Virus record (IMG/VR): IMGVR_UViG_3300044675_007121
Coordinates: 1 to 49,014 of that record
Length of the DNA stretch: 49,014 nucleotides
Reading direction: 5' to 3' (one strand)
DNA from: a virus
The position numbers were made by a program, and so were the translations under genes. Position 1 is the stretch's first letter, and each line of letters begins with the position of its first letter. This document shows positions 1 to 49,014 of this stretch, piece by piece. The notes beneath the pieces were generated by a model. The model saw nothing but the letters and a program-made list of their open reading frames with translations, made no database searches and was not told where the DNA came from.

Positions 1-63
1 AGCAAGATGAGTAGGTGTGACGCAATTTTTATGCTTGAGAAGGCTAAACAATGGGCGCTCTGA
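1..63 (+). CDS. Possible 3' end of an upstream gene (partial)
   Basis: The frame starting at base 1 is open to a TGA at 61-63 and would encode about 20 residues ending KAKQWAL. Its stop overlaps the start of the next gene at 51, like the tight overlaps that follow it. It could equally be a short ORF from an internal ATG (position 7 or 31) or chance. No function can be given. Confidence 0.25.
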   Translation, partial: SKMSRCDAIFMLEKAKQWAL

Positions 64-254
64 TCGACAAACTAAAGCGCCTGATGTGCGACTGGTTCCA
101 CGCTGGTGGCCGCGTGAAGCGTGATCCATCAGGCCGTATCAACTGGCAATGCGACACATGCGGTCGATGGGGTGACCCGGTGAGCCTGGAAACAGAGCAG
201 CGCGTAATTGAAGGCGACATTCGCCGTGAGTTGGCAAAACGAGGGCAAGCATGA
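51..254 (+). CDS. Small protein with one CxxC pair
   Basis: This 67-residue protein of unknown function is charged and contains a single CDTCGRWGD motif (residues about 34-42) that could hold half of a zinc site. The ATG follows a plausible Shine-Dalgarno (GAGAAGG). It is the first complete gene of a plus-strand run of small accessory genes. Its stop (TGA at 252-254) overlaps the ATG at 251 of an 11-codon ORF that looks like the remnant of another gene. I do not recognise the family. The start, ribosome site and overlap make it a credible gene. Confidence 0.6.
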   Translation: MGALIDKLKRLMCDWFHAGGRVKRDPSGRINWQCDTCGRWGDPVSLETEQRVIEGDIRRELAKRGQA

Positions 255-286
255 TCCACATCTTCTACCGCTACTTACGAGGTTAA
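251..286 (+). pseudogene. 11-codon remnant matching the start of the gene at 989
   Basis: ATG at 251 opens a tiny ORF, MIHIFYRYLRG, ending with TAA at 284-286. Its first 24 bases match the first 24 bases of the gene at 989 (MIHVFYRY...) at 20 positions, and three of the four differences are in the third codon position. The simplest reading is that a gene starting MIH.FYRY was duplicated or split when the methyltransferase block (about 290-988) arrived. It overlaps the previous stop as ATGA. It might also serve as a short coupling ORF for the methyltransferase. Confidence 0.45.
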
Positions 287-289
287 TAA

Positions 290-967
290 TTGAATGAGCT
301 GGCTTTATTCGCGGGCGCTGGTGGAGGACTGCTTGCGTCAAAAATACTTGGATGGCGCACCGTGGGTGCCGTTGAGTGTTCCGAATGGAACGCAGGCGTT
401 CTCGCCCAGCGGCAAAACGATGGGCTCCTGGAACCTTTCCCAATTTGGAATGACGTGCAAAGCTTTGACGGCAGCCAGTGGCGAGGCGTTATTGATGTCG
501 TATCTGGGGGGTTTCCCTGTCAGGCGTTCAGCACAGCGGCGCGAGGCCGGAATATTGCGGGAAAAGACTTGTGGCCAGAAATGCGACGTATCGTCTGCGA
601 CGTTGAGCCTAGGTTCGTGTTCGGTGAAAACGTCAGCAAGAGCGCAATCGACAAAGCGTGCGACGACCTTGACGCGCTGGGTTACGAAACCAGGGCAATT
701 TCCCTATCCGCGCAAGACCTGGGTTCTGACCACATTCGGGAGCGGCATTGGTTTCTTGCATACGCCGACGACAAAAGCGAACTACTGCGCGGCATCAATG
801 CAGAAATGGCCAGCCGCCAGGGCGTTCACCGAGGTGTTTGGACGTCCTTCCCCGATGATCCACGAATGGATGATGGGGTGGCCCATCGGGTGGAGCGATA
901 TACGGCCACTGGAAATGGACAAGTTCCGTGCGTGGCAGTCGCTGCACTGCTTTCCCTCGTTGGATAA
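290..967 (+). CDS. C5 cytosine-specific DNA methyltransferase (short)
   Basis: It transfers a methyl group from S-adenosylmethionine to C5 of cytosine in DNA. Phages commonly carry such enzymes to protect their DNA from host restriction. Visible motifs are the SAM-binding FAGAGGG (residues 7-13), the catalytic loop GGFPCQAFS with nucleophile Cys77, the ENV motif (113-115), an RER motif (150-152) and the C-terminal TGNGQVP motif (207-213). At 225 residues it is shorter than typical C5 methyltransferases (300 or more), mostly through a very small target-recognition region between residues about 160 and 190. The start is TTG, placed 7 nt after GAGG (279-282); the first in-frame ATG would remove the SAM motif. 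The +1 frame is also open throughout (see 294-992). No partner restriction enzyme is visible, so it is probably an orphan. Confidence 0.85.
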   Translation: MNELALFAGAGGGLLASKILGWRTVGAVECSEWNAGVLAQRQNDGLLEPFPIWNDVQSFDGSQWRGVIDVVSGGFPCQAFSTAARGRNIAGKDLWPEMRRIVCDVEPRFVFGENVSKSAIDKACDDLDALGYETRAISLSAQDLGSDHIRERHWFLAYADDKSELLRGINAEMASRQGVHRGVWTSFPDDPRMDDGVAHRVERYTATGNGQVPCVAVAALLSLVG

Positions 968-992
968 ACAGCCGTCAATGGAGGCAGCATGA
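294..992 (+). CDS. Second full-length ORF overprinted on the methyltransferase (+1 frame)
   Basis: An ATG at 294, four bases after the methyltransferase start, opens a 232-residue ORF in the +1 frame that covers the whole methyltransferase gene and runs 25 bases past it. Its TGA (990-992) overlaps the ATG (989) of the next gene as ATGA, the same junction used by genes around it. The protein starts MSWLYSRALVE and ends with WMMGWPIGW...PLEMDKFRAW. From memory, phage proteins with very similar ends are annotated as hypothetical in many genomes; I could not search for them. Both frames read well over the C-terminus: TGNGQVP of the enzyme lies over EMDKFR here. It may be a truly translated second product or an open frame forced by conserved codons. 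No function is known. Confidence 0.45.
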   Translation: MSWLYSRALVEDCLRQKYLDGAPWVPLSVPNGTQAFSPSGKTMGSWNLSQFGMTCKALTAASGEALLMSYLGGFPVRRSAQRREAGILREKTCGQKCDVSSATLSLGSCSVKTSARAQSTKRATTLTRWVTKPGQFPYPRKTWVLTTFGSGIGFLHTPTTKANYCAASMQKWPAARAFTEVFGRPSPMIHEWMMGWPIGWSDIRPLEMDKFRAWQSLHCFPSLDKQPSMEAA

Positions 993-1195
993 TCCACGTT
1001 TTCTATCGCTATGCAATGCCAGCAGTGTGCGAACCCAAGCTTCACTGCCAGACCGTGCCGATCAAAGAAGCCGCACCGTTGCTCGACGCACTCAAGCCGG
1101 TTGCGTCAGAGATTCTGGTCGAGCACGTGACGCTTGATCAGTTGCGCAACGTGACGCGTCCGGCTCCGACGCCTAATGCTGTGAGGTTGAAATGA
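989..1195 (+). CDS. Small hypothetical protein (MIHVFYRY family)
   Basis: This 68-residue protein of unknown function starts MIHVFYRYAM and continues with a mixed helical region. The ATG follows GGAGG (980-984) at normal spacing and overlaps the stop of the overprinted ORF. Its stop overlaps the next ATG (1192) as ATGA, so it is likely translated with its neighbours. Its first eight codons are repeated at 251-274, which suggests the original gene once sat directly after the gene at 51. Confidence 0.6.
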   Translation: MIHVFYRYAMPAVCEPKLHCQTVPIKEAAPLLDALKPVASEILVEHVTLDQLRNVTRPAPTPNAVRLK

Positions 1196-1374
1196 CTAAA
1201 CGCAAAGCAAGCCAGTGCGATGAGTGTAAAAGCTTTATCCGCTCACGCCTGGGCGTGCCAAAGCCACCATGTGCCAAGGGCCACGCTCCGGTGTTTGTGA
1301 TGCCCAGCATCGAGGGCAAGACCTGGGGCTACAAGCGGGTGTGCGGGGACTTCGTGCAACGGGTGGCCAAGTGA
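1192..1374 (+). CDS. Small cysteine-containing protein
   Basis: This 60-residue basic protein has CDEC near the N-terminus (residues 9-12) and a later C...GH (about 27-31), an arrangement that could bind one zinc ion. The ATG overlaps the previous stop (ATGA), and its TGA overlaps the GTG start at 1371 (GTGA). It belongs to the coupled run of small plus-strand genes. The family is not recognised. Phage proteins of this kind are often early host-takeover factors, but nothing in the sequence shows that here. Confidence 0.6.
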   Translation: MTKRKASQCDECKSFIRSRLGVPKPPCAKGHAPVFVMPSIEGKTWGYKRVCGDFVQRVAK

Positions 1375-1601
1375 GCCGACTCAATGACTTGGTGCCCAAC
1401 ATGCGACAGACAGCCGAGATTAATCCGCCGAGCGCCGGGCCGTGCCACCATGCCGCGATCGTCCAGTTCCTGACCGAGACCGGCGCACCCGTACCGCTCT
1501 GGGCCTGCGTTCATTGTCGGATGCGGTTCTTCCCCGGATCGGAAGTGGCCGAGCTTGAACGCAAGATCGCAGAGCTACGAAAAAAAGTCAGAGGTAACTG
1601 A
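1371..1601 (+). CDS. Small protein with CVHC pair and C-terminal helix
   Basis: A 76-residue protein starts at GTG 1371, whose last bases form the stop of the preceding gene (GTGA). An upstream ATG at 1269 is in frame but lies inside the previous gene and is unlikely. The centre has CHH and CVHC motifs that could form a zinc site. The C-terminus (EVAELERKIAELRKKV) is a strongly charged heptad-like helix, perhaps for dimerisation. Unknown function. It is the last gene before a probable new promoter at 1609. Confidence 0.55.
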   Translation: MSRLNDLVPNMRQTAEINPPSAGPCHHAAIVQFLTETGAPVPLWACVHCRMRFFPGSEVAELERKIAELRKKVRGN

Positions 1602-1608
1602 TACCGCA

Positions 1609-1637
1609 TTGCCGCGGACGGGGTATCGCCCTATACT
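1609..1637 (+). promoter_or_regulatory. Sigma70-like promoter TTGCCG-N17-TATACT
   Basis: TTGCCG (1609-1614) and TATACT (1632-1637) are separated by exactly 17 bases in the only gap of the plus-strand run. They lie about 30 bases upstream of a strong ribosome site (AAAGGAG) at 1657-1663. It would drive the genes from 1668 to 2336. Confidence 0.5.
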
Positions 1638-1667
1638 TAAACGCTATACAGCGAGAAAGGAGTAACC

Positions 1668-1700
1668 ATGAACCAACAAGTCCTGGTACACGCCACATGA
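1668..1700 (+). CDS. 10-codon leader ORF
   Basis: ATG 1668 follows the best Shine-Dalgarno of the region (AAAGGAG, 5 nt away) and encodes MNQQVLVHAT before TGA at 1698-1700. That stop overlaps the ATG (1697) of the 63-residue gene. The layout suggests that translation of this short ORF couples to the next gene, which has no ribosome site of its own. It may instead be a remnant of a longer gene. Confidence 0.4.
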   Translation: MNQQVLVHAT

Positions 1701-1888
1701 CCCTTTTAGACTTCGCGTTGGGTTTAGCGGTGCTATATGACCTCGGAGTGGGGGACGAAGGTATCAAGGACTACGCGAAGAGGGCAAAGCGTCAAATAGA
1801 CCCAGAGTATCAGCCGCTTGTGTGCCTGTGCATTAAGGTCAAGAAGCGCCGACAATTCGTCAAACACTTTCTAGTGAACTTGGAATGA
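1697..1888 (+). CDS. Small hypothetical protein
   Basis: This 63-residue protein has a leucine-rich, partly hydrophobic N-terminus (TLLDFALGLAVLYDLGVG) and a basic second half (KRAKRQ, KVKKRRQ). Its ATG overlaps the stop of the leader ORF, and its TGA overlaps the start of the gene at 1885. Unknown function. It could be a small membrane-associated or nucleic-acid-binding protein, but neither is demonstrated. Confidence 0.5.
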   Translation: MTLLDFALGLAVLYDLGVGDEGIKDYAKRAKRQIDPEYQPLVCLCIKVKKRRQFVKHFLVNLE

Positions 1889-2061
1889 GCAAACTGCCCT
1901 TTGACTACGCGCGATGCGCGGGCAATAAAGAAGAAATATGTAAAACGTGCCGTCGCAGAGAGCCTGGGCATCCTAGGTGGCAAAGGCAAATCGCTCCAGT
2001 AGCAGACGAAAACGAGTGCAAGGACTACATTCCATCAACTTTTGACCACAGAAAGGGGTAA
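1885..2061 (+). CDS. 58-residue zinc-ribbon-like phage protein
   Basis: ATG 1885 overlaps the previous stop as ATGA and opens a 58-codon ORF ending TAA at 2059-2061. The product has a Cys at residue 11, CKTC at 19-22, a following RRREPG, and a final Cys near 45 before KDYIP. The four-cysteine spacing and the R..PG...Q.W/I..P pattern resemble small phage zinc-ribbon proteins seen in accessory regions. Function unknown. The sequence GAAAGGGG at its end doubles as the ribosome site of the next gene. Confidence 0.6.
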   Translation: MSKLPFDYARCAGNKEEICKTCRRREPGHPRWQRQIAPVADENECKDYIPSTFDHRKG

Positions 2062-2063
2062 AG

Positions 2064-2336
2064 ATGCTCTACAGCACTCAAGCTACTCGACGTAAGGCGC
2101 TTAAGTCCTACTATTGCGACTGGTGTGGCGAACTTATCCGCGCCAAGACGCATTACATGCGGTGGGAGAAGCTTGACAAGGATTGGGTGACTTCTGACGG
2201 TATGAACACCGGAGGATGGTCCACTTACCGTATGCACCCAGAGTGTCTAGGCGCGTTTGAAAAGCTAGAACATGTGGCATTTCGCCCACAGACTCATCCC
2301 CGTCCTGTTGTTGAAGAAGGCGAGGATGAGTCCTGA
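2064..2336 (+). CDS. Small zinc-binding phage protein
   Basis: This 90-residue protein contains CDWCGELI (residues about 18-25) and a later HPEC (about 58-61), together a CxxC...HxxC site typical of small phage zinc-binding proteins. The last third is acidic and proline-rich. The start follows GAAAGGGG at good spacing, two bases after the previous stop. It is the last gene of the plus-strand run and converges with the lysis cassette, leaving only 14 bases between the two stop codons. Function unknown. Confidence 0.65.
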   Translation: MLYSTQATRRKALKSYYCDWCGELIRAKTHYMRWEKLDKDWVTSDGMNTGGWSTYRMHPECLGAFEKLEHVAFRPQTHPRPVVEEGEDES

Positions 2337-2350
2337 GTGACGCTCTTGCG

Positions 2351-2521
2351 TTACTTCGCCGCGCGCTTGTCGTAGAACGACCAGCCGAAGCCCAGGATGG
2401 TGGCGACAGCGCCGGCGATAGCGTCAATTGATTCCCCATCGACACCATACTTGGCAGCGAAGACCCCGCCGACGGTGGTCAATAGGTGGCGGGCTAAGGC
2501 TGCAATCATTTGTGCGTTCAT
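2351..2521 (-). CDS. Small holin-like membrane protein
   Basis: This 56-residue product (MNAQMIAALARHLLTT...) has a glycine- and alanine-rich hydrophobic segment (about 33-48, IDAIAGAVATILGFGW) followed by a positively charged tail (YDKRAAK). Size, the single hydrophobic stretch and the position directly downstream of the endolysin fit a small holin, which permeabilises the inner membrane to end the infection. From memory it resembles the Pam3 gp28-type putative holins. It starts 3 bases after the endolysin stop and is the last gene of the minus-strand lysis operon. Confidence 0.65.
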   Translation of the reverse strand: MNAQMIAALARHLLTTVGGVFAAKYGVDGESIDAIAGAVATILGFGWSFYDKRAAK

Positions 2522-2524
2522 GGT

Positions 2525-2986
2525 TCACCCTGCGATAAAAGAGACTGGTAAATAGTTCACGCCTCGCGGCTTGGCCAGGCGCGCTTCCAACTGATGCCCT
2601 CGCGGCTTGGCATCTTTTGCGGCAATAGATACATGAGTCCAGCGGCCAAACTCATCAATGAGTTGATCAAACCGCAGCCGCAACAGCAACACTTGCTGGC
2701 AGACCTTGCGCACCGGCACAGTCGGCACGATCAGATCAGCGGCTGTGCCATACATATGGCCACTACCTGCTGACCCATGCACGGCTCGATTTAGCTCTGG
2801 GCACCGGTAGCCGCTCGATATGACGATAGGGGCGTTAATCGCCCGCCTAAGCGGCTCTAAGACCTCAACGCAAATGCGCTGTAGGTTATCAACGACGGCG
2901 GGCGGTGGCGTGTTGTCAATGCCCAGCCTTGTCGCCACCTGCGACGTTGTGAATTCCTCAAGCGTAAAGTTTGGCGATAACTTCAT
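2525..2986 (-). CDS. Endolysin, peptidase M15-type
   Basis: A 153-residue peptidoglycan peptidase of the M15 (D-Ala-D-Ala carboxypeptidase/endopeptidase) type, expected to cut cross-link peptides at lysis. The zinc site is visible: His77 and Asp84 in HMYGTAAD, and His118 in WTHVS. The usual SSGYRCPELN segment (57-66) precedes it. The N-terminal LSPNFTLEEFTTS is also standard for this family. There is no signal peptide, so export depends on the neighbouring holin. The start overlaps the upstream stop by four bases (ATGA). Fold and role are secure; the exact bond cut is inferred. Confidence 0.88.
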   Translation of the reverse strand: MKLSPNFTLEEFTTSQVATRLGIDNTPPPAVVDNLQRICVEVLEPLRRAINAPIVISSGYRCPELNRAVHGSAGSGHMYGTAADLIVPTVPVRKVCQQVLLLRLRFDQLIDEFGRWTHVSIAAKDAKPRGHQLEARLAKPRGVNYLPVSFIAG

Positions 2987-3333
2987 TTTGTCAGCTTGAT
3001 CTGGTTCTTAGCGTTCAGGCGCGCTTCAAGCAATGCGATCTGCAATTGCTGCTCAACCCGCTTGAGCGTCTCCAGTAGCTCCGAGCGCATTACCGCCTGC
3101 TCGCGCACGATCTTAACGTCCTGGCGCAACATCTGAATCTGCTCCTCGTGATTCTCCAGGCTCTGCGTGATCCGGGCCACGCTCTGCCAGATTGCCACCG
3201 AGGTGGCCACGACCGATAGCGTGATGGCCACAAACAGGCCGGGCAGGACGCGCTCCACGAACCATGCCCACGGGCCGCATGCAGGAAGGGAGAGCGGGTC
3301 TACCTTCTCATTGGTCTTACTGCTTGTTGCCAT
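2983..3333 (-). CDS. Membrane-anchored coiled-coil protein of the lysis cassette
   Basis: This 116-residue protein has one predicted membrane segment (about 29-50, VLPGLFVAITLSVVATSVAIW). A long charged helical region follows (about 55-110, with heptad-like leucines) and may form a coiled coil. One N-terminal membrane anchor plus a helical domain, next to endolysin and holin, resembles an inner-membrane spanin subunit. However, I find no outer-membrane lipoprotein partner with a lipobox, so this remains inference. It overlaps the upstream gene by 17 bases and the endolysin by four. Confidence 0.55.
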   Translation of the reverse strand: MATSSKTNEKVDPLSLPACGPWAWFVERVLPGLFVAITLSVVATSVAIWQSVARITQSLENHEEQIQMLRQDVKIVREQAVMRSELLETLKRVEQQLQIALLEARLNAKNQIKLTK

Positions 3334-3754
3334 CTTTACCCTTTGAGAATGTCAGCAAGTCTTCCGGGGTAACCCGTCGTCCTGGTAGTTCACCTGTCAG
3401 AGCGTAAGAAACCCACTCATAACAATAAAGCCAGTGACTAACAGACACACGCCAGGGCAACACGAAAGCGAGAAGAGAAATCCAGTCATACTTGCAACCA
3501 ATTAAACCATTGAAGCGTTCTAACACCAGTAACGGGTCAACGTCAACACGAAACAAGTCCCAGTTGTGTGGATCATGAAGATTCGTGCTATGCATGCCTT
3601 CTTTGGCAGTGATGTGTAGTAGACGTCCGCCTACGACTATTCCAGCATGGGGGTATCGAGTGATCAGGCGTGCCCTGACCAGTCTTGAGAACACTCCTGG
3701 CAGGAATCCAGGGGCGTTGGTCTTGCGCAGGGCGATGAATACAGGCTTACTCAT
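3317..3754 (-). CDS. Permuted papain-like (NlpC/P60 superfamily) hydrolase
   Basis: This 145-residue protein looks like a circularly permuted NlpC/P60-type cysteine hydrolase of the YiiX/YebB kind. A histidine in YPHAGIVV (His36) precedes, and the likely nucleophile follows in YCYEWVSYAL (Cys111); in this group the order of His and Cys is swapped relative to classic papains. Between them lies the usual YDWISLLAF segment. Relatives are thought to cut amide bonds in peptides or lipids, and many lie in phage lysis or tail regions. The position here suggests envelope attack. Substrate unknown. Confidence 0.55.
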   Translation of the reverse strand: MSKPVFIALRKTNAPGFLPGVFSRLVRARLITRYPHAGIVVGGRLLHITAKEGMHSTNLHDPHNWDLFRVDVDPLLVLERFNGLIGCKYDWISLLAFVLPWRVSVSHWLYCYEWVSYALTGELPGRRVTPEDLLTFSKGKDGNKQ

Positions 3755-4005
3755 TTGTCGGCCTTCTGCTCAAGCTTGTCTATGATCTTATTGAGCATCT
3801 CTTTTACTTCTCGGATGGCCTCCTTGAAGTCCTCTCGATGCACCCTGTTGCGGGCAATTTCTTCTTTCAGATCGGCTAATTCGCGCCGTAAGTCGTGAAT
3901 CTCGGCACTTTGCGCTTTGGTCGCGGACCACAGTTCCTTGGCGAGCCATCCTCCGATGGCGCTTCCGCCCGTTAAGAGTCCGTTGATAACTGTCTGAAAT
4001 TCCAT
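3751..4005 (-). CDS. Small coiled-coil protein with hydrophobic N-terminus
   Basis: This 84-residue protein has an N-terminal glycine-rich, weakly hydrophobic stretch (VINGLLTGGSAIGGWLAKELW). Heptad-like charged helices follow (HDLRRELADLKEEIARN...EVKEMLNKIIDKLEQ). It begins the lysis operon and its stop overlaps the next start (ATGA). It could be a spanin-like, holin-regulating or structural coiled coil. The hydrophobic part is short for a confident membrane span. Function unknown. Confidence 0.55.
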   Translation of the reverse strand: MEFQTVINGLLTGGSAIGGWLAKELWSATKAQSAEIHDLRRELADLKEEIARNRVHREDFKEAIREVKEMLNKIIDKLEQKADK

Positions 4006-4052
4006 GGTCCGCGCACCATTAGTAACTGATGCTGAATTATCACACTAAAGGG

Positions 4053-4394
4053 TTACAGCGTGTCCTTGCCACGCATGCAACGTAGCATCAAATCTGAGTA
4101 CCCAAGGATGTCCACGACGTTGTCTTCATAGGTTGGGTCGCCGTTGAGCATGCGGCCGATCTTGTGGGCGACCATTTCCAATGCTTCGCGCTGCGGGTAG
4201 GTGAGTCGGTTCCACCCTTCTTCGGCGCGCATCACGTCTTTGATCATCTGTGTGATCTTGGCGTGGTTCTCAAAGGGGCCGTAGCGATCCCCACGTTGCC
4301 GGAGGATGGCTTCTACTTCACCCGGAGACTGCTCCGCCTGGGCGGCTTGCTTGGGTTTTTTCGCTTGGCGGGAGTATTTGAGGTTGATCTTCAT
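4053..4394 (-). CDS. Conserved phage protein, DUF6378-like
   Basis: This 113-residue protein has a disordered lysine/glutamine-rich N-terminus (1-25) and then a compact helical domain. It contains RGDRYGPFENHA (34-45), REALEMVAHKIGRMLNGDP and DNVVDILGYSDLML. This pattern matches a phage family I recall as DUF6378, usually near replication genes. Function unknown. It lies downstream of the polymerase operon; a 47-base gap separates it from the lysis cassette. Confidence 0.6.
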   Translation of the reverse strand: MKINLKYSRQAKKPKQAAQAEQSPGEVEAILRQRGDRYGPFENHAKITQMIKDVMRAEEGWNRLTYPQREALEMVAHKIGRMLNGDPTYEDNVVDILGYSDLMLRCMRGKDTL

Positions 4395-4408
4395 GGTGGG
4401 GTGCGTTC

Positions 4409-4579
4409 TTAGCGTTTGGTAGGTGTGTGCGTCGGAGCACGCAGGAGCAGGGCTTGTACTTGTTCTTCGTCCCGATTTAGTTTTCTGGGGCGTGTTGCGT
4501 GTTGCAGGCCGATCAGAACTTTCCCCGTGTTGTAGTACCGGCCGCTCGCGGCAAGTTGATCAAACACTTCCTTCTGCAT
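4409..4579 (-). CDS. Small conserved phage protein
   Basis: A 56-residue product starting MQKEVFDQLAASGRYYNTGKV. The start at 4579 is preferred over an in-frame ATG at 4627 because TGAGGA lies at correct spacing before it. The longer form would overlap the upstream gene by 68 bases rather than 20. The YYNTGKVLIG segment is shared, from memory, with small proteins near replication genes of other podoviruses. Function unknown. Confidence 0.55.
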   Translation of the reverse strand: MQKEVFDQLAASGRYYNTGKVLIGLQHATRPRKLNRDEEQVQALLLRAPTHTPTKR

Positions 4580-4754
4580 CGCGGTCCTCACCGAGTAGGT
4601 TTTCAAGGATTTCATCTTCAAGGGCAATCAAGGTGCTTTCGTCTATGTTCTTGGTGATGTCTACTCGTCTTGATTTCCCTGAGGGACCGACGACCTCCAG
4701 GATGATCTCGCGGATATCTACCTGAATGGGTAGTGCGACGTCATCAATGGTCAT
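4560..4754 (-). CDS. Small acidic hypothetical protein
   Basis: A 64-residue acidic product from ATG 4754 (MTIDDVALPIQVD...). The frame is open further upstream, but that part lies inside the neighbouring gene in another frame and has no good start. The ribosome site is weak (AGAG). The N-terminal half looks beta-rich and the C-terminal half forms an acidic helix (STLIALEDEILENLLGED). Function unknown. It sits between two small genes of the polymerase operon, overlapping the downstream one by 20 bases. Confidence 0.45.
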   Translation of the reverse strand: MTIDDVALPIQVDIREIILEVVGPSGKSRRVDITKNIDESTLIALEDEILENLLGEDRDAEGSV

Positions 4755-4767
4755 GGGCTCTAGGATG

Positions 4768-5085
4768 TCAAAAACCAGTTCTATCGGTAACGGCAGTTCG
4801 CTTCTGTGCTTCACGGGCTTTCTCTTGTTTTTTGCGGCTTTCTTCGATTCGCATGAGTAACAGCGACTCTTGATACACCTTGTCAAATTCGGCACCCACG
4901 ATCTGGGCAAGTATTGTGGATGCCGCCTGCTTCCTGAACAACGCAATCTCTTTGATCATTACGAAGACGTTTTCTTGAACAGAGAGCGTCTTCCACCGGG
5001 GTCCTTTCCTTGTTGCAGAGGAGCGACGTTTTGGGCCTTTCCCTCGCGGAGTTTTATCGGGGATGCTGCTTGATATGTACGTCAT
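4768..5085 (-). CDS. Small basic hypothetical protein downstream of the polymerase
   Basis: A 105-residue product from ATG 5085, which overlaps the polymerase stop as ATGA. An ATG at 5103 is in frame but lies inside the polymerase gene. The N-terminus is lysine/arginine-rich (KTPRGKGPKRRSS) and the rest is helical, with ENVFVMIKEIALFRKQAASTILAQIV in the middle and a charged C-terminal helix. It may bind DNA or the polymerase, but there is no recognisable domain. Confidence 0.55.
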   Translation of the reverse strand: MTYISSSIPDKTPRGKGPKRRSSATRKGPRWKTLSVQENVFVMIKEIALFRKQAASTILAQIVGAEFDKVYQESLLLMRIEESRKKQEKAREAQKRTAVTDRTGF

Positions 5086-6965
5086 TTCATGGAGTCCCCC
5101 CAACTTTGTCCGATCTCCACGTCGCAGCGGCTTGGGACCTCAAGGCGTACAGCCCTGGCCATGATTTCGGCAGCCTGCTTTGCTTCTTCAAGCGTATTGA
5201 CGGACAGCGCGATTTCATCGTGCACCTGAAGACGGATGTCGAAGCCCGCTTCGTGAAGCGCGACCATTGCCGCTTTGGTCTGGTCGGCGGCTGACCCCTG
5301 GATGAGTTTGTTCAGTCCTTTGTACGTCCCGGAGCGCTTGATCCGCGGGCCGTATTCCAATACAGCCTGTTCGCGCGGAAGGGCCTTGTTGACGCCCCAT
5401 TCGACGGGCTCCCAGAGCGGAAACCGGCATTTTCGCCCGAGCAGTGTTCTGATTGCCCCGTTAGATGCAGGGTGCTCGATCCTGCGCATCACGGCGTCTA
5501 CGGTGCCCTTTAGGAAGGGTACCTTTTGATGAAGAGAAGATATGATTTCAGACGCTTCTTCTACGGGCAAGTCCAGCTCTTGCGCAATCTTGGCTTTCCC
5601 AGCCCCATAAAGGATGGCAAGTCCTATCGTCTTCGCGGTCTTGCGTTTTATGCCAGCCAAGTCCGCCACCATCTGGTGAAAGTCGGTACCGGGGTCATCG
5701 CGGTACGCCTGCGCCATCTTCTCCGCACCTGGAAGCCCCAGGAGCGACGCGTAATGCACCAATAGCCGCGGCTCCTGCGAACTAAAGTCAATCGACGCCC
5801 ACTGCTTGCCTTCTTCCGGCAAGAACAGCCCGCGGACCATCGGTCCGAGAACCTCGTGCCGCGCCATCACCTGTTGAAGGTTTGGGTTTGCGGCGGATAG
5901 GCGCCCGGTTACGGTTCCGCCGTCCTCGTTGCGCATCTGGTTGAAATGCGTATGAATGCGCCCATCCTTGGCGCTGTGCTTAAGGTAGGGCTCCAAAAAC
6001 GTGTTGTGCGTCTTGTTGAATTCGCGTGCTTCAAGGATCTTCTTGGCCATGGGGTGCGCATGGCTGTCTAAGAAGGTTTTGGTGAAGCTAGGTGCACCAT
6101 TGGCCGTTTTGGGATATTGAATGCCTTGGCGATCAAACGCTGTTGCGATGCTAACCGCCGACCAGATATCCACGGATACCCCAGCCTGTTCTTTGATAAA
6201 GCGCAGGATTTCGGCTTCTTTCTTGCGCAGGTCTTCTACATGGCGCTGGCATTTTTCGCGATCAAAACGGATACCCTTCAGGGTGACGTCCACGAGGACA
6301 GGCAGTACGCGCGTCTCAAGATCAAAGATGGATTCCAGTTCTTCACGCGCCAAAAGGGCTTTGAAGTGTTGCCATAACTTGAGTGTCAGCGCGGCGTCCT
6401 GCTCTGCGTACTCTCCAACGTGCATAGCAGGCAGCTTCCACAATTCCTTCTTGGCATGCACGCCAAAATCCTGGGCCGCGATCTTCAGTCCTTGTTCCGA
6501 CTTAACCTCTTTCAGGTAGTCGAATCCAAGCGAATTAAGCGCGTAACTGAACCTGTTTTCGTCCAGCAGCGGCGCAGCCAGCATCGTGTCTAGTATTCGG
6601 CCGTTGATCGTAAACCCGCTTGCCCGGAGCCATCCTGCGTCATACGCGGCGTTGTGCATGATCTTGTCTGCAGGGAGGGAAAGCACCTCCGCAACCCATC
6701 GCTCAACAATACGCCGATCAAGATTGCCGCCACCGCCATGAGCCACGGGAAAATACCCTGACCATCCATCCACAGCCACAGCGTAACCGACGATGTAGCC
6801 ATCCCCCCTAGGCCAACCCGGACCCATGGTCTCAAGGTTTGGGTCGCATGTCTCAAGGTCAATTGCAATCTCCTTGGCAGAAGATAAATCTGGAAATGTC
6901 TGCGGAGGCACCCATTCAGATTGAATGGGAAACATCGCAGTCGTGCGCATGCACCGCTTACTCAC
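5082..6965 (-). CDS. Family A DNA polymerase with 3'-5' exonuclease
   Basis: This 627-residue polymerase replicates the phage genome. The proofreading domain shows DLET (36-39), a HNAAYDAGWL motif and YAEQDAALT. The polymerase domain shows motif A as SIDFSSQEPR (about 394-403), motif B as RKTAKTIGLAILYG (441-454) and motif C as LQVHDEI (about 578-584). There is no 5'-3' exonuclease domain, as usual for phage enzymes. Position 449, equivalent to E. coli Pol I Phe762, is leucine, an alteration known in viral polymerases. The GTG start overlaps the helicase stop (GTGA); ATGs at residues 6 and 11 are alternatives. It forms a tight operon with primase and helicase. Confidence 0.93.
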   Translation of the reverse strand: MSKRCMRTTAMFPIQSEWVPPQTFPDLSSAKEIAIDLETCDPNLETMGPGWPRGDGYIVGYAVAVDGWSGYFPVAHGGGGNLDRRIVERWVAEVLSLPADKIMHNAAYDAGWLRASGFTINGRILDTMLAAPLLDENRFSYALNSLGFDYLKEVKSEQGLKIAAQDFGVHAKKELWKLPAMHVGEYAEQDAALTLKLWQHFKALLAREELESIFDLETRVLPVLVDVTLKGIRFDREKCQRHVEDLRKKEAEILRFIKEQAGVSVDIWSAVSIATAFDRQGIQYPKTANGAPSFTKTFLDSHAHPMAKKILEAREFNKTHNTFLEPYLKHSAKDGRIHTHFNQMRNEDGGTVTGRLSAANPNLQQVMARHEVLGPMVRGLFLPEEGKQWASIDFSSQEPRLLVHYASLLGLPGAEKMAQAYRDDPGTDFHQMVADLAGIKRKTAKTIGLAILYGAGKAKIAQELDLPVEEASEIISSLHQKVPFLKGTVDAVMRRIEHPASNGAIRTLLGRKCRFPLWEPVEWGVNKALPREQAVLEYGPRIKRSGTYKGLNKLIQGSAADQTKAAMVALHEAGFDIRLQVHDEIALSVNTLEEAKQAAEIMARAVRLEVPSRCDVEIGQSWGDSMK

Positions 6966-8494
6966 AATCGGAATCCTTTCTGAACATTCTTAGGCATCAC
7001 TATGTGCAGGCTTTGCCTAGCGCGAGTAACGCCGACATAGAGTAACCTATTGACACTATCTGAGTCACGCTCGTAATCAAGTGCGAACTTAGTAGTTAGG
7101 TCGCTCAGTAGTAATACGTTGTCTGCCTCACCGCCTTTAGCGCCGTGGATCGTGGACAGTCGTATGGGTGCCCTGTCCGTAAGCCTTATGCCACGCCGCA
7201 GCAATGCGATGATGTACCGCCTGCGGTCTTCCGATATCTTTGACAGCGCTTCGTGCCATATGACGTCAGTCGTTAGCCCATGGTGTTCGCGCAGGCATGC
7301 CATATCGAACATTGAGTCTTGGTCCGCGGTCCGTAGACCCCTGTGCCCCTTAAGTAGAAAATCGGGACTTAGGTACTTGTAGATGGTTTTAGCGGTAGAG
7401 AATGACACTTTTTGGCCCTTTCTAAGCGTCTCCCACCCAAGAACGGCGGTAAGAATTTCGTCAGATATGGACCGTTGTCCGTGACGCTCGAACAATAGCC
7501 CTTGGCTCTTGAGCCAGTCATACATTCCGGACAGCATGTAATTTGCCGCTGCAAGCACAAGCCACTCTCCGCGGCTCACGTCTACATTGTGCCAATCGGT
7601 GTAATACTGGACTTCACCCTCGCTATCCCTTGGATTCCATGTCTTATCCTGCTTATTCCTGATCCGCTTTCCTACCTCGGATGCAATCTCATGCACACGT
7701 CTTGGCACTCGCCAGGACTGTGAAAGGACGATGGTCTCTCCTTCGTGGGTAAGAAACGAATCAACGTCCGCCCCTGCCCATGTGTACACCGCCTGTTGAT
7801 CGTCTCCGGCTATGTAGGTCTTACCTGCCTTGGAGATAAGAGTCTCAACGAGTTTCCACTGTAGACGTGATAGGTCCTGAGCCTCATCGATGATCAGCAC
7901 ATCAAGGTAAGGAAGACGGTCCTTTGACTGCACCGCCAATTCCAGCAGATCAGTGAAGTCAATCAGATTCCTGGAATCCCTATAGTGGCGGTACGCCCGC
8001 TCCACGTACTCAAAGTGGAACCACTCCACCCGCATACTGGACTGGTTGTAATGCGTTCTAAGGTCTAGGCCCTTGATCCGTGCAACATTGATCTCGTTGA
8101 GTACGGGGTTGTCTGTCTGTACAAGGAACTCATCGCCGTCGCCCAACAGACCTATCTGGATGCCCGCCTCCTTGGCAAATTCGTTGTAGTTCTCGGCGGA
8201 CATCATGTCTTTCTGGTTTATGCCTAGACAACGATAGGCAAGGCTGTGCAGAGTCCTGAACCACGGAAAATCCACCTCTGGTCGCAGTTCGGGGAACTTC
8301 TCAATGGCACGATCCCGCGCCTCCGTGGCAGCCTTCCGGGTGAAACTGAAATATCCGATCCTTGAAGGTTCAGTACCGTTGCTAAGTTCCTGCTGAACAA
8401 TGTTCAAGAGAAAAGTGGTTTTGCCTGACCCAAGTCAAGGCGGGCCGAAGACTTTATATGTCTTCGGCCCTTGCTCCTTTTCGTCGGTACGCAT
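6962..8494 (-). CDS. UvrD/Rep-like superfamily 1 helicase, interrupted by TGA in the P-loop
   Basis: An ATP-driven DNA helicase for replication or repair. Visible motifs are Ia-like FSFTRKAATEA, II LIIDEAQDLS, III IAGDDQQAVYTWAG, V TIHGAKGGEADNVLL and VI LLYVGVTRARQSL. The natural start is ATG 8494, which overlaps the primase stop (TAATG). From there 19 codons run to KVFGPP, then comes TGA (8437-8435), then LGSGKTTFLLN in the same frame. Removing six bases would restore GPPGSGKTT, a perfect Walker A. The largest intact ORF begins at a TTG at 8407 and lacks the P-loop. Hence the helicase is dead, read through or bypassed, or the six bases are a sequence error. The gene is otherwise intact and overlaps polA by four bases. 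Confidence 0.8.
8424..8470 (-). promoter_or_regulatory. Tandem hairpins around the helicase internal stop
   Basis: On the mRNA (minus) strand a perfect 11-bp stem, GGGCCGAAGAC / GTCTTCGGCCC, with a 7-base loop spans 8470-8442. Two bases further, CCTTGAC-TTGG-GTCAGG (8440-8424) can form a second stem of 6 bp with one bulged base. The in-frame TGA lies in its 5' arm. Both lie within coding sequence at the start of the helicase gene. Confidence 0.6.
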
Positions 8495-10026
8495 TAGAAC
8501 GGACTCGCAGGTTTGGATTGCGTATGAGTACGGAACGGAGCATCTTGGCCCGCGAACCGTGGCATTCTCCAGCACCTAGCAGTACGTCCTTTAAGCAGTA
8601 GACTGATGGGTTCGCCGCCAAGTTCCCGAATACGCTGCGCCATCTTAGGGTGTGAAAGCCCTTTGAAGTTGTTCCGCGTCAAATGGGCCTCAAGGTCCTT
8701 CATCCTGAAGTAAACCTTCGCCTCATCGTCATTCACCCATGGCCTGCCCATGAGGATTTCATCACGGTCCAATGCCTGTTGCATGTGGGTTGTGAACTCC
8801 TCAACCAGATCATTGAACCGACCGGTAAGACTGGTGTCCTCAGTGGCCTCGGTAATCTGCTCGCTTTCCACCATTTCACGCAGCAGGCCATTGAGCATCT
8901 GCTCCCAATCCTGCTTTCGCAGAGTCGGAGGGAGGAGGTTCAGGCGATCCATGCATGCCTTCTGAAAGGCAGCTTGGTTGAACAGATTGTCCGTATCCAA
9001 CTCCACCCGCTTGCCGTTGACATCAAGAAACCATAACGGCGGGTCGCTGTTGTATTTTGACAACGAAGATAGCTGTGGGGCATCGGGAGCATCCCCTCCG
9101 ATACCGAACTTCCTAGTGCGGCACAGCCCACTGTTGCAAAAGCTATTTAGCGGAGCGTCCTTGCACTTGTACTTATAGTCCTTCTTATGTAGCTGCTTAA
9201 TGACGACTTGCAGCTCGTTGTTCGGTAGAGCCGGCTGCACGTACTTCAGGTTGTGTGCGACCAGTTCGTCTTCCCACACGGAAGGCTTGGCACGCTTTAG
9301 GTACACCCCAATAGCAAACAGCGCGTTGTTTCTTGTCCCTTCAGGTACCCCCCTGCTGCATATGGCTTGCAAGCAAGGCGGTCCGTCCTTGATGGGGTGA
9401 TCAGGCTTCTTTGGTTCTTCGGGTGCAGGAACCGTGGGCTCCTGTACAAACCGGTCGTAAAGCGCGTAAAACTCCTCAAGGGTCGCGGCGCTGCCGTCAT
9501 CCTTGATTGCGTAACGCATAGTCCTGTCCCCGCCAAAGTAAGGCAGGTTCAGGAAGTTCCCGGTGTCGCCACGCTCAATCAGGATTTCGGACTGTTTAGG
9601 GAATATCTCCCTGCCCGATTCACCTAGTACGGAAGCGCATGCCTTGAGATAGCGCTGCATGTCACCGGCTGCCATAGGAGCCTTGACAAACAAAAACACA
9701 TGCGCGCCACCTGATTTGCTGCGGCACACAACCAAAGGCAACTCCAGTTCCCTGATCTTGTTGACCAATCCAGTGTGGTCCAGGGGGTACTGGTCAATAT
9801 CAATGCATCCCCATATGCATGTGTTGTCTGCACGGATCGGGATGATTCCCAGGGATGGCTCGTTACCTTGAAGGTGCTTCTCCCACAGATCATCTGTGGG
9901 AGGCTTGCGCACCACAACAGCCTTGCCGGCCTGTTTTCCGCCACTCCTTGTGCTGTCTATACGATAGGTACCGTATGCGACGTCAAGGCCAGCGAAAATC
10001 GACTTGAATCGTGCGGTGTTCGTCAT
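8494..10026 (-). CDS. Archaeo-eukaryotic-type primase (TOTE/PrimPol-like)
   Basis: A 510-residue primase making primers for the family A polymerase. The catalytic core is recognisable: CIDIDQYP gives the DxD pair (Asp76, Asp78), followed by CRSKSGGAHVFLF (101-113, the SxGxH element), and then IFPKQSEI and GNFLNLPYFGGDRTMRYA, as in primases of the TOTE-conflict/AEP type. A C-terminal region (about 225-310) resembles primase C-terminal domains (GTRNNALFAIGVYLKRAK) and ends with cysteines (YKCKD...CNSGLC) that may bind zinc. No helicase domain is fused. It is followed by the helicase with a TAATG overlap. A 66-base gap with a probable terminator separates it from the upstream SSB-like gene. Confidence 0.8.
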   Translation of the reverse strand: MTNTARFKSIFAGLDVAYGTYRIDSTRSGGKQAGKAVVVRKPPTDDLWEKHLQGNEPSLGIIPIRADNTCIWGCIDIDQYPLDHTGLVNKIRELELPLVVCRSKSGGAHVFLFVKAPMAAGDMQRYLKACASVLGESGREIFPKQSEILIERGDTGNFLNLPYFGGDRTMRYAIKDDGSAATLEEFYALYDRFVQEPTVPAPEEPKKPDHPIKDGPPCLQAICSRGVPEGTRNNALFAIGVYLKRAKPSVWEDELVAHNLKYVQPALPNNELQVVIKQLHKKDYKYKCKDAPLNSFCNSGLCRTRKFGIGGDAPDAPQLSSLSKYNSDPPLWFLDVNGKRVELDTDNLFNQAAFQKACMDRLNLLPPTLRKQDWEQMLNGLLREMVESEQITEATEDTSLTGRFNDLVEEFTTHMQQALDRDEILMGRPWVNDDEAKVYFRMKDLEAHLTRNNFKGLSHPKMAQRIRELGGEPISLLLKGRTARCWRMPRFAGQDAPFRTHTQSKPASPF

Positions 10027-10041
10027 TTCTTCTTTCTTCGG

Positions 10042-10079
10042 TAAAAGACGAAAGCAGGGAATGTAGTGTATCCCTGCTT
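10042..10079 (-). terminator. Probable intrinsic terminator after the SSB-like gene
   Basis: On the minus strand AAGCAGGGA and TCCCTGCTT (10079-10052) form a perfect 9-bp stem with a 10-base loop, followed by the T-rich TCGTCTTTT. It lies between the SSB-like stop and the primase start and could separate or attenuate transcription. Confidence 0.5.
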
Positions 10080-10092
10080 CCGCCCTAGGACA

Positions 10093-10869
10093 CTAGAAGG
10101 GTGCTACATCGTCGCTCGCGCCACGCCCCTCGGACATTTCGTGTTTCACCTTGACGTCACCCGCACTAATCGATTGGGCGAAAGCACGACAGGCGGTGTA
10201 CACGTCATTCGACTCCACAGGACCGACTCGCTCAATCTCCCACCCAAACCACTTACCCTTATCGTTTGACTCGGAAGCGGTAGTCAACTTGTACACTTGA
10301 CTGTACATAGGAGGGGTGAACAACCCGTTCTTACCCACCATCTTGACGCTCTGCATCATGGAATTCCATTTCCGGCTCTTCTTAAGCTGGGTGGACTTCA
10401 TGACGATGATCGCAGGACTCGGCACACCGTTGTTGTCCAACATCATTACGTAATGGTTGGCGGTGTTTTCAATATAGTTACCGTTGTCCAGGTAATCCCT
10501 ACTCTCTCCAGGCACCCGATGGGTCTTAGACAGAACGTCACTGGTAGCAGGGTAGATGTGGATGGGTGCCCCGGTACCTTGCCCGCGAGGTGCCCATTCA
10601 ATGTACTGACGGACATACGCACAAGGGACTACCAAAATGCCTTTCTTGCCATCGAACAATTCGCCAGTGACGGTATTCATGACCATTCCGGGCATGGCCC
10701 CGTCCATGTCGCCGACTTCAGGGCTCGTGGAGGTCAACAAACGCAGAAACGGTAGCGCATAGTCCTCTTGCGTCATCCCGTCAAAACCTGCGCCGGCATC
10801 CTGCTCCATGTCACTGAAGATGGCCAATGCGGTGTTGCTTTCTTGTTTCGCTACTTCGTTCTTGCTCAT
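10093..10869 (-). CDS. Probable single-stranded DNA-binding protein
   Basis: This 258-residue protein is common next to replication genes of podoviruses. I read an N-terminal acidic helix, then YALPFLRLLTSTSPEV, a PG.V.NTVTGE element and a beta-rich core (ILVVPCAYVRQYIEWAPRG, HYVMMLDN). The C-terminus SEGRGASDDVAPF ends in an acidic, phenylalanine-terminated tail like the protein-docking tail of bacterial SSBs (DDxxPF). That tail, the size and the context suggest an SSB analogue, but no classical OB motif can be proven by eye. The start at 10869 follows GAGGA. Confidence 0.55.
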   Translation of the reverse strand: MSKNEVAKQESNTALAIFSDMEQDAGAGFDGMTQEDYALPFLRLLTSTSPEVGDMDGAMPGMVMNTVTGELFDGKKGILVVPCAYVRQYIEWAPRGQGTGAPIHIYPATSDVLSKTHRVPGESRDYLDNGNYIENTANHYVMMLDNNGVPSPAIIVMKSTQLKKSRKWNSMMQSVKMVGKNGLFTPPMYSQVYKLTTASESNDKGKWFGWEIERVGPVESNDVYTACRAFAQSISAGDVKVKHEMSEGRGASDDVAPF

Positions 10870-10899
10870 AGTTCGTGATCCTCGATTCGTGGTTCGTGG

Positions 10900-11454
10900 T
10901 TAAACAGACTTGATGATTGCTTTCTGGCCGATGTACACGCCAAAAAGCTCCGTGTCGATGGGTTGCCCCTTCTCGATACGTTCCTTGGCCCACGCTTTAA
11001 GCGTCTGGGGCTCAATCTTTTGATGCTGCTCTACAGGGAATCCCTGTTTCTGCAGGGAACCGATGAGCCCTTCACAGAGTTCATCTTCATTGCGCCCAAA
11101 TCGGACGCTGACGGTGTTCTTGATCAGGTCATCGTAACCGTGATCCCGCAGCCACTGAAAAGCCTCTGCCTGACGGGCCTTAGAAATGCTCGCCCCGTAG
11201 AACGGTCTCACGCTGATGCTTGATCCGTCCTCCATGACAAACGATTTCATGCCTGTCTCGGCCAGTGCTTCCGGAATGGTCTGCTCAGTAATCTTGCGGT
11301 ACTGATCAGTCTTCTCGGACAAGGTCTTTTCCAGGTCCTCAATTTCCTTCTCAAGCAACTTAGCTGAACGGGCCAAGTTAGCAAGGCCCACCACGTGGTC
11401 GTCTGCTACCTTGAGTGCGCCAGCATCATCTTCAAATAAATTCGTAAGGCTCAT
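10900..11454 (-). CDS. Conserved early protein with N-terminal coiled coil
   Basis: A 184-residue protein starting at ATG 11454 (MSLTNLFEDDAG), directly after AAAGGAG; a longer ORF from 11481 lies inside the upstream gene. Residues about 28-65 form a charged coiled coil (ARSAKLLEKEIEDLEKTLSE). The C-terminal half (SVRPFYGASISKARQAEAFQWLRDHGYDDLIKN...) is a compact mixed domain. The layout is reminiscent of Gam-like nuclease inhibitors, but I cannot confirm that. It is in the early operon that begins at 11776 and ends with the SSB-like gene. Confidence 0.6.
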   Translation of the reverse strand: MSLTNLFEDDAGALKVADDHVVGLANLARSAKLLEKEIEDLEKTLSEKTDQYRKITEQTIPEALAETGMKSFVMEDGSSISVRPFYGASISKARQAEAFQWLRDHGYDDLIKNTVSVRFGRNEDELCEGLIGSLQKQGFPVEQHQKIEPQTLKAWAKERIEKGQPIDTELFGVYIGQKAIIKSV

Positions 11455-11776
11455 TGCTTTCTCCTTTCTTGAACAGATCAACAGACAAAGGGATATACCG
11501 ACGCTCCCGCTTGTCCCACTTCAAACACTTGAAACGACCATGGTTCCGTGCCGCAGCCACAGCACACGTAATGCCTATGGCGGATGGGTCGCCAATCAGC
11601 AACAGAAAGTCATCGTCGCAAAACTTCTCTAGCTTGCGTTGAATACGCCTGACCGTAGGAGCGACAGAGAATGCAATCTGCGCCATGGGCGGAAGAATTG
11701 TCTCAATGTTGCCGTAGTCCAGGGCACTTGCGATATTGTGCTGCGTCGTCTCCGACACAACGTACACAGTTGGCAC
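11432..11776 (-). CDS. Conserved early hypothetical protein
   Basis: A 114-residue product from GTG 11776 (MPTVYVVSETTQHNIASALDYG...), eight bases after AGGAG. The upstream extension of the ORF crosses the promoter and is rejected. It contains TVRRIQRKLEKF, LLLIGDPSAIGITCAVAA and FKCLKWDKRERRYIPLSVDL. From memory, close relatives are common as unknown proteins in podovirus early regions. Its stop overlaps the following gene by 23 bases. It is the first gene after a good promoter, so it is probably expressed early. Function unknown. Confidence 0.65.
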   Translation of the reverse strand: MPTVYVVSETTQHNIASALDYGNIETILPPMAQIAFSVAPTVRRIQRKLEKFCDDDFLLLIGDPSAIGITCAVAAARNHGRFKCLKWDKRERRYIPLSVDLFKKGESNEPYEFI

Positions 11777-11805
11777 TTCTTTCTCCTTTCTTGAAACGAA
11801 TCCAG

Positions 11806-11834
11806 ACTGTACACTAGCGCCACCGGGCCTGCAA
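11806..11834 (-). promoter_or_regulatory. Early promoter TTGCAG-N17-TACAGT
   Basis: On the minus strand TTGCAG (11834-11829) and TACAGT (11811-11806) are 17 bases apart. The start of the first early gene lies about 30 bases downstream. The -35 sits in the inverted repeat GGGC-CTGCAA-GCCC (11825-11838), a possible operator. It belongs to a promoter class seen four more times near 46.5-48.7 kb. Confidence 0.6.
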
Positions 11835-11858
11835 GCCCAACAAAGAAAGCTAGAACGT

Positions 11859-13310
11859 ATGGACCGATTTTTACAGACATATCCGTTCAAGAACAAGCCA
11901 TTTGTGCATCAACAGGCATACTTGCAACGGTTTTGGGACGCGAAGGTCGCAGCGCTATTTGCCGATACAGGAACCGGCAAAAGCTTCATGTTGATCAACA
12001 ACGCGGCAATGCTCTACGACCAAGGGAAGATCAACGCCATGCTCCTGGTCGCCCCCAAAGGTGTGTACAGGAACTGGCTGAAGATTGAGATTCCAAAGCA
12101 CCTTCCAGAGCACGTCGTATACCGCATGGCCATATGGGCGCCGAGTCCTAAGAAAGCAGAACAGAAGGCACTTGACGACCTTTTCGAAATATCAGAAGAC
12201 CTGAAAATTCTGATCATGAACGTCGAGGCGTTCAGCACGCCCCGTGGCACGACGTTCGCCAAGAGATTCTTGCTGGCGCACGATGCCTTTATGGCGATTG
12301 ACGAAAGCACCACCATAAAGGGCCACACCGCGACACGGTCCAAGAATGCGGTAAAGGTGGGCCTTGGAGCGCGGTTCAGGCGGATCGCGACGGGCTCCCC
12401 GGTTACCAAAAGCCCGATGGACCTATACCAGCAGTGTGAGTTCTTGTCCCCGAACTGTTTGAACGTGCCGAGCTACTTTGCGTTTCAGTCCAGGTACGCT
12501 GTCACCGTGGAGCGTACGCTGGCCTCGCACTCTTTCAAACAAATCGTGGGTTACCGCCGGCTAGACGAACTCAAGCAGACGCTTGATCGGTTCAGCTTTC
12601 GCGTGCGAAAGGACGAGTGTTTCGACCTTCCTGACAAGGTTTTCCTGAAACGCGATGTGGAACTCACTCCAGAACAACGCAAGGCATACGACCAAATGGT
12701 GTTGGCGGCATTGGCGACGTTTGAACAAGGGATCACGACGACCGTCAACGCTCTTACACAGATCATGCGACTTCAGCAGATCGTATGCGGGCACGTGACT
12801 CTTGATACCGGAGAGGTCATTGCCTTGAAGAATAATCGCATGGATGAGTTATTGGCATCCATCGAGGAGTCAGACGGCAAGATCATCATATGGGCACACT
12901 TCCGACACGACATCGAGGCAATAAAAAACGCTCTTGCAAAAGCCTACGGCATGAACTCTGTGGCCACCTACTTTGGGGATACCACCCCTGAAGAACGGTC
13001 GGACATCGTAGACAGATTCCAGGACCCTGATAGCGAATTACGATTCTTCGTCGGTCAACCACGGACGGGAGGGTATGGGCTTACCCTGACCGAAGCCCAC
13101 ACGATGATTTACTACTCAAACGGCTATGACCTGGAGATTCGCCTTCAGTCTGAAGCAAGGATTGATCGCTACGGGCAGAAGAACAAGATGACCTACATAG
13201 ACCTGTCTTCTCCAAACACCGTCGATGAGAAGATCGTGGAAGCCCTCCAGAAGAAGATGAACATTGCCAATACCATCCTCGGAGAGCACGCACGGGAGTG
13301 GATCAAGTGA
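11859..13310 (+). CDS. SNF2-family superfamily 2 helicase/translocase
   Basis: A 483-residue ATPase from ATG 11859 (MDRFLQTYPFKNKPF). Motif Q/I region HQQAYLQRFWDAKVAALFADTGTGKS has the Walker lysine at 41. Motif Ia is LLVAPKGVYRNW, motif II is AIDEST (Asp148-Glu149) and motif III is ATGSP. The C-terminal RecA domain has IIIWAHFRHDIEAI, RTGGYGLTLTEA and QSEARIDRYGQ (motif VI). Such phage SNF2 proteins probably remodel DNA or displace proteins during replication; the exact role is unknown. It diverges from the early operon. The start has only a weak ribosome site, and upstream in-frame starts cross the promoter region. Confidence 0.85.
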   Translation: MDRFLQTYPFKNKPFVHQQAYLQRFWDAKVAALFADTGTGKSFMLINNAAMLYDQGKINAMLLVAPKGVYRNWLKIEIPKHLPEHVVYRMAIWAPSPKKAEQKALDDLFEISEDLKILIMNVEAFSTPRGTTFAKRFLLAHDAFMAIDESTTIKGHTATRSKNAVKVGLGARFRRIATGSPVTKSPMDLYQQCEFLSPNCLNVPSYFAFQSRYAVTVERTLASHSFKQIVGYRRLDELKQTLDRFSFRVRKDECFDLPDKVFLKRDVELTPEQRKAYDQMVLAALATFEQGITTTVNALTQIMRLQQIVCGHVTLDTGEVIALKNNRMDELLASIEESDGKIIIWAHFRHDIEAIKNALAKAYGMNSVATYFGDTTPEERSDIVDRFQDPDSELRFFVGQPRTGGYGLTLTEAHTMIYYSNGYDLEIRLQSEARIDRYGQKNKMTYIDLSSPNTVDEKIVEALQKKMNIANTILGEHAREWIK

Positions 13311-13996
13311 CACTCTTCCCACATGAACCCCGCTTCTTATACAAGAGGCTTGAGCGAATCGAGTCACCAGGGGGTCGTAAATATCTTGTTGATACGGTTA
13401 AGGTACCGTCCGTTACCACGATTCTGGACAGGACGAAGGATAAGCAAAAGCTTGTGGAGTGGGAGGCAAGGATCGGGACAGTTGCGGCCACACAACAGAA
13501 GGAGCGCGCAGCGCATGTCGGGACAAACATGCACGAGACGCTTGAATGCATCCTTGAGAACAAGCCCCTGACCATAGGGCAGGACTGGGAATCACTGCGC
13601 GGCCACGAGATGGCGTTCCGATTGGCCAACTCGTACTTCCAGCACATAACCACAGTATTCGGCACGGAAGTCGGCTTGCACTACGACGAACGCTATGCCG
13701 GGACCACGGACCTTGTGGCGGTATACAGGGGGAAGTTGGCCATCGTGGACTTCAAACAGTCTGTTAAGCCTAAGCGGCACGAGTACATCACGGACTACTT
13801 TCACCAGCTTGCCGCCTACGCGCTAGCCCATGACCGTATGTACGGTACCGAGATCAAATTCGGCGCCGTACTTATCGCCGTACAAGACGGAACGACGCAG
13901 GAGTTCACCACCACTGGCCCTGAGTTTGAATCCTTCAAGGCCCAGTGGTGGAAACGCGTCACTGAGGCGGAGCGCTGCCTCGGAACATCGAACTAA
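13307..13996 (+). CDS. PD-(D/E)XK nuclease, RecB/Cas4-like
   Basis: A 229-residue exonuclease-like protein. Conserved residues are His76 and Glu80 (GTNMHETLE), Asp135 (GTTDLVAVY), Asp148 and Lys150 (IVDFKQS) and Gln167-Tyr171 (QLAAY), matching the RecB/Cas4-type order H...D...DxK...QxxxY. It likely trims DNA ends during replication or recombination, or degrades host DNA. The GTG at 13307 overlaps the helicase stop (GTGA) and follows GGAG at good spacing; a GTG at 13298 is also possible. Its 3' end overlaps the converging 1109-residue virion gene by 38 bases. Confidence 0.82.
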   Translation: MTLFPHEPRFLYKRLERIESPGGRKYLVDTVKVPSVTTILDRTKDKQKLVEWEARIGTVAATQQKERAAHVGTNMHETLECILENKPLTIGQDWESLRGHEMAFRLANSYFQHITTVFGTEVGLHYDERYAGTTDLVAVYRGKLAIVDFKQSVKPKRHEYITDYFHQLAAYALAHDRMYGTEIKFGAVLIAVQDGTTQEFTTTGPEFESFKAQWWKRVTEAERCLGTSN

Positions 13997-16900
13997 TCGT
14001 GTCAAACGGGAACAAAGACTGGAGCGCGGTCCGCGCTCCACCCGGCGCGGCTGCCGGCCCTTGACCCGCTGCTGGAGATGCTGTAGCTGCTGTAGCCTTG
14101 CCACCAGTGAAGGACACCCCTCGCGTTGCAGGGGCTGCCGGCAATTGCCTCAAGGCCCTCGCTGCTTGGCCCTGGCCCGTGAAGGTTGTAGGAGCCTGCG
14201 CGCGTTGCGGTTCGGGCTTGGGCTCATCAAACTCCGCAAAATTCATCCCCGCCGAAGCCATGTAGGAGTGCAAGGAGCGCGCAAGCCTCAGTTTTTCGGC
14301 AGGTGTACCAGGGCGATCCAGTAGCAAACTCATGAACTCCGGGTCTTTTGCCGCGCGTTCAAGGACAAGCCTCGTGGCGTTTGACGGAAGTTTGTCTAAC
14401 AGTTTCCGAACCGCATTTGACCCTGCTGAGGCTGCGACTAGCGAGCCAGGACCCTTCGGTGCGATTGCCGATCCGACATGGGCACCAATCATTCGTTGCC
14501 CAAGTTCCGATATGGCATCTGCCGCAGGCAACACGTTATCCGCGACTGTCCGGTTTGCGGCGGCGTCCTCAACCCGTACCATGGCAGTGGCCACGCGCCG
14601 TAAGCGCTTGACCTCGGACAAAGGCATCGCCCCTGAATCACCGAATATCCTCGCCAACGAAGGCTTTTGAGGCGCAATGGGTTCAAATAATGCCTTCTCG
14701 TATAGGCGAGGACTAAACTTCAACCCACCAGACGAAGACGCTTTTTCGTATGCGTAGTCAAACAACGACGCTTTGAGTCCCCTGACCGCGGAAGGACCAC
14801 TTTTTTCTGCAAGCTGAACGAGGTTTCTAAGCCCCTGAACAGGGTTTTTCCCGTTTAAGACGTTGCCTATTGCTTCGCTCGGACGGTCTTTACTGGCCTT
14901 TAGAACATCCGCCCATGCGGATTGGTCCGCGGCCCTCTGCAGGAGTGCGCTGTTCTGGGTCTGCACCTGCCGGAACAGGTTCTCGGCCTTAACTGCGTCG
15001 GTAAGGTCGCCCGTCAACCCTAACTTGTCCAACATCGGGCGGTACTCCGCCACGAAGCGTTGGAGTTCCGGCACGGATAGCCGCGTGACTTCCTTCCCCG
15101 TTGCAGGGTCAAAGCTTGTCTTGATGGCGGACGACGCGGCGAGTCGCAAGGCCCGCGCATGCGCGTCAGAGATGGAAGAAGCACCTTCCCTTGATATCTC
15201 GGCGGGGCCTTTTAAGAGGAGAGCCTGAGGGCTATCGGCGCCAAATTGCTTAACTGCATCATCGTACTTCGTGGACACAAACTTGACTGCGTCCTCGATC
15301 TCGGACATTCGACTGGTTGCCACATCAACATTGCCGCTGAATGCCCTAGATACTAGGATTTCCGCAGGGAGGCGCTGAGCCCCTGTCTTCGCCACGTCCA
15401 TTCCTTCGGATGCGGTACGCGCAAAAGTACGCGTAAACACATCGTTAAGCGAACGAGAAAAGGCGCGTGCCTCGTCCAAAGCAGGATTCTTGACCTGTTC
15501 AAGGTCTTTCATCATGCTTTCGGCCAGAGTGCTGTAAAAGTTAGACGCGGAGCGGTTCCCTTGGCCCGCGGCCTCCCTCGCCATTTTCAATAGCTCGGCT
15601 CGGTCGCTAACCAACTCGCTTATGTCCACGTCTTTCGCGTCTGGAATAAACTTGGAAGGGATCACCCCATTCGTCACGAATTCTTCGGTGTTCTTGCCCG
15701 CCTTGTATGTTCTGACCGCTCCGGATGAAACCCCGAGTTTGGCCATGATTGATTTGACCAATGGTGGGGTATTCGCATCAAACACCTCGTTCGAGATACT
15801 AGATGCGTATTCTAGGAAGTCATTAACCGCGTTTGACGGCGTGAGTCTTGGGATATTCGGTACTCGCCTCTCTGCCAGTGTTTTGGGATCAACAACGGTG
15901 CGAAAAGACTTGGCACGGAGAGTATCGATAGCGCTGTTCCACAGCGAAGATTCAACATTCCGTGCGGCTTCGAGCGCGTTTTGAGTGTTCGTCTTGACTA
16001 CTTCACCAATTTGAGCGCGGATCGTAGTGGGGGCATCCGCACCAAGCCCTTGCGTCATCTTGGCAATTGCCTCGGCCGACGCAGCATCGGCGTTCTGCAG
16101 AGACAGTTCTAATTGCCCCTTGAACAGGTTTTCCTGTACTTCTGCAGCTTGGCGCAATGCATCGGGGCTCCCGTCCTGCCGGAGACGGTCAAGAAGAAGC
16201 CGATGTGCTTGAAACGCCTCTTTACCTTGCTCGGCGGCTTCTCCACTAAACCTAGCACTACCTCTGGCAAGAGCATTCTCAAACGCCATCAACACAGGAT
16301 TCCCTGTTTTCTGCGCGGCAGTCGGCGTAATCTTGCCTGCAGCACCAGGAAGTCCCTCCGTTTGAAGAGGCGCACGGAGTCCTCGCTGTAGCGCAGGGAT
16401 GTCAACCTCGCCTGTCTGCAGGAGTTCGCGCAGGGCTTTGGCTGCAGCACCCTCATAGGCGCTCTCGGTCACGCCTCGGCCTGTAACCGCGCCAATTCCT
16501 TTCTTGATGCCTTGGGAGATTAAGCCCATGGAACTGGTTAGTATTCTTGCCGGGGAAAGCATCGCCAATCCGCCCGCGCCAAGCTCCGCACCAAGACGAA
16601 TTCCCTTCTCCCCTGGGTAATACTCTTCCGCTGTACCGCCTGCAATACCGGCCCACGCACCTGGAATAGCCTCCGAAGCTAGATACGCCTTCGGATTTTT
16701 CCGCGCAAACTCACCGATCCCAGACAAGAACCGTGAAACGCGGTTCGCGGACGATACCGGAAGAGCAAACGCCGCAGGGGCCGCGCCGATGGCTTGGCCG
16801 AAGGTTTCTCCTGCTGCCCGATAGCCCCTTAATTCAGGATCACTTAGCGGTGGGACAACCGTTTCGGCGGCCTTTTCCCCCAGCAGGTACCCGGCTCCTC

Positions 16901-17288
16901 CACCAATGAGCGCACCCAATGTTCCGCCACCTAACACCCCTGGCAGACCAAGGGGCGCTCCTATTGAGGCACCAAGCCTACCACCGGCAATTGCTCCGCG
17001 GGCCGCAGGATACCCAGTAAGGGCTCCCTCGGTAGTGCCAAGCCCAAGTTCCATCGCTCTTTCAGCGAATGATGGCGTAGCAGGGACAAGTCCCTCAGGG
17101 ATGTCATCCTCGGACTCTGAGCTAAATCTCCACGCTGAGCGCTCGTCTCCGCTATCCAATTCGACGAGACCTTCCGGGATGTCGTCATCCTCTTCAGCCG
17201 GCTTGGACGTAGAAGTTCCGTAGACACTGATACGAGGGATTTCCGTTTCAGGATCAAGCGGAAGAGTGTCTGCGGGTTTCCCAGCCAT
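13959..17288 (-). CDS. Very large virion-region protein (1109 aa), possible internal/ejection protein
   Basis: The last gene of the late operon. The N-terminal 75 residues are acidic with a repeated EDDIPEGLV phrase. Residues about 95-170 are glycine/alanine-rich and hydrophobic (GLPGVLGGGTLGALIGGGAGYLLG), resembling a membrane-active segment. The remainder is mainly helical, with alanine- and proline-rich low complexity at the C-terminus (about 1050-1100). Size, late position and an amphipathic membrane-like stretch suggest a protein ejected with the DNA, as with podovirus internal virion proteins, but there is no recognisable domain. Good ribosome site (AAAGGAA). It converges on, and overlaps by 38 bases, the nuclease gene. 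Confidence 0.7.
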   Translation of the reverse strand: MAGKPADTLPLDPETEIPRISVYGTSTSKPAEEDDDIPEGLVELDSGDERSAWRFSSESEDDIPEGLVPATPSFAERAMELGLGTTEGALTGYPAARGAIAGGRLGASIGAPLGLPGVLGGGTLGALIGGGAGYLLGEKAAETVVPPLSDPELRGYRAAGETFGQAIGAAPAAFALPVSSANRVSRFLSGIGEFARKNPKAYLASEAIPGAWAGIAGGTAEEYYPGEKGIRLGAELGAGGLAMLSPARILTSSMGLISQGIKKGIGAVTGRGVTESAYEGAAAKALRELLQTGEVDIPALQRGLRAPLQTEGLPGAAGKITPTAAQKTGNPVLMAFENALARGSARFSGEAAEQGKEAFQAHRLLLDRLRQDGSPDALRQAAEVQENLFKGQLELSLQNADAASAEAIAKMTQGLGADAPTTIRAQIGEVVKTNTQNALEAARNVESSLWNSAIDTLRAKSFRTVVDPKTLAERRVPNIPRLTPSNAVNDFLEYASSISNEVFDANTPPLVKSIMAKLGVSSGAVRTYKAGKNTEEFVTNGVIPSKFIPDAKDVDISELVSDRAELLKMAREAAGQGNRSASNFYSTLAESMMKDLEQVKNPALDEARAFSRSLNDVFTRTFARTASEGMDVAKTGAQRLPAEILVSRAFSGNVDVATSRMSEIEDAVKFVSTKYDDAVKQFGADSPQALLLKGPAEISREGASSISDAHARALRLAASSAIKTSFDPATGKEVTRLSVPELQRFVAEYRPMLDKLGLTGDLTDAVKAENLFRQVQTQNSALLQRAADQSAWADVLKASKDRPSEAIGNVLNGKNPVQGLRNLVQLAEKSGPSAVRGLKASLFDYAYEKASSSGGLKFSPRLYEKALFEPIAPQKPSLARIFGDSGAMPLSEVKRLRRVATAMVRVEDAAANRTVADNVLPAADAISELGQRMIGAHVGSAIAPKGPGSLVAASAGSNAVRKLLDKLPSNATRLVLERAAKDPEFMSLLLDRPGTPAEKLRLARSLHSYMASAGMNFAEFDEPKPEPQRAQAPTTFTGQGQAARALRQLPAAPATRGVSFTGGKATAATASPAAGQGPAAAPGGARTALQSLFPFDTISSMFRGSAPPQ

Positions 17289-17297
17289 GATGTTCCT

Positions 17298-19340
17298 TTA
17301 TTCTTTTGGAGCCTTAGGCCCAACCTTAAGCAGTTTGTACCCGCGCCACAATACCCTTGTATCTTCGGGGTACTTGGCAAATTCTGCTTTGCTGTTGACA
17401 ACAGGAGGGAGTCCTAGACTATGGTACTGCTCCTTGAAGAAAGCTGCTTTTTCCCGCGCCTTGGTTCGCTGATCAGGGGATAAACCGTGCCCCACGGTCC
17501 CCGGTTTTGTCGAACTTTCCTCCCCATATCGGGCGATCCTCTCTCGAACCATTGACCCAAGCGCAATCAAATCAGTTTCGTAGGAATTCGGATCGTACAC
17601 GGAAGGGCCGGTGTTAAGCATCTCACGCAGGCGGGTTTGCTCTGTCACGCCTCCTTGGGTGCTTTTGAGTAGCGCTTCCACAAGAGTGTTAGTCTTCTGC
17701 CGCGCATAATTTTGCGCGTACCTTACATCGGCAAACGGCCCGCCAAGACCAGGAACCCTGTTCAGAACGGCTTTTCCTGCTGCGACTGGGCCAGCTATCT
17801 GCCCACTTAACTCCCACAACGTCGGTTCCTTTTGGGGCGCCGCCGCTGGCTCTTGAGGGGTTGCGGGTTCCTTACCCTTAGACGCAACGGACGGAGCCAA
17901 CTCCTGCACGGTCGAGACGTCCTGCCCAGGTAAAGCAGGGGTGCGTACCTCTGTCCCTGCAGGAGCACTTCCTCGCGCAACAGGGGAAGGCGCCGGAGCC
18001 GAAAAACCACCCTGTTGTCGGACGGCAAATGCGTTCCGCATACCCGTAGGGATAATCCCTGGTCTGGTCACGGTGTACTGCTCTTTGCTATCAGGGTCCG
18101 TACGCAGTTCTGTAACGGGAAGCAGGAACTTGTCTCGTGCAGCTACAATAAGAGCTTCTTCGTCGGGCGTCGTCTCCCCTTTTGCAAATCGGGCCATCAG
18201 TCCTGGCTCAGCCACTACCCCCCACTCCCAGTCCCCTTTACCGATCCGGCCCGTACCCGCGGCGCCCACACCTTTCGCCTTGGCATCCGCCTTCAAGATG
18301 TCTGTGAAGCCCTTACGCTGCGACTCCAAAAGCTTCATATTGGATGCGCGCGTGGATTCAACATCCTTCTCAGCAGCCTGAAGCCCGAGCATACGCGCCT
18401 TGCGCTGCTGTTCATCGGTAGCGGATATGTACTGCGCCATCTCCCCTGGAAGGGTTCTCGTAGCGCCAGCCAAGCGGGATAAGAACGATCCGCGCAGCGG
18501 GCGCCCTTGATCGTCCACATTGGCTGCAAAACCAAAGGCCCGTTGCCCAAGGCTCATGAGCATCTGCGCTTGCTGCGCTTGTGTGTTGTCCCCGAGGATT
18601 TCTCGGTACAGCTTTGCGCGTTCTTCGGCTGCAGTACGTAGATCAGGGACCGCCGTCGGCTGTTGCGACAACATGCCTGCAAACTGCGCACGAGCGCGCT
18701 CCACCATCTCAGGCGTCGCGGGAATACCCATTTCGGAGGACGGAGGTTCCTGCATAGGGGTCACACCGTCCTCGTCGGACCCCTCAGCGAAACCCTGGAC
18801 TAACCCTCCACGCGCGAACTGTGCAGGTTCCTGCATAGAAGGAGCACCCTGCTGTGCCATGAGGGCGGCAATACCACCGTCTTGCGCAGGCGGGGCCATC
18901 TCCATGCCGGGCATTTCAGGCGCGGCAGGGGGCATCTCTTGCGGAGGCATGGGAGGCTGCGGGCCTTGTGCCATCTCTGCAGAAGGCGGCAATGCGCCGA
19001 TCCCACCGGCAGCACCTTGGGCCTGTGATGCGAGAATGGGCTGAAGCATGGCCAGGACCGAATCGGGGGTCTCGCTCGCGGCAGCGTACCCAACCAAGTC
19101 CGCCAATTCATCCCGGCGCGCGTCCAACGAACGCATGTCACCGCGGAGGTTGTTCATGAGAATCTCGGGCGCATCCGGGCGGCGCTCGCGGGTTACCTTC
19201 TCCGCGTTGTAACCATCGCCTTCGTCCGAATCTTCGCCGTCGTCGTCTTCCTCGCCGTCGTCCATGGAATCCATGAACCCCTGCATGATGCCGACGTTTT
19301 CGACGTCGTCAGCTTCCCGCATCATCTTTTCTTTCATCAT
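17298..19340 (-). CDS. Large low-complexity virion-region protein (680 aa)
   Basis: The N-terminus is strikingly acidic (residues about 27-45, D/E run). A P/M/A/G/Q-rich part follows (about 115-180), then FARGGLVQGFAEGSDEDG (about 178-195), then helical segments up to the C-terminus. The [FY]AxGG phrase recurs in other virion-region proteins here (21469 and 43519 genes). I infer a structural or internal virion role from position and composition only. Alternative starts exist because ATG codons are clustered at the N-terminus. The next gene downstream (17288) starts after nine bases. Confidence 0.65.
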   Translation of the reverse strand: MMKEKMMREADDVENVGIMQGFMDSMDDGEEDDDGEDSDEGDGYNAEKVTRERRPDAPEILMNNLRGDMRSLDARRDELADLVGYAAASETPDSVLAMLQPILASQAQGAAGGIGALPPSAEMAQGPQPPMPPQEMPPAAPEMPGMEMAPPAQDGGIAALMAQQGAPSMQEPAQFARGGLVQGFAEGSDEDGVTPMQEPPSSEMGIPATPEMVERARAQFAGMLSQQPTAVPDLRTAAEERAKLYREILGDNTQAQQAQMLMSLGQRAFGFAANVDDQGRPLRGSFLSRLAGATRTLPGEMAQYISATDEQQRKARMLGLQAAEKDVESTRASNMKLLESQRKGFTDILKADAKAKGVGAAGTGRIGKGDWEWGVVAEPGLMARFAKGETTPDEEALIVAARDKFLLPVTELRTDPDSKEQYTVTRPGIIPTGMRNAFAVRQQGGFSAPAPSPVARGSAPAGTEVRTPALPGQDVSTVQELAPSVASKGKEPATPQEPAAAPQKEPTLWELSGQIAGPVAAGKAVLNRVPGLGGPFADVRYAQNYARQKTNTLVEALLKSTQGGVTEQTRLREMLNTGPSVYDPNSYETDLIALGSMVRERIARYGEESSTKPGTVGHGLSPDQRTKAREKAAFFKEQYHSLGLPPVVNSKAEFAKYPEDTRVLWRGYKLLKVGPKAPKE

Positions 19341-19346
19341 GCCACC

Positions 19347-21467
19347 TTAAAAAAGACCTGCTTTCTTGGCGCCGGATACCGTGGACAACGCCCCGAGGCC
19401 AATGCCTACCGCCTGCTGGAATGGGCTGGCTGTAGGCTGGCTAGTTATGGCCGTTGACATCTGCGAGGACGGAGCGCCCTTATAAATGTCCGACAAGAAT
19501 CCTGCCTGCTGATACGGAGCGTAAATCTTCTGGAGTTCCGTCGCACGCTGCGCGTCGATAGCCTGCTGATTGAAAGCCTGCTGCGCCTGACCGACGTTGT
19601 ACAGGAAGTTGACATCGCCCTGTTGCATTGCCTGCGCCGTCTGTCCTAGCGCACCCTGTTGCACGCCAAGCTGCCCAAGCTGCCCGGCCAACGCGCCAAG
19701 ACCCGCGGCCTGCTGTTGACCAATGCCGAACTGCTGGCCGGCGAGCTGCCCGATGCCCTGCCCAAGGTTCTGGAACTGCTGCCCCTGCTGACCGTATACC
19801 GCTGCAAGCTGTCCACCAAGCTGCCCGTACTGCCCCGCCTGTTGTGCCAACTGGCCCGCGACATTTTGGCCGATTGCCGACTCCTGGCCGGCCAACGCCC
19901 CACGCTGCGAGGCGAGATTGCCATATTGCTGCGCAGCTTGCTGGTACACATTCGCCGCCTGCTGACCAAGTTGCGCTTGGCCGATACCAAGCTGGCCAAG
20001 TCCCTGACCCGCCGCAACCTGTTGCTGTGCAAGATTTCCGTACAGCCCCGCTGCTGCCTGCCCGAGCTGCGCCTGTTGCGTTGCCTGCTGACCGACGGTC
20101 TGCCCGATGTTTGCCAGTTGCCCCGCTGCGGCCTGCCCAAGTTGTGCCTGTTGCGCCTCAAGGCTTCCGATCTGACTTCCGGCCTGCACGCCAAGCCCCG
20201 CTTGCTGTGCTGCAAGCTGCGCGGCCTGCTGACCAAGCGAACCCTGTTGTGCTGCAAGCTGCCCGAACTGCGAACCAAGCTGCCCGATGCCCTGACCTGC
20301 CTGCATCTCACGCTGCTGTTGCTGCTCAAACGACGCCATCGCATTAGCCTGCGCTTGTGTGTAGCCCTGGCTAAGTAGATTGGCAATGGTATTGGCCTTT
20401 TGTTCCAGCGCACCGCGCTGAAGTTCGGCTCTTTGTACCCCTTCTCGCTCCCCTCCAAACGCTCCCGCACGTACCGCCTGTGCGTTAAGGTTTTGCTGCG
20501 CAATCTGCGACTGCCGCTCGATCTGGCGCATCGATTCGTCAATCACCTGCTGACGATACGGGTCCATGAAAGCGGAAGTATCCGTCGGGCTAAAACGCTG
20601 CGTAGCTCCGCTAAGCGCGCCAAGCCCACCCATCAGCGCGCTTTCCGCCATGCCGAACCCTGGCTGCTGCGCCGCTTGCCGAGCCATGCCGATGGCCTGT
20701 TGCCCCGTGCCAAGACCCTGACCGATAGCGCCTAGCGCCTGCCCGAACTGCGGCTGTGCCGCCATCGTCTGACCGGCAGCCTGCTGCAGCAGCGCCTGAG
20801 AACCGGAGAAATCGGCGCCGCGACCCGCTGCGGCCATCTGCTGTGCCTGCAATATACCCGACAATCCTTGCCCGATGGCAGCAGTGGCGGGCTGGAGGTT
20901 GGCCTGACTGGACAGCGCCGCCATGTTCTGAGCCGTGGCCAACGAACCAAGGCCCGTGTTCAAGTCCTGATACGCGGGTGCGATCCGAGCAGCCGTGTCG
21001 GCTGCCATGGCCCTTTGACCTGCAAGCCCAAGCGTACCGATGCCTTGCTGTATCGGCTGGAATGCCTGCGCCATCCCCGCGGCGGCGCCGCCGGCTTGCT
21101 GCATGGCAAGCTGCGCGTCTGTGAACTGCCGCCGAGTGTCCGCGCCGCGCAGGATGTTGGCGGCCTCCCCCGTCGTGGCGTACGCCCCACCGAGGGCCTG
21201 ATTGGCCGCAGTAAGGTAGGGCGAAAAAGCGCCAACCCCAGTTTGTTCCGCCGCACGCATCGCGGCGGCCTGTGCAGGGGAGAACCCTGCTACTTGGTAC
21301 GCGGGCAACTGCTGGGCAAGCGGGGTCCGCTGACCGATGACCTTGCCACTGTCGTCTACGATGTTGTTGAACGCAAGTGCCTGTGCTTGCTGCAGCAACT
21401 TGAGTTTGTACGCCTCAATCGCGGGGTCTTCCCGCATTATGGTTTGCGTTACGTTGTTGTCTGCCAT
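19347..21467 (-). CDS. Q/A/G-rich repetitive virion-region protein (706 aa)
   Basis: A helical N-terminal domain (1-70) is followed by a region with more than 400 residues of glutamine, alanine, glycine and leucine in irregular repeats of LGQ/AAQ/IGQ type. The region has seven-residue flavour, suggesting a long alpha-helical or fibrous rod. A better conserved block lies at about 300-390 (DPYRQQVIDESMRQIERQSQIAQ..., RAGAFGGEREGVQRAEL). The C-terminus is short and glycine-rich (GIGLGALSTVSGAKKAGLF). From memory, similar proteins occur in virion regions of marine podoviruses, with no known function. Codon repetition makes several long false ORFs on the opposite strand. Confidence 0.7.
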   Translation of the reverse strand: MADNNVTQTIMREDPAIEAYKLKLLQQAQALAFNNIVDDSGKVIGQRTPLAQQLPAYQVAGFSPAQAAAMRAAEQTGVGAFSPYLTAANQALGGAYATTGEAANILRGADTRRQFTDAQLAMQQAGGAAAGMAQAFQPIQQGIGTLGLAGQRAMAADTAARIAPAYQDLNTGLGSLATAQNMAALSSQANLQPATAAIGQGLSGILQAQQMAAAGRGADFSGSQALLQQAAGQTMAAQPQFGQALGAIGQGLGTGQQAIGMARQAAQQPGFGMAESALMGGLGALSGATQRFSPTDTSAFMDPYRQQVIDESMRQIERQSQIAQQNLNAQAVRAGAFGGEREGVQRAELQRGALEQKANTIANLLSQGYTQAQANAMASFEQQQQREMQAGQGIGQLGSQFGQLAAQQGSLGQQAAQLAAQQAGLGVQAGSQIGSLEAQQAQLGQAAAGQLANIGQTVGQQATQQAQLGQAAAGLYGNLAQQQVAAGQGLGQLGIGQAQLGQQAANVYQQAAQQYGNLASQRGALAGQESAIGQNVAGQLAQQAGQYGQLGGQLAAVYGQQGQQFQNLGQGIGQLAGQQFGIGQQQAAGLGALAGQLGQLGVQQGALGQTAQAMQQGDVNFLYNVGQAQQAFNQQAIDAQRATELQKIYAPYQQAGFLSDIYKGAPSSQMSTAITSQPTASPFQQAVGIGLGALSTVSGAKKAGLF

Positions 21468-21468
21468 G

Positions 21469-23379
21469 TCATTTCGCCTTTACAGGGCCGCCCTCAAGCA
21501 TCTTCATCAGTTTGTACATGCGCGCGGCACCCTTGCGACGACTTCCGCCGCCCGCATTGCGTACTGCGCGGGCGGTGAACACGAACTCGCCATCCGACAG
21601 CATGGCAGGGATGGAGTCCGAAGTACCTGTTCCAGGACCGTCGATTGCGCCCGTCTTGCGCGGGAACGACGTTTCGCGCAACTCGCCTCCGTCTGCATAC
21701 CCCCGAATACCCATCTGCGGTACGCCGTACAATCCCTCTTGGTTGTAGTCAGGGTACTGCTGCATGCCGAGCCCCGGAGCCGACATGATGCCCTCGTACA
21801 TGGGCTGATAGCCTGAGTACGAAGGGGTAGGGACAATCGTACCCCCTCCTTCTTGCGGAGGCTGATACATGCCGAGCCCTCCACGGAACAAATCGGGGTT
21901 TTCCCGCATGTAAGAGAACCCCGTCTGGCCTTGGGCGAACAAGGGAGACTGATTGGAGGGCTTCTTCGGCATAAACGCGGATGCCGCCCCAGCCGTGGCC
22001 AAAAGCGGGCCGTAGCGCTGCAGCGTGCCAGCGTCCGATGGCAGGCCGGGCCGGCTGGGAGAAAGATACTCGCCATAGAACTTCTTGGCGCCTGCCGCCA
22101 ACGTATCCATCGGGCCAGATGGCGGGGGCGGCGCACCCGGAACGAGCCCAAAATCGGCAGGAGCAGCACCTGCTGCTTGGTTCATGCCGGACACATCGGG
22201 CATCTTCAAGCCCATATCGCTTGGAGGCGAATTCAGGTTAATACCCTGTTCAGAGCCTCCCATGCGTAGCCCTTGACCGGACGTGGCTTGCGGGGCCTGG
22301 GTCGCTTGCGCCGTTTGCGCGGCGGACATGTTCTGCAACCCTTGCAGGGCTGCCGCGGACGCGCCCGACATAGCCCCCATCTTCAGCGCGTCGGCAGTGC
22401 TCATGCCCGCCACTTTGCCGACACCTGTCCCAATCGCAGCCGTGGCAAGGCCCGTATTGAGCGCGGAACCAGCTGTACCTGGAAGATACTGGCCTACCGC
22501 AGAGATAGGGCTTGCGCCCATGATCGTGCCTCCGCCACCAACATATCCCATTGCGCCAGAGACCAGAGCCTCCTTCAGCGATCCGCCAGCAGCTAACGTC
22601 GTACCTGCTCCCGCCAGACCACCTGCCATGCCCATTGACAGTCCAACCCCTGCTGGACCAAGAACTGTGGCCAGCGCAACAGTCGCCAAAATCCGACCCA
22701 CCGGGCTCTTGAGTACCTTCTTGGCAGCACTTGCGATGTTCTTGAAGTGCCGCTTTACTTCCCTGAATGCCTTCTTAAGGAAGAACTCCGGCAATCCCGT
22801 AACCGGGTTAATCGTCCCGGAGCCACCGTGGCGCTTCAAAAGGTCGGCCTCGTCAGGGGTGATATGTGCCAGCATGCTGTCGCCGTGCCGACCCTGCGCC
22901 GCAAGATACTGCGCCACGTCTACCAGACCACCTGCGGCATACGCCATTGGGGCCTCGCCGGCAATGGGCGGCTCCTCTTGCATCGGGGCCTGCGCTACTT
23001 GGCCCACGGATGACTTGAACTCGTTAAGGATGGCAAGCACCGTACCCAAGAATTCCGGATCGTACTGCTCCGGCAAGTCCTCCGCATCGACGTAGTCGTT
23101 GCGGATCATCTCTTCGCGGATACTCGGATACTGGTCAGGGTTCTGTGACACATACTCGAAAATCTGGATCATGGAGTCCAGTTGGCTCGGAGTAAGTTCC
23201 ATCTCGGCAATGCTTTGCCGCAAGGAATCTTTGACCGCCGTCAGGTCGTCGGGGCTCACCCGCCCCAGCGCTGTCTGTGCCGCGTCGTATGCGTCAAAAC
23301 TGCTGATTGCGGGAATTGCCCCCGCTCCGTCTTGCATGGCCTGCCCCTGCGGGAGCGCCATGATTCCTGCGTCTGCCAT
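21469..23379 (-). CDS. Virion-region protein with conserved phage C-terminal motif (636 aa)
   Basis: Start at ATG 23379 (MADAGIMALPQG) after AAAGGA; an in-frame start at 23412 is less likely. An N-terminal helical domain precedes AYAAGGLVDVAQYLAAQGRHGDSMLAHITPDEADLL and GTINPVTGLPEFF, phrases found in many phage virion proteins. A long glycine/alanine hydrophobic region (about 220-340) might interact with membranes. The C-terminus has GPGTGTSDSIPAMLSDGEFV followed by AAR-like basic helices, again widely shared among phages. Probably an internal virion or ejection protein; inference from composition and position. Its stop lies one base before the next start. Confidence 0.7.
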   Translation of the reverse strand: MADAGIMALPQGQAMQDGAGAIPAISSFDAYDAAQTALGRVSPDDLTAVKDSLRQSIAEMELTPSQLDSMIQIFEYVSQNPDQYPSIREEMIRNDYVDAEDLPEQYDPEFLGTVLAILNEFKSSVGQVAQAPMQEEPPIAGEAPMAYAAGGLVDVAQYLAAQGRHGDSMLAHITPDEADLLKRHGGSGTINPVTGLPEFFLKKAFREVKRHFKNIASAAKKVLKSPVGRILATVALATVLGPAGVGLSMGMAGGLAGAGTTLAAGGSLKEALVSGAMGYVGGGGTIMGASPISAVGQYLPGTAGSALNTGLATAAIGTGVGKVAGMSTADALKMGAMSGASAAALQGLQNMSAAQTAQATQAPQATSGQGLRMGGSEQGINLNSPPSDMGLKMPDVSGMNQAAGAAPADFGLVPGAPPPPSGPMDTLAAGAKKFYGEYLSPSRPGLPSDAGTLQRYGPLLATAGAASAFMPKKPSNQSPLFAQGQTGFSYMRENPDLFRGGLGMYQPPQEGGGTIVPTPSYSGYQPMYEGIMSAPGLGMQQYPDYNQEGLYGVPQMGIRGYADGGELRETSFPRKTGAIDGPGTGTSDSIPAMLSDGEFVFTARAVRNAGGGSRRKGAARMYKLMKMLEGGPVKAK

Positions 23380-23449
23380 AGTTGTCCTTTCCCGTTTAGC
23401 CCAGTAGCCCAAACGGGCCGCGCGCCTGGAAAGGACGCGTTATAGGCTG

Positions 23450-23479
23450 ATTATCCAATACACGGACGTTACCTGTCCA
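23450..23479 (-). promoter_or_regulatory. Possible promoter TGGACA-N18-GATAAT
   Basis: In the 104-base gap between two virion genes, minus-strand TGGACA (23479-23474) and GATAAT (23455-23450) match the sigma70 boxes at five of six positions each, with an 18-base spacer. It could boost expression of the four large downstream genes. Weak evidence. Confidence 0.3.
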
Positions 23480-23483
23480 CTTG

Positions 23484-23816
23484 TCACGTACGGTCTATTT
23501 CGGCGTAAGACAAGACAAAATCCGCGCTGGCCTGCGAAGACAACACCTTGAGCACGTCACTCGCCTCCAGGACACACGTAACCCCACTGAATACATCCAT
23601 CGTCTGCTTCGTGGGCAGCGCATACTCTTTGAGTAGCGTGTATGCAGTAGCCCCACCCTGCGGGTAAAGCTTCACCGTTAGTGCAGTGGTCGAAGCGCTG
23701 TTGTTAGTCACACGAAGCGATGACAACATCGCCGTATTGGCGTCAGGCGTGGTGTAGATCGTGGTCTCGGTCGCTGCCGCAGGCGTCAGGCACTTCCGAA
23801 GGTACTTATTGGCCAT
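23484..23816 (-). CDS. Small beta-rich virion protein
   Basis: A 110-residue protein (MANKYLRKCLTPAAATETTIY...) made mainly of beta-strand-like segments (LSSLRVTNNSASTTALTVKLYP). This is typical of small phage tail or decoration proteins with an immunoglobulin-like or jelly-roll fold. ATG 23816 is chosen; a TTG at 23822 is possible. It follows the C1q-like gene with its start only two bases past that stop. It is probably a tail or decoration component; exact role unknown. Confidence 0.6.
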   Translation of the reverse strand: MANKYLRKCLTPAAATETTIYTTPDANTAMLSSLRVTNNSASTTALTVKLYPQGGATAYTLLKEYALPTKQTMDVFSGVTCVLEASDVLKVLSSQASADFVLSYAEIDRT

Positions 23817-23818
23817 GA

Positions 23819-24535
23819 TCAATTCGCCGAAAGAAAGTTCACCGTCAAAATGACCGAGGGAATTGCCGGCCGAGTAGGAGATACCCCACTGGCATACGTC
23901 TCAAGATACACGTCCAAACTATCCGACCACCATGCAATCTCTAAATAATCCGTAAAGGGGTCTTCGACAGAGAAGATACCTGTTATGGCGGGCACGACAT
24001 GTGACCAGATTGTCGAACTTTTGCGCGTAGGGATATCAAACCGGGTATTGCTCAGCGGGTAGTTCACCCCAGTATCCTTGGCCCAAACCTCAAACTCCGC
24101 CGCGGTGTTGCCCCGGTTAGTCGCCTGAAGCGTGAAAGTTACAAGATATTGCCCTGCACAGGGAACCTTGATCCGGCTGTTATTGGTGAAAGTGACGCCA
24201 TTAGATACTGGGGCGCTAGTGAACGTGAGAAGGTTCTCCCCCGTAATGCTCGCGTTGGGCTGATCAGCTTCCGAGATAAACATTGCATTGGGCAGAATGA
24301 TCCCATTGCTCTGCTGAAATCCACGTATCCCACCCGCAAAGCCACCGCCAGCCGCACCACCACCACCCGTCAACCACGCCGCCGCAGCCGCCTTGTCTTC
24401 ACTAACATTAGGCGTGTAGGTGTTGTTAAGCTGGAAAATCACCTGCTCTAACGAGCGGATAAGCTGGTTGAACTGGGACGGGCTGTACTCCGACGTGACT
24501 GCGTTAGGCAGACGTACGTTGTTAATCTTGCTCAT
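23819..24535 (-). CDS. Virion protein with C1q/TNF-like C-terminal domain
   Basis: This 238-residue protein has a helical N-terminus (SPSQFNQLIRSLEQVIFQLNNTY), a glycine-rich hinge (TGGGGAAGGGFAGG) and a beta-rich C-terminal domain. That domain contains FTNNSRIKVPCAGQYLVTFTLQATN, the signature start of C1q/TNF-like jelly rolls used in trimeric phage fibers. It most likely forms part of the tail tip or a fiber. Its start overlaps the upstream stop (ATGA), coupling it to the preceding tail protein. Confidence 0.65.
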   Translation of the reverse strand: MSKINNVRLPNAVTSEYSPSQFNQLIRSLEQVIFQLNNTYTPNVSEDKAAAAAWLTGGGGAAGGGFAGGIRGFQQSNGIILPNAMFISEADQPNASITGENLLTFTSAPVSNGVTFTNNSRIKVPCAGQYLVTFTLQATNRGNTAAEFEVWAKDTGVNYPLSNTRFDIPTRKSSTIWSHVVPAITGIFSVEDPFTDYLEIAWWSDSLDVYLETYASGVSPTRPAIPSVILTVNFLSAN

Positions 24536-26388
24536 CTAAGCCCGTCCGGCTGCGCGTCAATTCGCAGTGTCCCAAAGCGCCACCTGCTTCCCAATTCGCT
24601 ACTTTCGATACGTAGCTGTACCTGCCGACCCCTCGCACGGGTGTCTACCTTCTGAGTGGTAGGCGTTATGACGTACGGGTCCAATGAACTTGGGCTGGCA
24701 CTTGCCTGCGGAAAAGGCCGCAATAATATCCGCACGGTCAGATTACCAACCTGATCTTTGAAATCCGGGACAAAGCGCTTCATCATGAGCATCTGATCAC
24801 CGTCCCCAAGGTCAAAGTACCCCGAGGCAATGAACGCATTGATCGGACTACCAGCCGCGTCTTGCCCATCGTCGTGCGTATACAGCCGCGTCCTACCTGC
24901 TGTCAGACCGTAAATGGTGTTGTACGTCGGGGCGACGTTACTATCCGGAAGATACTCCGCCGCCATAGGCTTGGGCAGCGCTCCAATATCCATCCAAGCC
25001 GTTCGAGCCAAGGAACCCGTGGTCCAGACGTTTTCCAAGTAGTTGTACGTCACAAACCGATCAATGAAGTCGCTGGTGTACGAGCAGTACCACCATGTCA
25101 CCTCATTGAACTGCGTGTTCACCCCCGCATGGGTCTGCGAGGACTGTACAAGATTGATGTCCTGGAACACATAATCTTGCACCGTACACGGAATCTTCTT
25201 CACCGAGCCGTCGAACATGTAGAACGCGTCACGGCCCATCCAGAACGCCACCCCGTTCACGTCTAACGCAGCGTGCGCCCCGATACATCCGCAGTTTGCA
25301 CCCAACTGTTGAAAACCAAAGGTGTACGGCGGCCCAAGGAACTGCTGTCCATGCAGCGAAGTGTCAGTCCAGATCAGAATTTGTCCACGAGATCGGGTCG
25401 CCGTGACAATCGTATTACCGTCCGTAAGCCGTTGGCCGCCTGCAGTATTCGTGGCACTCGGCACAAAATCCCCGATATCCTCCTGACTGGAGAACCGCAC
25501 ATACATCGGATCATTCGTGGTCGGATCGCCCAAAGTACCCTCAGTGCCAAAGCACACTAGGTGTCTGTCCGGAGTGGATACAAGCGCGTACTTACTCTTC
25601 GTAGGCGCCCCGGCGACAAGTGTGGCACGCGTGCCAACCCCCAGGCTTGGCTTCCACTGATAGGTGGGACCATCGACCATCTGAGCAATCAAATCCTCGC
25701 CGTACAAATCAAACTGCCATATACGAGGGTTCAGTTGGTTGGCGGATGACGCTGGACGAGGCGTGCCCCACGTTGACAGGCCCCAGGTACCTGTTCCCCA
25801 TCCAAAGTCCACAAGCCCTTTATCCGCTCCAACACTGATCTGATACGCGGAGTTGGCACTACCGGCTAACGTAGCAGTGCTCGTCGCAGCAGCAGGAGAA
25901 GTGATCAGGTACCTGTTGACGTCCAGAACTTGCGATATCTGGAATTCGTTCTGCAAACTCGCATTGGGAATCCCGCCTGGATTGCCCGTGACACTGGAAA
26001 GCGTTACGAAATCACCTTGACCGGCCCCGTGTGCAGTGTCATTGACCAAGACCACCGCGCTTCCATTCGTGGTATCGAAGGTGGCGCCCGTAGCCGTCTT
26101 GCGAATCGGGGTAATGTCAGACCATATGCCCCCGTAGTACACGTACAGCTTGCGATTCGTGCCAATCACCGCCTTGGGAGTGGTATCCAACCCAGCCCAA
26201 GTGAACACCTCGCTGGTGTACCCAACGAAGTACGCCTCCAGGTTGTTGAAGTGCGTCCACCCGCCCATCTTCTCCGGCAGCCCGTACCGGAAGCGGATGT
26301 AATCTCCGTCCACCCAGCCGCCTTCGGCACCATACTCGGTGTTCTGCTTGTCGATGCCCGGTCGCAGGGCTAAACGCAAAAGTGGCAT
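24532..26388 (-). CDS. Large tail protein, gp10/tail-nozzle-like
   Basis: A 618-residue beta-rich protein whose N-terminus reads LRPGIDKQNTEYGAEGGWVDGDYIRFRYGLPEKMGGW. From memory this is the hallmark of a large family of podovirus structural proteins related to DNA-stabilising tail components such as P22 gp10. The middle has repeated beta segments with aromatic and glycine residues (LYVYYGGIWSDITP, VAFWMGRDAFYMFDG), compatible with a beta-propeller. It would close the portal channel or form the tail nozzle. The family match is from pattern memory, not a search. Confidence 0.65.
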   Translation of the reverse strand: MPLLRLALRPGIDKQNTEYGAEGGWVDGDYIRFRYGLPEKMGGWTHFNNLEAYFVGYTSEVFTWAGLDTTPKAVIGTNRKLYVYYGGIWSDITPIRKTATGATFDTTNGSAVVLVNDTAHGAGQGDFVTLSSVTGNPGGIPNASLQNEFQISQVLDVNRYLITSPAAATSTATLAGSANSAYQISVGADKGLVDFGWGTGTWGLSTWGTPRPASSANQLNPRIWQFDLYGEDLIAQMVDGPTYQWKPSLGVGTRATLVAGAPTKSKYALVSTPDRHLVCFGTEGTLGDPTTNDPMYVRFSSQEDIGDFVPSATNTAGGQRLTDGNTIVTATRSRGQILIWTDTSLHGQQFLGPPYTFGFQQLGANCGCIGAHAALDVNGVAFWMGRDAFYMFDGSVKKIPCTVQDYVFQDINLVQSSQTHAGVNTQFNEVTWWYCSYTSDFIDRFVTYNYLENVWTTGSLARTAWMDIGALPKPMAAEYLPDSNVAPTYNTIYGLTAGRTRLYTHDDGQDAAGSPINAFIASGYFDLGDGDQMLMMKRFVPDFKDQVGNLTVRILLRPFPQASASPSSLDPYVITPTTQKVDTRARGRQVQLRIESSELGSRWRFGTLRIDAQPDGLR

Positions 26389-26391
26389 GGC

Positions 26392-26622
26392 CTATCGATA
26401 TCCTGCGGTTTTCTTGGCGATACGCTTGGGCTGCTTTACGAACTGCTGACCCTTGGCGTTGCCTTTGGATTTTGCCCGATTGGTGGCGGACTTCTCCCCT
26501 GAAGTAAGCGCATCCCACGCGGCATCAGGCAAATACCGCTTTTTACCCTTGCTGGGCTTACCGTCAGACGTACGCCACTTCTGAGCGGTCCAATCTTTGA
26601 GCGACTTCTGCGGGGCCTTCAT
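26392..26622 (-). CDS. Small basic conserved phage protein
   Basis: A 76-residue, lysine/arginine-rich protein with KDWTAQKWRTSDGKPS, KRYLPDAAWDALTSGEK and a C-terminal FVKQPKRIAKKTAGYR. The same phrases recur in small phage proteins located among virion genes. The high charge suggests binding to DNA or to an acidic protein partner. The start overlaps the upstream stop (ATGA). Function unknown. Confidence 0.65.
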   Translation of the reverse strand: MKAPQKSLKDWTAQKWRTSDGKPSKGKKRYLPDAAWDALTSGEKSATNRAKSKGNAKGQQFVKQPKRIAKKTAGYR

Positions 26623-26819
26623 GACTTGTACCCACCGCCCTTGGCCTTGTACTCACGCGCCAATAGCTGCGCTTTTCTGGCCGACCATTCCCCAGGATCA
26701 CCGCCCTTGGGGCCTGCTTTGATCTTCTCGAAAAGCGCCTTCCGCATGCTGGGCATGGTGTAATTCCCCGATGCGTTGACCGTGGACCGTGCTTTAGAGG
26801 GAGGCTTACTCACAGGCAT
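26619..26819 (-). CDS. Small basic conserved phage protein (WSARKAQLLA motif)
   Basis: A 66-residue protein whose ATG at 26819 follows AAGGTG; a GTG at 26828 is an alternative. It contains GNYTMPSMRKALFEKIKAG and GGDPGEWSARKAQLLAREY, then KAKGGGYKS. From memory this is a widely distributed phage and cyanophage motif with unknown function. Coupled to the next gene by an ATGA overlap. It may be a small DNA-associated virion component. Confidence 0.7.
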   Translation of the reverse strand: MPVSKPPSKARSTVNASGNYTMPSMRKALFEKIKAGPKGGDPGEWSARKAQLLAREYKAKGGGYKS

Positions 26820-26857
26820 TATCGTCACCTTACCCCGTGCAGGCTCACTGGCTAATT

Positions 26858-27025
26858 CTAGGCCAAGTCTTCACTCGCCACCGGCTCAGGCGAAGAAATT
26901 TGCCCGATGCCCTGTGCGTGAATCTCGTTGACCAGTGGCGCAACTTCGACGTAAGGGCGACCGCCCAAGTACGTGAGAATCGCGTTTACCAGTTCAAGGG
27001 AGAGTTCAATTTTCTTATCGGACAT
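26858..27025 (-). CDS. 55-residue protein after the tail fiber gene
   Basis: ATG 27025 opens MSDKKIELSLELVNAILTYLGGRPYVEVAPLVNEI..., ending TAG at 26860-26858. The LELVNAIL.YLG.RPY.EV..L phrase recurs in short phage proteins located directly after fiber or tail genes, from memory. A two-helix fold seems likely. It may be a chaperone or assembly factor for the fiber, but that is only suggested by position. No strong ribosome site is visible. Confidence 0.6.
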   Translation of the reverse strand: MSDKKIELSLELVNAILTYLGGRPYVEVAPLVNEIHAQGIGQISSPEPVASEDLA

Positions 27026-27069
27026 GGTGGAAGATTCCTTCTGGTTACGACCTATGCGGTCGGGTGGGG

Positions 27070-30000
27070 TTAGAGTTCGGCATCAGCATTAAAGACCAAA
27101 GATGTTGACGTTATCAGTCTCCCACACGTTCCTGCGGCTGCGGCGCCTGATCCGTTCAGGACAAAATGAAAATGATCGTCGGTCGTTCTATCCGCCGTGA
27201 TGCTTGATATTGTTGCTAAGGAGTTCTCAGCAGTTGGGGTGCCCGTCCATGAAAAAACAGGGTTACTGGTTCTCTTTGGAACTTTGAAGAACCACGTTCC
27301 AAGCGCCGCCGAAGTAGTTTGGTTGTACAGCAGGAGGCCGCCGAAATTAAAGTTCTCGAAATACCGCCGACACAGGGAAACCTCTGCACCGACATGCCGA
27401 TGCTCGAACGGCGTGGCAACTGATCCGACTTCAAGCTGAACGCCAGTGATGGCAAAGATGTTGCCCACGGTGTCGAGGCAGTTGACTTGGTTGGCTGTTG
27501 CTGCAAAGCTCCCCGTTTGCCAAGAGCCGGCTGTTGTATTAAATGTGGACCCAGACGCCAACGCGAATAAGACCCGGACACCAATACCATTTGTCCAGTT
27601 CCATCCGCCTGATGTAATCAACCCTCCGCTGACGGTGACTGTTTTTTGTTCCCACGTGTTGGCAACACTGACCGTATATTCAGCCACATACGTCCGGTCA
27701 CCGCCGTTGTTTGTGAACCCAACGCAATGCGTTCCGGTCTTGCTGCTACGCACCCAGAATGACAGGGTAAAGGTTCGTCCAACAAGTTCCCGAGAATTAA
27801 ACCCTTCTACGGGCTGCGACAGTACAAAAAAGTCTGACGCGGCAATACTTGCGTCCGCCGTTGTCACTGCGACGCGAAGGCTGCTTTGGAACTGGTCAGC
27901 GGTAGGAGAGGGCCAGTCAGCCTGCTGCGAAATAGTGACAACGCCGCTTGTCGCATAGTTGGCGCGCCACCTGTCCAAAGCATACGCACCATTGGCTGCG
28001 GCCGCAAAACTCGTCCCGCGCTGCGCGATCTCCATCTTTCCGTTGATGATCTTGTTGCGGAAGCCGGCAAGCTGTCCACCGTTAAGCGACAAGACTTCGA
28101 CATTGCCGTTGACTTGCAACACTCCCCTGCCAGCCACCGGGGTCTTGCCGATGCCTAGATTGCCCGCGGAGTCGATGGCAGCCCGCTCAGTCCCAATGCC
28201 CGTTGTGTTGGTGGCTGCCGTATAAAACTTGATCTGAGTAGCTGAATTCAGCAGCCCCGAATTGCCTCCAACCTCAACGACGTTGTCAGATACCGTAGCG
28301 ACGCCTGCAATAACCCCCATCGGCGACGAGGCATTCACATAGTGGGGAACGGAGAGCGCCCCGACTTTTAGCGCATTGTTCGTTATGGTCGTGAGACCAG
28401 AATCCGCGCCAATCCGGATGCCCGTTTGGACCCCGGTATTCACCCGCAGCGTTCCCGTGATGGTTCCGCCACTCAATGGCAAATACGTGCTACTCGCCGT
28501 GGCTGACTTCAAATACCCCTGACCAACCACATAGGCAGTCGTAGCCAGCTGCGTGGTATTGGTGTCCACCGCCGCCGTTGGAGCCGCTGGGGTGCCCGTA
28601 AAAGTAGGAGACGCCAGCAATGCATAGTTTGCAATCGTGGCATACGCACCCGTCCCTAACGTACCGCCACCGCCGATATTCAGCGTGGAACCATCCGTTC
28701 CGGACAACGTCAACGTGTTGTTGAGGGTGAGGGTCTTACTGGTGGTACCCCCAGCGACCGAGAACCCCGTTGCAAGCGCCGATAAGGTGACTCCGTCAAG
28801 AGTCTTCCCCGTCAATGCCGCCGGAATATCCCCATTAACCAAGCCATCCCATGCAGGTGCAGCAGAAACCGTACCCGTACCAGTCTGGCGAAGAAACCTG
28901 CGCGAAGTCGTCGTGTTCCCAGCAAGTCGCGCGTTGTCCGTGCCGTTGTGGAAAATCACGTCACCCAGCGTAGTGGCGGGGGACAGAGCGTCGAATGCAT
29001 CCGTAGCCGTCGTCGCGCCAGTGCCCCCCTTGGCAACGCCAATCGTCGTAGCGTTCCACGTACCCGTGGCGACCGTGCCCAGCGTGGTCAGGTTGGTCGA
29101 TCCGGTCCAAGTGGACAGCGCTGTGTTCTCTACGTTAGACAATCCGACATCGGCCTTGGCCAAAGCACTCCAGACCGGAGCAGCCCCGTTGGTGCCCGTG
29201 CCGGTCTGCGACAAGAACTGCTTAGTTGCAGTGGTGTTGGGCGAAAGCAACGTGGTCGTATCAGTGTTTGACTGATACCCAATTGCCCCGAGCAACGTAG
29301 TGTTGTTTCCGCCTGCAAGATTCGTGGCTCGCGTGGCGCTGGTTGCGGTAGCAGCCGATCCATCAATGCTCACTCCCGTCAGGGACTGAGAAGCCGACGT
29401 ACGGTTAATGGCGATGCTGGTCGTACCAACAAACAACGTCTGGTTGTTGAGCGCCACAGTGCCCGTGGTAGCGGGCAGCGTGATCGTCGTGCCGTCAGTG
29501 CCCGCCAAGGTCACGCTGTTACTTACAGTGAGGGTCTTACTTGTCGTGCCTCCAGCTACCGAAAAACCAGTGGCATTGGCAGTAAGCGTCAGCGCGTTGT
29601 AAGTTTTACCAGTGAGCGCAGCAGGAATGTCCGCATTAGCCAACGCACCCCACGCAGGGGCCGCAGACAACGTGCCATCACCTGTCTGAGACAGAAACTG
29701 CTTGGTCGTAGTGGTATTGCCTGCGAGACGGACGGTGTTGGATGCTCCACGATACTCAAGATCGCCGAGCGTCGTAACAGGGGAAAGCGCATCGTATGCC
29801 GCAGCCTTGGTGGTCGCGCCGGTGCCCCCAGATGCAATCGCAATCGTCGCGCCGGCCCAAGTGCCTGAGATGTTAGTGAACGCGCCCGTCGAAGGCGTCG
29901 ACGCCCCAATCGGTGTGCCATCAATCGCCCCGCCGTTGATGTCCACGAAGTCGAACATATGAATGACATTCGTGCCATCCACATACAGATGAGCCTTACG

Positions 30001-30363
30001 CCCGCTAGGAACCGTGATGCCCGTGCCCGCAGCCGTTTTGACCAGAATGCTCTGGCTGCCCGTAGTATTGTTCTGGACAATGTACTGCTTCTGAATGGTC
30101 GGTACGACAAGGTTTCTCGTCGTCGTCAGGCTCACCGAAGATGTGACATTTAGAACCAACGCTCGTGCTACTTGAGCGGCATTGGTGTCCGTATAGGTCA
30201 ACGTGAGGTTAGCGTCCGAAGCAAACACAGGATTGCCATATCCGACAATCGCCTGCTCAAGCGCCGTGCCAAGATTCGCGTTAGTGATCGTGCCCCAAGT
30301 TGCGGAGTTTTCTCCGGTGGCCTGTAGCTCAATCTTTAGGTTAGTTGAATAGGTACTAGGCAT
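27070..30363 (-). CDS. Tail fiber protein with internal repeats (1097 aa)
   Basis: The N-terminus (YSTNLKIELQATGENSATWGTITNANLG) is a common podovirus fiber start that attaches to the tail. The middle is built of serine/threonine/glycine-rich beta repeats with the phrase GGTGATT, AGNTTTTKQFLSQTG and FSVAGGTTSKTL, repeated twice about 265 residues apart. The C-terminus (about 800-1097) begins FRNKIINGKMEIAQRGTSFA and continues as a carbohydrate-binding-like beta sandwich (ALDRWRANY, PVEGFNSRELVGRTFTLSFW). It most likely binds a host surface polysaccharide. No enzymatic motif is evident. Good late-operon context. Confidence 0.85.
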   Translation of the reverse strand: MPSTYSTNLKIELQATGENSATWGTITNANLGTALEQAIVGYGNPVFASDANLTLTYTDTNAAQVARALVLNVTSSVSLTTTRNLVVPTIQKQYIVQNNTTGSQSILVKTAAGTGITVPSGRKAHLYVDGTNVIHMFDFVDINGGAIDGTPIGASTPSTGAFTNISGTWAGATIAIASGGTGATTKAAAYDALSPVTTLGDLEYRGASNTVRLAGNTTTTKQFLSQTGDGTLSAAPAWGALANADIPAALTGKTYNALTLTANATGFSVAGGTTSKTLTVSNSVTLAGTDGTTITLPATTGTVALNNQTLFVGTTSIAINRTSASQSLTGVSIDGSAATATSATRATNLAGGNNTTLLGAIGYQSNTDTTTLLSPNTTATKQFLSQTGTGTNGAAPVWSALAKADVGLSNVENTALSTWTGSTNLTTLGTVATGTWNATTIGVAKGGTGATTATDAFDALSPATTLGDVIFHNGTDNARLAGNTTTSRRFLRQTGTGTVSAAPAWDGLVNGDIPAALTGKTLDGVTLSALATGFSVAGGTTSKTLTLNNTLTLSGTDGSTLNIGGGGTLGTGAYATIANYALLASPTFTGTPAAPTAAVDTNTTQLATTAYVVGQGYLKSATASSTYLPLSGGTITGTLRVNTGVQTGIRIGADSGLTTITNNALKVGALSVPHYVNASSPMGVIAGVATVSDNVVEVGGNSGLLNSATQIKFYTAATNTTGIGTERAAIDSAGNLGIGKTPVAGRGVLQVNGNVEVLSLNGGQLAGFRNKIINGKMEIAQRGTSFAAAANGAYALDRWRANYATSGVVTISQQADWPSPTADQFQSSLRVAVTTADASIAASDFFVLSQPVEGFNSRELVGRTFTLSFWVRSSKTGTHCVGFTNNGGDRTYVAEYTVSVANTWEQKTVTVSGGLITSGGWNWTNGIGVRVLFALASGSTFNTTAGSWQTGSFAATANQVNCLDTVGNIFAITGVQLEVGSVATPFEHRHVGAEVSLCRRYFENFNFGGLLLYNQTTSAALGTWFFKVPKRTSNPVFSWTGTPTAENSLATISSITADRTTDDHFHFVLNGSGAAAAGTCGRLITSTSLVFNADAEL
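28660..29840 (-). repeat. Internal repeat units in the tail fiber gene
   Basis: Two long coding repeats, roughly 29840-29440 and 29040-28660, encode the same series GGTGATT...DALSP.TTLGD...AGNTTT...SAAPAW...DIPAALTGKT...FSVAGGTTSKTL. A partial third unit lies between them (about 29280-29150). Such units are typical sites for recombination that changes fiber length. Confidence 0.65.
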
Positions 30364-30366
30364 CGC

Positions 30367-31011
30367 CTACTCCGATTTCAGCGGAATGCGAAGCATCCCA
30401 TCTTGGTATTCGTCACGGCGGCGGCGGCCCTGTTGCTCTATCCCAAGCCCCTGCAACGCCTCTTTGTACTTGGCCTCAAATCGATCCAACATGTCCAATG
30501 GACCTTTGTTGAATAGATGTGCCTGAACCAGCGTCCCATACAAAAGTGCGTCAGGAGCATTAGTGCTCACCCACGTGTTTTGATTGGACGATGACAATTG
30601 CGCAGGCTTGTATATGTACGAGACATTCACCGCGTACGCTTGATCAGGTGTCGGGGCAACGTAAAAACTGCCCTCGTTCCACACCGAGTAATACTTTGGA
30701 ACGCCCGTCACGGACGCATCCTGCCAATACTCAGTCAGAAAGGACGCGTCCCTGAAATCCAAGAACACCTGTTCCGTCCCAACAGTAATCGACATGTATC
30801 GATGAGTCAGGATGTCTGCGGGGGCCGTCAGGAACTTGTTCCCCTGGACAAGGTTTCCAGAGAACTCTTTCTTGAATACATCCAGGTCCACTGCACGAAG
30901 GATGGCAGCTTCGGTCATCGTGATGAACGTGTCAAGGACCGATGCCGTAAACACATTCGAGTCTACGTCGGTGTACCGCCGAACATTGGTCACAAGTTCA
31001 TCGTAGGTCAT
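30367..31011 (-). CDS. Head-tail adaptor-like protein
   Basis: This 214-residue protein starts MTYDELVTNVRRYTDVDSNVF, then FITMTEAAILRAVDLDVFKKE. This is a helical start typical of phage adaptor proteins that form the ring below the portal. Later comes APADILTHRYMSITVG and a beta region (YYSVWNEGSFYVAPTPDQAYAVNVSYIYKP). The family is common in podoviruses, in the position of P22 gp4/T7 gp11-type connectors. It precedes the fiber gene by three bases. Confidence 0.65.
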   Translation of the reverse strand: MTYDELVTNVRRYTDVDSNVFTASVLDTFITMTEAAILRAVDLDVFKKEFSGNLVQGNKFLTAPADILTHRYMSITVGTEQVFLDFRDASFLTEYWQDASVTGVPKYYSVWNEGSFYVAPTPDQAYAVNVSYIYKPAQLSSSNQNTWVSTNAPDALLYGTLVQAHLFNKGPLDMLDRFEAKYKEALQGLGIEQQGRRRRDEYQDGMLRIPLKSE

Positions 31012-31018
31012 AACGGTC

Positions 31019-31321
31019 TCACGATCCTACAGGGTACGGACGCATATCCGTGGTACCAGATGCACTGCCCACGCTCTGGAATGAAAGATACTCTGGGGAC
31101 TGCGGGTCCACGCTCGGAGGCTCAATTATATCCGGACGAGGGTCCCTAAGTGCTACCGCGTCTCCGTGATACCTACGCGGCTCAAGCTGCGGTTCTTTAG
31201 GTTCATAGTCATCAGGACAGACCCTGAACCCCCGCCAGTTCTTCCTAAGTTCCGAATAACCGTACCGCTGCCCGCAGTAATCGCACAGCGCGTAGGCGAA
31301 CTTGCCTGACGCGAACGTCAT
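31019..31321 (-). CDS. Small zinc-ribbon-like virion-region protein
   Basis: A 100-residue protein with CDYCGQRYGYSELRKNWRGF (13-32) and a following CPDDYEPKEPQLEPRRY. This gives a CxxC...C arrangement that probably binds zinc. The C-terminal half is proline-rich and likely flexible (DPRPDIIEPPSVDPQ). From memory, similar small proteins sit among the connector genes of related phages. It may assist connector assembly; function unproven. Confidence 0.65.
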   Translation of the reverse strand: MTFASGKFAYALCDYCGQRYGYSELRKNWRGFRVCPDDYEPKEPQLEPRRYHGDAVALRDPRPDIIEPPSVDPQSPEYLSFQSVGSASGTTDMRPYPVGS

Positions 31322-31322
31322 G

Positions 31323-31988
31323 TCAACCCCCTATACTAGGAAGGAATCTGGCACTTGCGTTATCCCGGTCGTCCAAGGCTGCGCGCTGAAAATCCTCTTC
31401 ATACAGCGCCTTCAGAGCAGCCGAACGATCCGGAGCAAATTTCAGAGACAAATAGTACGCCAGACCCGAAACAAGAGACGGAAGGAATCGGAAGTTTATG
31501 TCGGCGACGTTTGTGTAGTCACCCGCATCCTGTATCCGACGAATCCTGTAGTACACAAACGTGTACGTCTGATCCGCAGCAGGGAAGAAAAACACCTTGG
31601 TCGGGGACGCGCGCTGCACGTAACACTGCGATGGGCGCGCTTGAACGGACTTGTTGGGGGTGGCAAGCCATTCATCACGGGCAATCCGTTCAATCTGAAT
31701 GTCCGTCGAAACCCCCTGAACAGTCTGACGAATCACCGTTTCAAGCACATTGACAGTGTCCGCAGGGAGCGTTAGCTCATTCATTCCCTGAGTCAACGAT
31801 GCCGTGGCCTGTTCAATGGTCCACAGATTAAGCCCTCTTACCGACCAATCCAAGAACAGCAGGTTCAAAGAACGACGCGCCGAATTAAGCTGATGACCGC
31901 TCTTGGCTCCCTTGCCACAGCGCTCATACGCTTCCTCAATCAAGTCATCAATTGCGAGATCAAACGTGGTCGTCCCTGAAGTGCTCAT
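31323..31988 (-). CDS. Head-tail connector protein, P22 gp4-like
   Basis: This 221-residue protein has a helical N-terminus (FDLAIDDLIEEAYERCGKGAKSGHQLNSARRSLNLLFLDWSVRGLNLW) and then a TLPADTVNVLETVIRQ element. A beta part follows (CYVQRASPTKVFFFPAADQTYTFVYY), then a C-terminal helix (AYYLSLKFAPDRSAAL). The RGLNLW and LPADT phrases are typical of phage connector proteins that bind the portal and hold the DNA. The start overlaps the upstream stop (TAATG). Confidence 0.7.
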   Translation of the reverse strand: MSTSGTTTFDLAIDDLIEEAYERCGKGAKSGHQLNSARRSLNLLFLDWSVRGLNLWTIEQATASLTQGMNELTLPADTVNVLETVIRQTVQGVSTDIQIERIARDEWLATPNKSVQARPSQCYVQRASPTKVFFFPAADQTYTFVYYRIRRIQDAGDYTNVADINFRFLPSLVSGLAYYLSLKFAPDRSAALKALYEEDFQRAALDDRDNASARFLPSIGG

Positions 31989-32170
31989 TAGTCACACATC
32001 CCGCCTTTGCGATAGCCTTTGACCTTCTTGCCCTTCATGGCCATTCCGCCCTTCTTGAGCATAACCGGCCCGGTGGTCTCTTCCATCTTAGGGCCCATCT
32101 TGCGCTTAGCACCGCCACCCACGCAACCACCACCGCGCGACGCGGCTCCCATTCCTTTGCCTGCCATCAT
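31988..32170 (-). CDS. Small glycine/lysine-rich protein
   Basis: A 60-residue basic protein of low complexity (GKGMGAASRGGGCVGGGAKRKMG..., then KKGGMAMKGKKVKGYRKGGMCD). Two adjacent ATGs (32170, 32167) follow AGGGG; the second has the better spacing. From memory, similar glycine/lysine-rich small proteins are common in this region of podovirus genomes. It may bind nucleic acid. Function unknown. Confidence 0.55.
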   Translation of the reverse strand: MMAGKGMGAASRGGGCVGGGAKRKMGPKMEETTGPVMLKKGGMAMKGKKVKGYRKGGMCD

Positions 32171-32176
32171 AATCCC

Positions 32177-32536
32177 CTAGATACTTTGAAAAATCCACTC
32201 CCAGAACCACCTGGACCAGGATACCTGTACTCCAACAGTCGCCAGAAACACCCACTTCACGCGGTCCGCCCAGTAAGCCGCGCTCATCTTGCCCTTGGCG
32301 ATGTTTGCAGCGTGACGAGCCTTAAACGACTTGCGCCGCGCTTTGTCTGACGTGCTCTCGCCTTGCTTGGCAGGTGATCCGCTCACGCCTTGCTGGCCGA
32401 ACCGTATTGTTTTAATCTGGTCGCCTTGCTTAGCCACCACAACGTGCGATTTGGTCGGATGCGCCGGGGTGCGCTTGGGCTTGTTAAACCCAGCTACCCC
32501 AGCGCGCGCCAAGCGCGAGTCCTTGGCGGCCGCCAT
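32177..32536 (-). CDS. Conserved phage protein with KPKRTP.HPTKSH motif
   Basis: This 119-residue protein has the block KDSRLARAGVAGFNKPKRTP, then HPTKSHVVVAK, IKTIRFGQQGVSG and KARHAANIAKGKMSAAYWAD. From memory the block is strongly conserved in many phages and jumbo/cyanophage genomes. It is very basic, and function is unknown. Relatives, as I recall them, end shortly after YWADKVKW. Here a further 24 hydrophobic, tryptophan-rich residues follow (VFLATVGVQVSWSRWFWEWI), an unusual extension. The TGA overlaps no upstream start, and its own ATG overlaps the stop of the gene at 32739. Confidence 0.75.
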   Translation of the reverse strand: MAAAKDSRLARAGVAGFNKPKRTPAHPTKSHVVVAKQGDQIKTIRFGQQGVSGSPAKQGESTSDKARRKSFKARHAANIAKGKMSAAYWADRVKWVFLATVGVQVSWSRWFWEWIFQSI

Positions 32537-32739
32537 CAGACAGGCTCCGGTGCGGGCAGTGATTCGGTCTGCATGGCCTGCCAGTCATGCTCATACTGAT
32601 CGGCATACGCCTGCAACATAGTGTCCAGGTTACCGTTCAGGAGTTCAGTAGCAATAAGCTGCCTAAACGTCATGCCCAAAAAACTTACGTCTATGACGTA
32701 GTAGATAGGGGTGGCTTCTATCACTACATAGGTAGCCAT
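32536..32739 (-). CDS. Small hypothetical virion-region protein
   Basis: A 67-residue acidic protein (MATYVVIEATPIYYVIDVSFLGMTFRQLIATELLNG...). The start at 32739 lies two bases after the previous stop; the longer upstream ORF runs inside that gene and is rejected. The N-terminus is hydrophobic but short. Its TGA overlaps the next ATG (TGATG). It may be a small tail-assembly factor. No family recognised. Confidence 0.5.
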   Translation of the reverse strand: MATYVVIEATPIYYVIDVSFLGMTFRQLIATELLNGNLDTMLQAYADQYEHDWQAMQTESLPAPEPV

Positions 32740-32740
32740 G

Positions 32741-35707
32741 CTAGACCGTCCGCGACAGTTTGACCTTAACCTGACCGGCTGCCACTGCCGTAGTGTCGGT
32801 GTCGGCCGCCAAGCCTGTGATGGCAATGCCAAGGCCCAGCGGGAACCGATAACCGTTAAATCCTGGCGTGAGTTCCGCTTGGCCATTAGCCGGAACCCGG
32901 ATCACCATTTCAGGCACATCAGTACCGACCGTCGGTGCGGTCGCCTTGTTGTACAGCTTGACCCACGCATCGCTTGCACCGATGTTGGTCGCAAAAAACG
33001 CTTGCAAGCCAGAGGTTCCGGTCAGGATCAAAGCGCCGTTGGTGCTGGCAGCAGAATTGAGGAAGTAAGGGGTTGCGGGGGCGGTCGGAGTGCCTGCCGT
33101 GGTCACGGTAGTAACCGTAGTCACACCCGTAAGCGTGCCCGTCACCGCCGTCGTACCGCCTTGTACAACTACCGGCACCGACCCCGACAAGTCACCCGAA
33201 GGGCGGGCCAGCAGTTCAACCCGCTCGCGCTCGTAGTCGAACACACGGACAAACGACAAGCGCAATTCAGTGCGCTTGATGACACCACCACCGCAGTTTG
33301 TCGAGGTAAAGTCAGCCGGCAAGGTCATGCTTCCGGCAAACGGCAGCACCAGCACCAGATTGGTCGTCGCAAACGATGCTACTTTCCAGGCGCCGTCAAT
33401 CCCGAGCGTAGCTCCGGCAACTACGTCGCGCACTCCGACCAAGTTAACAGTGTCACCGATGACAAGACCAGCCCAGTTTGCGCTGCCTACGATGGTAAGT
33501 TGCCGCGTCCCATCGGCCAAAGTAGTCAACGTGGCACTTTGGGCGGCCATCGTGACGGCCCCGAGCGCCGACATTAGGTTGCCGCCTTGCACCTTGGCAA
33601 CATAACCACCATAAGACGTAACCGTTGACGCCGTACCAATGACAATAGTGAATGTCGTTGCATCCACGACCGATGCGACAGCCGTTGCCGTTAACAAGTT
33701 CGGGAAGCTTGCCGCAGCTTGATCGCGGATACCGTAGATGACTACCGGGTCCGCTGCGGTAAGGTTATGCGCGACATCAGTTGTGATCGTAGCCGTGGTC
33801 GTGCCGGTTTTGACCGCCGAAACGATCTGAGCACCAGGGACCGTGCGTCCTTTGTTATTAGTTGCACGGATGCGAAACTTATAACTCGGCTCAGGGTCCG
33901 GACAGACTTGCGTGCGAAGTAGCCGCGATGAACTTTGCGCAACAGAATCGACTGCCGAGTCAGCCCACTGCGTGCGGTCAGCTTGAATTAAGAATCGATA
34001 CTCAGTCGTAGGCGAGAAGGCGTACTGATTGGCCGAAGAAACCGTAGCAATCGATGCCGTGGTGCCAACCGTAATGCTATGTGAAGCGTTCACGTTGCCA
34101 GACGGAGAAACGTCGCCAGCTTCGGAGCGGATATAAAGCGATGCGTTAGTGACCGTTGCGTTTTCAAAAATCTGAGCGACACCGTTCTGAGCACGACCCA
34201 ACCGTTCCCGGTAATAAATAAAGCCTTTGGCACCAGCCGGGTTGGTGATCGTCTGCGATGCAATCGTGCCACCAGGGCCGGACGTACAGGTAATCTGAGT
34301 CGGGCTTGGGACGCTTGCAACCGTAAGCGCCGGGTAGTTGGCCACCGGATTCGAGCAATCACGCACTCCGATTGACCGACCGACGCTTAAGTTATGCGGC
34401 AGCACAGTGTCGATAGTGAGTGTCGTTGTGGTTTGCGTGATCGACGATATCTCAAGATCGGCAACAGCAGGGATCAATGACTGGGTGTCAACAACCTCGA
34501 CCGCAAACTCTTGGCCAAGCGCTCGTTGGGACATGCTCAAACCAAAAGCTACTTCGACTGGGAGCTTGAAGTTCAGAAGCGATTCAACAGACGTTTCCGT
34601 GCCTGCTGTCAGGGGGTCTTTGCTGATGACAAGATAAGACGCAGCGGCGGCGTTGCCGTCTACATACACCAGATCACCGGCGGCTTTAGACTCAACCCAC
34701 CGGGTTCCTGGGGCGTAGGCTTCAAACGCCTCGCGGAACTTACTTGTGATCTTCCCCGGAAGCGGGCTGTTCGGATGCACCGACACCGCAAGCGCTGATT
34801 GGTTAGCCGTGACTGCCGTATTGGGCTTGGTAACTGCGGCCTGCCAGAAAGGATTCACAGGGTCTTTGATGCTGCCAGCATTACACCCTGTGTCACCAAC
34901 TCCAACCCCAAAACAGAGGAAGGTCGGAGCGGCAGCAGGGGCAGTTGTACCGTTGACAGCCAGAAAGGCCAGGGGAAGCGCCGTAACATCCAGCCCTGGG
35001 AGCGGAATTACTGCGTCAGGCTTCTGATTCGTCGTTACATAAAAAAGCAACGTATCTGCACGACGTCCAATGATAAAGGGAATAGGGACGTTGTTTGCCA
35101 GACCTGCGAGCGCGGTAATGTTTACAGAACGAGGGCTACGTACGCCAGACTCGTACAACACCGCCCACAGCTGCCCGCTTCCGTCTAACTCAAAGCCAAA
35201 ACCATCCGTTATAGGAGTAGTCAGCGTCGGAGTTGTCGGAATGGTCCCCATCCCAAAGAATCGTTTAGTGTTCGCAATGGTCGTATTCTGAAACATGAAC
35301 ACGCCACCGAACTCTAAAAAGTTCAGCCCGATCGCTTGGAATGTGGGCTGAGACTGTAGTCCGCCCCAAGCATTGGCGGTGGTACTTCCATTTACGGTCA
35401 ATGCCCCTGCCGCTGCACTCACCGACCCGCCAGACGTTTTGGTCGTCCACCGATTGACCGTGTCTAGAGAATCAAACTCTTCTGTAAACAAGGAAGTCGA
35501 TTCAGCGCGAACGCGAAGTTGGCCGAGGTAGTTGACTCCTGCCTCAGTGCCTCCTGAACTAACAATTGAAACTGGGGCGCCACCCGTAGCGGTCGTATAC
35601 GGTAAGCCAGTCGTTGGATTGACCTGCGTTACATACGCTGCGCTGTTCTTTGCCTTCCAAGAGGAAGACCTTCCACTGTCCGCATCGATTAAAGGTGCAA
35701 AACTCAT
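32741..35707 (-). CDS. Large beta-rich virion protein (988 aa)
   Basis: A long protein with serine/threonine-rich beta repeats. Residues about 75-260 (FDSLDTVNRWTTKTSGGSVSAAAGALTVNG..., FGVGVGDTGCNAGS) look like a lectin-type jelly roll. Later parts hold repeated segments of TTTTLTIDTVLPHNLSVG / TTTATITTDVAHNLTAADPVVI type, suggesting two or three related beta domains. The C-terminus (about 880-988) ends in another beta domain (FFATNIGASDAWVKLYNKAT). This is consistent with a tail-associated adhesin or head decoration fiber. No catalytic residues are obvious. The start has a weak ribosome site. Confidence 0.7.
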   Translation of the reverse strand: MSFAPLIDADSGRSSSWKAKNSAAYVTQVNPTTGLPYTTATGGAPVSIVSSGGTEAGVNYLGQLRVRAESTSLFTEEFDSLDTVNRWTTKTSGGSVSAAAGALTVNGSTTANAWGGLQSQPTFQAIGLNFLEFGGVFMFQNTTIANTKRFFGMGTIPTTPTLTTPITDGFGFELDGSGQLWAVLYESGVRSPRSVNITALAGLANNVPIPFIIGRRADTLLFYVTTNQKPDAVIPLPGLDVTALPLAFLAVNGTTAPAAAPTFLCFGVGVGDTGCNAGSIKDPVNPFWQAAVTKPNTAVTANQSALAVSVHPNSPLPGKITSKFREAFEAYAPGTRWVESKAAGDLVYVDGNAAAASYLVISKDPLTAGTETSVESLLNFKLPVEVAFGLSMSQRALGQEFAVEVVDTQSLIPAVADLEISSITQTTTTLTIDTVLPHNLSVGRSIGVRDCSNPVANYPALTVASVPSPTQITCTSGPGGTIASQTITNPAGAKGFIYYRERLGRAQNGVAQIFENATVTNASLYIRSEAGDVSPSGNVNASHSITVGTTASIATVSSANQYAFSPTTEYRFLIQADRTQWADSAVDSVAQSSSRLLRTQVCPDPEPSYKFRIRATNNKGRTVPGAQIVSAVKTGTTTATITTDVAHNLTAADPVVIYGIRDQAAASFPNLLTATAVASVVDATTFTIVIGTASTVTSYGGYVAKVQGGNLMSALGAVTMAAQSATLTTLADGTRQLTIVGSANWAGLVIGDTVNLVGVRDVVAGATLGIDGAWKVASFATTNLVLVLPFAGSMTLPADFTSTNCGGGVIKRTELRLSFVRVFDYERERVELLARPSGDLSGSVPVVVQGGTTAVTGTLTGVTTVTTVTTAGTPTAPATPYFLNSAASTNGALILTGTSGLQAFFATNIGASDAWVKLYNKATAPTVGTDVPEMVIRVPANGQAELTPGFNGYRFPLGLGIAITGLAADTDTTAVAAGQVKVKLSRTV

Positions 35708-35758
35708 TGCTTTTGTCCTCTATTTCCAGCGCAACATGGGTGGCGCCAATTGATTCAA

Positions 35759-36469
35759 TTATCGAGTCTGAGCCGCGAACAGATAGTCAATGGTAGTCAC
35801 GCGCGTACCAGTAGCATTGCCTGACAACGACATCGCGGCCAACGCAAGTTCTTCCTGGGTAATGTTGGTAGTGTGCGTGGCGACCAGTTCGCGGTTCACG
35901 AAGAATTGTACTTGGCCCGTGCCGATCACCCGAAACCCAAGGGTCACGTACGTGTTGTTAGCCAAATCGATACCGGAATCGGTTGACGTCTCAACGCCCC
36001 CTACCTCGGTCTTACAAAGAATGGACGAGTTTTCATCGTCAATCTGAAAGACGATCCGGTCAGGCGCCGTGAGCATCGCCTCTGGGTTGGTCACAAAATT
36101 GGTCGTAAGACCGACGCAGATGTCAGTCTGTACAGCATCTGTACACTGAAGACGCGTCTCAAACCACAACGACTTGTCCGCGCGCGCCTTGTACACCTCA
36201 TTACCCTGGACCGACGCCCCGTCATTGTCCGTGGTAGCGGTGGACGTGAGGGTCAAAACACCATTCAGTGTGTCAGCGCCGATTGCGGCAGCTGCTCCAG
36301 TGTCTTTGACAACGGTCCAGTTGTTGGTGGTATCTAGCGCGACACAAAGAAAGTCGTCCATGAACGACACTAAATCGGTGTCGATACCGATGGCAAGGCT
36401 CGTGCCCCATGCTCCGGTGTCACCCTTACCAGAATAACGAAGCGGGCCTGAATAATGCGTAGCAGACAT
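35759..36469 (-). CDS. Jelly-roll virion protein (concanavalin-like)
   Basis: A 236-residue protein starting HYSGPLRYSGKGDTGAWGTSL, then an all-beta region (DFLCVALDTTNNWTVVKDTGA..., KARADKSLWFETRLQC, QVQFFVNRELVATHT). Phages use similar proteins, with a concanavalin-like jelly roll, as capsid decoration or minor structural components. It has its own 127-base upstream gap with a possible promoter. Position after capsid genes favours a decoration role. Confidence 0.6.
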   Translation of the reverse strand: MSATHYSGPLRYSGKGDTGAWGTSLAIGIDTDLVSFMDDFLCVALDTTNNWTVVKDTGAAAAIGADTLNGVLTLTSTATTDNDGASVQGNEVYKARADKSLWFETRLQCTDAVQTDICVGLTTNFVTNPEAMLTAPDRIVFQIDDENSSILCKTEVGGVETSTDSGIDLANNTYVTLGFRVIGTGQVQFFVNRELVATHTTNITQEELALAAMSLSGNATGTRVTTIDYLFAAQTR

Positions 36470-36560
36470 TGCGGTTCCTCACATGCGAGTTATGGGACCA
36501 CTGTCTGCATGTCGTCAGGCCGGGAACCTGTCAGTGGCACCGAATGACCCCGGTGCTACT

Positions 36561-36589
36561 CTTTTAACAGTACGCGGCAAAATAGTCAA
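36561..36589 (-). promoter_or_regulatory. Possible promoter TTGACT-N17-TAAAAG
   Basis: On the minus strand TTGACT (36589-36584) and TAAAAG (36566-36561) are 17 bases apart in the gap before the jelly-roll gene. Small inverted repeats (GCACCG...CGGTGC; CCACTG...CAGTGG) lie in the leader. A moderate match only. Confidence 0.35.
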
Positions 36590-36596
36590 TCACATG

Positions 36597-37034
36597 CTAC
36601 TTTTGAACGTAAAGCACCGTAATCACAGCTCTTCCGGCCGTCAAAGCGGCGGTTCCAATGGCTATTCTGGCCCATACAGGCGTATCAGAGTGGTTCGTGA
36701 TCCACGCCAATTGAGTCGCGGCAGTGGCCACTCCCCTAAACCGGCCCCCGGCAGACGTGTTGACCCCTGCCATTAGCTGCGCTCCACTCGGAGCGGTGCC
36801 CACGGACAGCGTAGTGGTGCCCCCGGTTGCCGCCACGACCTGGTCGACAACAATATCCACAACCTGCGCGCATGCCGGAAGCGTCCCGAGTTTGACGTCT
36901 ATATTTCCAACAGGGAAACCTGCCAAAGAGCCTGTGTCGTACGACTGCGACAGTACAACATGCCCGATGTTCGCATCGGGAGCATCACGTTTGGTCCCAA
37001 CACGAATAGGACCTGAAAACGTACTACTGGCCAT
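36597..37034 (-). CDS. Small virion protein near the capsid gene
   Basis: A 145-residue protein from ATG 37034 (MASSTFSGPIRVGTKRDAPDANIG), directly after AAGGGGGAAG; the upstream in-frame start at 37094 is rejected for that reason. It is beta-rich and alanine/threonine-rich (VVDIVVDQVVAATGGTTTLSVG, ARIAIGTAALTAGRAVITVLY). The FSGPI phrase is similar to the YSGPLRYSG start of the next gene, hinting at related capsid-binding tails. Probably a decoration or minor head protein. Confidence 0.6.
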   Translation of the reverse strand: MASSTFSGPIRVGTKRDAPDANIGHVVLSQSYDTGSLAGFPVGNIDVKLGTLPACAQVVDIVVDQVVAATGGTTTLSVGTAPSGAQLMAGVNTSAGGRFRGVATAATQLAWITNHSDTPVWARIAIGTAALTAGRAVITVLYVQK

Positions 37035-37200
37035 ACTTCCCCCTTGCAGGTAAAGATACTGCTCAGGCCCTGATGGGCGCTGCTTTCTTGACAAACGCCT
37101 AAGCTGTGGCGATGCATGTCACCATGCAATCAGTACTGCCTAGCCCAAAGTATTTCTAACCTTCTTAGTCTTTCTTGCTGCCGCGCAAGTATACGGCAGT

Positions 37201-37241
37201 CTTTGAACACCATCCGCAAGTATTTGCGGATGGTGTTTCAA
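37201..37241 (-). terminator. Strong stem-loop after the major capsid gene
   Basis: AACACCATCCGCAA and its exact complement (37205-37218 / 37223-37236) form a 14-bp stem with a GTAT loop. It is extended by TTTGA/TCAAA after a one-base bulge. It begins 19 bases past the capsid stop. No U-tract follows on the minus strand, so it may be a leaky terminator, an RNA 3'-end stabiliser or a processing site. Confidence 0.55.
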
Positions 37242-37259
37242 AAAACACACTACTAGTGC

Positions 37260-38165
37260 TTAGGCACCCGACACGCCAAACAAGCCGCGCGGATCGGAGA
37301 ACCCAAACGAGTAGCGCTCCCGAGCCTTGTAGCGCACGTTGCCCGTGTCGAAGTCACCCTCGAAACCGGTCTTCATCGCCACACGCGTGAAACCCTTCAT
37401 GCCATTCGGAGCATCCGTCTTGATGAAGAATGCGTCCGGATCCGTCAGGAAGTTGTTCACGACATAGCCCTGGGGCAACATACCTTTGTTGCGCAGCGCA
37501 TTGATATCGTTGTCTGCCGTGCCAGGACGGAGCGACGACTCAAGCAACCGATCAGCCACAAACATCAGTTCCTTGGGAATGATCAGCTTGAGACCCTGAA
37601 CCGCGATCTTCAGGCCACGCTCATCGGTAAAGCCTGCAATATCAATCATTGCCTGCTCAAGCGAGGTCTCGGAGAGGTCCGCCTGGGTAGACAGCGTGTT
37701 ACGCAGATCAGGGCCACTCAGCGTCGGATGGTCAACCGCGCACAACGCCTTGCCATCACCACCGATGGAGGTGGTAAAGGCGCCGTTGAGCAATGCTGCC
37801 GCCTTGATCTGCTTGGTCTGAGCCATCGAACGGGCCAAAGCCTTGGTGTACCGTGCCGACAGACGGTCATAGAGGTTGTCCTCAATGGCCTCTTCAGTCA
37901 GCGAGAACGCCAGGGCGATGGTCTCGTGCGTGTACCGCGCGGTGTAGGTTTCCTGCGCTTGGTCATATGCAACACCAGCGCCCTCATTCTTCACCGGAGC
38001 CTCGCCGAAGCCTGATTCCATCACTTCCTCTTCGAACGCACGGTCCGAAGTTTCCATGGTGTAAATCTGCTCGTGTTGGTTCTCGTAGTTCTTGTACTCC
38101 AGACCGAACAGGGCGTTCAGACCGGGCTCCAATTCCTTAACTAGTTGGGAACGTGAAATAGCCAT
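37260..38165 (-). CDS. Major capsid protein (HK97-fold type)
   Basis: A 301-residue protein starting MAISRSQLVKELEPGLNALFGLEYKNY. It follows scaffold and head genes and is followed by a strong hairpin, as expected for the most abundant gene. Features typical of Mu gpT-like and podovirus capsid proteins are ETIALAFSLTEEAIEDNLYDRLSARYTKALARSMAQTKQ, CAVDHPTLSG, GLKLIIPKELMFVADRLLES and a C-terminal RYSFGFSDPRGLFGV. It forms the icosahedral shell. There is no N-terminal delta domain, in agreement with a separate scaffold protein. Start follows GGAG. Confidence 0.85.
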   Translation of the reverse strand: MAISRSQLVKELEPGLNALFGLEYKNYENQHEQIYTMETSDRAFEEEVMESGFGEAPVKNEGAGVAYDQAQETYTARYTHETIALAFSLTEEAIEDNLYDRLSARYTKALARSMAQTKQIKAAALLNGAFTTSIGGDGKALCAVDHPTLSGPDLRNTLSTQADLSETSLEQAMIDIAGFTDERGLKIAVQGLKLIIPKELMFVADRLLESSLRPGTADNDINALRNKGMLPQGYVVNNFLTDPDAFFIKTDAPNGMKGFTRVAMKTGFEGDFDTGNVRYKARERYSFGFSDPRGLFGVSGA

Positions 38166-38168
38166 GAG

Positions 38169-38750
38169 TTAGACTCCTTGTCCGGCAACGCCAGCACTGC
38201 CGTAGGCGTGTTCGTTAATCTTCACCACAACGACAGCATTGGTGCCGAGCTCATTGCTTGGGGCGTCCCACAAACCAACGATCTTGAGGTTCAGTGCGGC
38301 AGTCTTGGCAATGGTCGAAGATGCCAGCTCCATAGTAGAGACACCGGTCGCGGTGTTTCCACCCGTTCCGACGACGTCAGCGTTCTTGCCGATGTTGGCT
38401 TGAACGAACGCACCATCAGTCTGAATCAAGAACAACTGGTTCGGATCGTCAAGCACCTCGGCAAGAATCTTGCCCGACGTGATATTGACCGAACCGGGGT
38501 AGTAGTTCTTCCAGGTCGGCTTGCCCGAAGTCGGGTCAATGTAGTTACACCCGTTGAACACACCCACAGCGGCGGTGTGCGTAGCAGGTAAGAATTTGAC
38601 GAGGTAACCATCATAAACGGTAACCAAGTCACCTTGATAAATTGCTCCGGACTGGTTATCCGCAATCTCATAGCTGTACTGTTTTTGACCACCAGTAGCA
38701 GAGAGATTACCGATAGGGCGCAGACCAAAAGCCTTATCTACGTTTGGCAT
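38169..38750 (-). CDS. Capsid-associated structural protein
   Basis: A 193-residue protein (MPNVDKAFGLRPIGNLSATGGQKQYSYEIADNQ...) with a beta-rich body (IYQGDLVTVYDGYLVKFLPATHTAAVGVFNGCNYID). The FGLRPIG...YEI phrase resembles, from memory, phage head-decoration or vertex-type proteins found beside the capsid gene. It is separated from the capsid gene by three bases. Probably stabilises the head. Confidence 0.6.
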   Translation of the reverse strand: MPNVDKAFGLRPIGNLSATGGQKQYSYEIADNQSGAIYQGDLVTVYDGYLVKFLPATHTAAVGVFNGCNYIDPTSGKPTWKNYYPGSVNITSGKILAEVLDDPNQLFLIQTDGAFVQANIGKNADVVGTGGNTATGVSTMELASSTIAKTAALNLKIVGLWDAPSNELGTNAVVVVKINEHAYGSAGVAGQGV

Positions 38751-38775
38751 TTGACTATTCCTCTAAGATTTTGGA

Positions 38776-39255
38776 TTAGCCGCCTCGTGAGCTACCAAAA
38801 GACACCCGCGATTTTCGCGAAGGCCTCGTGATCACCATGCTCGAATGAGCATTGGACTTCATAAGCTCGTTGTCAGCGGCCTGGAGTTGGTCGGAGGCCC
38901 GATCGTTGTAATACGCGTTGCGCTCTTCCACCGTTTCTACAGGGATACGTGCCAGCATCAAGCCCCCCACACTAATGACGCCGGCATGCTTGCCATCGTC
39001 AACAGTCGGGACCTGATAGTCAGGGTATTCCTCCCCGCGGACCAGCTCATACCCTTCACGTAAACGTCCAGCCACATTAGAGCGGTCTTCAACGCCAACA
39101 GTCGAGGCACGAATCCAACGGTGTTTGTATCCGGGAGGCGGCGGTGGAGCATCAAGACGGGAAGGCGGAGCCCACGGACGACGACGCATATTCAGGGCGC
39201 GGGATTCTGACTCGCGTGCAAGACGTTTGCTGGCTGGATTAACGGTGTCGTTCAT
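38776..39255 (-). CDS. Conserved head-region protein
   Basis: A 159-residue protein with RRRPWAPPSRLDAPPPPPGY, KHRWIRASTVGVEDRSNV, RLREGYELVRGEEYP and a C-terminal GGLMLARIPVETVEERNAYY. From memory these phrases recur in many podovirus genomes between scaffold and capsid genes. Function is unknown; a minor capsid or assembly role is likely from position. The start follows GGAG. Confidence 0.7.
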   Translation of the reverse strand: MNDTVNPASKRLARESESRALNMRRRPWAPPSRLDAPPPPPGYKHRWIRASTVGVEDRSNVAGRLREGYELVRGEEYPDYQVPTVDDGKHAGVISVGGLMLARIPVETVEERNAYYNDRASDQLQAADNELMKSNAHSSMVITRPSRKSRVSFGSSRGG

Positions 39256-39258
39256 AAC

Positions 39259-40188
39259 TCACTCCTTCACGTACTTAGCGTATTCCTCAAGCGGAACACC
39301 AAGTTTTTTGGCGATAGCAACCTGACTAGGTGTCAGTTTTACCGTGCGGCGTGCATTCGATACCCCGGAAGATCGGGTCGCAGGTGCCACAGCCTGCACG
39401 TTTCGCTGTGGTCTGTTTTGTGTAGCAGTCGATTCCTGTTGAAACTTGTGTGGAAAAGTGTCGCGGATTCGACGATCCAATTCATGGTAATACTCGTCAG
39501 AACTCGCGTCAAACCCTTCATTCTGAATCAACTGCTTATGAATGCCCCATGCAGCATGGGTCATTGCCGTATCACGGCCATACCAGGAGTTCTTTTCCGC
39601 CCATTCTTCAACGCGAGGATCAACCCTGCGCTGAACGGGCTGCGTGATCGGCTGTGCTGCCTGTGCCGGCTGCTGCGTCTCAAGCTGCTGCTGATACGCT
39701 TCACGCTGCGCGCTTTGCGCCTGCACGCTAACCTGCTCATTGGTCAACAACGCCAGCCGGTGCATGGCTTCAGTCTCAGTGTCCAGGTCCCCTTCTTCAC
39801 GGGCCTTGCGGATGATCTGCTTGAGAGCAACTGTCTGAGTCTCAATACGCCCTTTTGCTTCCGTCACACGCTGCTGATCGGTCGCCAGAAACTGCTGCTC
39901 TAGCTGCTGGGCGCGAGCCTGCACGCTCTTCGCGTAGTCCAGTGCAGCCTGTTCCCGTCGCTGCGTCTCACGCAGACGGGCCGTCAGCTTGTCGATGCGC
40001 TTTCGGACGTTTTCGCTGTACTCGTCCACTTCACTGCGGTTATCTGCAGCACCTTGATCACGTGATTCGGTAGCAGTGGGCTCACTCTGCTGTTCAAGAA
40101 CCTCTGCCTTTCCGTCTTCCCCAATTGCGACTTCTGCTGGGCTCTCGTCTTCACCAATCTTAAATTCCGCTTCCTGGTTCTCTTGCAT
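39259..40188 (-). CDS. Scaffolding protein
   Basis: A 309-residue acidic and glutamine-rich protein. The N-terminal third is disordered and acidic. Residues about 55-175 form a long coiled coil (YSENVRKRIDKLTARLRETQRREQAALDY...). The rest is Q/A-rich and ends with a short basic domain (ARRTVKLTPSQVAIAKKLGVPLEEYAKYV). That helix-turn-helix-like C-terminus is where scaffolds bind the capsid protein. Position between portal and capsid genes agrees. It would guide shell assembly and then leave. Confidence 0.8.
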   Translation of the reverse strand: MQENQEAEFKIGEDESPAEVAIGEDGKAEVLEQQSEPTATESRDQGAADNRSEVDEYSENVRKRIDKLTARLRETQRREQAALDYAKSVQARAQQLEQQFLATDQQRVTEAKGRIETQTVALKQIIRKAREEGDLDTETEAMHRLALLTNEQVSVQAQSAQREAYQQQLETQQPAQAAQPITQPVQRRVDPRVEEWAEKNSWYGRDTAMTHAAWGIHKQLIQNEGFDASSDEYYHELDRRIRDTFPHKFQQESTATQNRPQRNVQAVAPATRSSGVSNARRTVKLTPSQVAIAKKLGVPLEEYAKYVKE

Positions 40189-40202
40189 GTTCTGTGCTCC
40201 GC

Positions 40203-40685
40203 TTACATGTGCAAAATATCTTCTGGGTTATTAACGACGCCCAATACCTCATCGTCGTTAATCAGCCGTATCTCCCCGCCATCAATGGGAATACGCGCAC
40301 CTGCGTAGCGACCAAAGATGATCCAATCGCCTTCCTTGCACCACGCACCTGTCGGGAACTTGATCTCGTCAGCGTAGGCAAGGTCCCCTACTTTGAGGAC
40401 GTATCCACAGACGGTGGCAAGCTGCGTCTTACGCTGAGTTTCCTCTGCCAAAACGATCCCGCCCTTGGTCTTCTCTGCGCCTCGATACGGGAGAATCGCG
40501 ATCCTCCAGCCCGTAGGCTTAGGAATCACGTCAACCACAGATTGACTAAGCTTGGCCGGATCGAATCCGCCTTCCGTGTATGCGTCTTCCAGGACAGGCC
40601 GTCGATTGGCGGCTTCTTCAGCCCACTTGCGCTCTAACGGGGTCATTTCTGCTGTTTCCACTACAGGCTCCTTGGGGTTATTCAT
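40203..40685 (-). CDS. GroES-like co-chaperonin
   Basis: A 160-residue protein whose C-terminal 105 residues follow the cpn10 fold: PKPTGWRIAILPYRGAEKTKGGIVLAEET, then VCGYVLKVGDLAY, WCKEGDWIIFGRYAGARIPI and EIRLINDDEVLGV. The mobile loop region (about 70-85) is present. It probably replaces or modifies host GroES so that GroEL folds the phage capsid protein, as T4 gp31 does. The N-terminal 50 residues are an acidic extension. ATG 40685 overlaps the end of the previous gene. No GroEL gene is seen. Confidence 0.82.
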   Translation of the reverse strand: MNNPKEPVVETAEMTPLERKWAEEAANRRPVLEDAYTEGGFDPAKLSQSVVDVIPKPTGWRIAILPYRGAEKTKGGIVLAEETQRKTQLATVCGYVLKVGDLAYADEIKFPTGAWCKEGDWIIFGRYAGARIPIDGGEIRLINDDEVLGVVNNPEDILHM

Positions 40686-40878
40686 CTTCGTCAAATTCCT
40701 CAGACAGGTTCTTCAATAGCTCCCTGACTGACTCCTCTGCTATGGACAAGCCCTCAAGTCTTCCCATCATGAAGCGATAACGCTCCATGTCAGAAATGCC
40801 CCCACTCAGCACGATATCTTGCGAGTGTTGGCGATGCTTTCTAATTTCTTTAAGCACTTTTTCTGCAAACTCTAGCAT
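40678..40878 (-). CDS. Small conserved helical protein
   Basis: A 66-residue, highly charged protein (MLEFAEKVLKEIRKHRQHSQDIVLSGGISDMERYRFMMGRLEGL...). The GGISDMERYRFMMGRLEGL phrase is, from memory, common in small phage proteins near the portal. The acidic C-terminus (LSEEFDEDE) overlaps the GroES-like gene start. Function unknown. Confidence 0.6.
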   Translation of the reverse strand: MLEFAEKVLKEIRKHRQHSQDIVLSGGISDMERYRFMMGRLEGLSIAEESVRELLKNLSEEFDEDE

Positions 40879-40896
40879 GGTCTATTCCATGAGAAG

Positions 40897-40918
40897 CAGT
40901 CGATTAACGCATCGACTG
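40897..40918 (-). promoter_or_regulatory. Intergenic hairpin
   Basis: CAGTCGAT and ATCGACTG form a perfect 8-bp stem with a 6-base loop in the 56-base gap upstream of the gene at 40878. It has no U-tract. It may modulate the relative expression of portal-side and head-side genes, for instance as an RNA processing site. Confidence 0.45.
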
Positions 40919-40934
40919 AGGGCGTGAATACTAG

Positions 40935-41186
40935 TTAGTATAACTTTACCGAACGATTTCCGTCTTTCTTCTTAACAACCTTAGCCGGACCACGGACCGC
41001 GCCCCCAGAAGCCTTCTTCTGTGTTTTGCCTGCCTTGGCATACGCGATGGCCGCCGCTTGCTTTACCGCAGCAGCCTTAGTCTTCGGGCGACTTGTACCA
41101 AGCTTTCCTGTTTCTTTGAATGAACGAACCATCTCCCCGATGTTCGATCCAATAGTCTTCTGACTAGAACCACGCTTAAGCGGCAT
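40935..41186 (-). CDS. Small very basic protein after the portal gene
   Basis: An 83-residue lysine-rich protein from ATG 41186 (MPLKRGSSQKTIGSNIGEMVRSFKETGKLGTS...). It overlaps the portal stop and follows AGGAG. An in-frame ATG at 41249 is rejected because it lies deeper in the portal gene. The C-terminus is alanine/lysine-rich (KTKAAAVKQAAAIAYAKAGK). From memory, similar basic proteins follow portals in related phages. It may contact DNA during packaging. Function unproven. Confidence 0.65.
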   Translation of the reverse strand: MPLKRGSSQKTIGSNIGEMVRSFKETGKLGTSRPKTKAAAVKQAAAIAYAKAGKTQKKASGGAVRGPAKVVKKKDGNRSVKLY

Positions 41187-43509
41187 TTTGTGCTCCTGGG
41201 CCTCTAGGTTGGGTTTTCGCAGCCTGAATCGCGAGCCGTTGTTGTTCAAACATGCCCCGCTGCTGCATTTTCTGCTGCTCCAAAGCCAACTTCTGCATTG
41301 CTACAGCGTTGTCAGCTTGATCAGCCTGTGCATTTTGCTGCAATTCTTGTTGCTTAAGCGCAACAATAGGGTCTTCGCCTGGACCACCCATAAGCTGATC
41401 CTGCATGTCGCGCACATCCTTCATGTACTGCGCGATCCGCATGGCGACCATGCCTTCTTTCTGGATTGCCGAGACCATTCGGTCTGGATCAGTGCCATAT
41501 GCCTTGAACAGATCGGCTTCCACGTCCTCTTCCGCCTTGATCCGGATGTGCTCAAGAATGTGGGCCTGCAGCATCGTTGCTGCTACAGGATTGGCCTGCA
41601 AGATGGGAGACATGCCCATCATAAGGTGCGTGGCGATATGCGCGTCGTGCTGTTGTCCCGCAAACGCCTTCAACTGCATGTTGTTCAAGACACTGGCGTT
41701 CTCGGACGCCGGATCACGCGGCATTTGGTTGTTTTGGGGCAACAAAATCCCGTCGATGTCCCGCACATTGAGCGATGCGTACACCCTGTAATACGCCTCA
41801 TACATGTTGTGCATGGTTGGCGCGCCTTGCGCAAGCTGCAACTGCATCTGCGCAAGTTGAACGCGTTGTGCCGAACTGAAAATGTTAGGGTCCGCCACAG
41901 GCAAGACGGACACAGCGTCGCTAAAGTCCAAACGCTTGACCTTGCGGCTCGCCCCAGGCACGTTGTACGGATACTCGTCCGGTAAAAACGTGCCAAACCC
42001 CTCAAACAGCAGCTTGAACTCCAGGCTTTGCGCGTAATGCATCCGTTTATGGATGCTAGACATGACCATTGAGCCCCGTTCCAGCAGCGCAAGCGTCGTT
42101 CCGACCTGCGCGTACTGGTTTCCGTCCCCAACCTGCATATCCGCGGTACTAGACAGCCGTTTTCCAGAGTCCACCAGGAAGCCAAGCAGCGTAAACAGCA
42201 CCTGACTGGGCTCTTTGTAGGGCAAAGGCATGAGCGAAGCCGAAAGTTCCGCGCCTCCCGCGTCAATGTCCCGCCATTCACCCGGCTCAATTGGCGCAGA
42301 ATCGTTCGCGATCCGCGCTCCTTTAGCCTTGAACCCCGCTGGAAGGTTCGAGAGCGTTCCAGCGTCAATCAACTGCCTTAACGCACTGGTCGCACCCTTG
42401 GACAAACTTCCAATCAGATGTACAAAACCCAATCCGTATGCGCCTGGACCCTCAATCAGCACATAATGGACAAAATAGTTCTTCCGAAGCTTGCGTTTGT
42501 CGCCTTCGCGCCAGTTTCGACGTACTCCGACCACCTTTAGTGAATCTTCCGACAACGTCACGACGTATGGAAGCTTGATTCCCGTAGGATTTCCGTCCGA
42601 ATCAACGTCCTCAAACCCAGGAATGTCCAGGTCAATCAACATTTCCAGCAAAAACACCTCTCCGCTAATGCCGGAAGCGTGCGTTCCCACTGTTTTGTCC
42701 ACCGCAGCCTGAATTTGGCTCGGTGTATCCACCATTCCCTGCTCTGATTCGCTCAGTTCCAGGTACTCCCCAGCTATCACGCGCTTTCTGAACTCGTTTA
42801 AGTCCATCGCGATACGATGCGTGATCCGCGGGCACTGGCTCAAGACGCTCGAACCCTTGTACGGGATGAAAACGTCGTCCGCCAGACACAACTTGGACAC
42901 CATTCGGCCAAGGTTGTAGTCGTAGTAAACCTTCTTGAAGGCCGAGCCGCCGTATCCGGCGTAGAAAAGTAGCTGATCAAACTCCGGTGTGTACTCCTCC
43001 ATGACCGAAGTGATCTGGTAGTTCATGAAGTCCTGCACGCGCGATGCCTGCTGACACTTCTCCACCGTCTCTTTGCCTACCACCTGCGTTCGGACAGGGC
43101 CTCCAGCCGGCAACAACTCCTTGAACGCCTGCGACTGGAACTGCACAATCGCCTCTGTGAGCATCGGATGCGCCACACCAGAAGCACCCTTAAAGGGCTT
43201 CGAGCGCTCTTCAAGCTTCAAGCCCAACAGATCAAGGCCCTTGGAGTACATCGACTCCCAGTCCGACCTGGACGCCTTATCCGCCTCGAACAACTCGGAC
43301 ACGTCTAACGCAATCCGACTCAATTCCTCAGGCTCAATGACTTCAGCCAAGTTAGCGTAGAAGTCCACTTCCTTATCGGAGTCTTCCCCTATCTCAATCG
43401 TAGCCCCACCGTCATCGTCAATGACCACTTCCACGTCCATTTCTGGCTCAGGAAGCCCTACGACCACCTCCATGACAGGGGCTTGGTTGAGTGCTTTATC
43501 AATTGGCAT
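41176..43509 (-). CDS. Portal protein, P22 type
   Basis: A 777-residue protein forming the dodecameric ring through which DNA enters and leaves the head. Typical features are an acidic N-terminus and then RSDWESMYSKGLDLLGLKLEERSKPFKGASGVAHPML, FDQLLFYAGYGGSAFKKVYYD, a GLGFVHLIGSLSKGATSALRQLIDAGTLSNLPAGFKAKG block and a helical, glutamine-rich C-terminal barrel (about 690-770). Length and pattern match the large P22-like portals. It lies two genes after TerL and before the co-chaperonin and scaffold genes. Start follows AAGGA. Confidence 0.9.
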   Translation of the reverse strand: MPIDKALNQAPVMEVVVGLPEPEMDVEVVIDDDGGATIEIGEDSDKEVDFYANLAEVIEPEELSRIALDVSELFEADKASRSDWESMYSKGLDLLGLKLEERSKPFKGASGVAHPMLTEAIVQFQSQAFKELLPAGGPVRTQVVGKETVEKCQQASRVQDFMNYQITSVMEEYTPEFDQLLFYAGYGGSAFKKVYYDYNLGRMVSKLCLADDVFIPYKGSSVLSQCPRITHRIAMDLNEFRKRVIAGEYLELSESEQGMVDTPSQIQAAVDKTVGTHASGISGEVFLLEMLIDLDIPGFEDVDSDGNPTGIKLPYVVTLSEDSLKVVGVRRNWREGDKRKLRKNYFVHYVLIEGPGAYGLGFVHLIGSLSKGATSALRQLIDAGTLSNLPAGFKAKGARIANDSAPIEPGEWRDIDAGGAELSASLMPLPYKEPSQVLFTLLGFLVDSGKRLSSTADMQVGDGNQYAQVGTTLALLERGSMVMSSIHKRMHYAQSLEFKLLFEGFGTFLPDEYPYNVPGASRKVKRLDFSDAVSVLPVADPNIFSSAQRVQLAQMQLQLAQGAPTMHNMYEAYYRVYASLNVRDIDGILLPQNNQMPRDPASENASVLNNMQLKAFAGQQHDAHIATHLMMGMSPILQANPVAATMLQAHILEHIRIKAEEDVEADLFKAYGTDPDRMVSAIQKEGMVAMRIAQYMKDVRDMQDQLMGGPGEDPIVALKQQELQQNAQADQADNAVAMQKLALEQQKMQQRGMFEQQRLAIQAAKTQPRGPGAQNAA

Positions 43510-43518
43510 GCTGTGTCC

Positions 43519-44742
43519 TTACGCGTTTCGCGCTGCTCCGCCCTTGGCAAAGCGTTTTACCGACAATCTATCCTTGGTCAGCGCAGGCTGCTCCAACGTC
43601 GCCGCGCCAAACGCGTCCTTCTGCAGCCCCTTGGCACTGTCCTGATACGCTTTTTTCTTCAGTTCAAGCTGCTTGGCCAACGCAAGAAGCTCCGCCTTCG
43701 CCGTCCTAGGCTGCTGCTTTTGCTGCTGCATCATCTCCGGGATCGGTGCAAGCTCCATGGTCAAGGTCTTTGGCGCCTGCGCTCCTCCAGCTTCGCGTGT
43801 CCGACGCCTATGCATCGCCACAAGCATGCGCCGCGCTTCGCCGTTCTCGTCCCCATAGCCTTCGCCTTCGCCGTCGCTTTCCTGCTGCATCGACTGAACC
43901 TGCTCCGCCTCAACCTCACCACCCGTCGCGAATCCCGCGACAGGAGCAAAAATGCGATTGCCAAGCCGGTCCGTCATCACCCCAGCATTCTGCACCCCTC
44001 CAAGCATGCCAGGAGACAAATTAGGCTGCTGCGCCAATAGTTGCTGCGCAGTCTGACCCATCGGAGGCTGCGCAGGCATCCCCATAAACGGCAACGCCCC
44101 AGGCTGACGATTCAACGCAAAGAAACTATCCGTAGGCATCGCAGGCATCGCCGCCATGGCCTGCGATGCCGTACCCACAGGACCTACCGCCCCAATCGGG
44201 GCAATACCCTGATACGGTGAATACGACGCCATGGCCTGCGGAACATAACTCTGCACAGGGATGGACTGTCCTTGCGCCACGCTGCGCGCTCCAAGGGCCT
44301 CTAACTGCGCACGGATCGGCGACAACGCCTGATGGCCCATGGCCGTGGCAGCTTGGCCCATGGGCAAAGGTGCGCGCTGCGCGGCTACAGGGATGGACTG
44401 AACAGGGGCAGGGGCAGGGGCAGGAGTCCCAACAGCCTCGGGCCTTGATACGAACGGCACAAACCGCGTAGGAGTCCTCTGCCTCCGGAACAACGTACCC
44501 GTGGCCGTACCAGAACTAGGCCCGACATCCGGTACGTACAGCCCTCCAGGAGGAAGCGTGACCGGAGCTACTGCCTTCGACTTGGCAGAAGGGCTAGGGG
44601 CAGCCGCAACGGCCGGAGTCGGAAGGCGCGAGAATCCCTCGTCATACATGCCTGACGCTATCGTCCTTGGCGGCACATATCCCTGGAAGTCGCTTGACGC
44701 CACATTCCTCGGCGAACCATACCCCTGGAAGTCATCAGCCAT
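43519..44742 (-). CDS. Low-complexity protein between terminase and portal
   Basis: A 407-residue protein with an N-terminal duplicated phrase (DDFQGYGSPRNVASSDFQGYVPPRTIAS). A P/A/Q-rich middle (about 60-245) follows. Then come GFATGGEVEAEQVQSMQQ with an acidic run, a charged helix (EARRMLVAMHRRRTRE) and a C-terminal helix ending RFAKGGAARNA. The FATGG and FAKGG motifs match the [FY]AxGG phrase of the large late proteins. It may be a minor virion component or replace the missing terminase small subunit; neither is shown. Three-base-type spacing to the portal. Confidence 0.6.
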   Translation of the reverse strand: MADDFQGYGSPRNVASSDFQGYVPPRTIASGMYDEGFSRLPTPAVAAAPSPSAKSKAVAPVTLPPGGLYVPDVGPSSGTATGTLFRRQRTPTRFVPFVSRPEAVGTPAPAPAPVQSIPVAAQRAPLPMGQAATAMGHQALSPIRAQLEALGARSVAQGQSIPVQSYVPQAMASYSPYQGIAPIGAVGPVGTASQAMAAMPAMPTDSFFALNRQPGALPFMGMPAQPPMGQTAQQLLAQQPNLSPGMLGGVQNAGVMTDRLGNRIFAPVAGFATGGEVEAEQVQSMQQESDGEGEGYGDENGEARRMLVAMHRRRTREAGGAQAPKTLTMELAPIPEMMQQQKQQPRTAKAELLALAKQLELKKKAYQDSAKGLQKDAFGAATLEQPALTKDRLSVKRFAKGGAARNA

Positions 44743-44791
44743 AACTAATCACCCCGCTTCTCTAGGCTCGCTACCATCCCAAACAACCCCT

Positions 44792-46261
44792 TCAGTAAAA
44801 CTCCGGCACGATACCGTCGTCACTGGCTTCATCATCGTCGTCGGCATCCGTGCCAAGCGTTACAAAGTTCCCTTGCCTGAACCGCATAAGCGCCATGGTG
44901 GTCACGTCCACCAAGTCGTCATTATCCCCGTTCGGGAACGCAGCACACTCCTCCACAAGCTCTTCCGCCCAGTCCGTGTCCGGAGCCCAAACAATCCCCG
45001 ACTCCAAGATCGGCGCTACAGAATGTGCCCTGCTCACCTTATCCTGCCCCGCGCGACGCCCACCCGGTGAATACATTGTCACAGGTATGTTCATACGCCG
45101 CAATTCCTGCTGCAAAGTCGTACCCGTGGCCTTGGCCTCAATCAACATATTGTCCGGCTGCCAATGATCATACTGTTCCTTGGCCACCCGCTTTAACTCA
45201 GGAAAGTCCATCCTCTTGCGAAACACATCCAACAAAATGATGTTCGCCCCAGAATCCTCGTTCGGATAAAACACCCCCCATGTCGCAATGACAGAGAAGT
45301 CCGCCGTCTCCTTCTTCGAGTACGCCGTATCCAAAGTCTGAATAATGTAATTCACCTCAGGAGGATCAGCATACTGCCAAACCCTCCACCACTCCCGCTT
45401 TAAAATCGCCCCCTCATCATTCGTGGGCTGCTGCTGATACATCGCATTCCACTTCTGTACCGACAAGGACGACCGGACAGCCTCTAACTCCTCAATCTTC
45501 CAAAACTCCGGCCACAACGGCTTACCAGACGGCAAAATAGCCGGAAGCTCAATCACCTCCCACTGGTCCGCGTTGCGAGACTTCTGCGCCTTGAGCAACC
45601 GCGCCGTCAAATCCTTCGTACCCCAGCGGGTCATGATCAACACTACAGCCCCTCCAGGCTGCAATCGAGTACGCGGACCACTCTGATACCAATCCCACGC
45701 ATTCTCCAACGCTAAATCGGACTGCGCATCTTGCTCCGAGTGCGGGTCATCAATGATCAACAAATCCGCACCACGGCCCGTGACAGCACCACCAACCCCC
45801 ACCGCAAAATAACTCCCCCCACGGTTCGTGTCCCACCGGCCAGCAGCCTTACTGTCCTGCTTCAACGCCACATCAGGGAACAACTCCTTGTACGAACTCG
45901 AATCCACAAGGTCACGCACCTTCCGACCAAACTTCACCGCTAACTCAGCCGTGTGCGTCGCCTCAATGATCTGGAGCCGCGGACCACGGCCCAAGACATA
46001 CGCAGGGAAAAGATACGAACCAAACTCACTCTTCGTGTGTCGCGGACCAAGGTTAATGATCAACCTCTTCAACGTCCCATTGGCCACCCTGTCAAAAGCA
46101 TCCGCCATCCGCTTGTGATGCTCGCCAAGAATGGCATCCGGCCAGACATACCGCACGAAATCAATGAAGCTGCCACGAGCCTTGTCCTGAGTCTCAAGCT
46201 GCGCGAGCCGATACTCAAGCCTCAAGCGCTCCGCTTCAATGTCGTCAGCATAGTTACTCAT
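44792..46261 (-). CDS. terL: Terminase large subunit
   Basis: A 489-residue packaging motor with ATPase and nuclease domains. ATPase motifs are GPRHTKSE (72-79; P-loop with Thr before the lysine, a variant seen in related phages) and LLIIDDPHSE (Walker B). The coupling motif follows as LIMTRWGTKDL. The nuclease domain has TLDTAYSKKETADFS, LIEAKATGT and NDDLVDVTTMA, giving the conserved acidic residues. It cuts and pumps phage DNA into the head. It is first in the late operon, with a promoter just upstream. No small subunit is recognised. Confidence 0.93.
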   Translation of the reverse strand: MSNYADDIEAERLRLEYRLAQLETQDKARGSFIDFVRYVWPDAILGEHHKRMADAFDRVANGTLKRLIINLGPRHTKSEFGSYLFPAYVLGRGPRLQIIEATHTAELAVKFGRKVRDLVDSSSYKELFPDVALKQDSKAAGRWDTNRGGSYFAVGVGGAVTGRGADLLIIDDPHSEQDAQSDLALENAWDWYQSGPRTRLQPGGAVVLIMTRWGTKDLTARLLKAQKSRNADQWEVIELPAILPSGKPLWPEFWKIEELEAVRSSLSVQKWNAMYQQQPTNDEGAILKREWWRVWQYADPPEVNYIIQTLDTAYSKKETADFSVIATWGVFYPNEDSGANIILLDVFRKRMDFPELKRVAKEQYDHWQPDNMLIEAKATGTTLQQELRRMNIPVTMYSPGGRRAGQDKVSRAHSVAPILESGIVWAPDTDWAEELVEECAAFPNGDNDDLVDVTTMALMRFRQGNFVTLGTDADDDDEASDDGIVPEFY

Positions 46262-46297
46262 TCGTTGTGGACGATACGATGAAAAGTGTTTTGGATT

Positions 46298-46333
46298 GTA
46301 TAAAAATTATACGCGTTTGTGTTTATATGTTAA
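46298..46333 (-). promoter_or_regulatory. Late promoter TTAACA-N16-TATAAT with dyad operator
   Basis: On the minus strand TTAACA (46333-46328) and TATAAT (46311-46306) are 16 bases apart, about 40 bases upstream of the terminase start. GTATAA-AAA-TTATAC (46298-46312) is a perfect inverted repeat over the -10 box, a likely operator. This is the only good promoter at the head of the 32-kb late operon. Confidence 0.65.
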
Positions 46334-46516
46334 GGGGGTGGGTTTATTGGGGAGTGTTTCACGGCCCACGGACCGCGTGAAATTGAGCCCAAGCCCTCGC
46401 GTCAGGCAAGGCGGCCCGTTTTTTGGGGCCCGGGGGCCGGGGTCCTCGCTCCGGGCGCCTTGGCGCGCGAATCGGTGGCTCGAGCACAGCGGCCCGCGAA
46501 TCAAGCCGCGCGGCCC
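46334..46516. other. GC-rich non-coding block between divergent promoters
   Basis: About 180 bases with no credible gene. It holds TTTCACG (46357-46363) and its complement CGTGAAA (46376-46382) around a 12-base spacer, plus GC tracts such as GGGGCCCGGGGGCC (46425-46438). The location next to TerL makes it a candidate packaging or regulatory site, without proof. Confidence 0.4.
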
Positions 46517-46545
46517 TTGCATTGTGTCGCAGTGTGCGTTATAGT
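46517..46545 (+). promoter_or_regulatory. Promoter TTGCAT-N17-TATAGT
   Basis: TTGCAT (46517-46522) and TATAGT (46540-46545) are 17 bases apart. The predicted start of transcription is near 46552. A hairpin begins about three bases later, and a terminator follows the single gene, giving a compact transcription unit. Confidence 0.65.
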
Positions 46546-46554
46546 GTGGGCATG

Positions 46555-46571
46555 CCTCGCGATTCGCGGGG
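46555..46571 (+). promoter_or_regulatory. Hairpin at the 5' end of the transcript
   Basis: CCTCGCG-ATT-CGCGGGG can form a 7-bp stem (one G-U pair) right at the predicted RNA 5' end. Such terminal stems protect mRNAs from decay. It also argues that the ATG at 46552 is not the start. Confidence 0.45.
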
Positions 46572-46599
46572 CGCTAGAAAGACAGGAAGGAAAGAGAGA

Positions 46600-46848
46600 A
46601 TGGGTGCCCTGCTGAATTTTGACCATGCCGCAAGCCTTGCCCTTTTTCTAACCGAACAGACAGGGAGCTGCACGGGCACGTGGAAAGGAAAATTGCCCGC
46701 CGCTCAGCAGCGCTCGCTGTTTGGAAGGTACCTCGGAAAGGGCACCATCGAGATCGATGGCGCAACCGAGACCCTAGTGCACTGGGTGACGGCTTGCTTT
46801 GGTCGTGACTATGACGTTACCTTCGAACGAAGGTGGGCGGCTCTGTAG
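46600..46848 (+). CDS. Small hypothetical protein in its own transcription unit
   Basis: An 82-residue protein (MGALLNFDHAASLALFLTEQTG...). ATG 46600 follows a purine-rich ribosome site (AGGAAAGAG). The longer frame upstream crosses the promoter and is rejected, though an ATG at 46552 is possible. The gene has its own promoter, 5' hairpin and terminator, typical of an independently inserted accessory ('moron'-like) gene, here divergent to the late operon. No domain recognised. Likely made from the start of infection. Confidence 0.6.
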   Translation: MGALLNFDHAASLALFLTEQTGSCTGTWKGKLPAAQQRSLFGRYLGKGTIEIDGATETLVHWVTACFGRDYDVTFERRWAAL

Positions 46849-46877
46849 CCCCCAGTGACCCCGCACCATGAACCAAG

Positions 46878-46899
46878 CCCCGCGAACCGCGGGGTTTTT
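46878..46899 (+). terminator. Intrinsic terminator
   Basis: CCCCGCG-AAC-CGCGGGG followed by TTTTT, 30 bases after the stop of the small plus-strand gene. A textbook structure. Confidence 0.85.
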
Positions 46900-46984
46900 C
46901 GTTTGTGCATCGCCCCAGTAAAACCAAACCGCGAATCGGGACCCTGGCGCGCGGTACTGGGTGCGCGGATCGATGGGCCACGAA

Positions 46985-47009
46985 CAAAAAACCCCGCAGT
47001 TTGCGGGGT
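46985..47009 (-). terminator. Intrinsic terminator
   Basis: On the minus strand ACCCCGCA-AAC-TGCGGGGT is followed by TTTTT. It ends the transcript of the gene at 47306-47034, converging with the plus-strand terminator about 90 bases away. Confidence 0.8.
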
Positions 47010-47033
47010 CCGGATCGAGTTTCGCGGGGCGCT

Positions 47034-47306
47034 TCACTCGATTTTTTCGCCCGTAGCAGCTGCGACCGCCGCGCGCGCTCGGGCCAAAACCGGCAAGCTT
47101 GCATCCTGTTGATCATCTAGCAGCGCGCGCAGCGCTTCGAGCAATTCAGGCGCTGCGGCGATCAGGCGGGCATTAGCCGCCCCATTCGTGCCGCAGTTTG
47201 CGATCCCCCGGCCCTCAGAGTCTACGACACCGTCAACGAGCATATTCCCCGTGCCGCGCATATCTCGGGCAACGATCCACGGTCCGGGCGTGTGTTTCTT
47301 TATCAT
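47034..47306 (-). CDS. Common phage protein with HTPGPW start
   Basis: A 90-residue protein from ATG 47306 (MIKKHTPGPWIVARDM...), after AAAGGG. It contains ANARLIAAAPELLEALRALL and a helical end. This family is extremely common in phages and prophages, with unknown function. Beta-strand segments after HTPGPW suggest a small sandwich with a helical tail. It has its own promoter (47359-47387) and terminator. Confidence 0.75.
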   Translation of the reverse strand: MIKKHTPGPWIVARDMRGTGNMLVDGVVDSEGRGIANCGTNGAANARLIAAAPELLEALRALLDDQQDASLPVLARARAAVAAATGEKIE

Positions 47307-47358
47307 AAAATCCCTTTCTGTTTTTCTCGATCCGCGGGTATCGCAGACACGTGTGCAC

Positions 47359-47387
47359 ACTGTACCACAGAACGATCCGGGATGCAA
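47359..47387 (-). promoter_or_regulatory. Promoter TTGCAT-N17-TACAGT
   Basis: On the minus strand TTGCAT (47387-47382) and TACAGT (47364-47359) are 17 bases apart, 50 bases before the start of the HTPGPW gene. Same class as the other promoters in this region. Confidence 0.6.
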
Positions 47388-47395
47388 GCGGGGAA

Positions 47396-47411
47396 TGTTT
47401 CACGTGAAGCA
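47396..47411. other. parS-like site
   Basis: TGTTTCACGTGAAGCA matches the bacterial chromosomal parS consensus TGTTNCACGTGAAACA with a single mismatch (G for A at position 14). It lies nine bases upstream of the -35 box of the neighbouring promoter. Confidence 0.5.
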
Positions 47412-47521
47412 ATGCACGCGACACCGGGCAAGGTTCACGGAGAAAAGGGCAGGGACCAGGGGACAGGTTTAGAACGGTCGTTCTATTCGCCAGGGAAACG
47501 GGCGTTTGCCTCTAGTTAGAA

Positions 47522-47642
47522 CGTTTCACAATGCGAAACGCTCAGGAAAAACCTGAGCGTCTGTGCGCGAAACTTCGTAAATAGTGCGTTTCACAATGCG
47601 AAACGCTCAGGAAAAACCTGAGCGTCTGTGCGCGAAACTTCG
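47522..47642. repeat. Two identical 56-bp repeats, each with two hairpins
   Basis: Copies at 47522-47577 and 47587-47642 are identical over 56 bases and separated by 9 bases. Each contains CGTTTC-ACAATGC-GAAACG and then ACGCTCAGG-AAAAA-CCTGAGCGT (9-bp stem). They lie after the last gene of the small minus-strand membrane-protein operon and may be double terminators or protein-binding sites. Confidence 0.8.
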
Positions 47643-47661
47643 CAAAAAACGATGAAAAGGG

Positions 47662-47784
47662 TCAGAGAATCAATCGCATGGCCCGAACTACGTGCGACAC
47701 CGCCCACACAAACGCGAAAAGGGCGCAAAGATAAACGAGGGTAGCGATCGCACTATCTGATGCGGTGTTGACGGGGTTTTTCAT
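47662..47784 (-). CDS. 40-residue membrane protein
   Basis: ATG 47784 follows AAGGG at good spacing and encodes MKNPVNTASDSAIATLVYLCALFAFVWAVSHVV..., ending TGA at 47664-47662. One hydrophobic segment (about 13-33) would span the membrane, followed by a basic end (RAMRL). It is in an operon with a second small membrane protein, 10 bases upstream. Possibly an exclusion, signalling or host-membrane factor; not known. Confidence 0.5.
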   Translation of the reverse strand: MKNPVNTASDSAIATLVYLCALFAFVWAVSHVVRAMRLIL

Positions 47785-47794
47785 GGGTCAACCC

Positions 47795-47953
47795 TTATCG
47801 CGGGAGCATCGCAAAAAACGAATTGTCAGCCGCGCCAAGGGCGATTAGTGCCATATAAATCAGCAGGGCGCACACCAGCATGCCGATAAAGCCGGCAACG
47901 TGCGAGTCTTTTTTTGGCTTGTTGTCTTTGTACGATTGGGCGTGCTTACTCAT
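47795..47953 (-). CDS. 52-residue membrane protein
   Basis: ATG 47953 (MSKHAQSYKDNKPKKDSHVAG...) follows AAGAAAGGG. A basic N-terminus (1-17) precedes one hydrophobic segment (about 21-40, FIGMLVCALLIYMALIALG) and a short polar end. The start, ribosome site and good promoter upstream (48011-48039) support expression. Function unknown; perhaps a superinfection-exclusion or similar protein. Confidence 0.55.
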   Translation of the reverse strand: MSKHAQSYKDNKPKKDSHVAGFIGMLVCALLIYMALIALGAADNSFFAMLPR

Positions 47954-47979
47954 GCTGTTTTACCCTTTCTTGCTGTATG

Positions 47980-48003
47980 CTCCGGGCCGGTATTGGCCCG
48001 GAG
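47980..48003 (-). promoter_or_regulatory. 5'-terminal hairpin of the membrane-protein transcript
   Basis: CTCCGGGCC-AATACC-GGCCCGGAG (minus strand) is a perfect 9-bp stem. It starts where transcription from the promoter at 48011 should begin. It likely stabilises the RNA; it may also act as a leaky terminator of the upstream clamp transcript. Confidence 0.55.
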
Positions 48004-48010
48004 TGACTAC

Positions 48011-48039
48011 ACTGTAGCACTAATCCCTGCGATTGTCAA
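48011..48039 (-). promoter_or_regulatory. Promoter TTGACA-N17-TACAGT
   Basis: A perfect -35 TTGACA (48039-48034) and TACAGT (48016-48011) are 17 bases apart on the minus strand. The -35 overlaps the end of the clamp-like gene. Drives the two small membrane proteins. Confidence 0.7.
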
Positions 48040-48659
48040 AAGGTAAACGAGGGAGCCGACGGAAGGTCGGTCGGGGCAAGGCGTAGGGGCATAACCCACG
48101 CACAGGTACGCGCGCCATGGTCGAGCGAGACGAACCCCGGACCATCGCCGCCCGGATGAATAACCGCAAAGTTCTTGTCTTTGCCCCGGAATTTTGCGCT
48201 TGCTTTGTAAACCTTGGCCACAAGGTCGGCATTGTAGAACCGGATCGCGTCAGCTGGAGTGTGCTTCGCAACTCGGCGCCAGTCTGGATAGCGCCCCTCC
48301 ATTTCTTCGACCGTGACCGCCGCGCCATCAATCAATGCGGTAATTTTGCGCCGTGTTTCGCCTGAGAAAATACCGGCGGGACCCTCAAAGCTTAGGCGTA
48401 CCGCGTCAAACTTGGCCTTTTCGATCCGGGCGGCAAGCATCTCGGGCAGGATGATCGACACCGAGGGCAGCGGGTCCGACGTTACTTTGTGCACAGCGAC
48501 CGCATGCCCATCAGTTGCAACGATGTAAGCGCCGCTCGGGCCGCAATCGAGAGCAACCCCCTGCAGATAAACCCTGACGTCCTTTTTTGCGCGAAAAACA
48601 GCCACAGCGGCAAAGTGAGCGGATTCGATGTCGAGCGAGAATTGTACGTTGTCAGGCAT
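48036..48659 (-). CDS. Sliding-clamp-like protein (DnaN/PCNA fold)
   Basis: A 207-residue protein probably forming a ring that holds a DNA polymerase on DNA. It has FSLDIESAHFAAVAVFRAKKDVRVYLQGV, the ATDGHAVAV element (48-56) typical of beta-clamp-type domains, and EEMEGRYPDWRRV before a second domain. It then ends HGARTCAWVMPLRL, like the VMPMRL end of bacterial beta clamps. It is shorter than bacterial clamps (about 370 residues, three domains) and near the size of two-domain clamps such as T4 gp45, which form trimers. No clamp loader is seen. It has its own promoter. Confidence 0.7.
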   Translation of the reverse strand: MPDNVQFSLDIESAHFAAVAVFRAKKDVRVYLQGVALDCGPSGAYIVATDGHAVAVHKVTSDPLPSVSIILPEMLAARIEKAKFDAVRLSFEGPAGIFSGETRRKITALIDGAAVTVEEMEGRYPDWRRVAKHTPADAIRFYNADLVAKVYKASAKFRGKDKNFAVIHPGGDGPGFVSLDHGARTCAWVMPLRLAPTDLPSAPSFTF

Positions 48660-48690
48660 TTTCTTCTTTCTAAAGTGTTACGGTGAGCAC

Positions 48691-48718
48691 ACTATAGCAC
48701 ACAATGAGAGAATTGCAA
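48691..48718 (-). promoter_or_regulatory. Promoter TTGCAA-N16-TATAGT
   Basis: On the minus strand TTGCAA (48718-48713) and TATAGT (48696-48691) are 16 bases apart, with TGC before the -10 (extended -10). GTGTGC repeats flank the TATA. It lies about 30 bases before the clamp-like gene. Confidence 0.6.
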
Positions 48719-48928
48719 GCCCTGGCTAACAAAAAAGTCTACCTACCCAAGGGCCTACCAAAGGGCCTACCAAAGGGCATACCAAAGGGCATACCAAAGG
48801 GCATACCAAAGGGCATACCAAAGGGCATACCAAAGGGCATACCAAAGGGCATACCCAATGGCCCCATAGCCTTTTTCCAGCCCTCTCTTCTCTCTCTCTC
48901 TCTCTCTCACGCGCGCGCGAGTATATGA
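48704..48928 (+). CDS. Doubtful ORF through the 12-bp repeat
   Basis: A 74-codon ORF starts in the opposite-strand promoter and runs through the tandem repeat as LPKG/IPKG units, then through the CT and CG tracts. It lacks a clear ribosome site and its sequence is dictated by the repeats. Probably not a gene, although PKG-repeat tails do occur in some replication proteins. Confidence 0.15.
48748..48855. repeat. Nine tandem 12-bp repeats (iteron-like)
   Basis: Nine copies of AAAGGGCmTACC in direct tandem: the first two have GGGCCTACC and the next seven have GGGCATACC. They lie just upstream of the clamp-like gene promoter and next to AT-rich DNA, as replication-origin iterons often do. Confidence 0.85.
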
Positions 48929-49014
48929 CACTTTTTAACCATTGTCTATACCATTACACCCATTACACTTCACTTTTTTTGGTGTATCGCTCTAAGTCAT
49001 TGATTTAACTACCT
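48886..49014. other. CT and CG tracts, then AT-rich DNA; possible origin
   Basis: A TC tract (48890-48908) and CG tract (48911-48919) are followed by about 95 AT-rich bases. These include the tandem 9-mer CCATTACAC (48951-48959 and 48960-48968) and T runs. There is no gene to the end of the window. Together with the iteron-like repeats this is the best candidate for an origin, or a terminal repeat or assembly junction. Confidence 0.4.

Follow-up and report, generated by a model that had tools for sequence, protein, structure and literature searches.

The interrupted helicase gene

The window, a stretch of 49,014 nucleotides of viral DNA (IMG/VR record IMGVR_UViG_3300044675_007121), carries on its minus strand a primase-like gene and, directly behind it, a gene for a UvrD/Rep-type DNA helicase (Table 1). 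The helicase matches the Pfam families UvrD-helicase (PF00580), UvrD_C_2 and AAA_19; it had been taken, from sequence alone, for a replicative-type enzyme, and this is corrected here, the protein not being of the DnaB type. Its ATG overlaps the primase stop as TAATG. The frame encodes MRTDEKEQGPKTYKVFGPP and then meets TGA, after which CTT and GGG TCA GGC AAA ACC (LGSGKT) follow in frame, with 488 open codons beyond the insert before the terminal TGA. The Walker A box is written as GPP-(TGACTT)-GSGKTT. When TGACTT is deleted in silico the protein reads KVFGPPGSGKTTFLLN, with the Walker A sequence GPPGSGKTT, the same as in the helicase of phage DSL-LC04.

The window has matches to 30 DSL-LC04 proteins, and among these the helicase alone is interrupted; TGA is a normal stop in this genome, where it ends other genes at orthologous places. 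The contig is therefore not decayed and its code is not changed. A suppressor tRNA is ruled out along with a changed code, since TGA is used in this way and a search of the window for tRNA genes found none. Selenocysteine at the TGA is also ruled out because a bacterial SECIS element has no room and all three stops occur among relatives. In these respects the sequence-only reading held: the helicase start is fixed by the TAATG overlap, an in-frame TGA follows 19 codons, removal of six bases restores GPPGSGKTT, and a code change is excluded.

Table 1. Features of the helicase locus in the window, with int-alpA RNA loci of other contigs.
Feature	Position	Strand	Basis
Primase-like gene (AEP-TOTE domain), stop overlapping the helicase start	8494..10026	-	Domain match and relatives
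Helicase gene, UvrD/Rep-type SF1 DNA helicase, TGA in frame at codon 20	6962..8494	-	Pfam and 65% identity to the DSL-LC04 helicase
AAGGAG, resembling a Shine-Dalgarno sequence, with the hairpin three bases downstream	8474..8479	-	Motif and relatives
Hairpin 5' arm (GGGCCGAAGAC), perfect 11-bp stem	8460..8470	-	Fold and shuffle analysis
Hairpin 3' arm (GTCTTCGGCCC), coding V-F-G-P	8442..8452	-	Fold and shuffle analysis
Putative take-off codon CCT (second Pro of GPP)	8438..8440	-	Sequence; C absent from the third position in 33 distinct helicases
Six-base insertion TGACTT: stop TGA (8437-8435) and putative landing codon CTT (8434-8432)	8432..8437	-	Sequence and relatives
Resumption, GGG TCA GGC AAA ACC (GSGKT of Walker A)	8417..8431	-	Translation
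int-alpA RNA, L175	5846-5911		Rfam RF02996
int-alpA RNA, L184	13913-13978	-	Rfam RF02996
int-alpA RNA, L196	5806-5871		Rfam RF02996
int-alpA RNA, ten more			Rfam RF02996

Recurrence among helicases and the codon rule

Most relatives of this helicase in IMG/VR have GPPG(S/T)GKTT, and several carry six extra bases at exactly the same place. A pattern scan with TRR in first position returned 45 contigs, 43 of them real. In a second scan no stop was demanded, and any seven bases (the last base of the Pro codon and six inserted) were accepted after the last CC of FGPP. Of the 41 contigs so found, 39 are real helicases, and the stop comes first in 39/39; the two stop-less matches are due to chance and are not P-loop helicases. 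Within this stop-agnostic scan (41 contigs), every six-base insertion in a P-loop helicase motif contained a stop.

The composition of the insert follows a strict rule. Among 33 distinct GPP genes the stops are TGA (13), TAA (13) and TAG (7), and the codon after the stop is only CTA, CTG, CTT, CCA, CCG or CCT. The putative take-off codon is CCA, CCG or CCU, with CCC in 0/33 compared with 32/103 plain relatives (Fisher 4e-5); the Pro codon preceding it uses CCC freely. Leu landing codons are never UUA, UUG or CUC, though these are common in the same genes (chance for 22 Leu codons, 3e-6). We infer that the permitted codons are those readable by a UGG anticodon with G.U allowed at the second position. 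If the middle G.U pair is permitted, take-off and landing codons could pair with one tRNA (CCD to CYD) in all cases. Identical take-off and landing codons occur only in a minority of genes, and most need the middle-position G.U pair.

The same design is found in other P-loop proteins. A scan for G-x-P / GKT detected it in short kinases with the motif RGVP, and a GKS scan added many more, including AAA_33, polynucleotide-kinase-like and other phage kinases. In the kinases the stop context is x-Pro-stop-C rather than Pro-Pro-stop-C. Helicases and kinases together amount to 93 contigs with about 70 genes distinct at 95% identity, from many separate metagenomes. Pro at take-off was fixed in every search pattern and CYD in two, and wider variants lie outside the survey. 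Because CYD was built into the two kinase scans, the codon rule rests on the two helicase scans, TRR-first and stop-agnostic. In 84,980 species genomes of cellular organisms the GPP form gave chance matches only. A DNA-similarity search among cultured phages did not turn up the element, and the cultured kinase relatives examined are annotated as uninterrupted.

The hairpin and the Shine-Dalgarno-like element

The perfect 11-bp stem of the window encloses a loop of 7 nt, and a single base separates it from the codon CCT. No such stem was seen in shuffled sequence, and the region folds with z = -4.8. In the 40 stop-bearing helicase genes with enough upstream sequence for comparison, the stem adjoining the take-off codon has a mean length of 10.6 bp (z -4.5). 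The 103 plain relatives lack the hairpin, with corresponding values of 5.3 bp and 0.1 (p ~1e-20). AAGGAG or AGGAGG stands before the hairpin in 21/40 stop-bearing helicases and in 2/103 plain ones. When helicases and kinases are taken together, a stem of at least 8 bp is present in 65/68 distinct stop-bearing genes, and it ends 0-1 nt before the take-off codon in 65/68.

The arms are wholly different between families (for example GGGCCGAAGAC, AGGGCCATGCAG, GGCCCCAGGAT, AACCCCTCTA and GATGCCTTTT), while the position where the 3' arm ends is the same. In the closest group 99.4% of cells pair, as against 35-62% with the partner slid. Classical covariation inside that group is weak, the arms being too conserved for it to be decisive (86/500 shuffles), so the argument for the hairpin is carried instead by the unrelated arm sequences across families.

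The sequence-only reading had noted the perfect stem, and this proved to be a consistent part of the design among relatives. It had placed the end of the stem three bases before the TGA, which failed; the distance is four (one base and the codon CCU). It had also set the TGA within a second small stem. That stem exists, but comparison with homologous genes, which recovered the same six-base insertion and the 5' hairpin, did not find it conserved. As a possible take-off loop it was dropped, since in relatives swapped partners fold equally well (130/400 permutations). A stem-loop holding the stop is not needed for a six-base gap.

In the kinases L257, L264 and L258 no stem that reaches 8 bp clearly adjoins the take-off codon. 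The kinases L257, L264, L267 (MLIGLP*..GCGKST) and L258 carry the stop and CYD insertion without a clear hairpin of this kind, and they offer a natural test of whether the hairpin is essential.

Selection and gain or loss of the insert

The interrupted genes are maintained as coding sequence. Downstream of the stop dN/dS is 0.009-0.37, and the frame there is under strong purifying selection. A +1 or -1 slip at the stop runs into a closed frame after a median of 10 or 18 codons, and a six-base skip leaves 489 open; frameshifting by one base in either direction was rejected on this ground, as both frames close quickly.

In a tree of 139 helicases the insert has changed state (gain or loss) at least 12 times, or 20 times by parsimony; the tree comes from a short search and is rough for long branches. 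One closely related pair differs in the insert. The helicases of L175 (insert) and L100 (no insert) are less than 1% different in protein sequence, and between them the segment that runs from the end of the primase gene to the P-loop has been swapped. Over near-identical pairs of stop-bearing and plain genes, co-conversion beside the insert is suggestive in L175/L100 alone, and overall the effect is not significant (p = 0.10).

Homing endonucleases beside the insert

In relatives the junction between primase and helicase holds either a homing-endonuclease gene or a gene for 85 amino acids. An HNH_3 homing-endonuclease gene lies directly upstream of 14/31 stop-bearing helicases and 0/97 plain ones (p = 1.5e-10); in the other 17/31 there is no HNH gene within 900 bases. 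The swapped stretch encodes such an endonuclease in L175, L184, L177 and others. Immediately 5' of the HNH_3 gene, 13/14 cassettes have the orphan RNA int-alpA (RF02996), which occurs in 0/14 stop-bearers without HNH and 0/20 plain relatives. This RNA may regulate the neighbouring endonuclease gene or act as a functional component of the mobile element. Nothing beyond incidental mention of int-alpA by name was found in the literature searched.

A different set of endonucleases accompanies several of the kinases, where NUMOD3 proteins with matches to TnsA-like or homing endonucleases are found. Upstream of the kinase gene in L224, L228, L259 and L270 the protein has NUMOD3 motifs and a TnsA-like domain of PD-(D/E)XK appearance, and these four proteins are probably homing endonucleases. 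Neither the association with homing endonucleases nor the recurrence in unrelated genes was within reach of the sequence-only reading.

The window has no HNH gene upstream and no int-alpA. We read its insert as a resident one, whose endonuclease has gone or never arrived.

In many plain relatives the 85-amino-acid gene (phrog_13182) separates primase from helicase; these include DSL-LC04, where it is annotated as 'sigma-G factor' (L002, 1727-1984). Some stop-bearers have the HNH gene in its place, others (L197, L205) retain it, and the window lacks it.

Proposed mechanism

The six bases are very likely (about 0.82) a programmed translational bypass site, an in-frame 'stop-hop'. The hop itself is inferred, as there are no product-level data. 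Having translated ...K-V-F-G-P-P, ribosomes would pause, peptidyl-tRNAPro sitting on CCU and the stop followed by C in the A site, where termination would be slowed by the Pro-Pro end and the stop-C context. C-terminal Pro-Pro is known to impair termination (PMC2998420). The hairpin directly 5' of the take-off codon could zip fully only once the mRNA moves back out of the ribosome, and its closing would pull the ribosome two codons forward; this role as motor is an inference. The tRNAPro, inferred to be the one with the UGG anticodon, would unpair from CCU and re-pair with CUU through a middle G.U pair, and decoding would restart at GGG. The predicted product is an intact GPPGSGKT helicase, and ribosomes that fail to hop would stop after 19 residues. 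In some genes the stop is preceded by only 8-10 codons, too few for a nascent-peptide signal like that of T4 gene 60, and the Pro-Pro end is conceivably a substitute.

The insert appears to travel with a homing-endonuclease cassette, of which it would form the protected end. Conserved P-loop codons are split by the six bases; these codons are inferred to be the endonuclease target, and hopping would keep the target gene alive. The protective role is proposed by analogy, with no cleavage data. A bolder reading, which we consider likely, is that phages harbour a widespread class of mobile 'stop-hop' cassettes, associated with several homing-endonuclease families, that have arisen or been transferred many times and represent the first natural in-frame stop-hopping. 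In that reading endonucleases of the HNH type with int-alpA RNA, of the NUMOD3/GIY-YIG-like type and of the NUMOD3/TnsA-like type would target P-loop codons of essential ATPases and kinases. They would leave behind the six-base insert (stop and CYD) and the 5' hairpin, over which ribosomes hop.

Alternative explanations

The sequence-only reading had left a choice between six-base bypass, readthrough, inactivation and sequence error; the comparison strongly favours bypass. In ordinary stop-codon readthrough a tRNA would add a residue at the stop, giving GPP-X-(L/P)-GSGKT. This explanation would fit the leaky context of a stop with C behind it, the preserved frame, and the Leu or Pro codon that always comes next. 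However, all three stops are used (TAA in 13/33), the stop-agnostic scan met no relative with a sense codon at the stop position, where under readthrough one would be harmless, and the codons on either side obey the tRNAPro pairing rule. Readthrough is therefore disfavoured, and we regard it as very improbable. In addition, the next codon is limited at the codon level (no UUA, UUG, CUC or CCC) and not merely at the amino-acid level, and two added residues would break the fixed Walker A spacing.

Hairpin-guided removal of the six bases from the RNA, whether by micro-splicing, editing or skipping by RNA polymerase, would account for the constant position beside a strong hairpin. It gives no reason, however, for an initial stop and a tRNAPro-compatible codon, and to our knowledge no six-base intron mechanism exists. 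This explanation has very little in its favour.

Internal initiation, with AAGGAG and the hairpin bringing a start site to the P-loop, would yield a shortened protein. These elements precede the site in many helicases, a layout known from T4 genes 38 and 25 (PMC3014915). The in-frame codons, however, are CUU, CUA, CUG, CCA, CCG and CCU, mostly not start codons; the purine-rich site is missing from the kinase cases examined; and a protein started there would miss the first strand and half of Walker A. Such initiation is thus also a remote possibility.

An inactivated gene or a sequencing or assembly error, which one interrupted gene in one metagenome contig suggests at first sight, is all but excluded: an error because the insertion recurs in many independent contigs (93, with about 70 distinct genes from separate metagenomes), and a pseudogene because the downstream frame is under purifying selection, the hairpins moreover matching. 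A template-switch mutation or assembly artefact at the palindrome was dropped, as the same insertion occurs in unrelated contigs.

Relation to known systems

Efficient ribosome bypassing has so far largely meant one bacterial-virus example, T4 gene 60. In that gene ribosomes bypass 50 bases after a stop, and a 5' stem-loop has been proposed as the motor (PMC5009743). It has been suggested that the gap shields the gene from an HNH homing endonuclease encoded next to it (PMC5009743, PMC3014915). The genes described here share with it a stop directly after the take-off codon (in all real cases), a 5' stem-loop and a Shine-Dalgarno-like element. As in the T4 mobA/gene 60 cassette, a homing-type endonuclease gene adjoins the insert in some helicases and kinases, though not in the window itself. 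The differences are also clear. The gap is 6 rather than 50 bases, and CCD/CYD codons compatible with tRNAPro, a looser pairing, take the place of the identical GGA codons of T4. A nascent-peptide signal upstream would not have the space that it has in T4, reading continues in the zero frame, and many genes and families are involved instead of one.

The closest precedent is synthetic. In the E. coli 'stop-hops' of Weiss et al. 1987, peptidyl-tRNA hops over a stop to a codon two triplets on (cited in PMC5009743). There, as proposed here, one amino acid is specified by nine bases; the codons were matched and the constructs made in the laboratory, whereas the present genes are natural. A 2016 review regarded natural in-frame stop-hopping as unknown (PMC5009743), and a full-text search for the phrase 'stop hopping' found no later report in the literature searched, of which coverage was partial. 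The bypassing elements (byps) of Magnusiomyces mitochondria are likewise untranslated blocks inserted inside essential genes. They differ in being mitochondrial, at many sites per genome and seemingly independent of mRNA context (PMC5009743). The RF2 gene (prfB) has a +1 frameshift at CUU UGA C. It resembles the present case in the slow stop-C in the A site and the Shine-Dalgarno-like element, but its frame is shifted by one base and here the zero frame is kept.

If the reading is true, bypassing becomes a class and is no longer a curiosity: some 70 distinct genes share a six-base gap and a strict codon rule, with hairpins that vary. They would be minimal substrates for dissecting how ribosomes release and re-grip mRNA. 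They would also explain how mobile endonucleases invade the most conserved codons of essential genes, and annotation pipelines would be mis-starting such genes or mis-calling them broken.

Other observations

Two further features of the window are recorded. Helicase motif III (7810-7770) reads GDDQQAVYTWAGA, and the aligned relatives have GDDDQA. Just past the 3' end of the major-capsid gene (37260-38165) there is a perfect 14-bp hairpin with a 4-base loop (37206-37237), possibly a terminator. In other contigs, the stop-bearing helicases L192 and L183 seem to have intein-like insertions further downstream, so that a single gene would hold two kinds of insert, one self-removing and one skipped.
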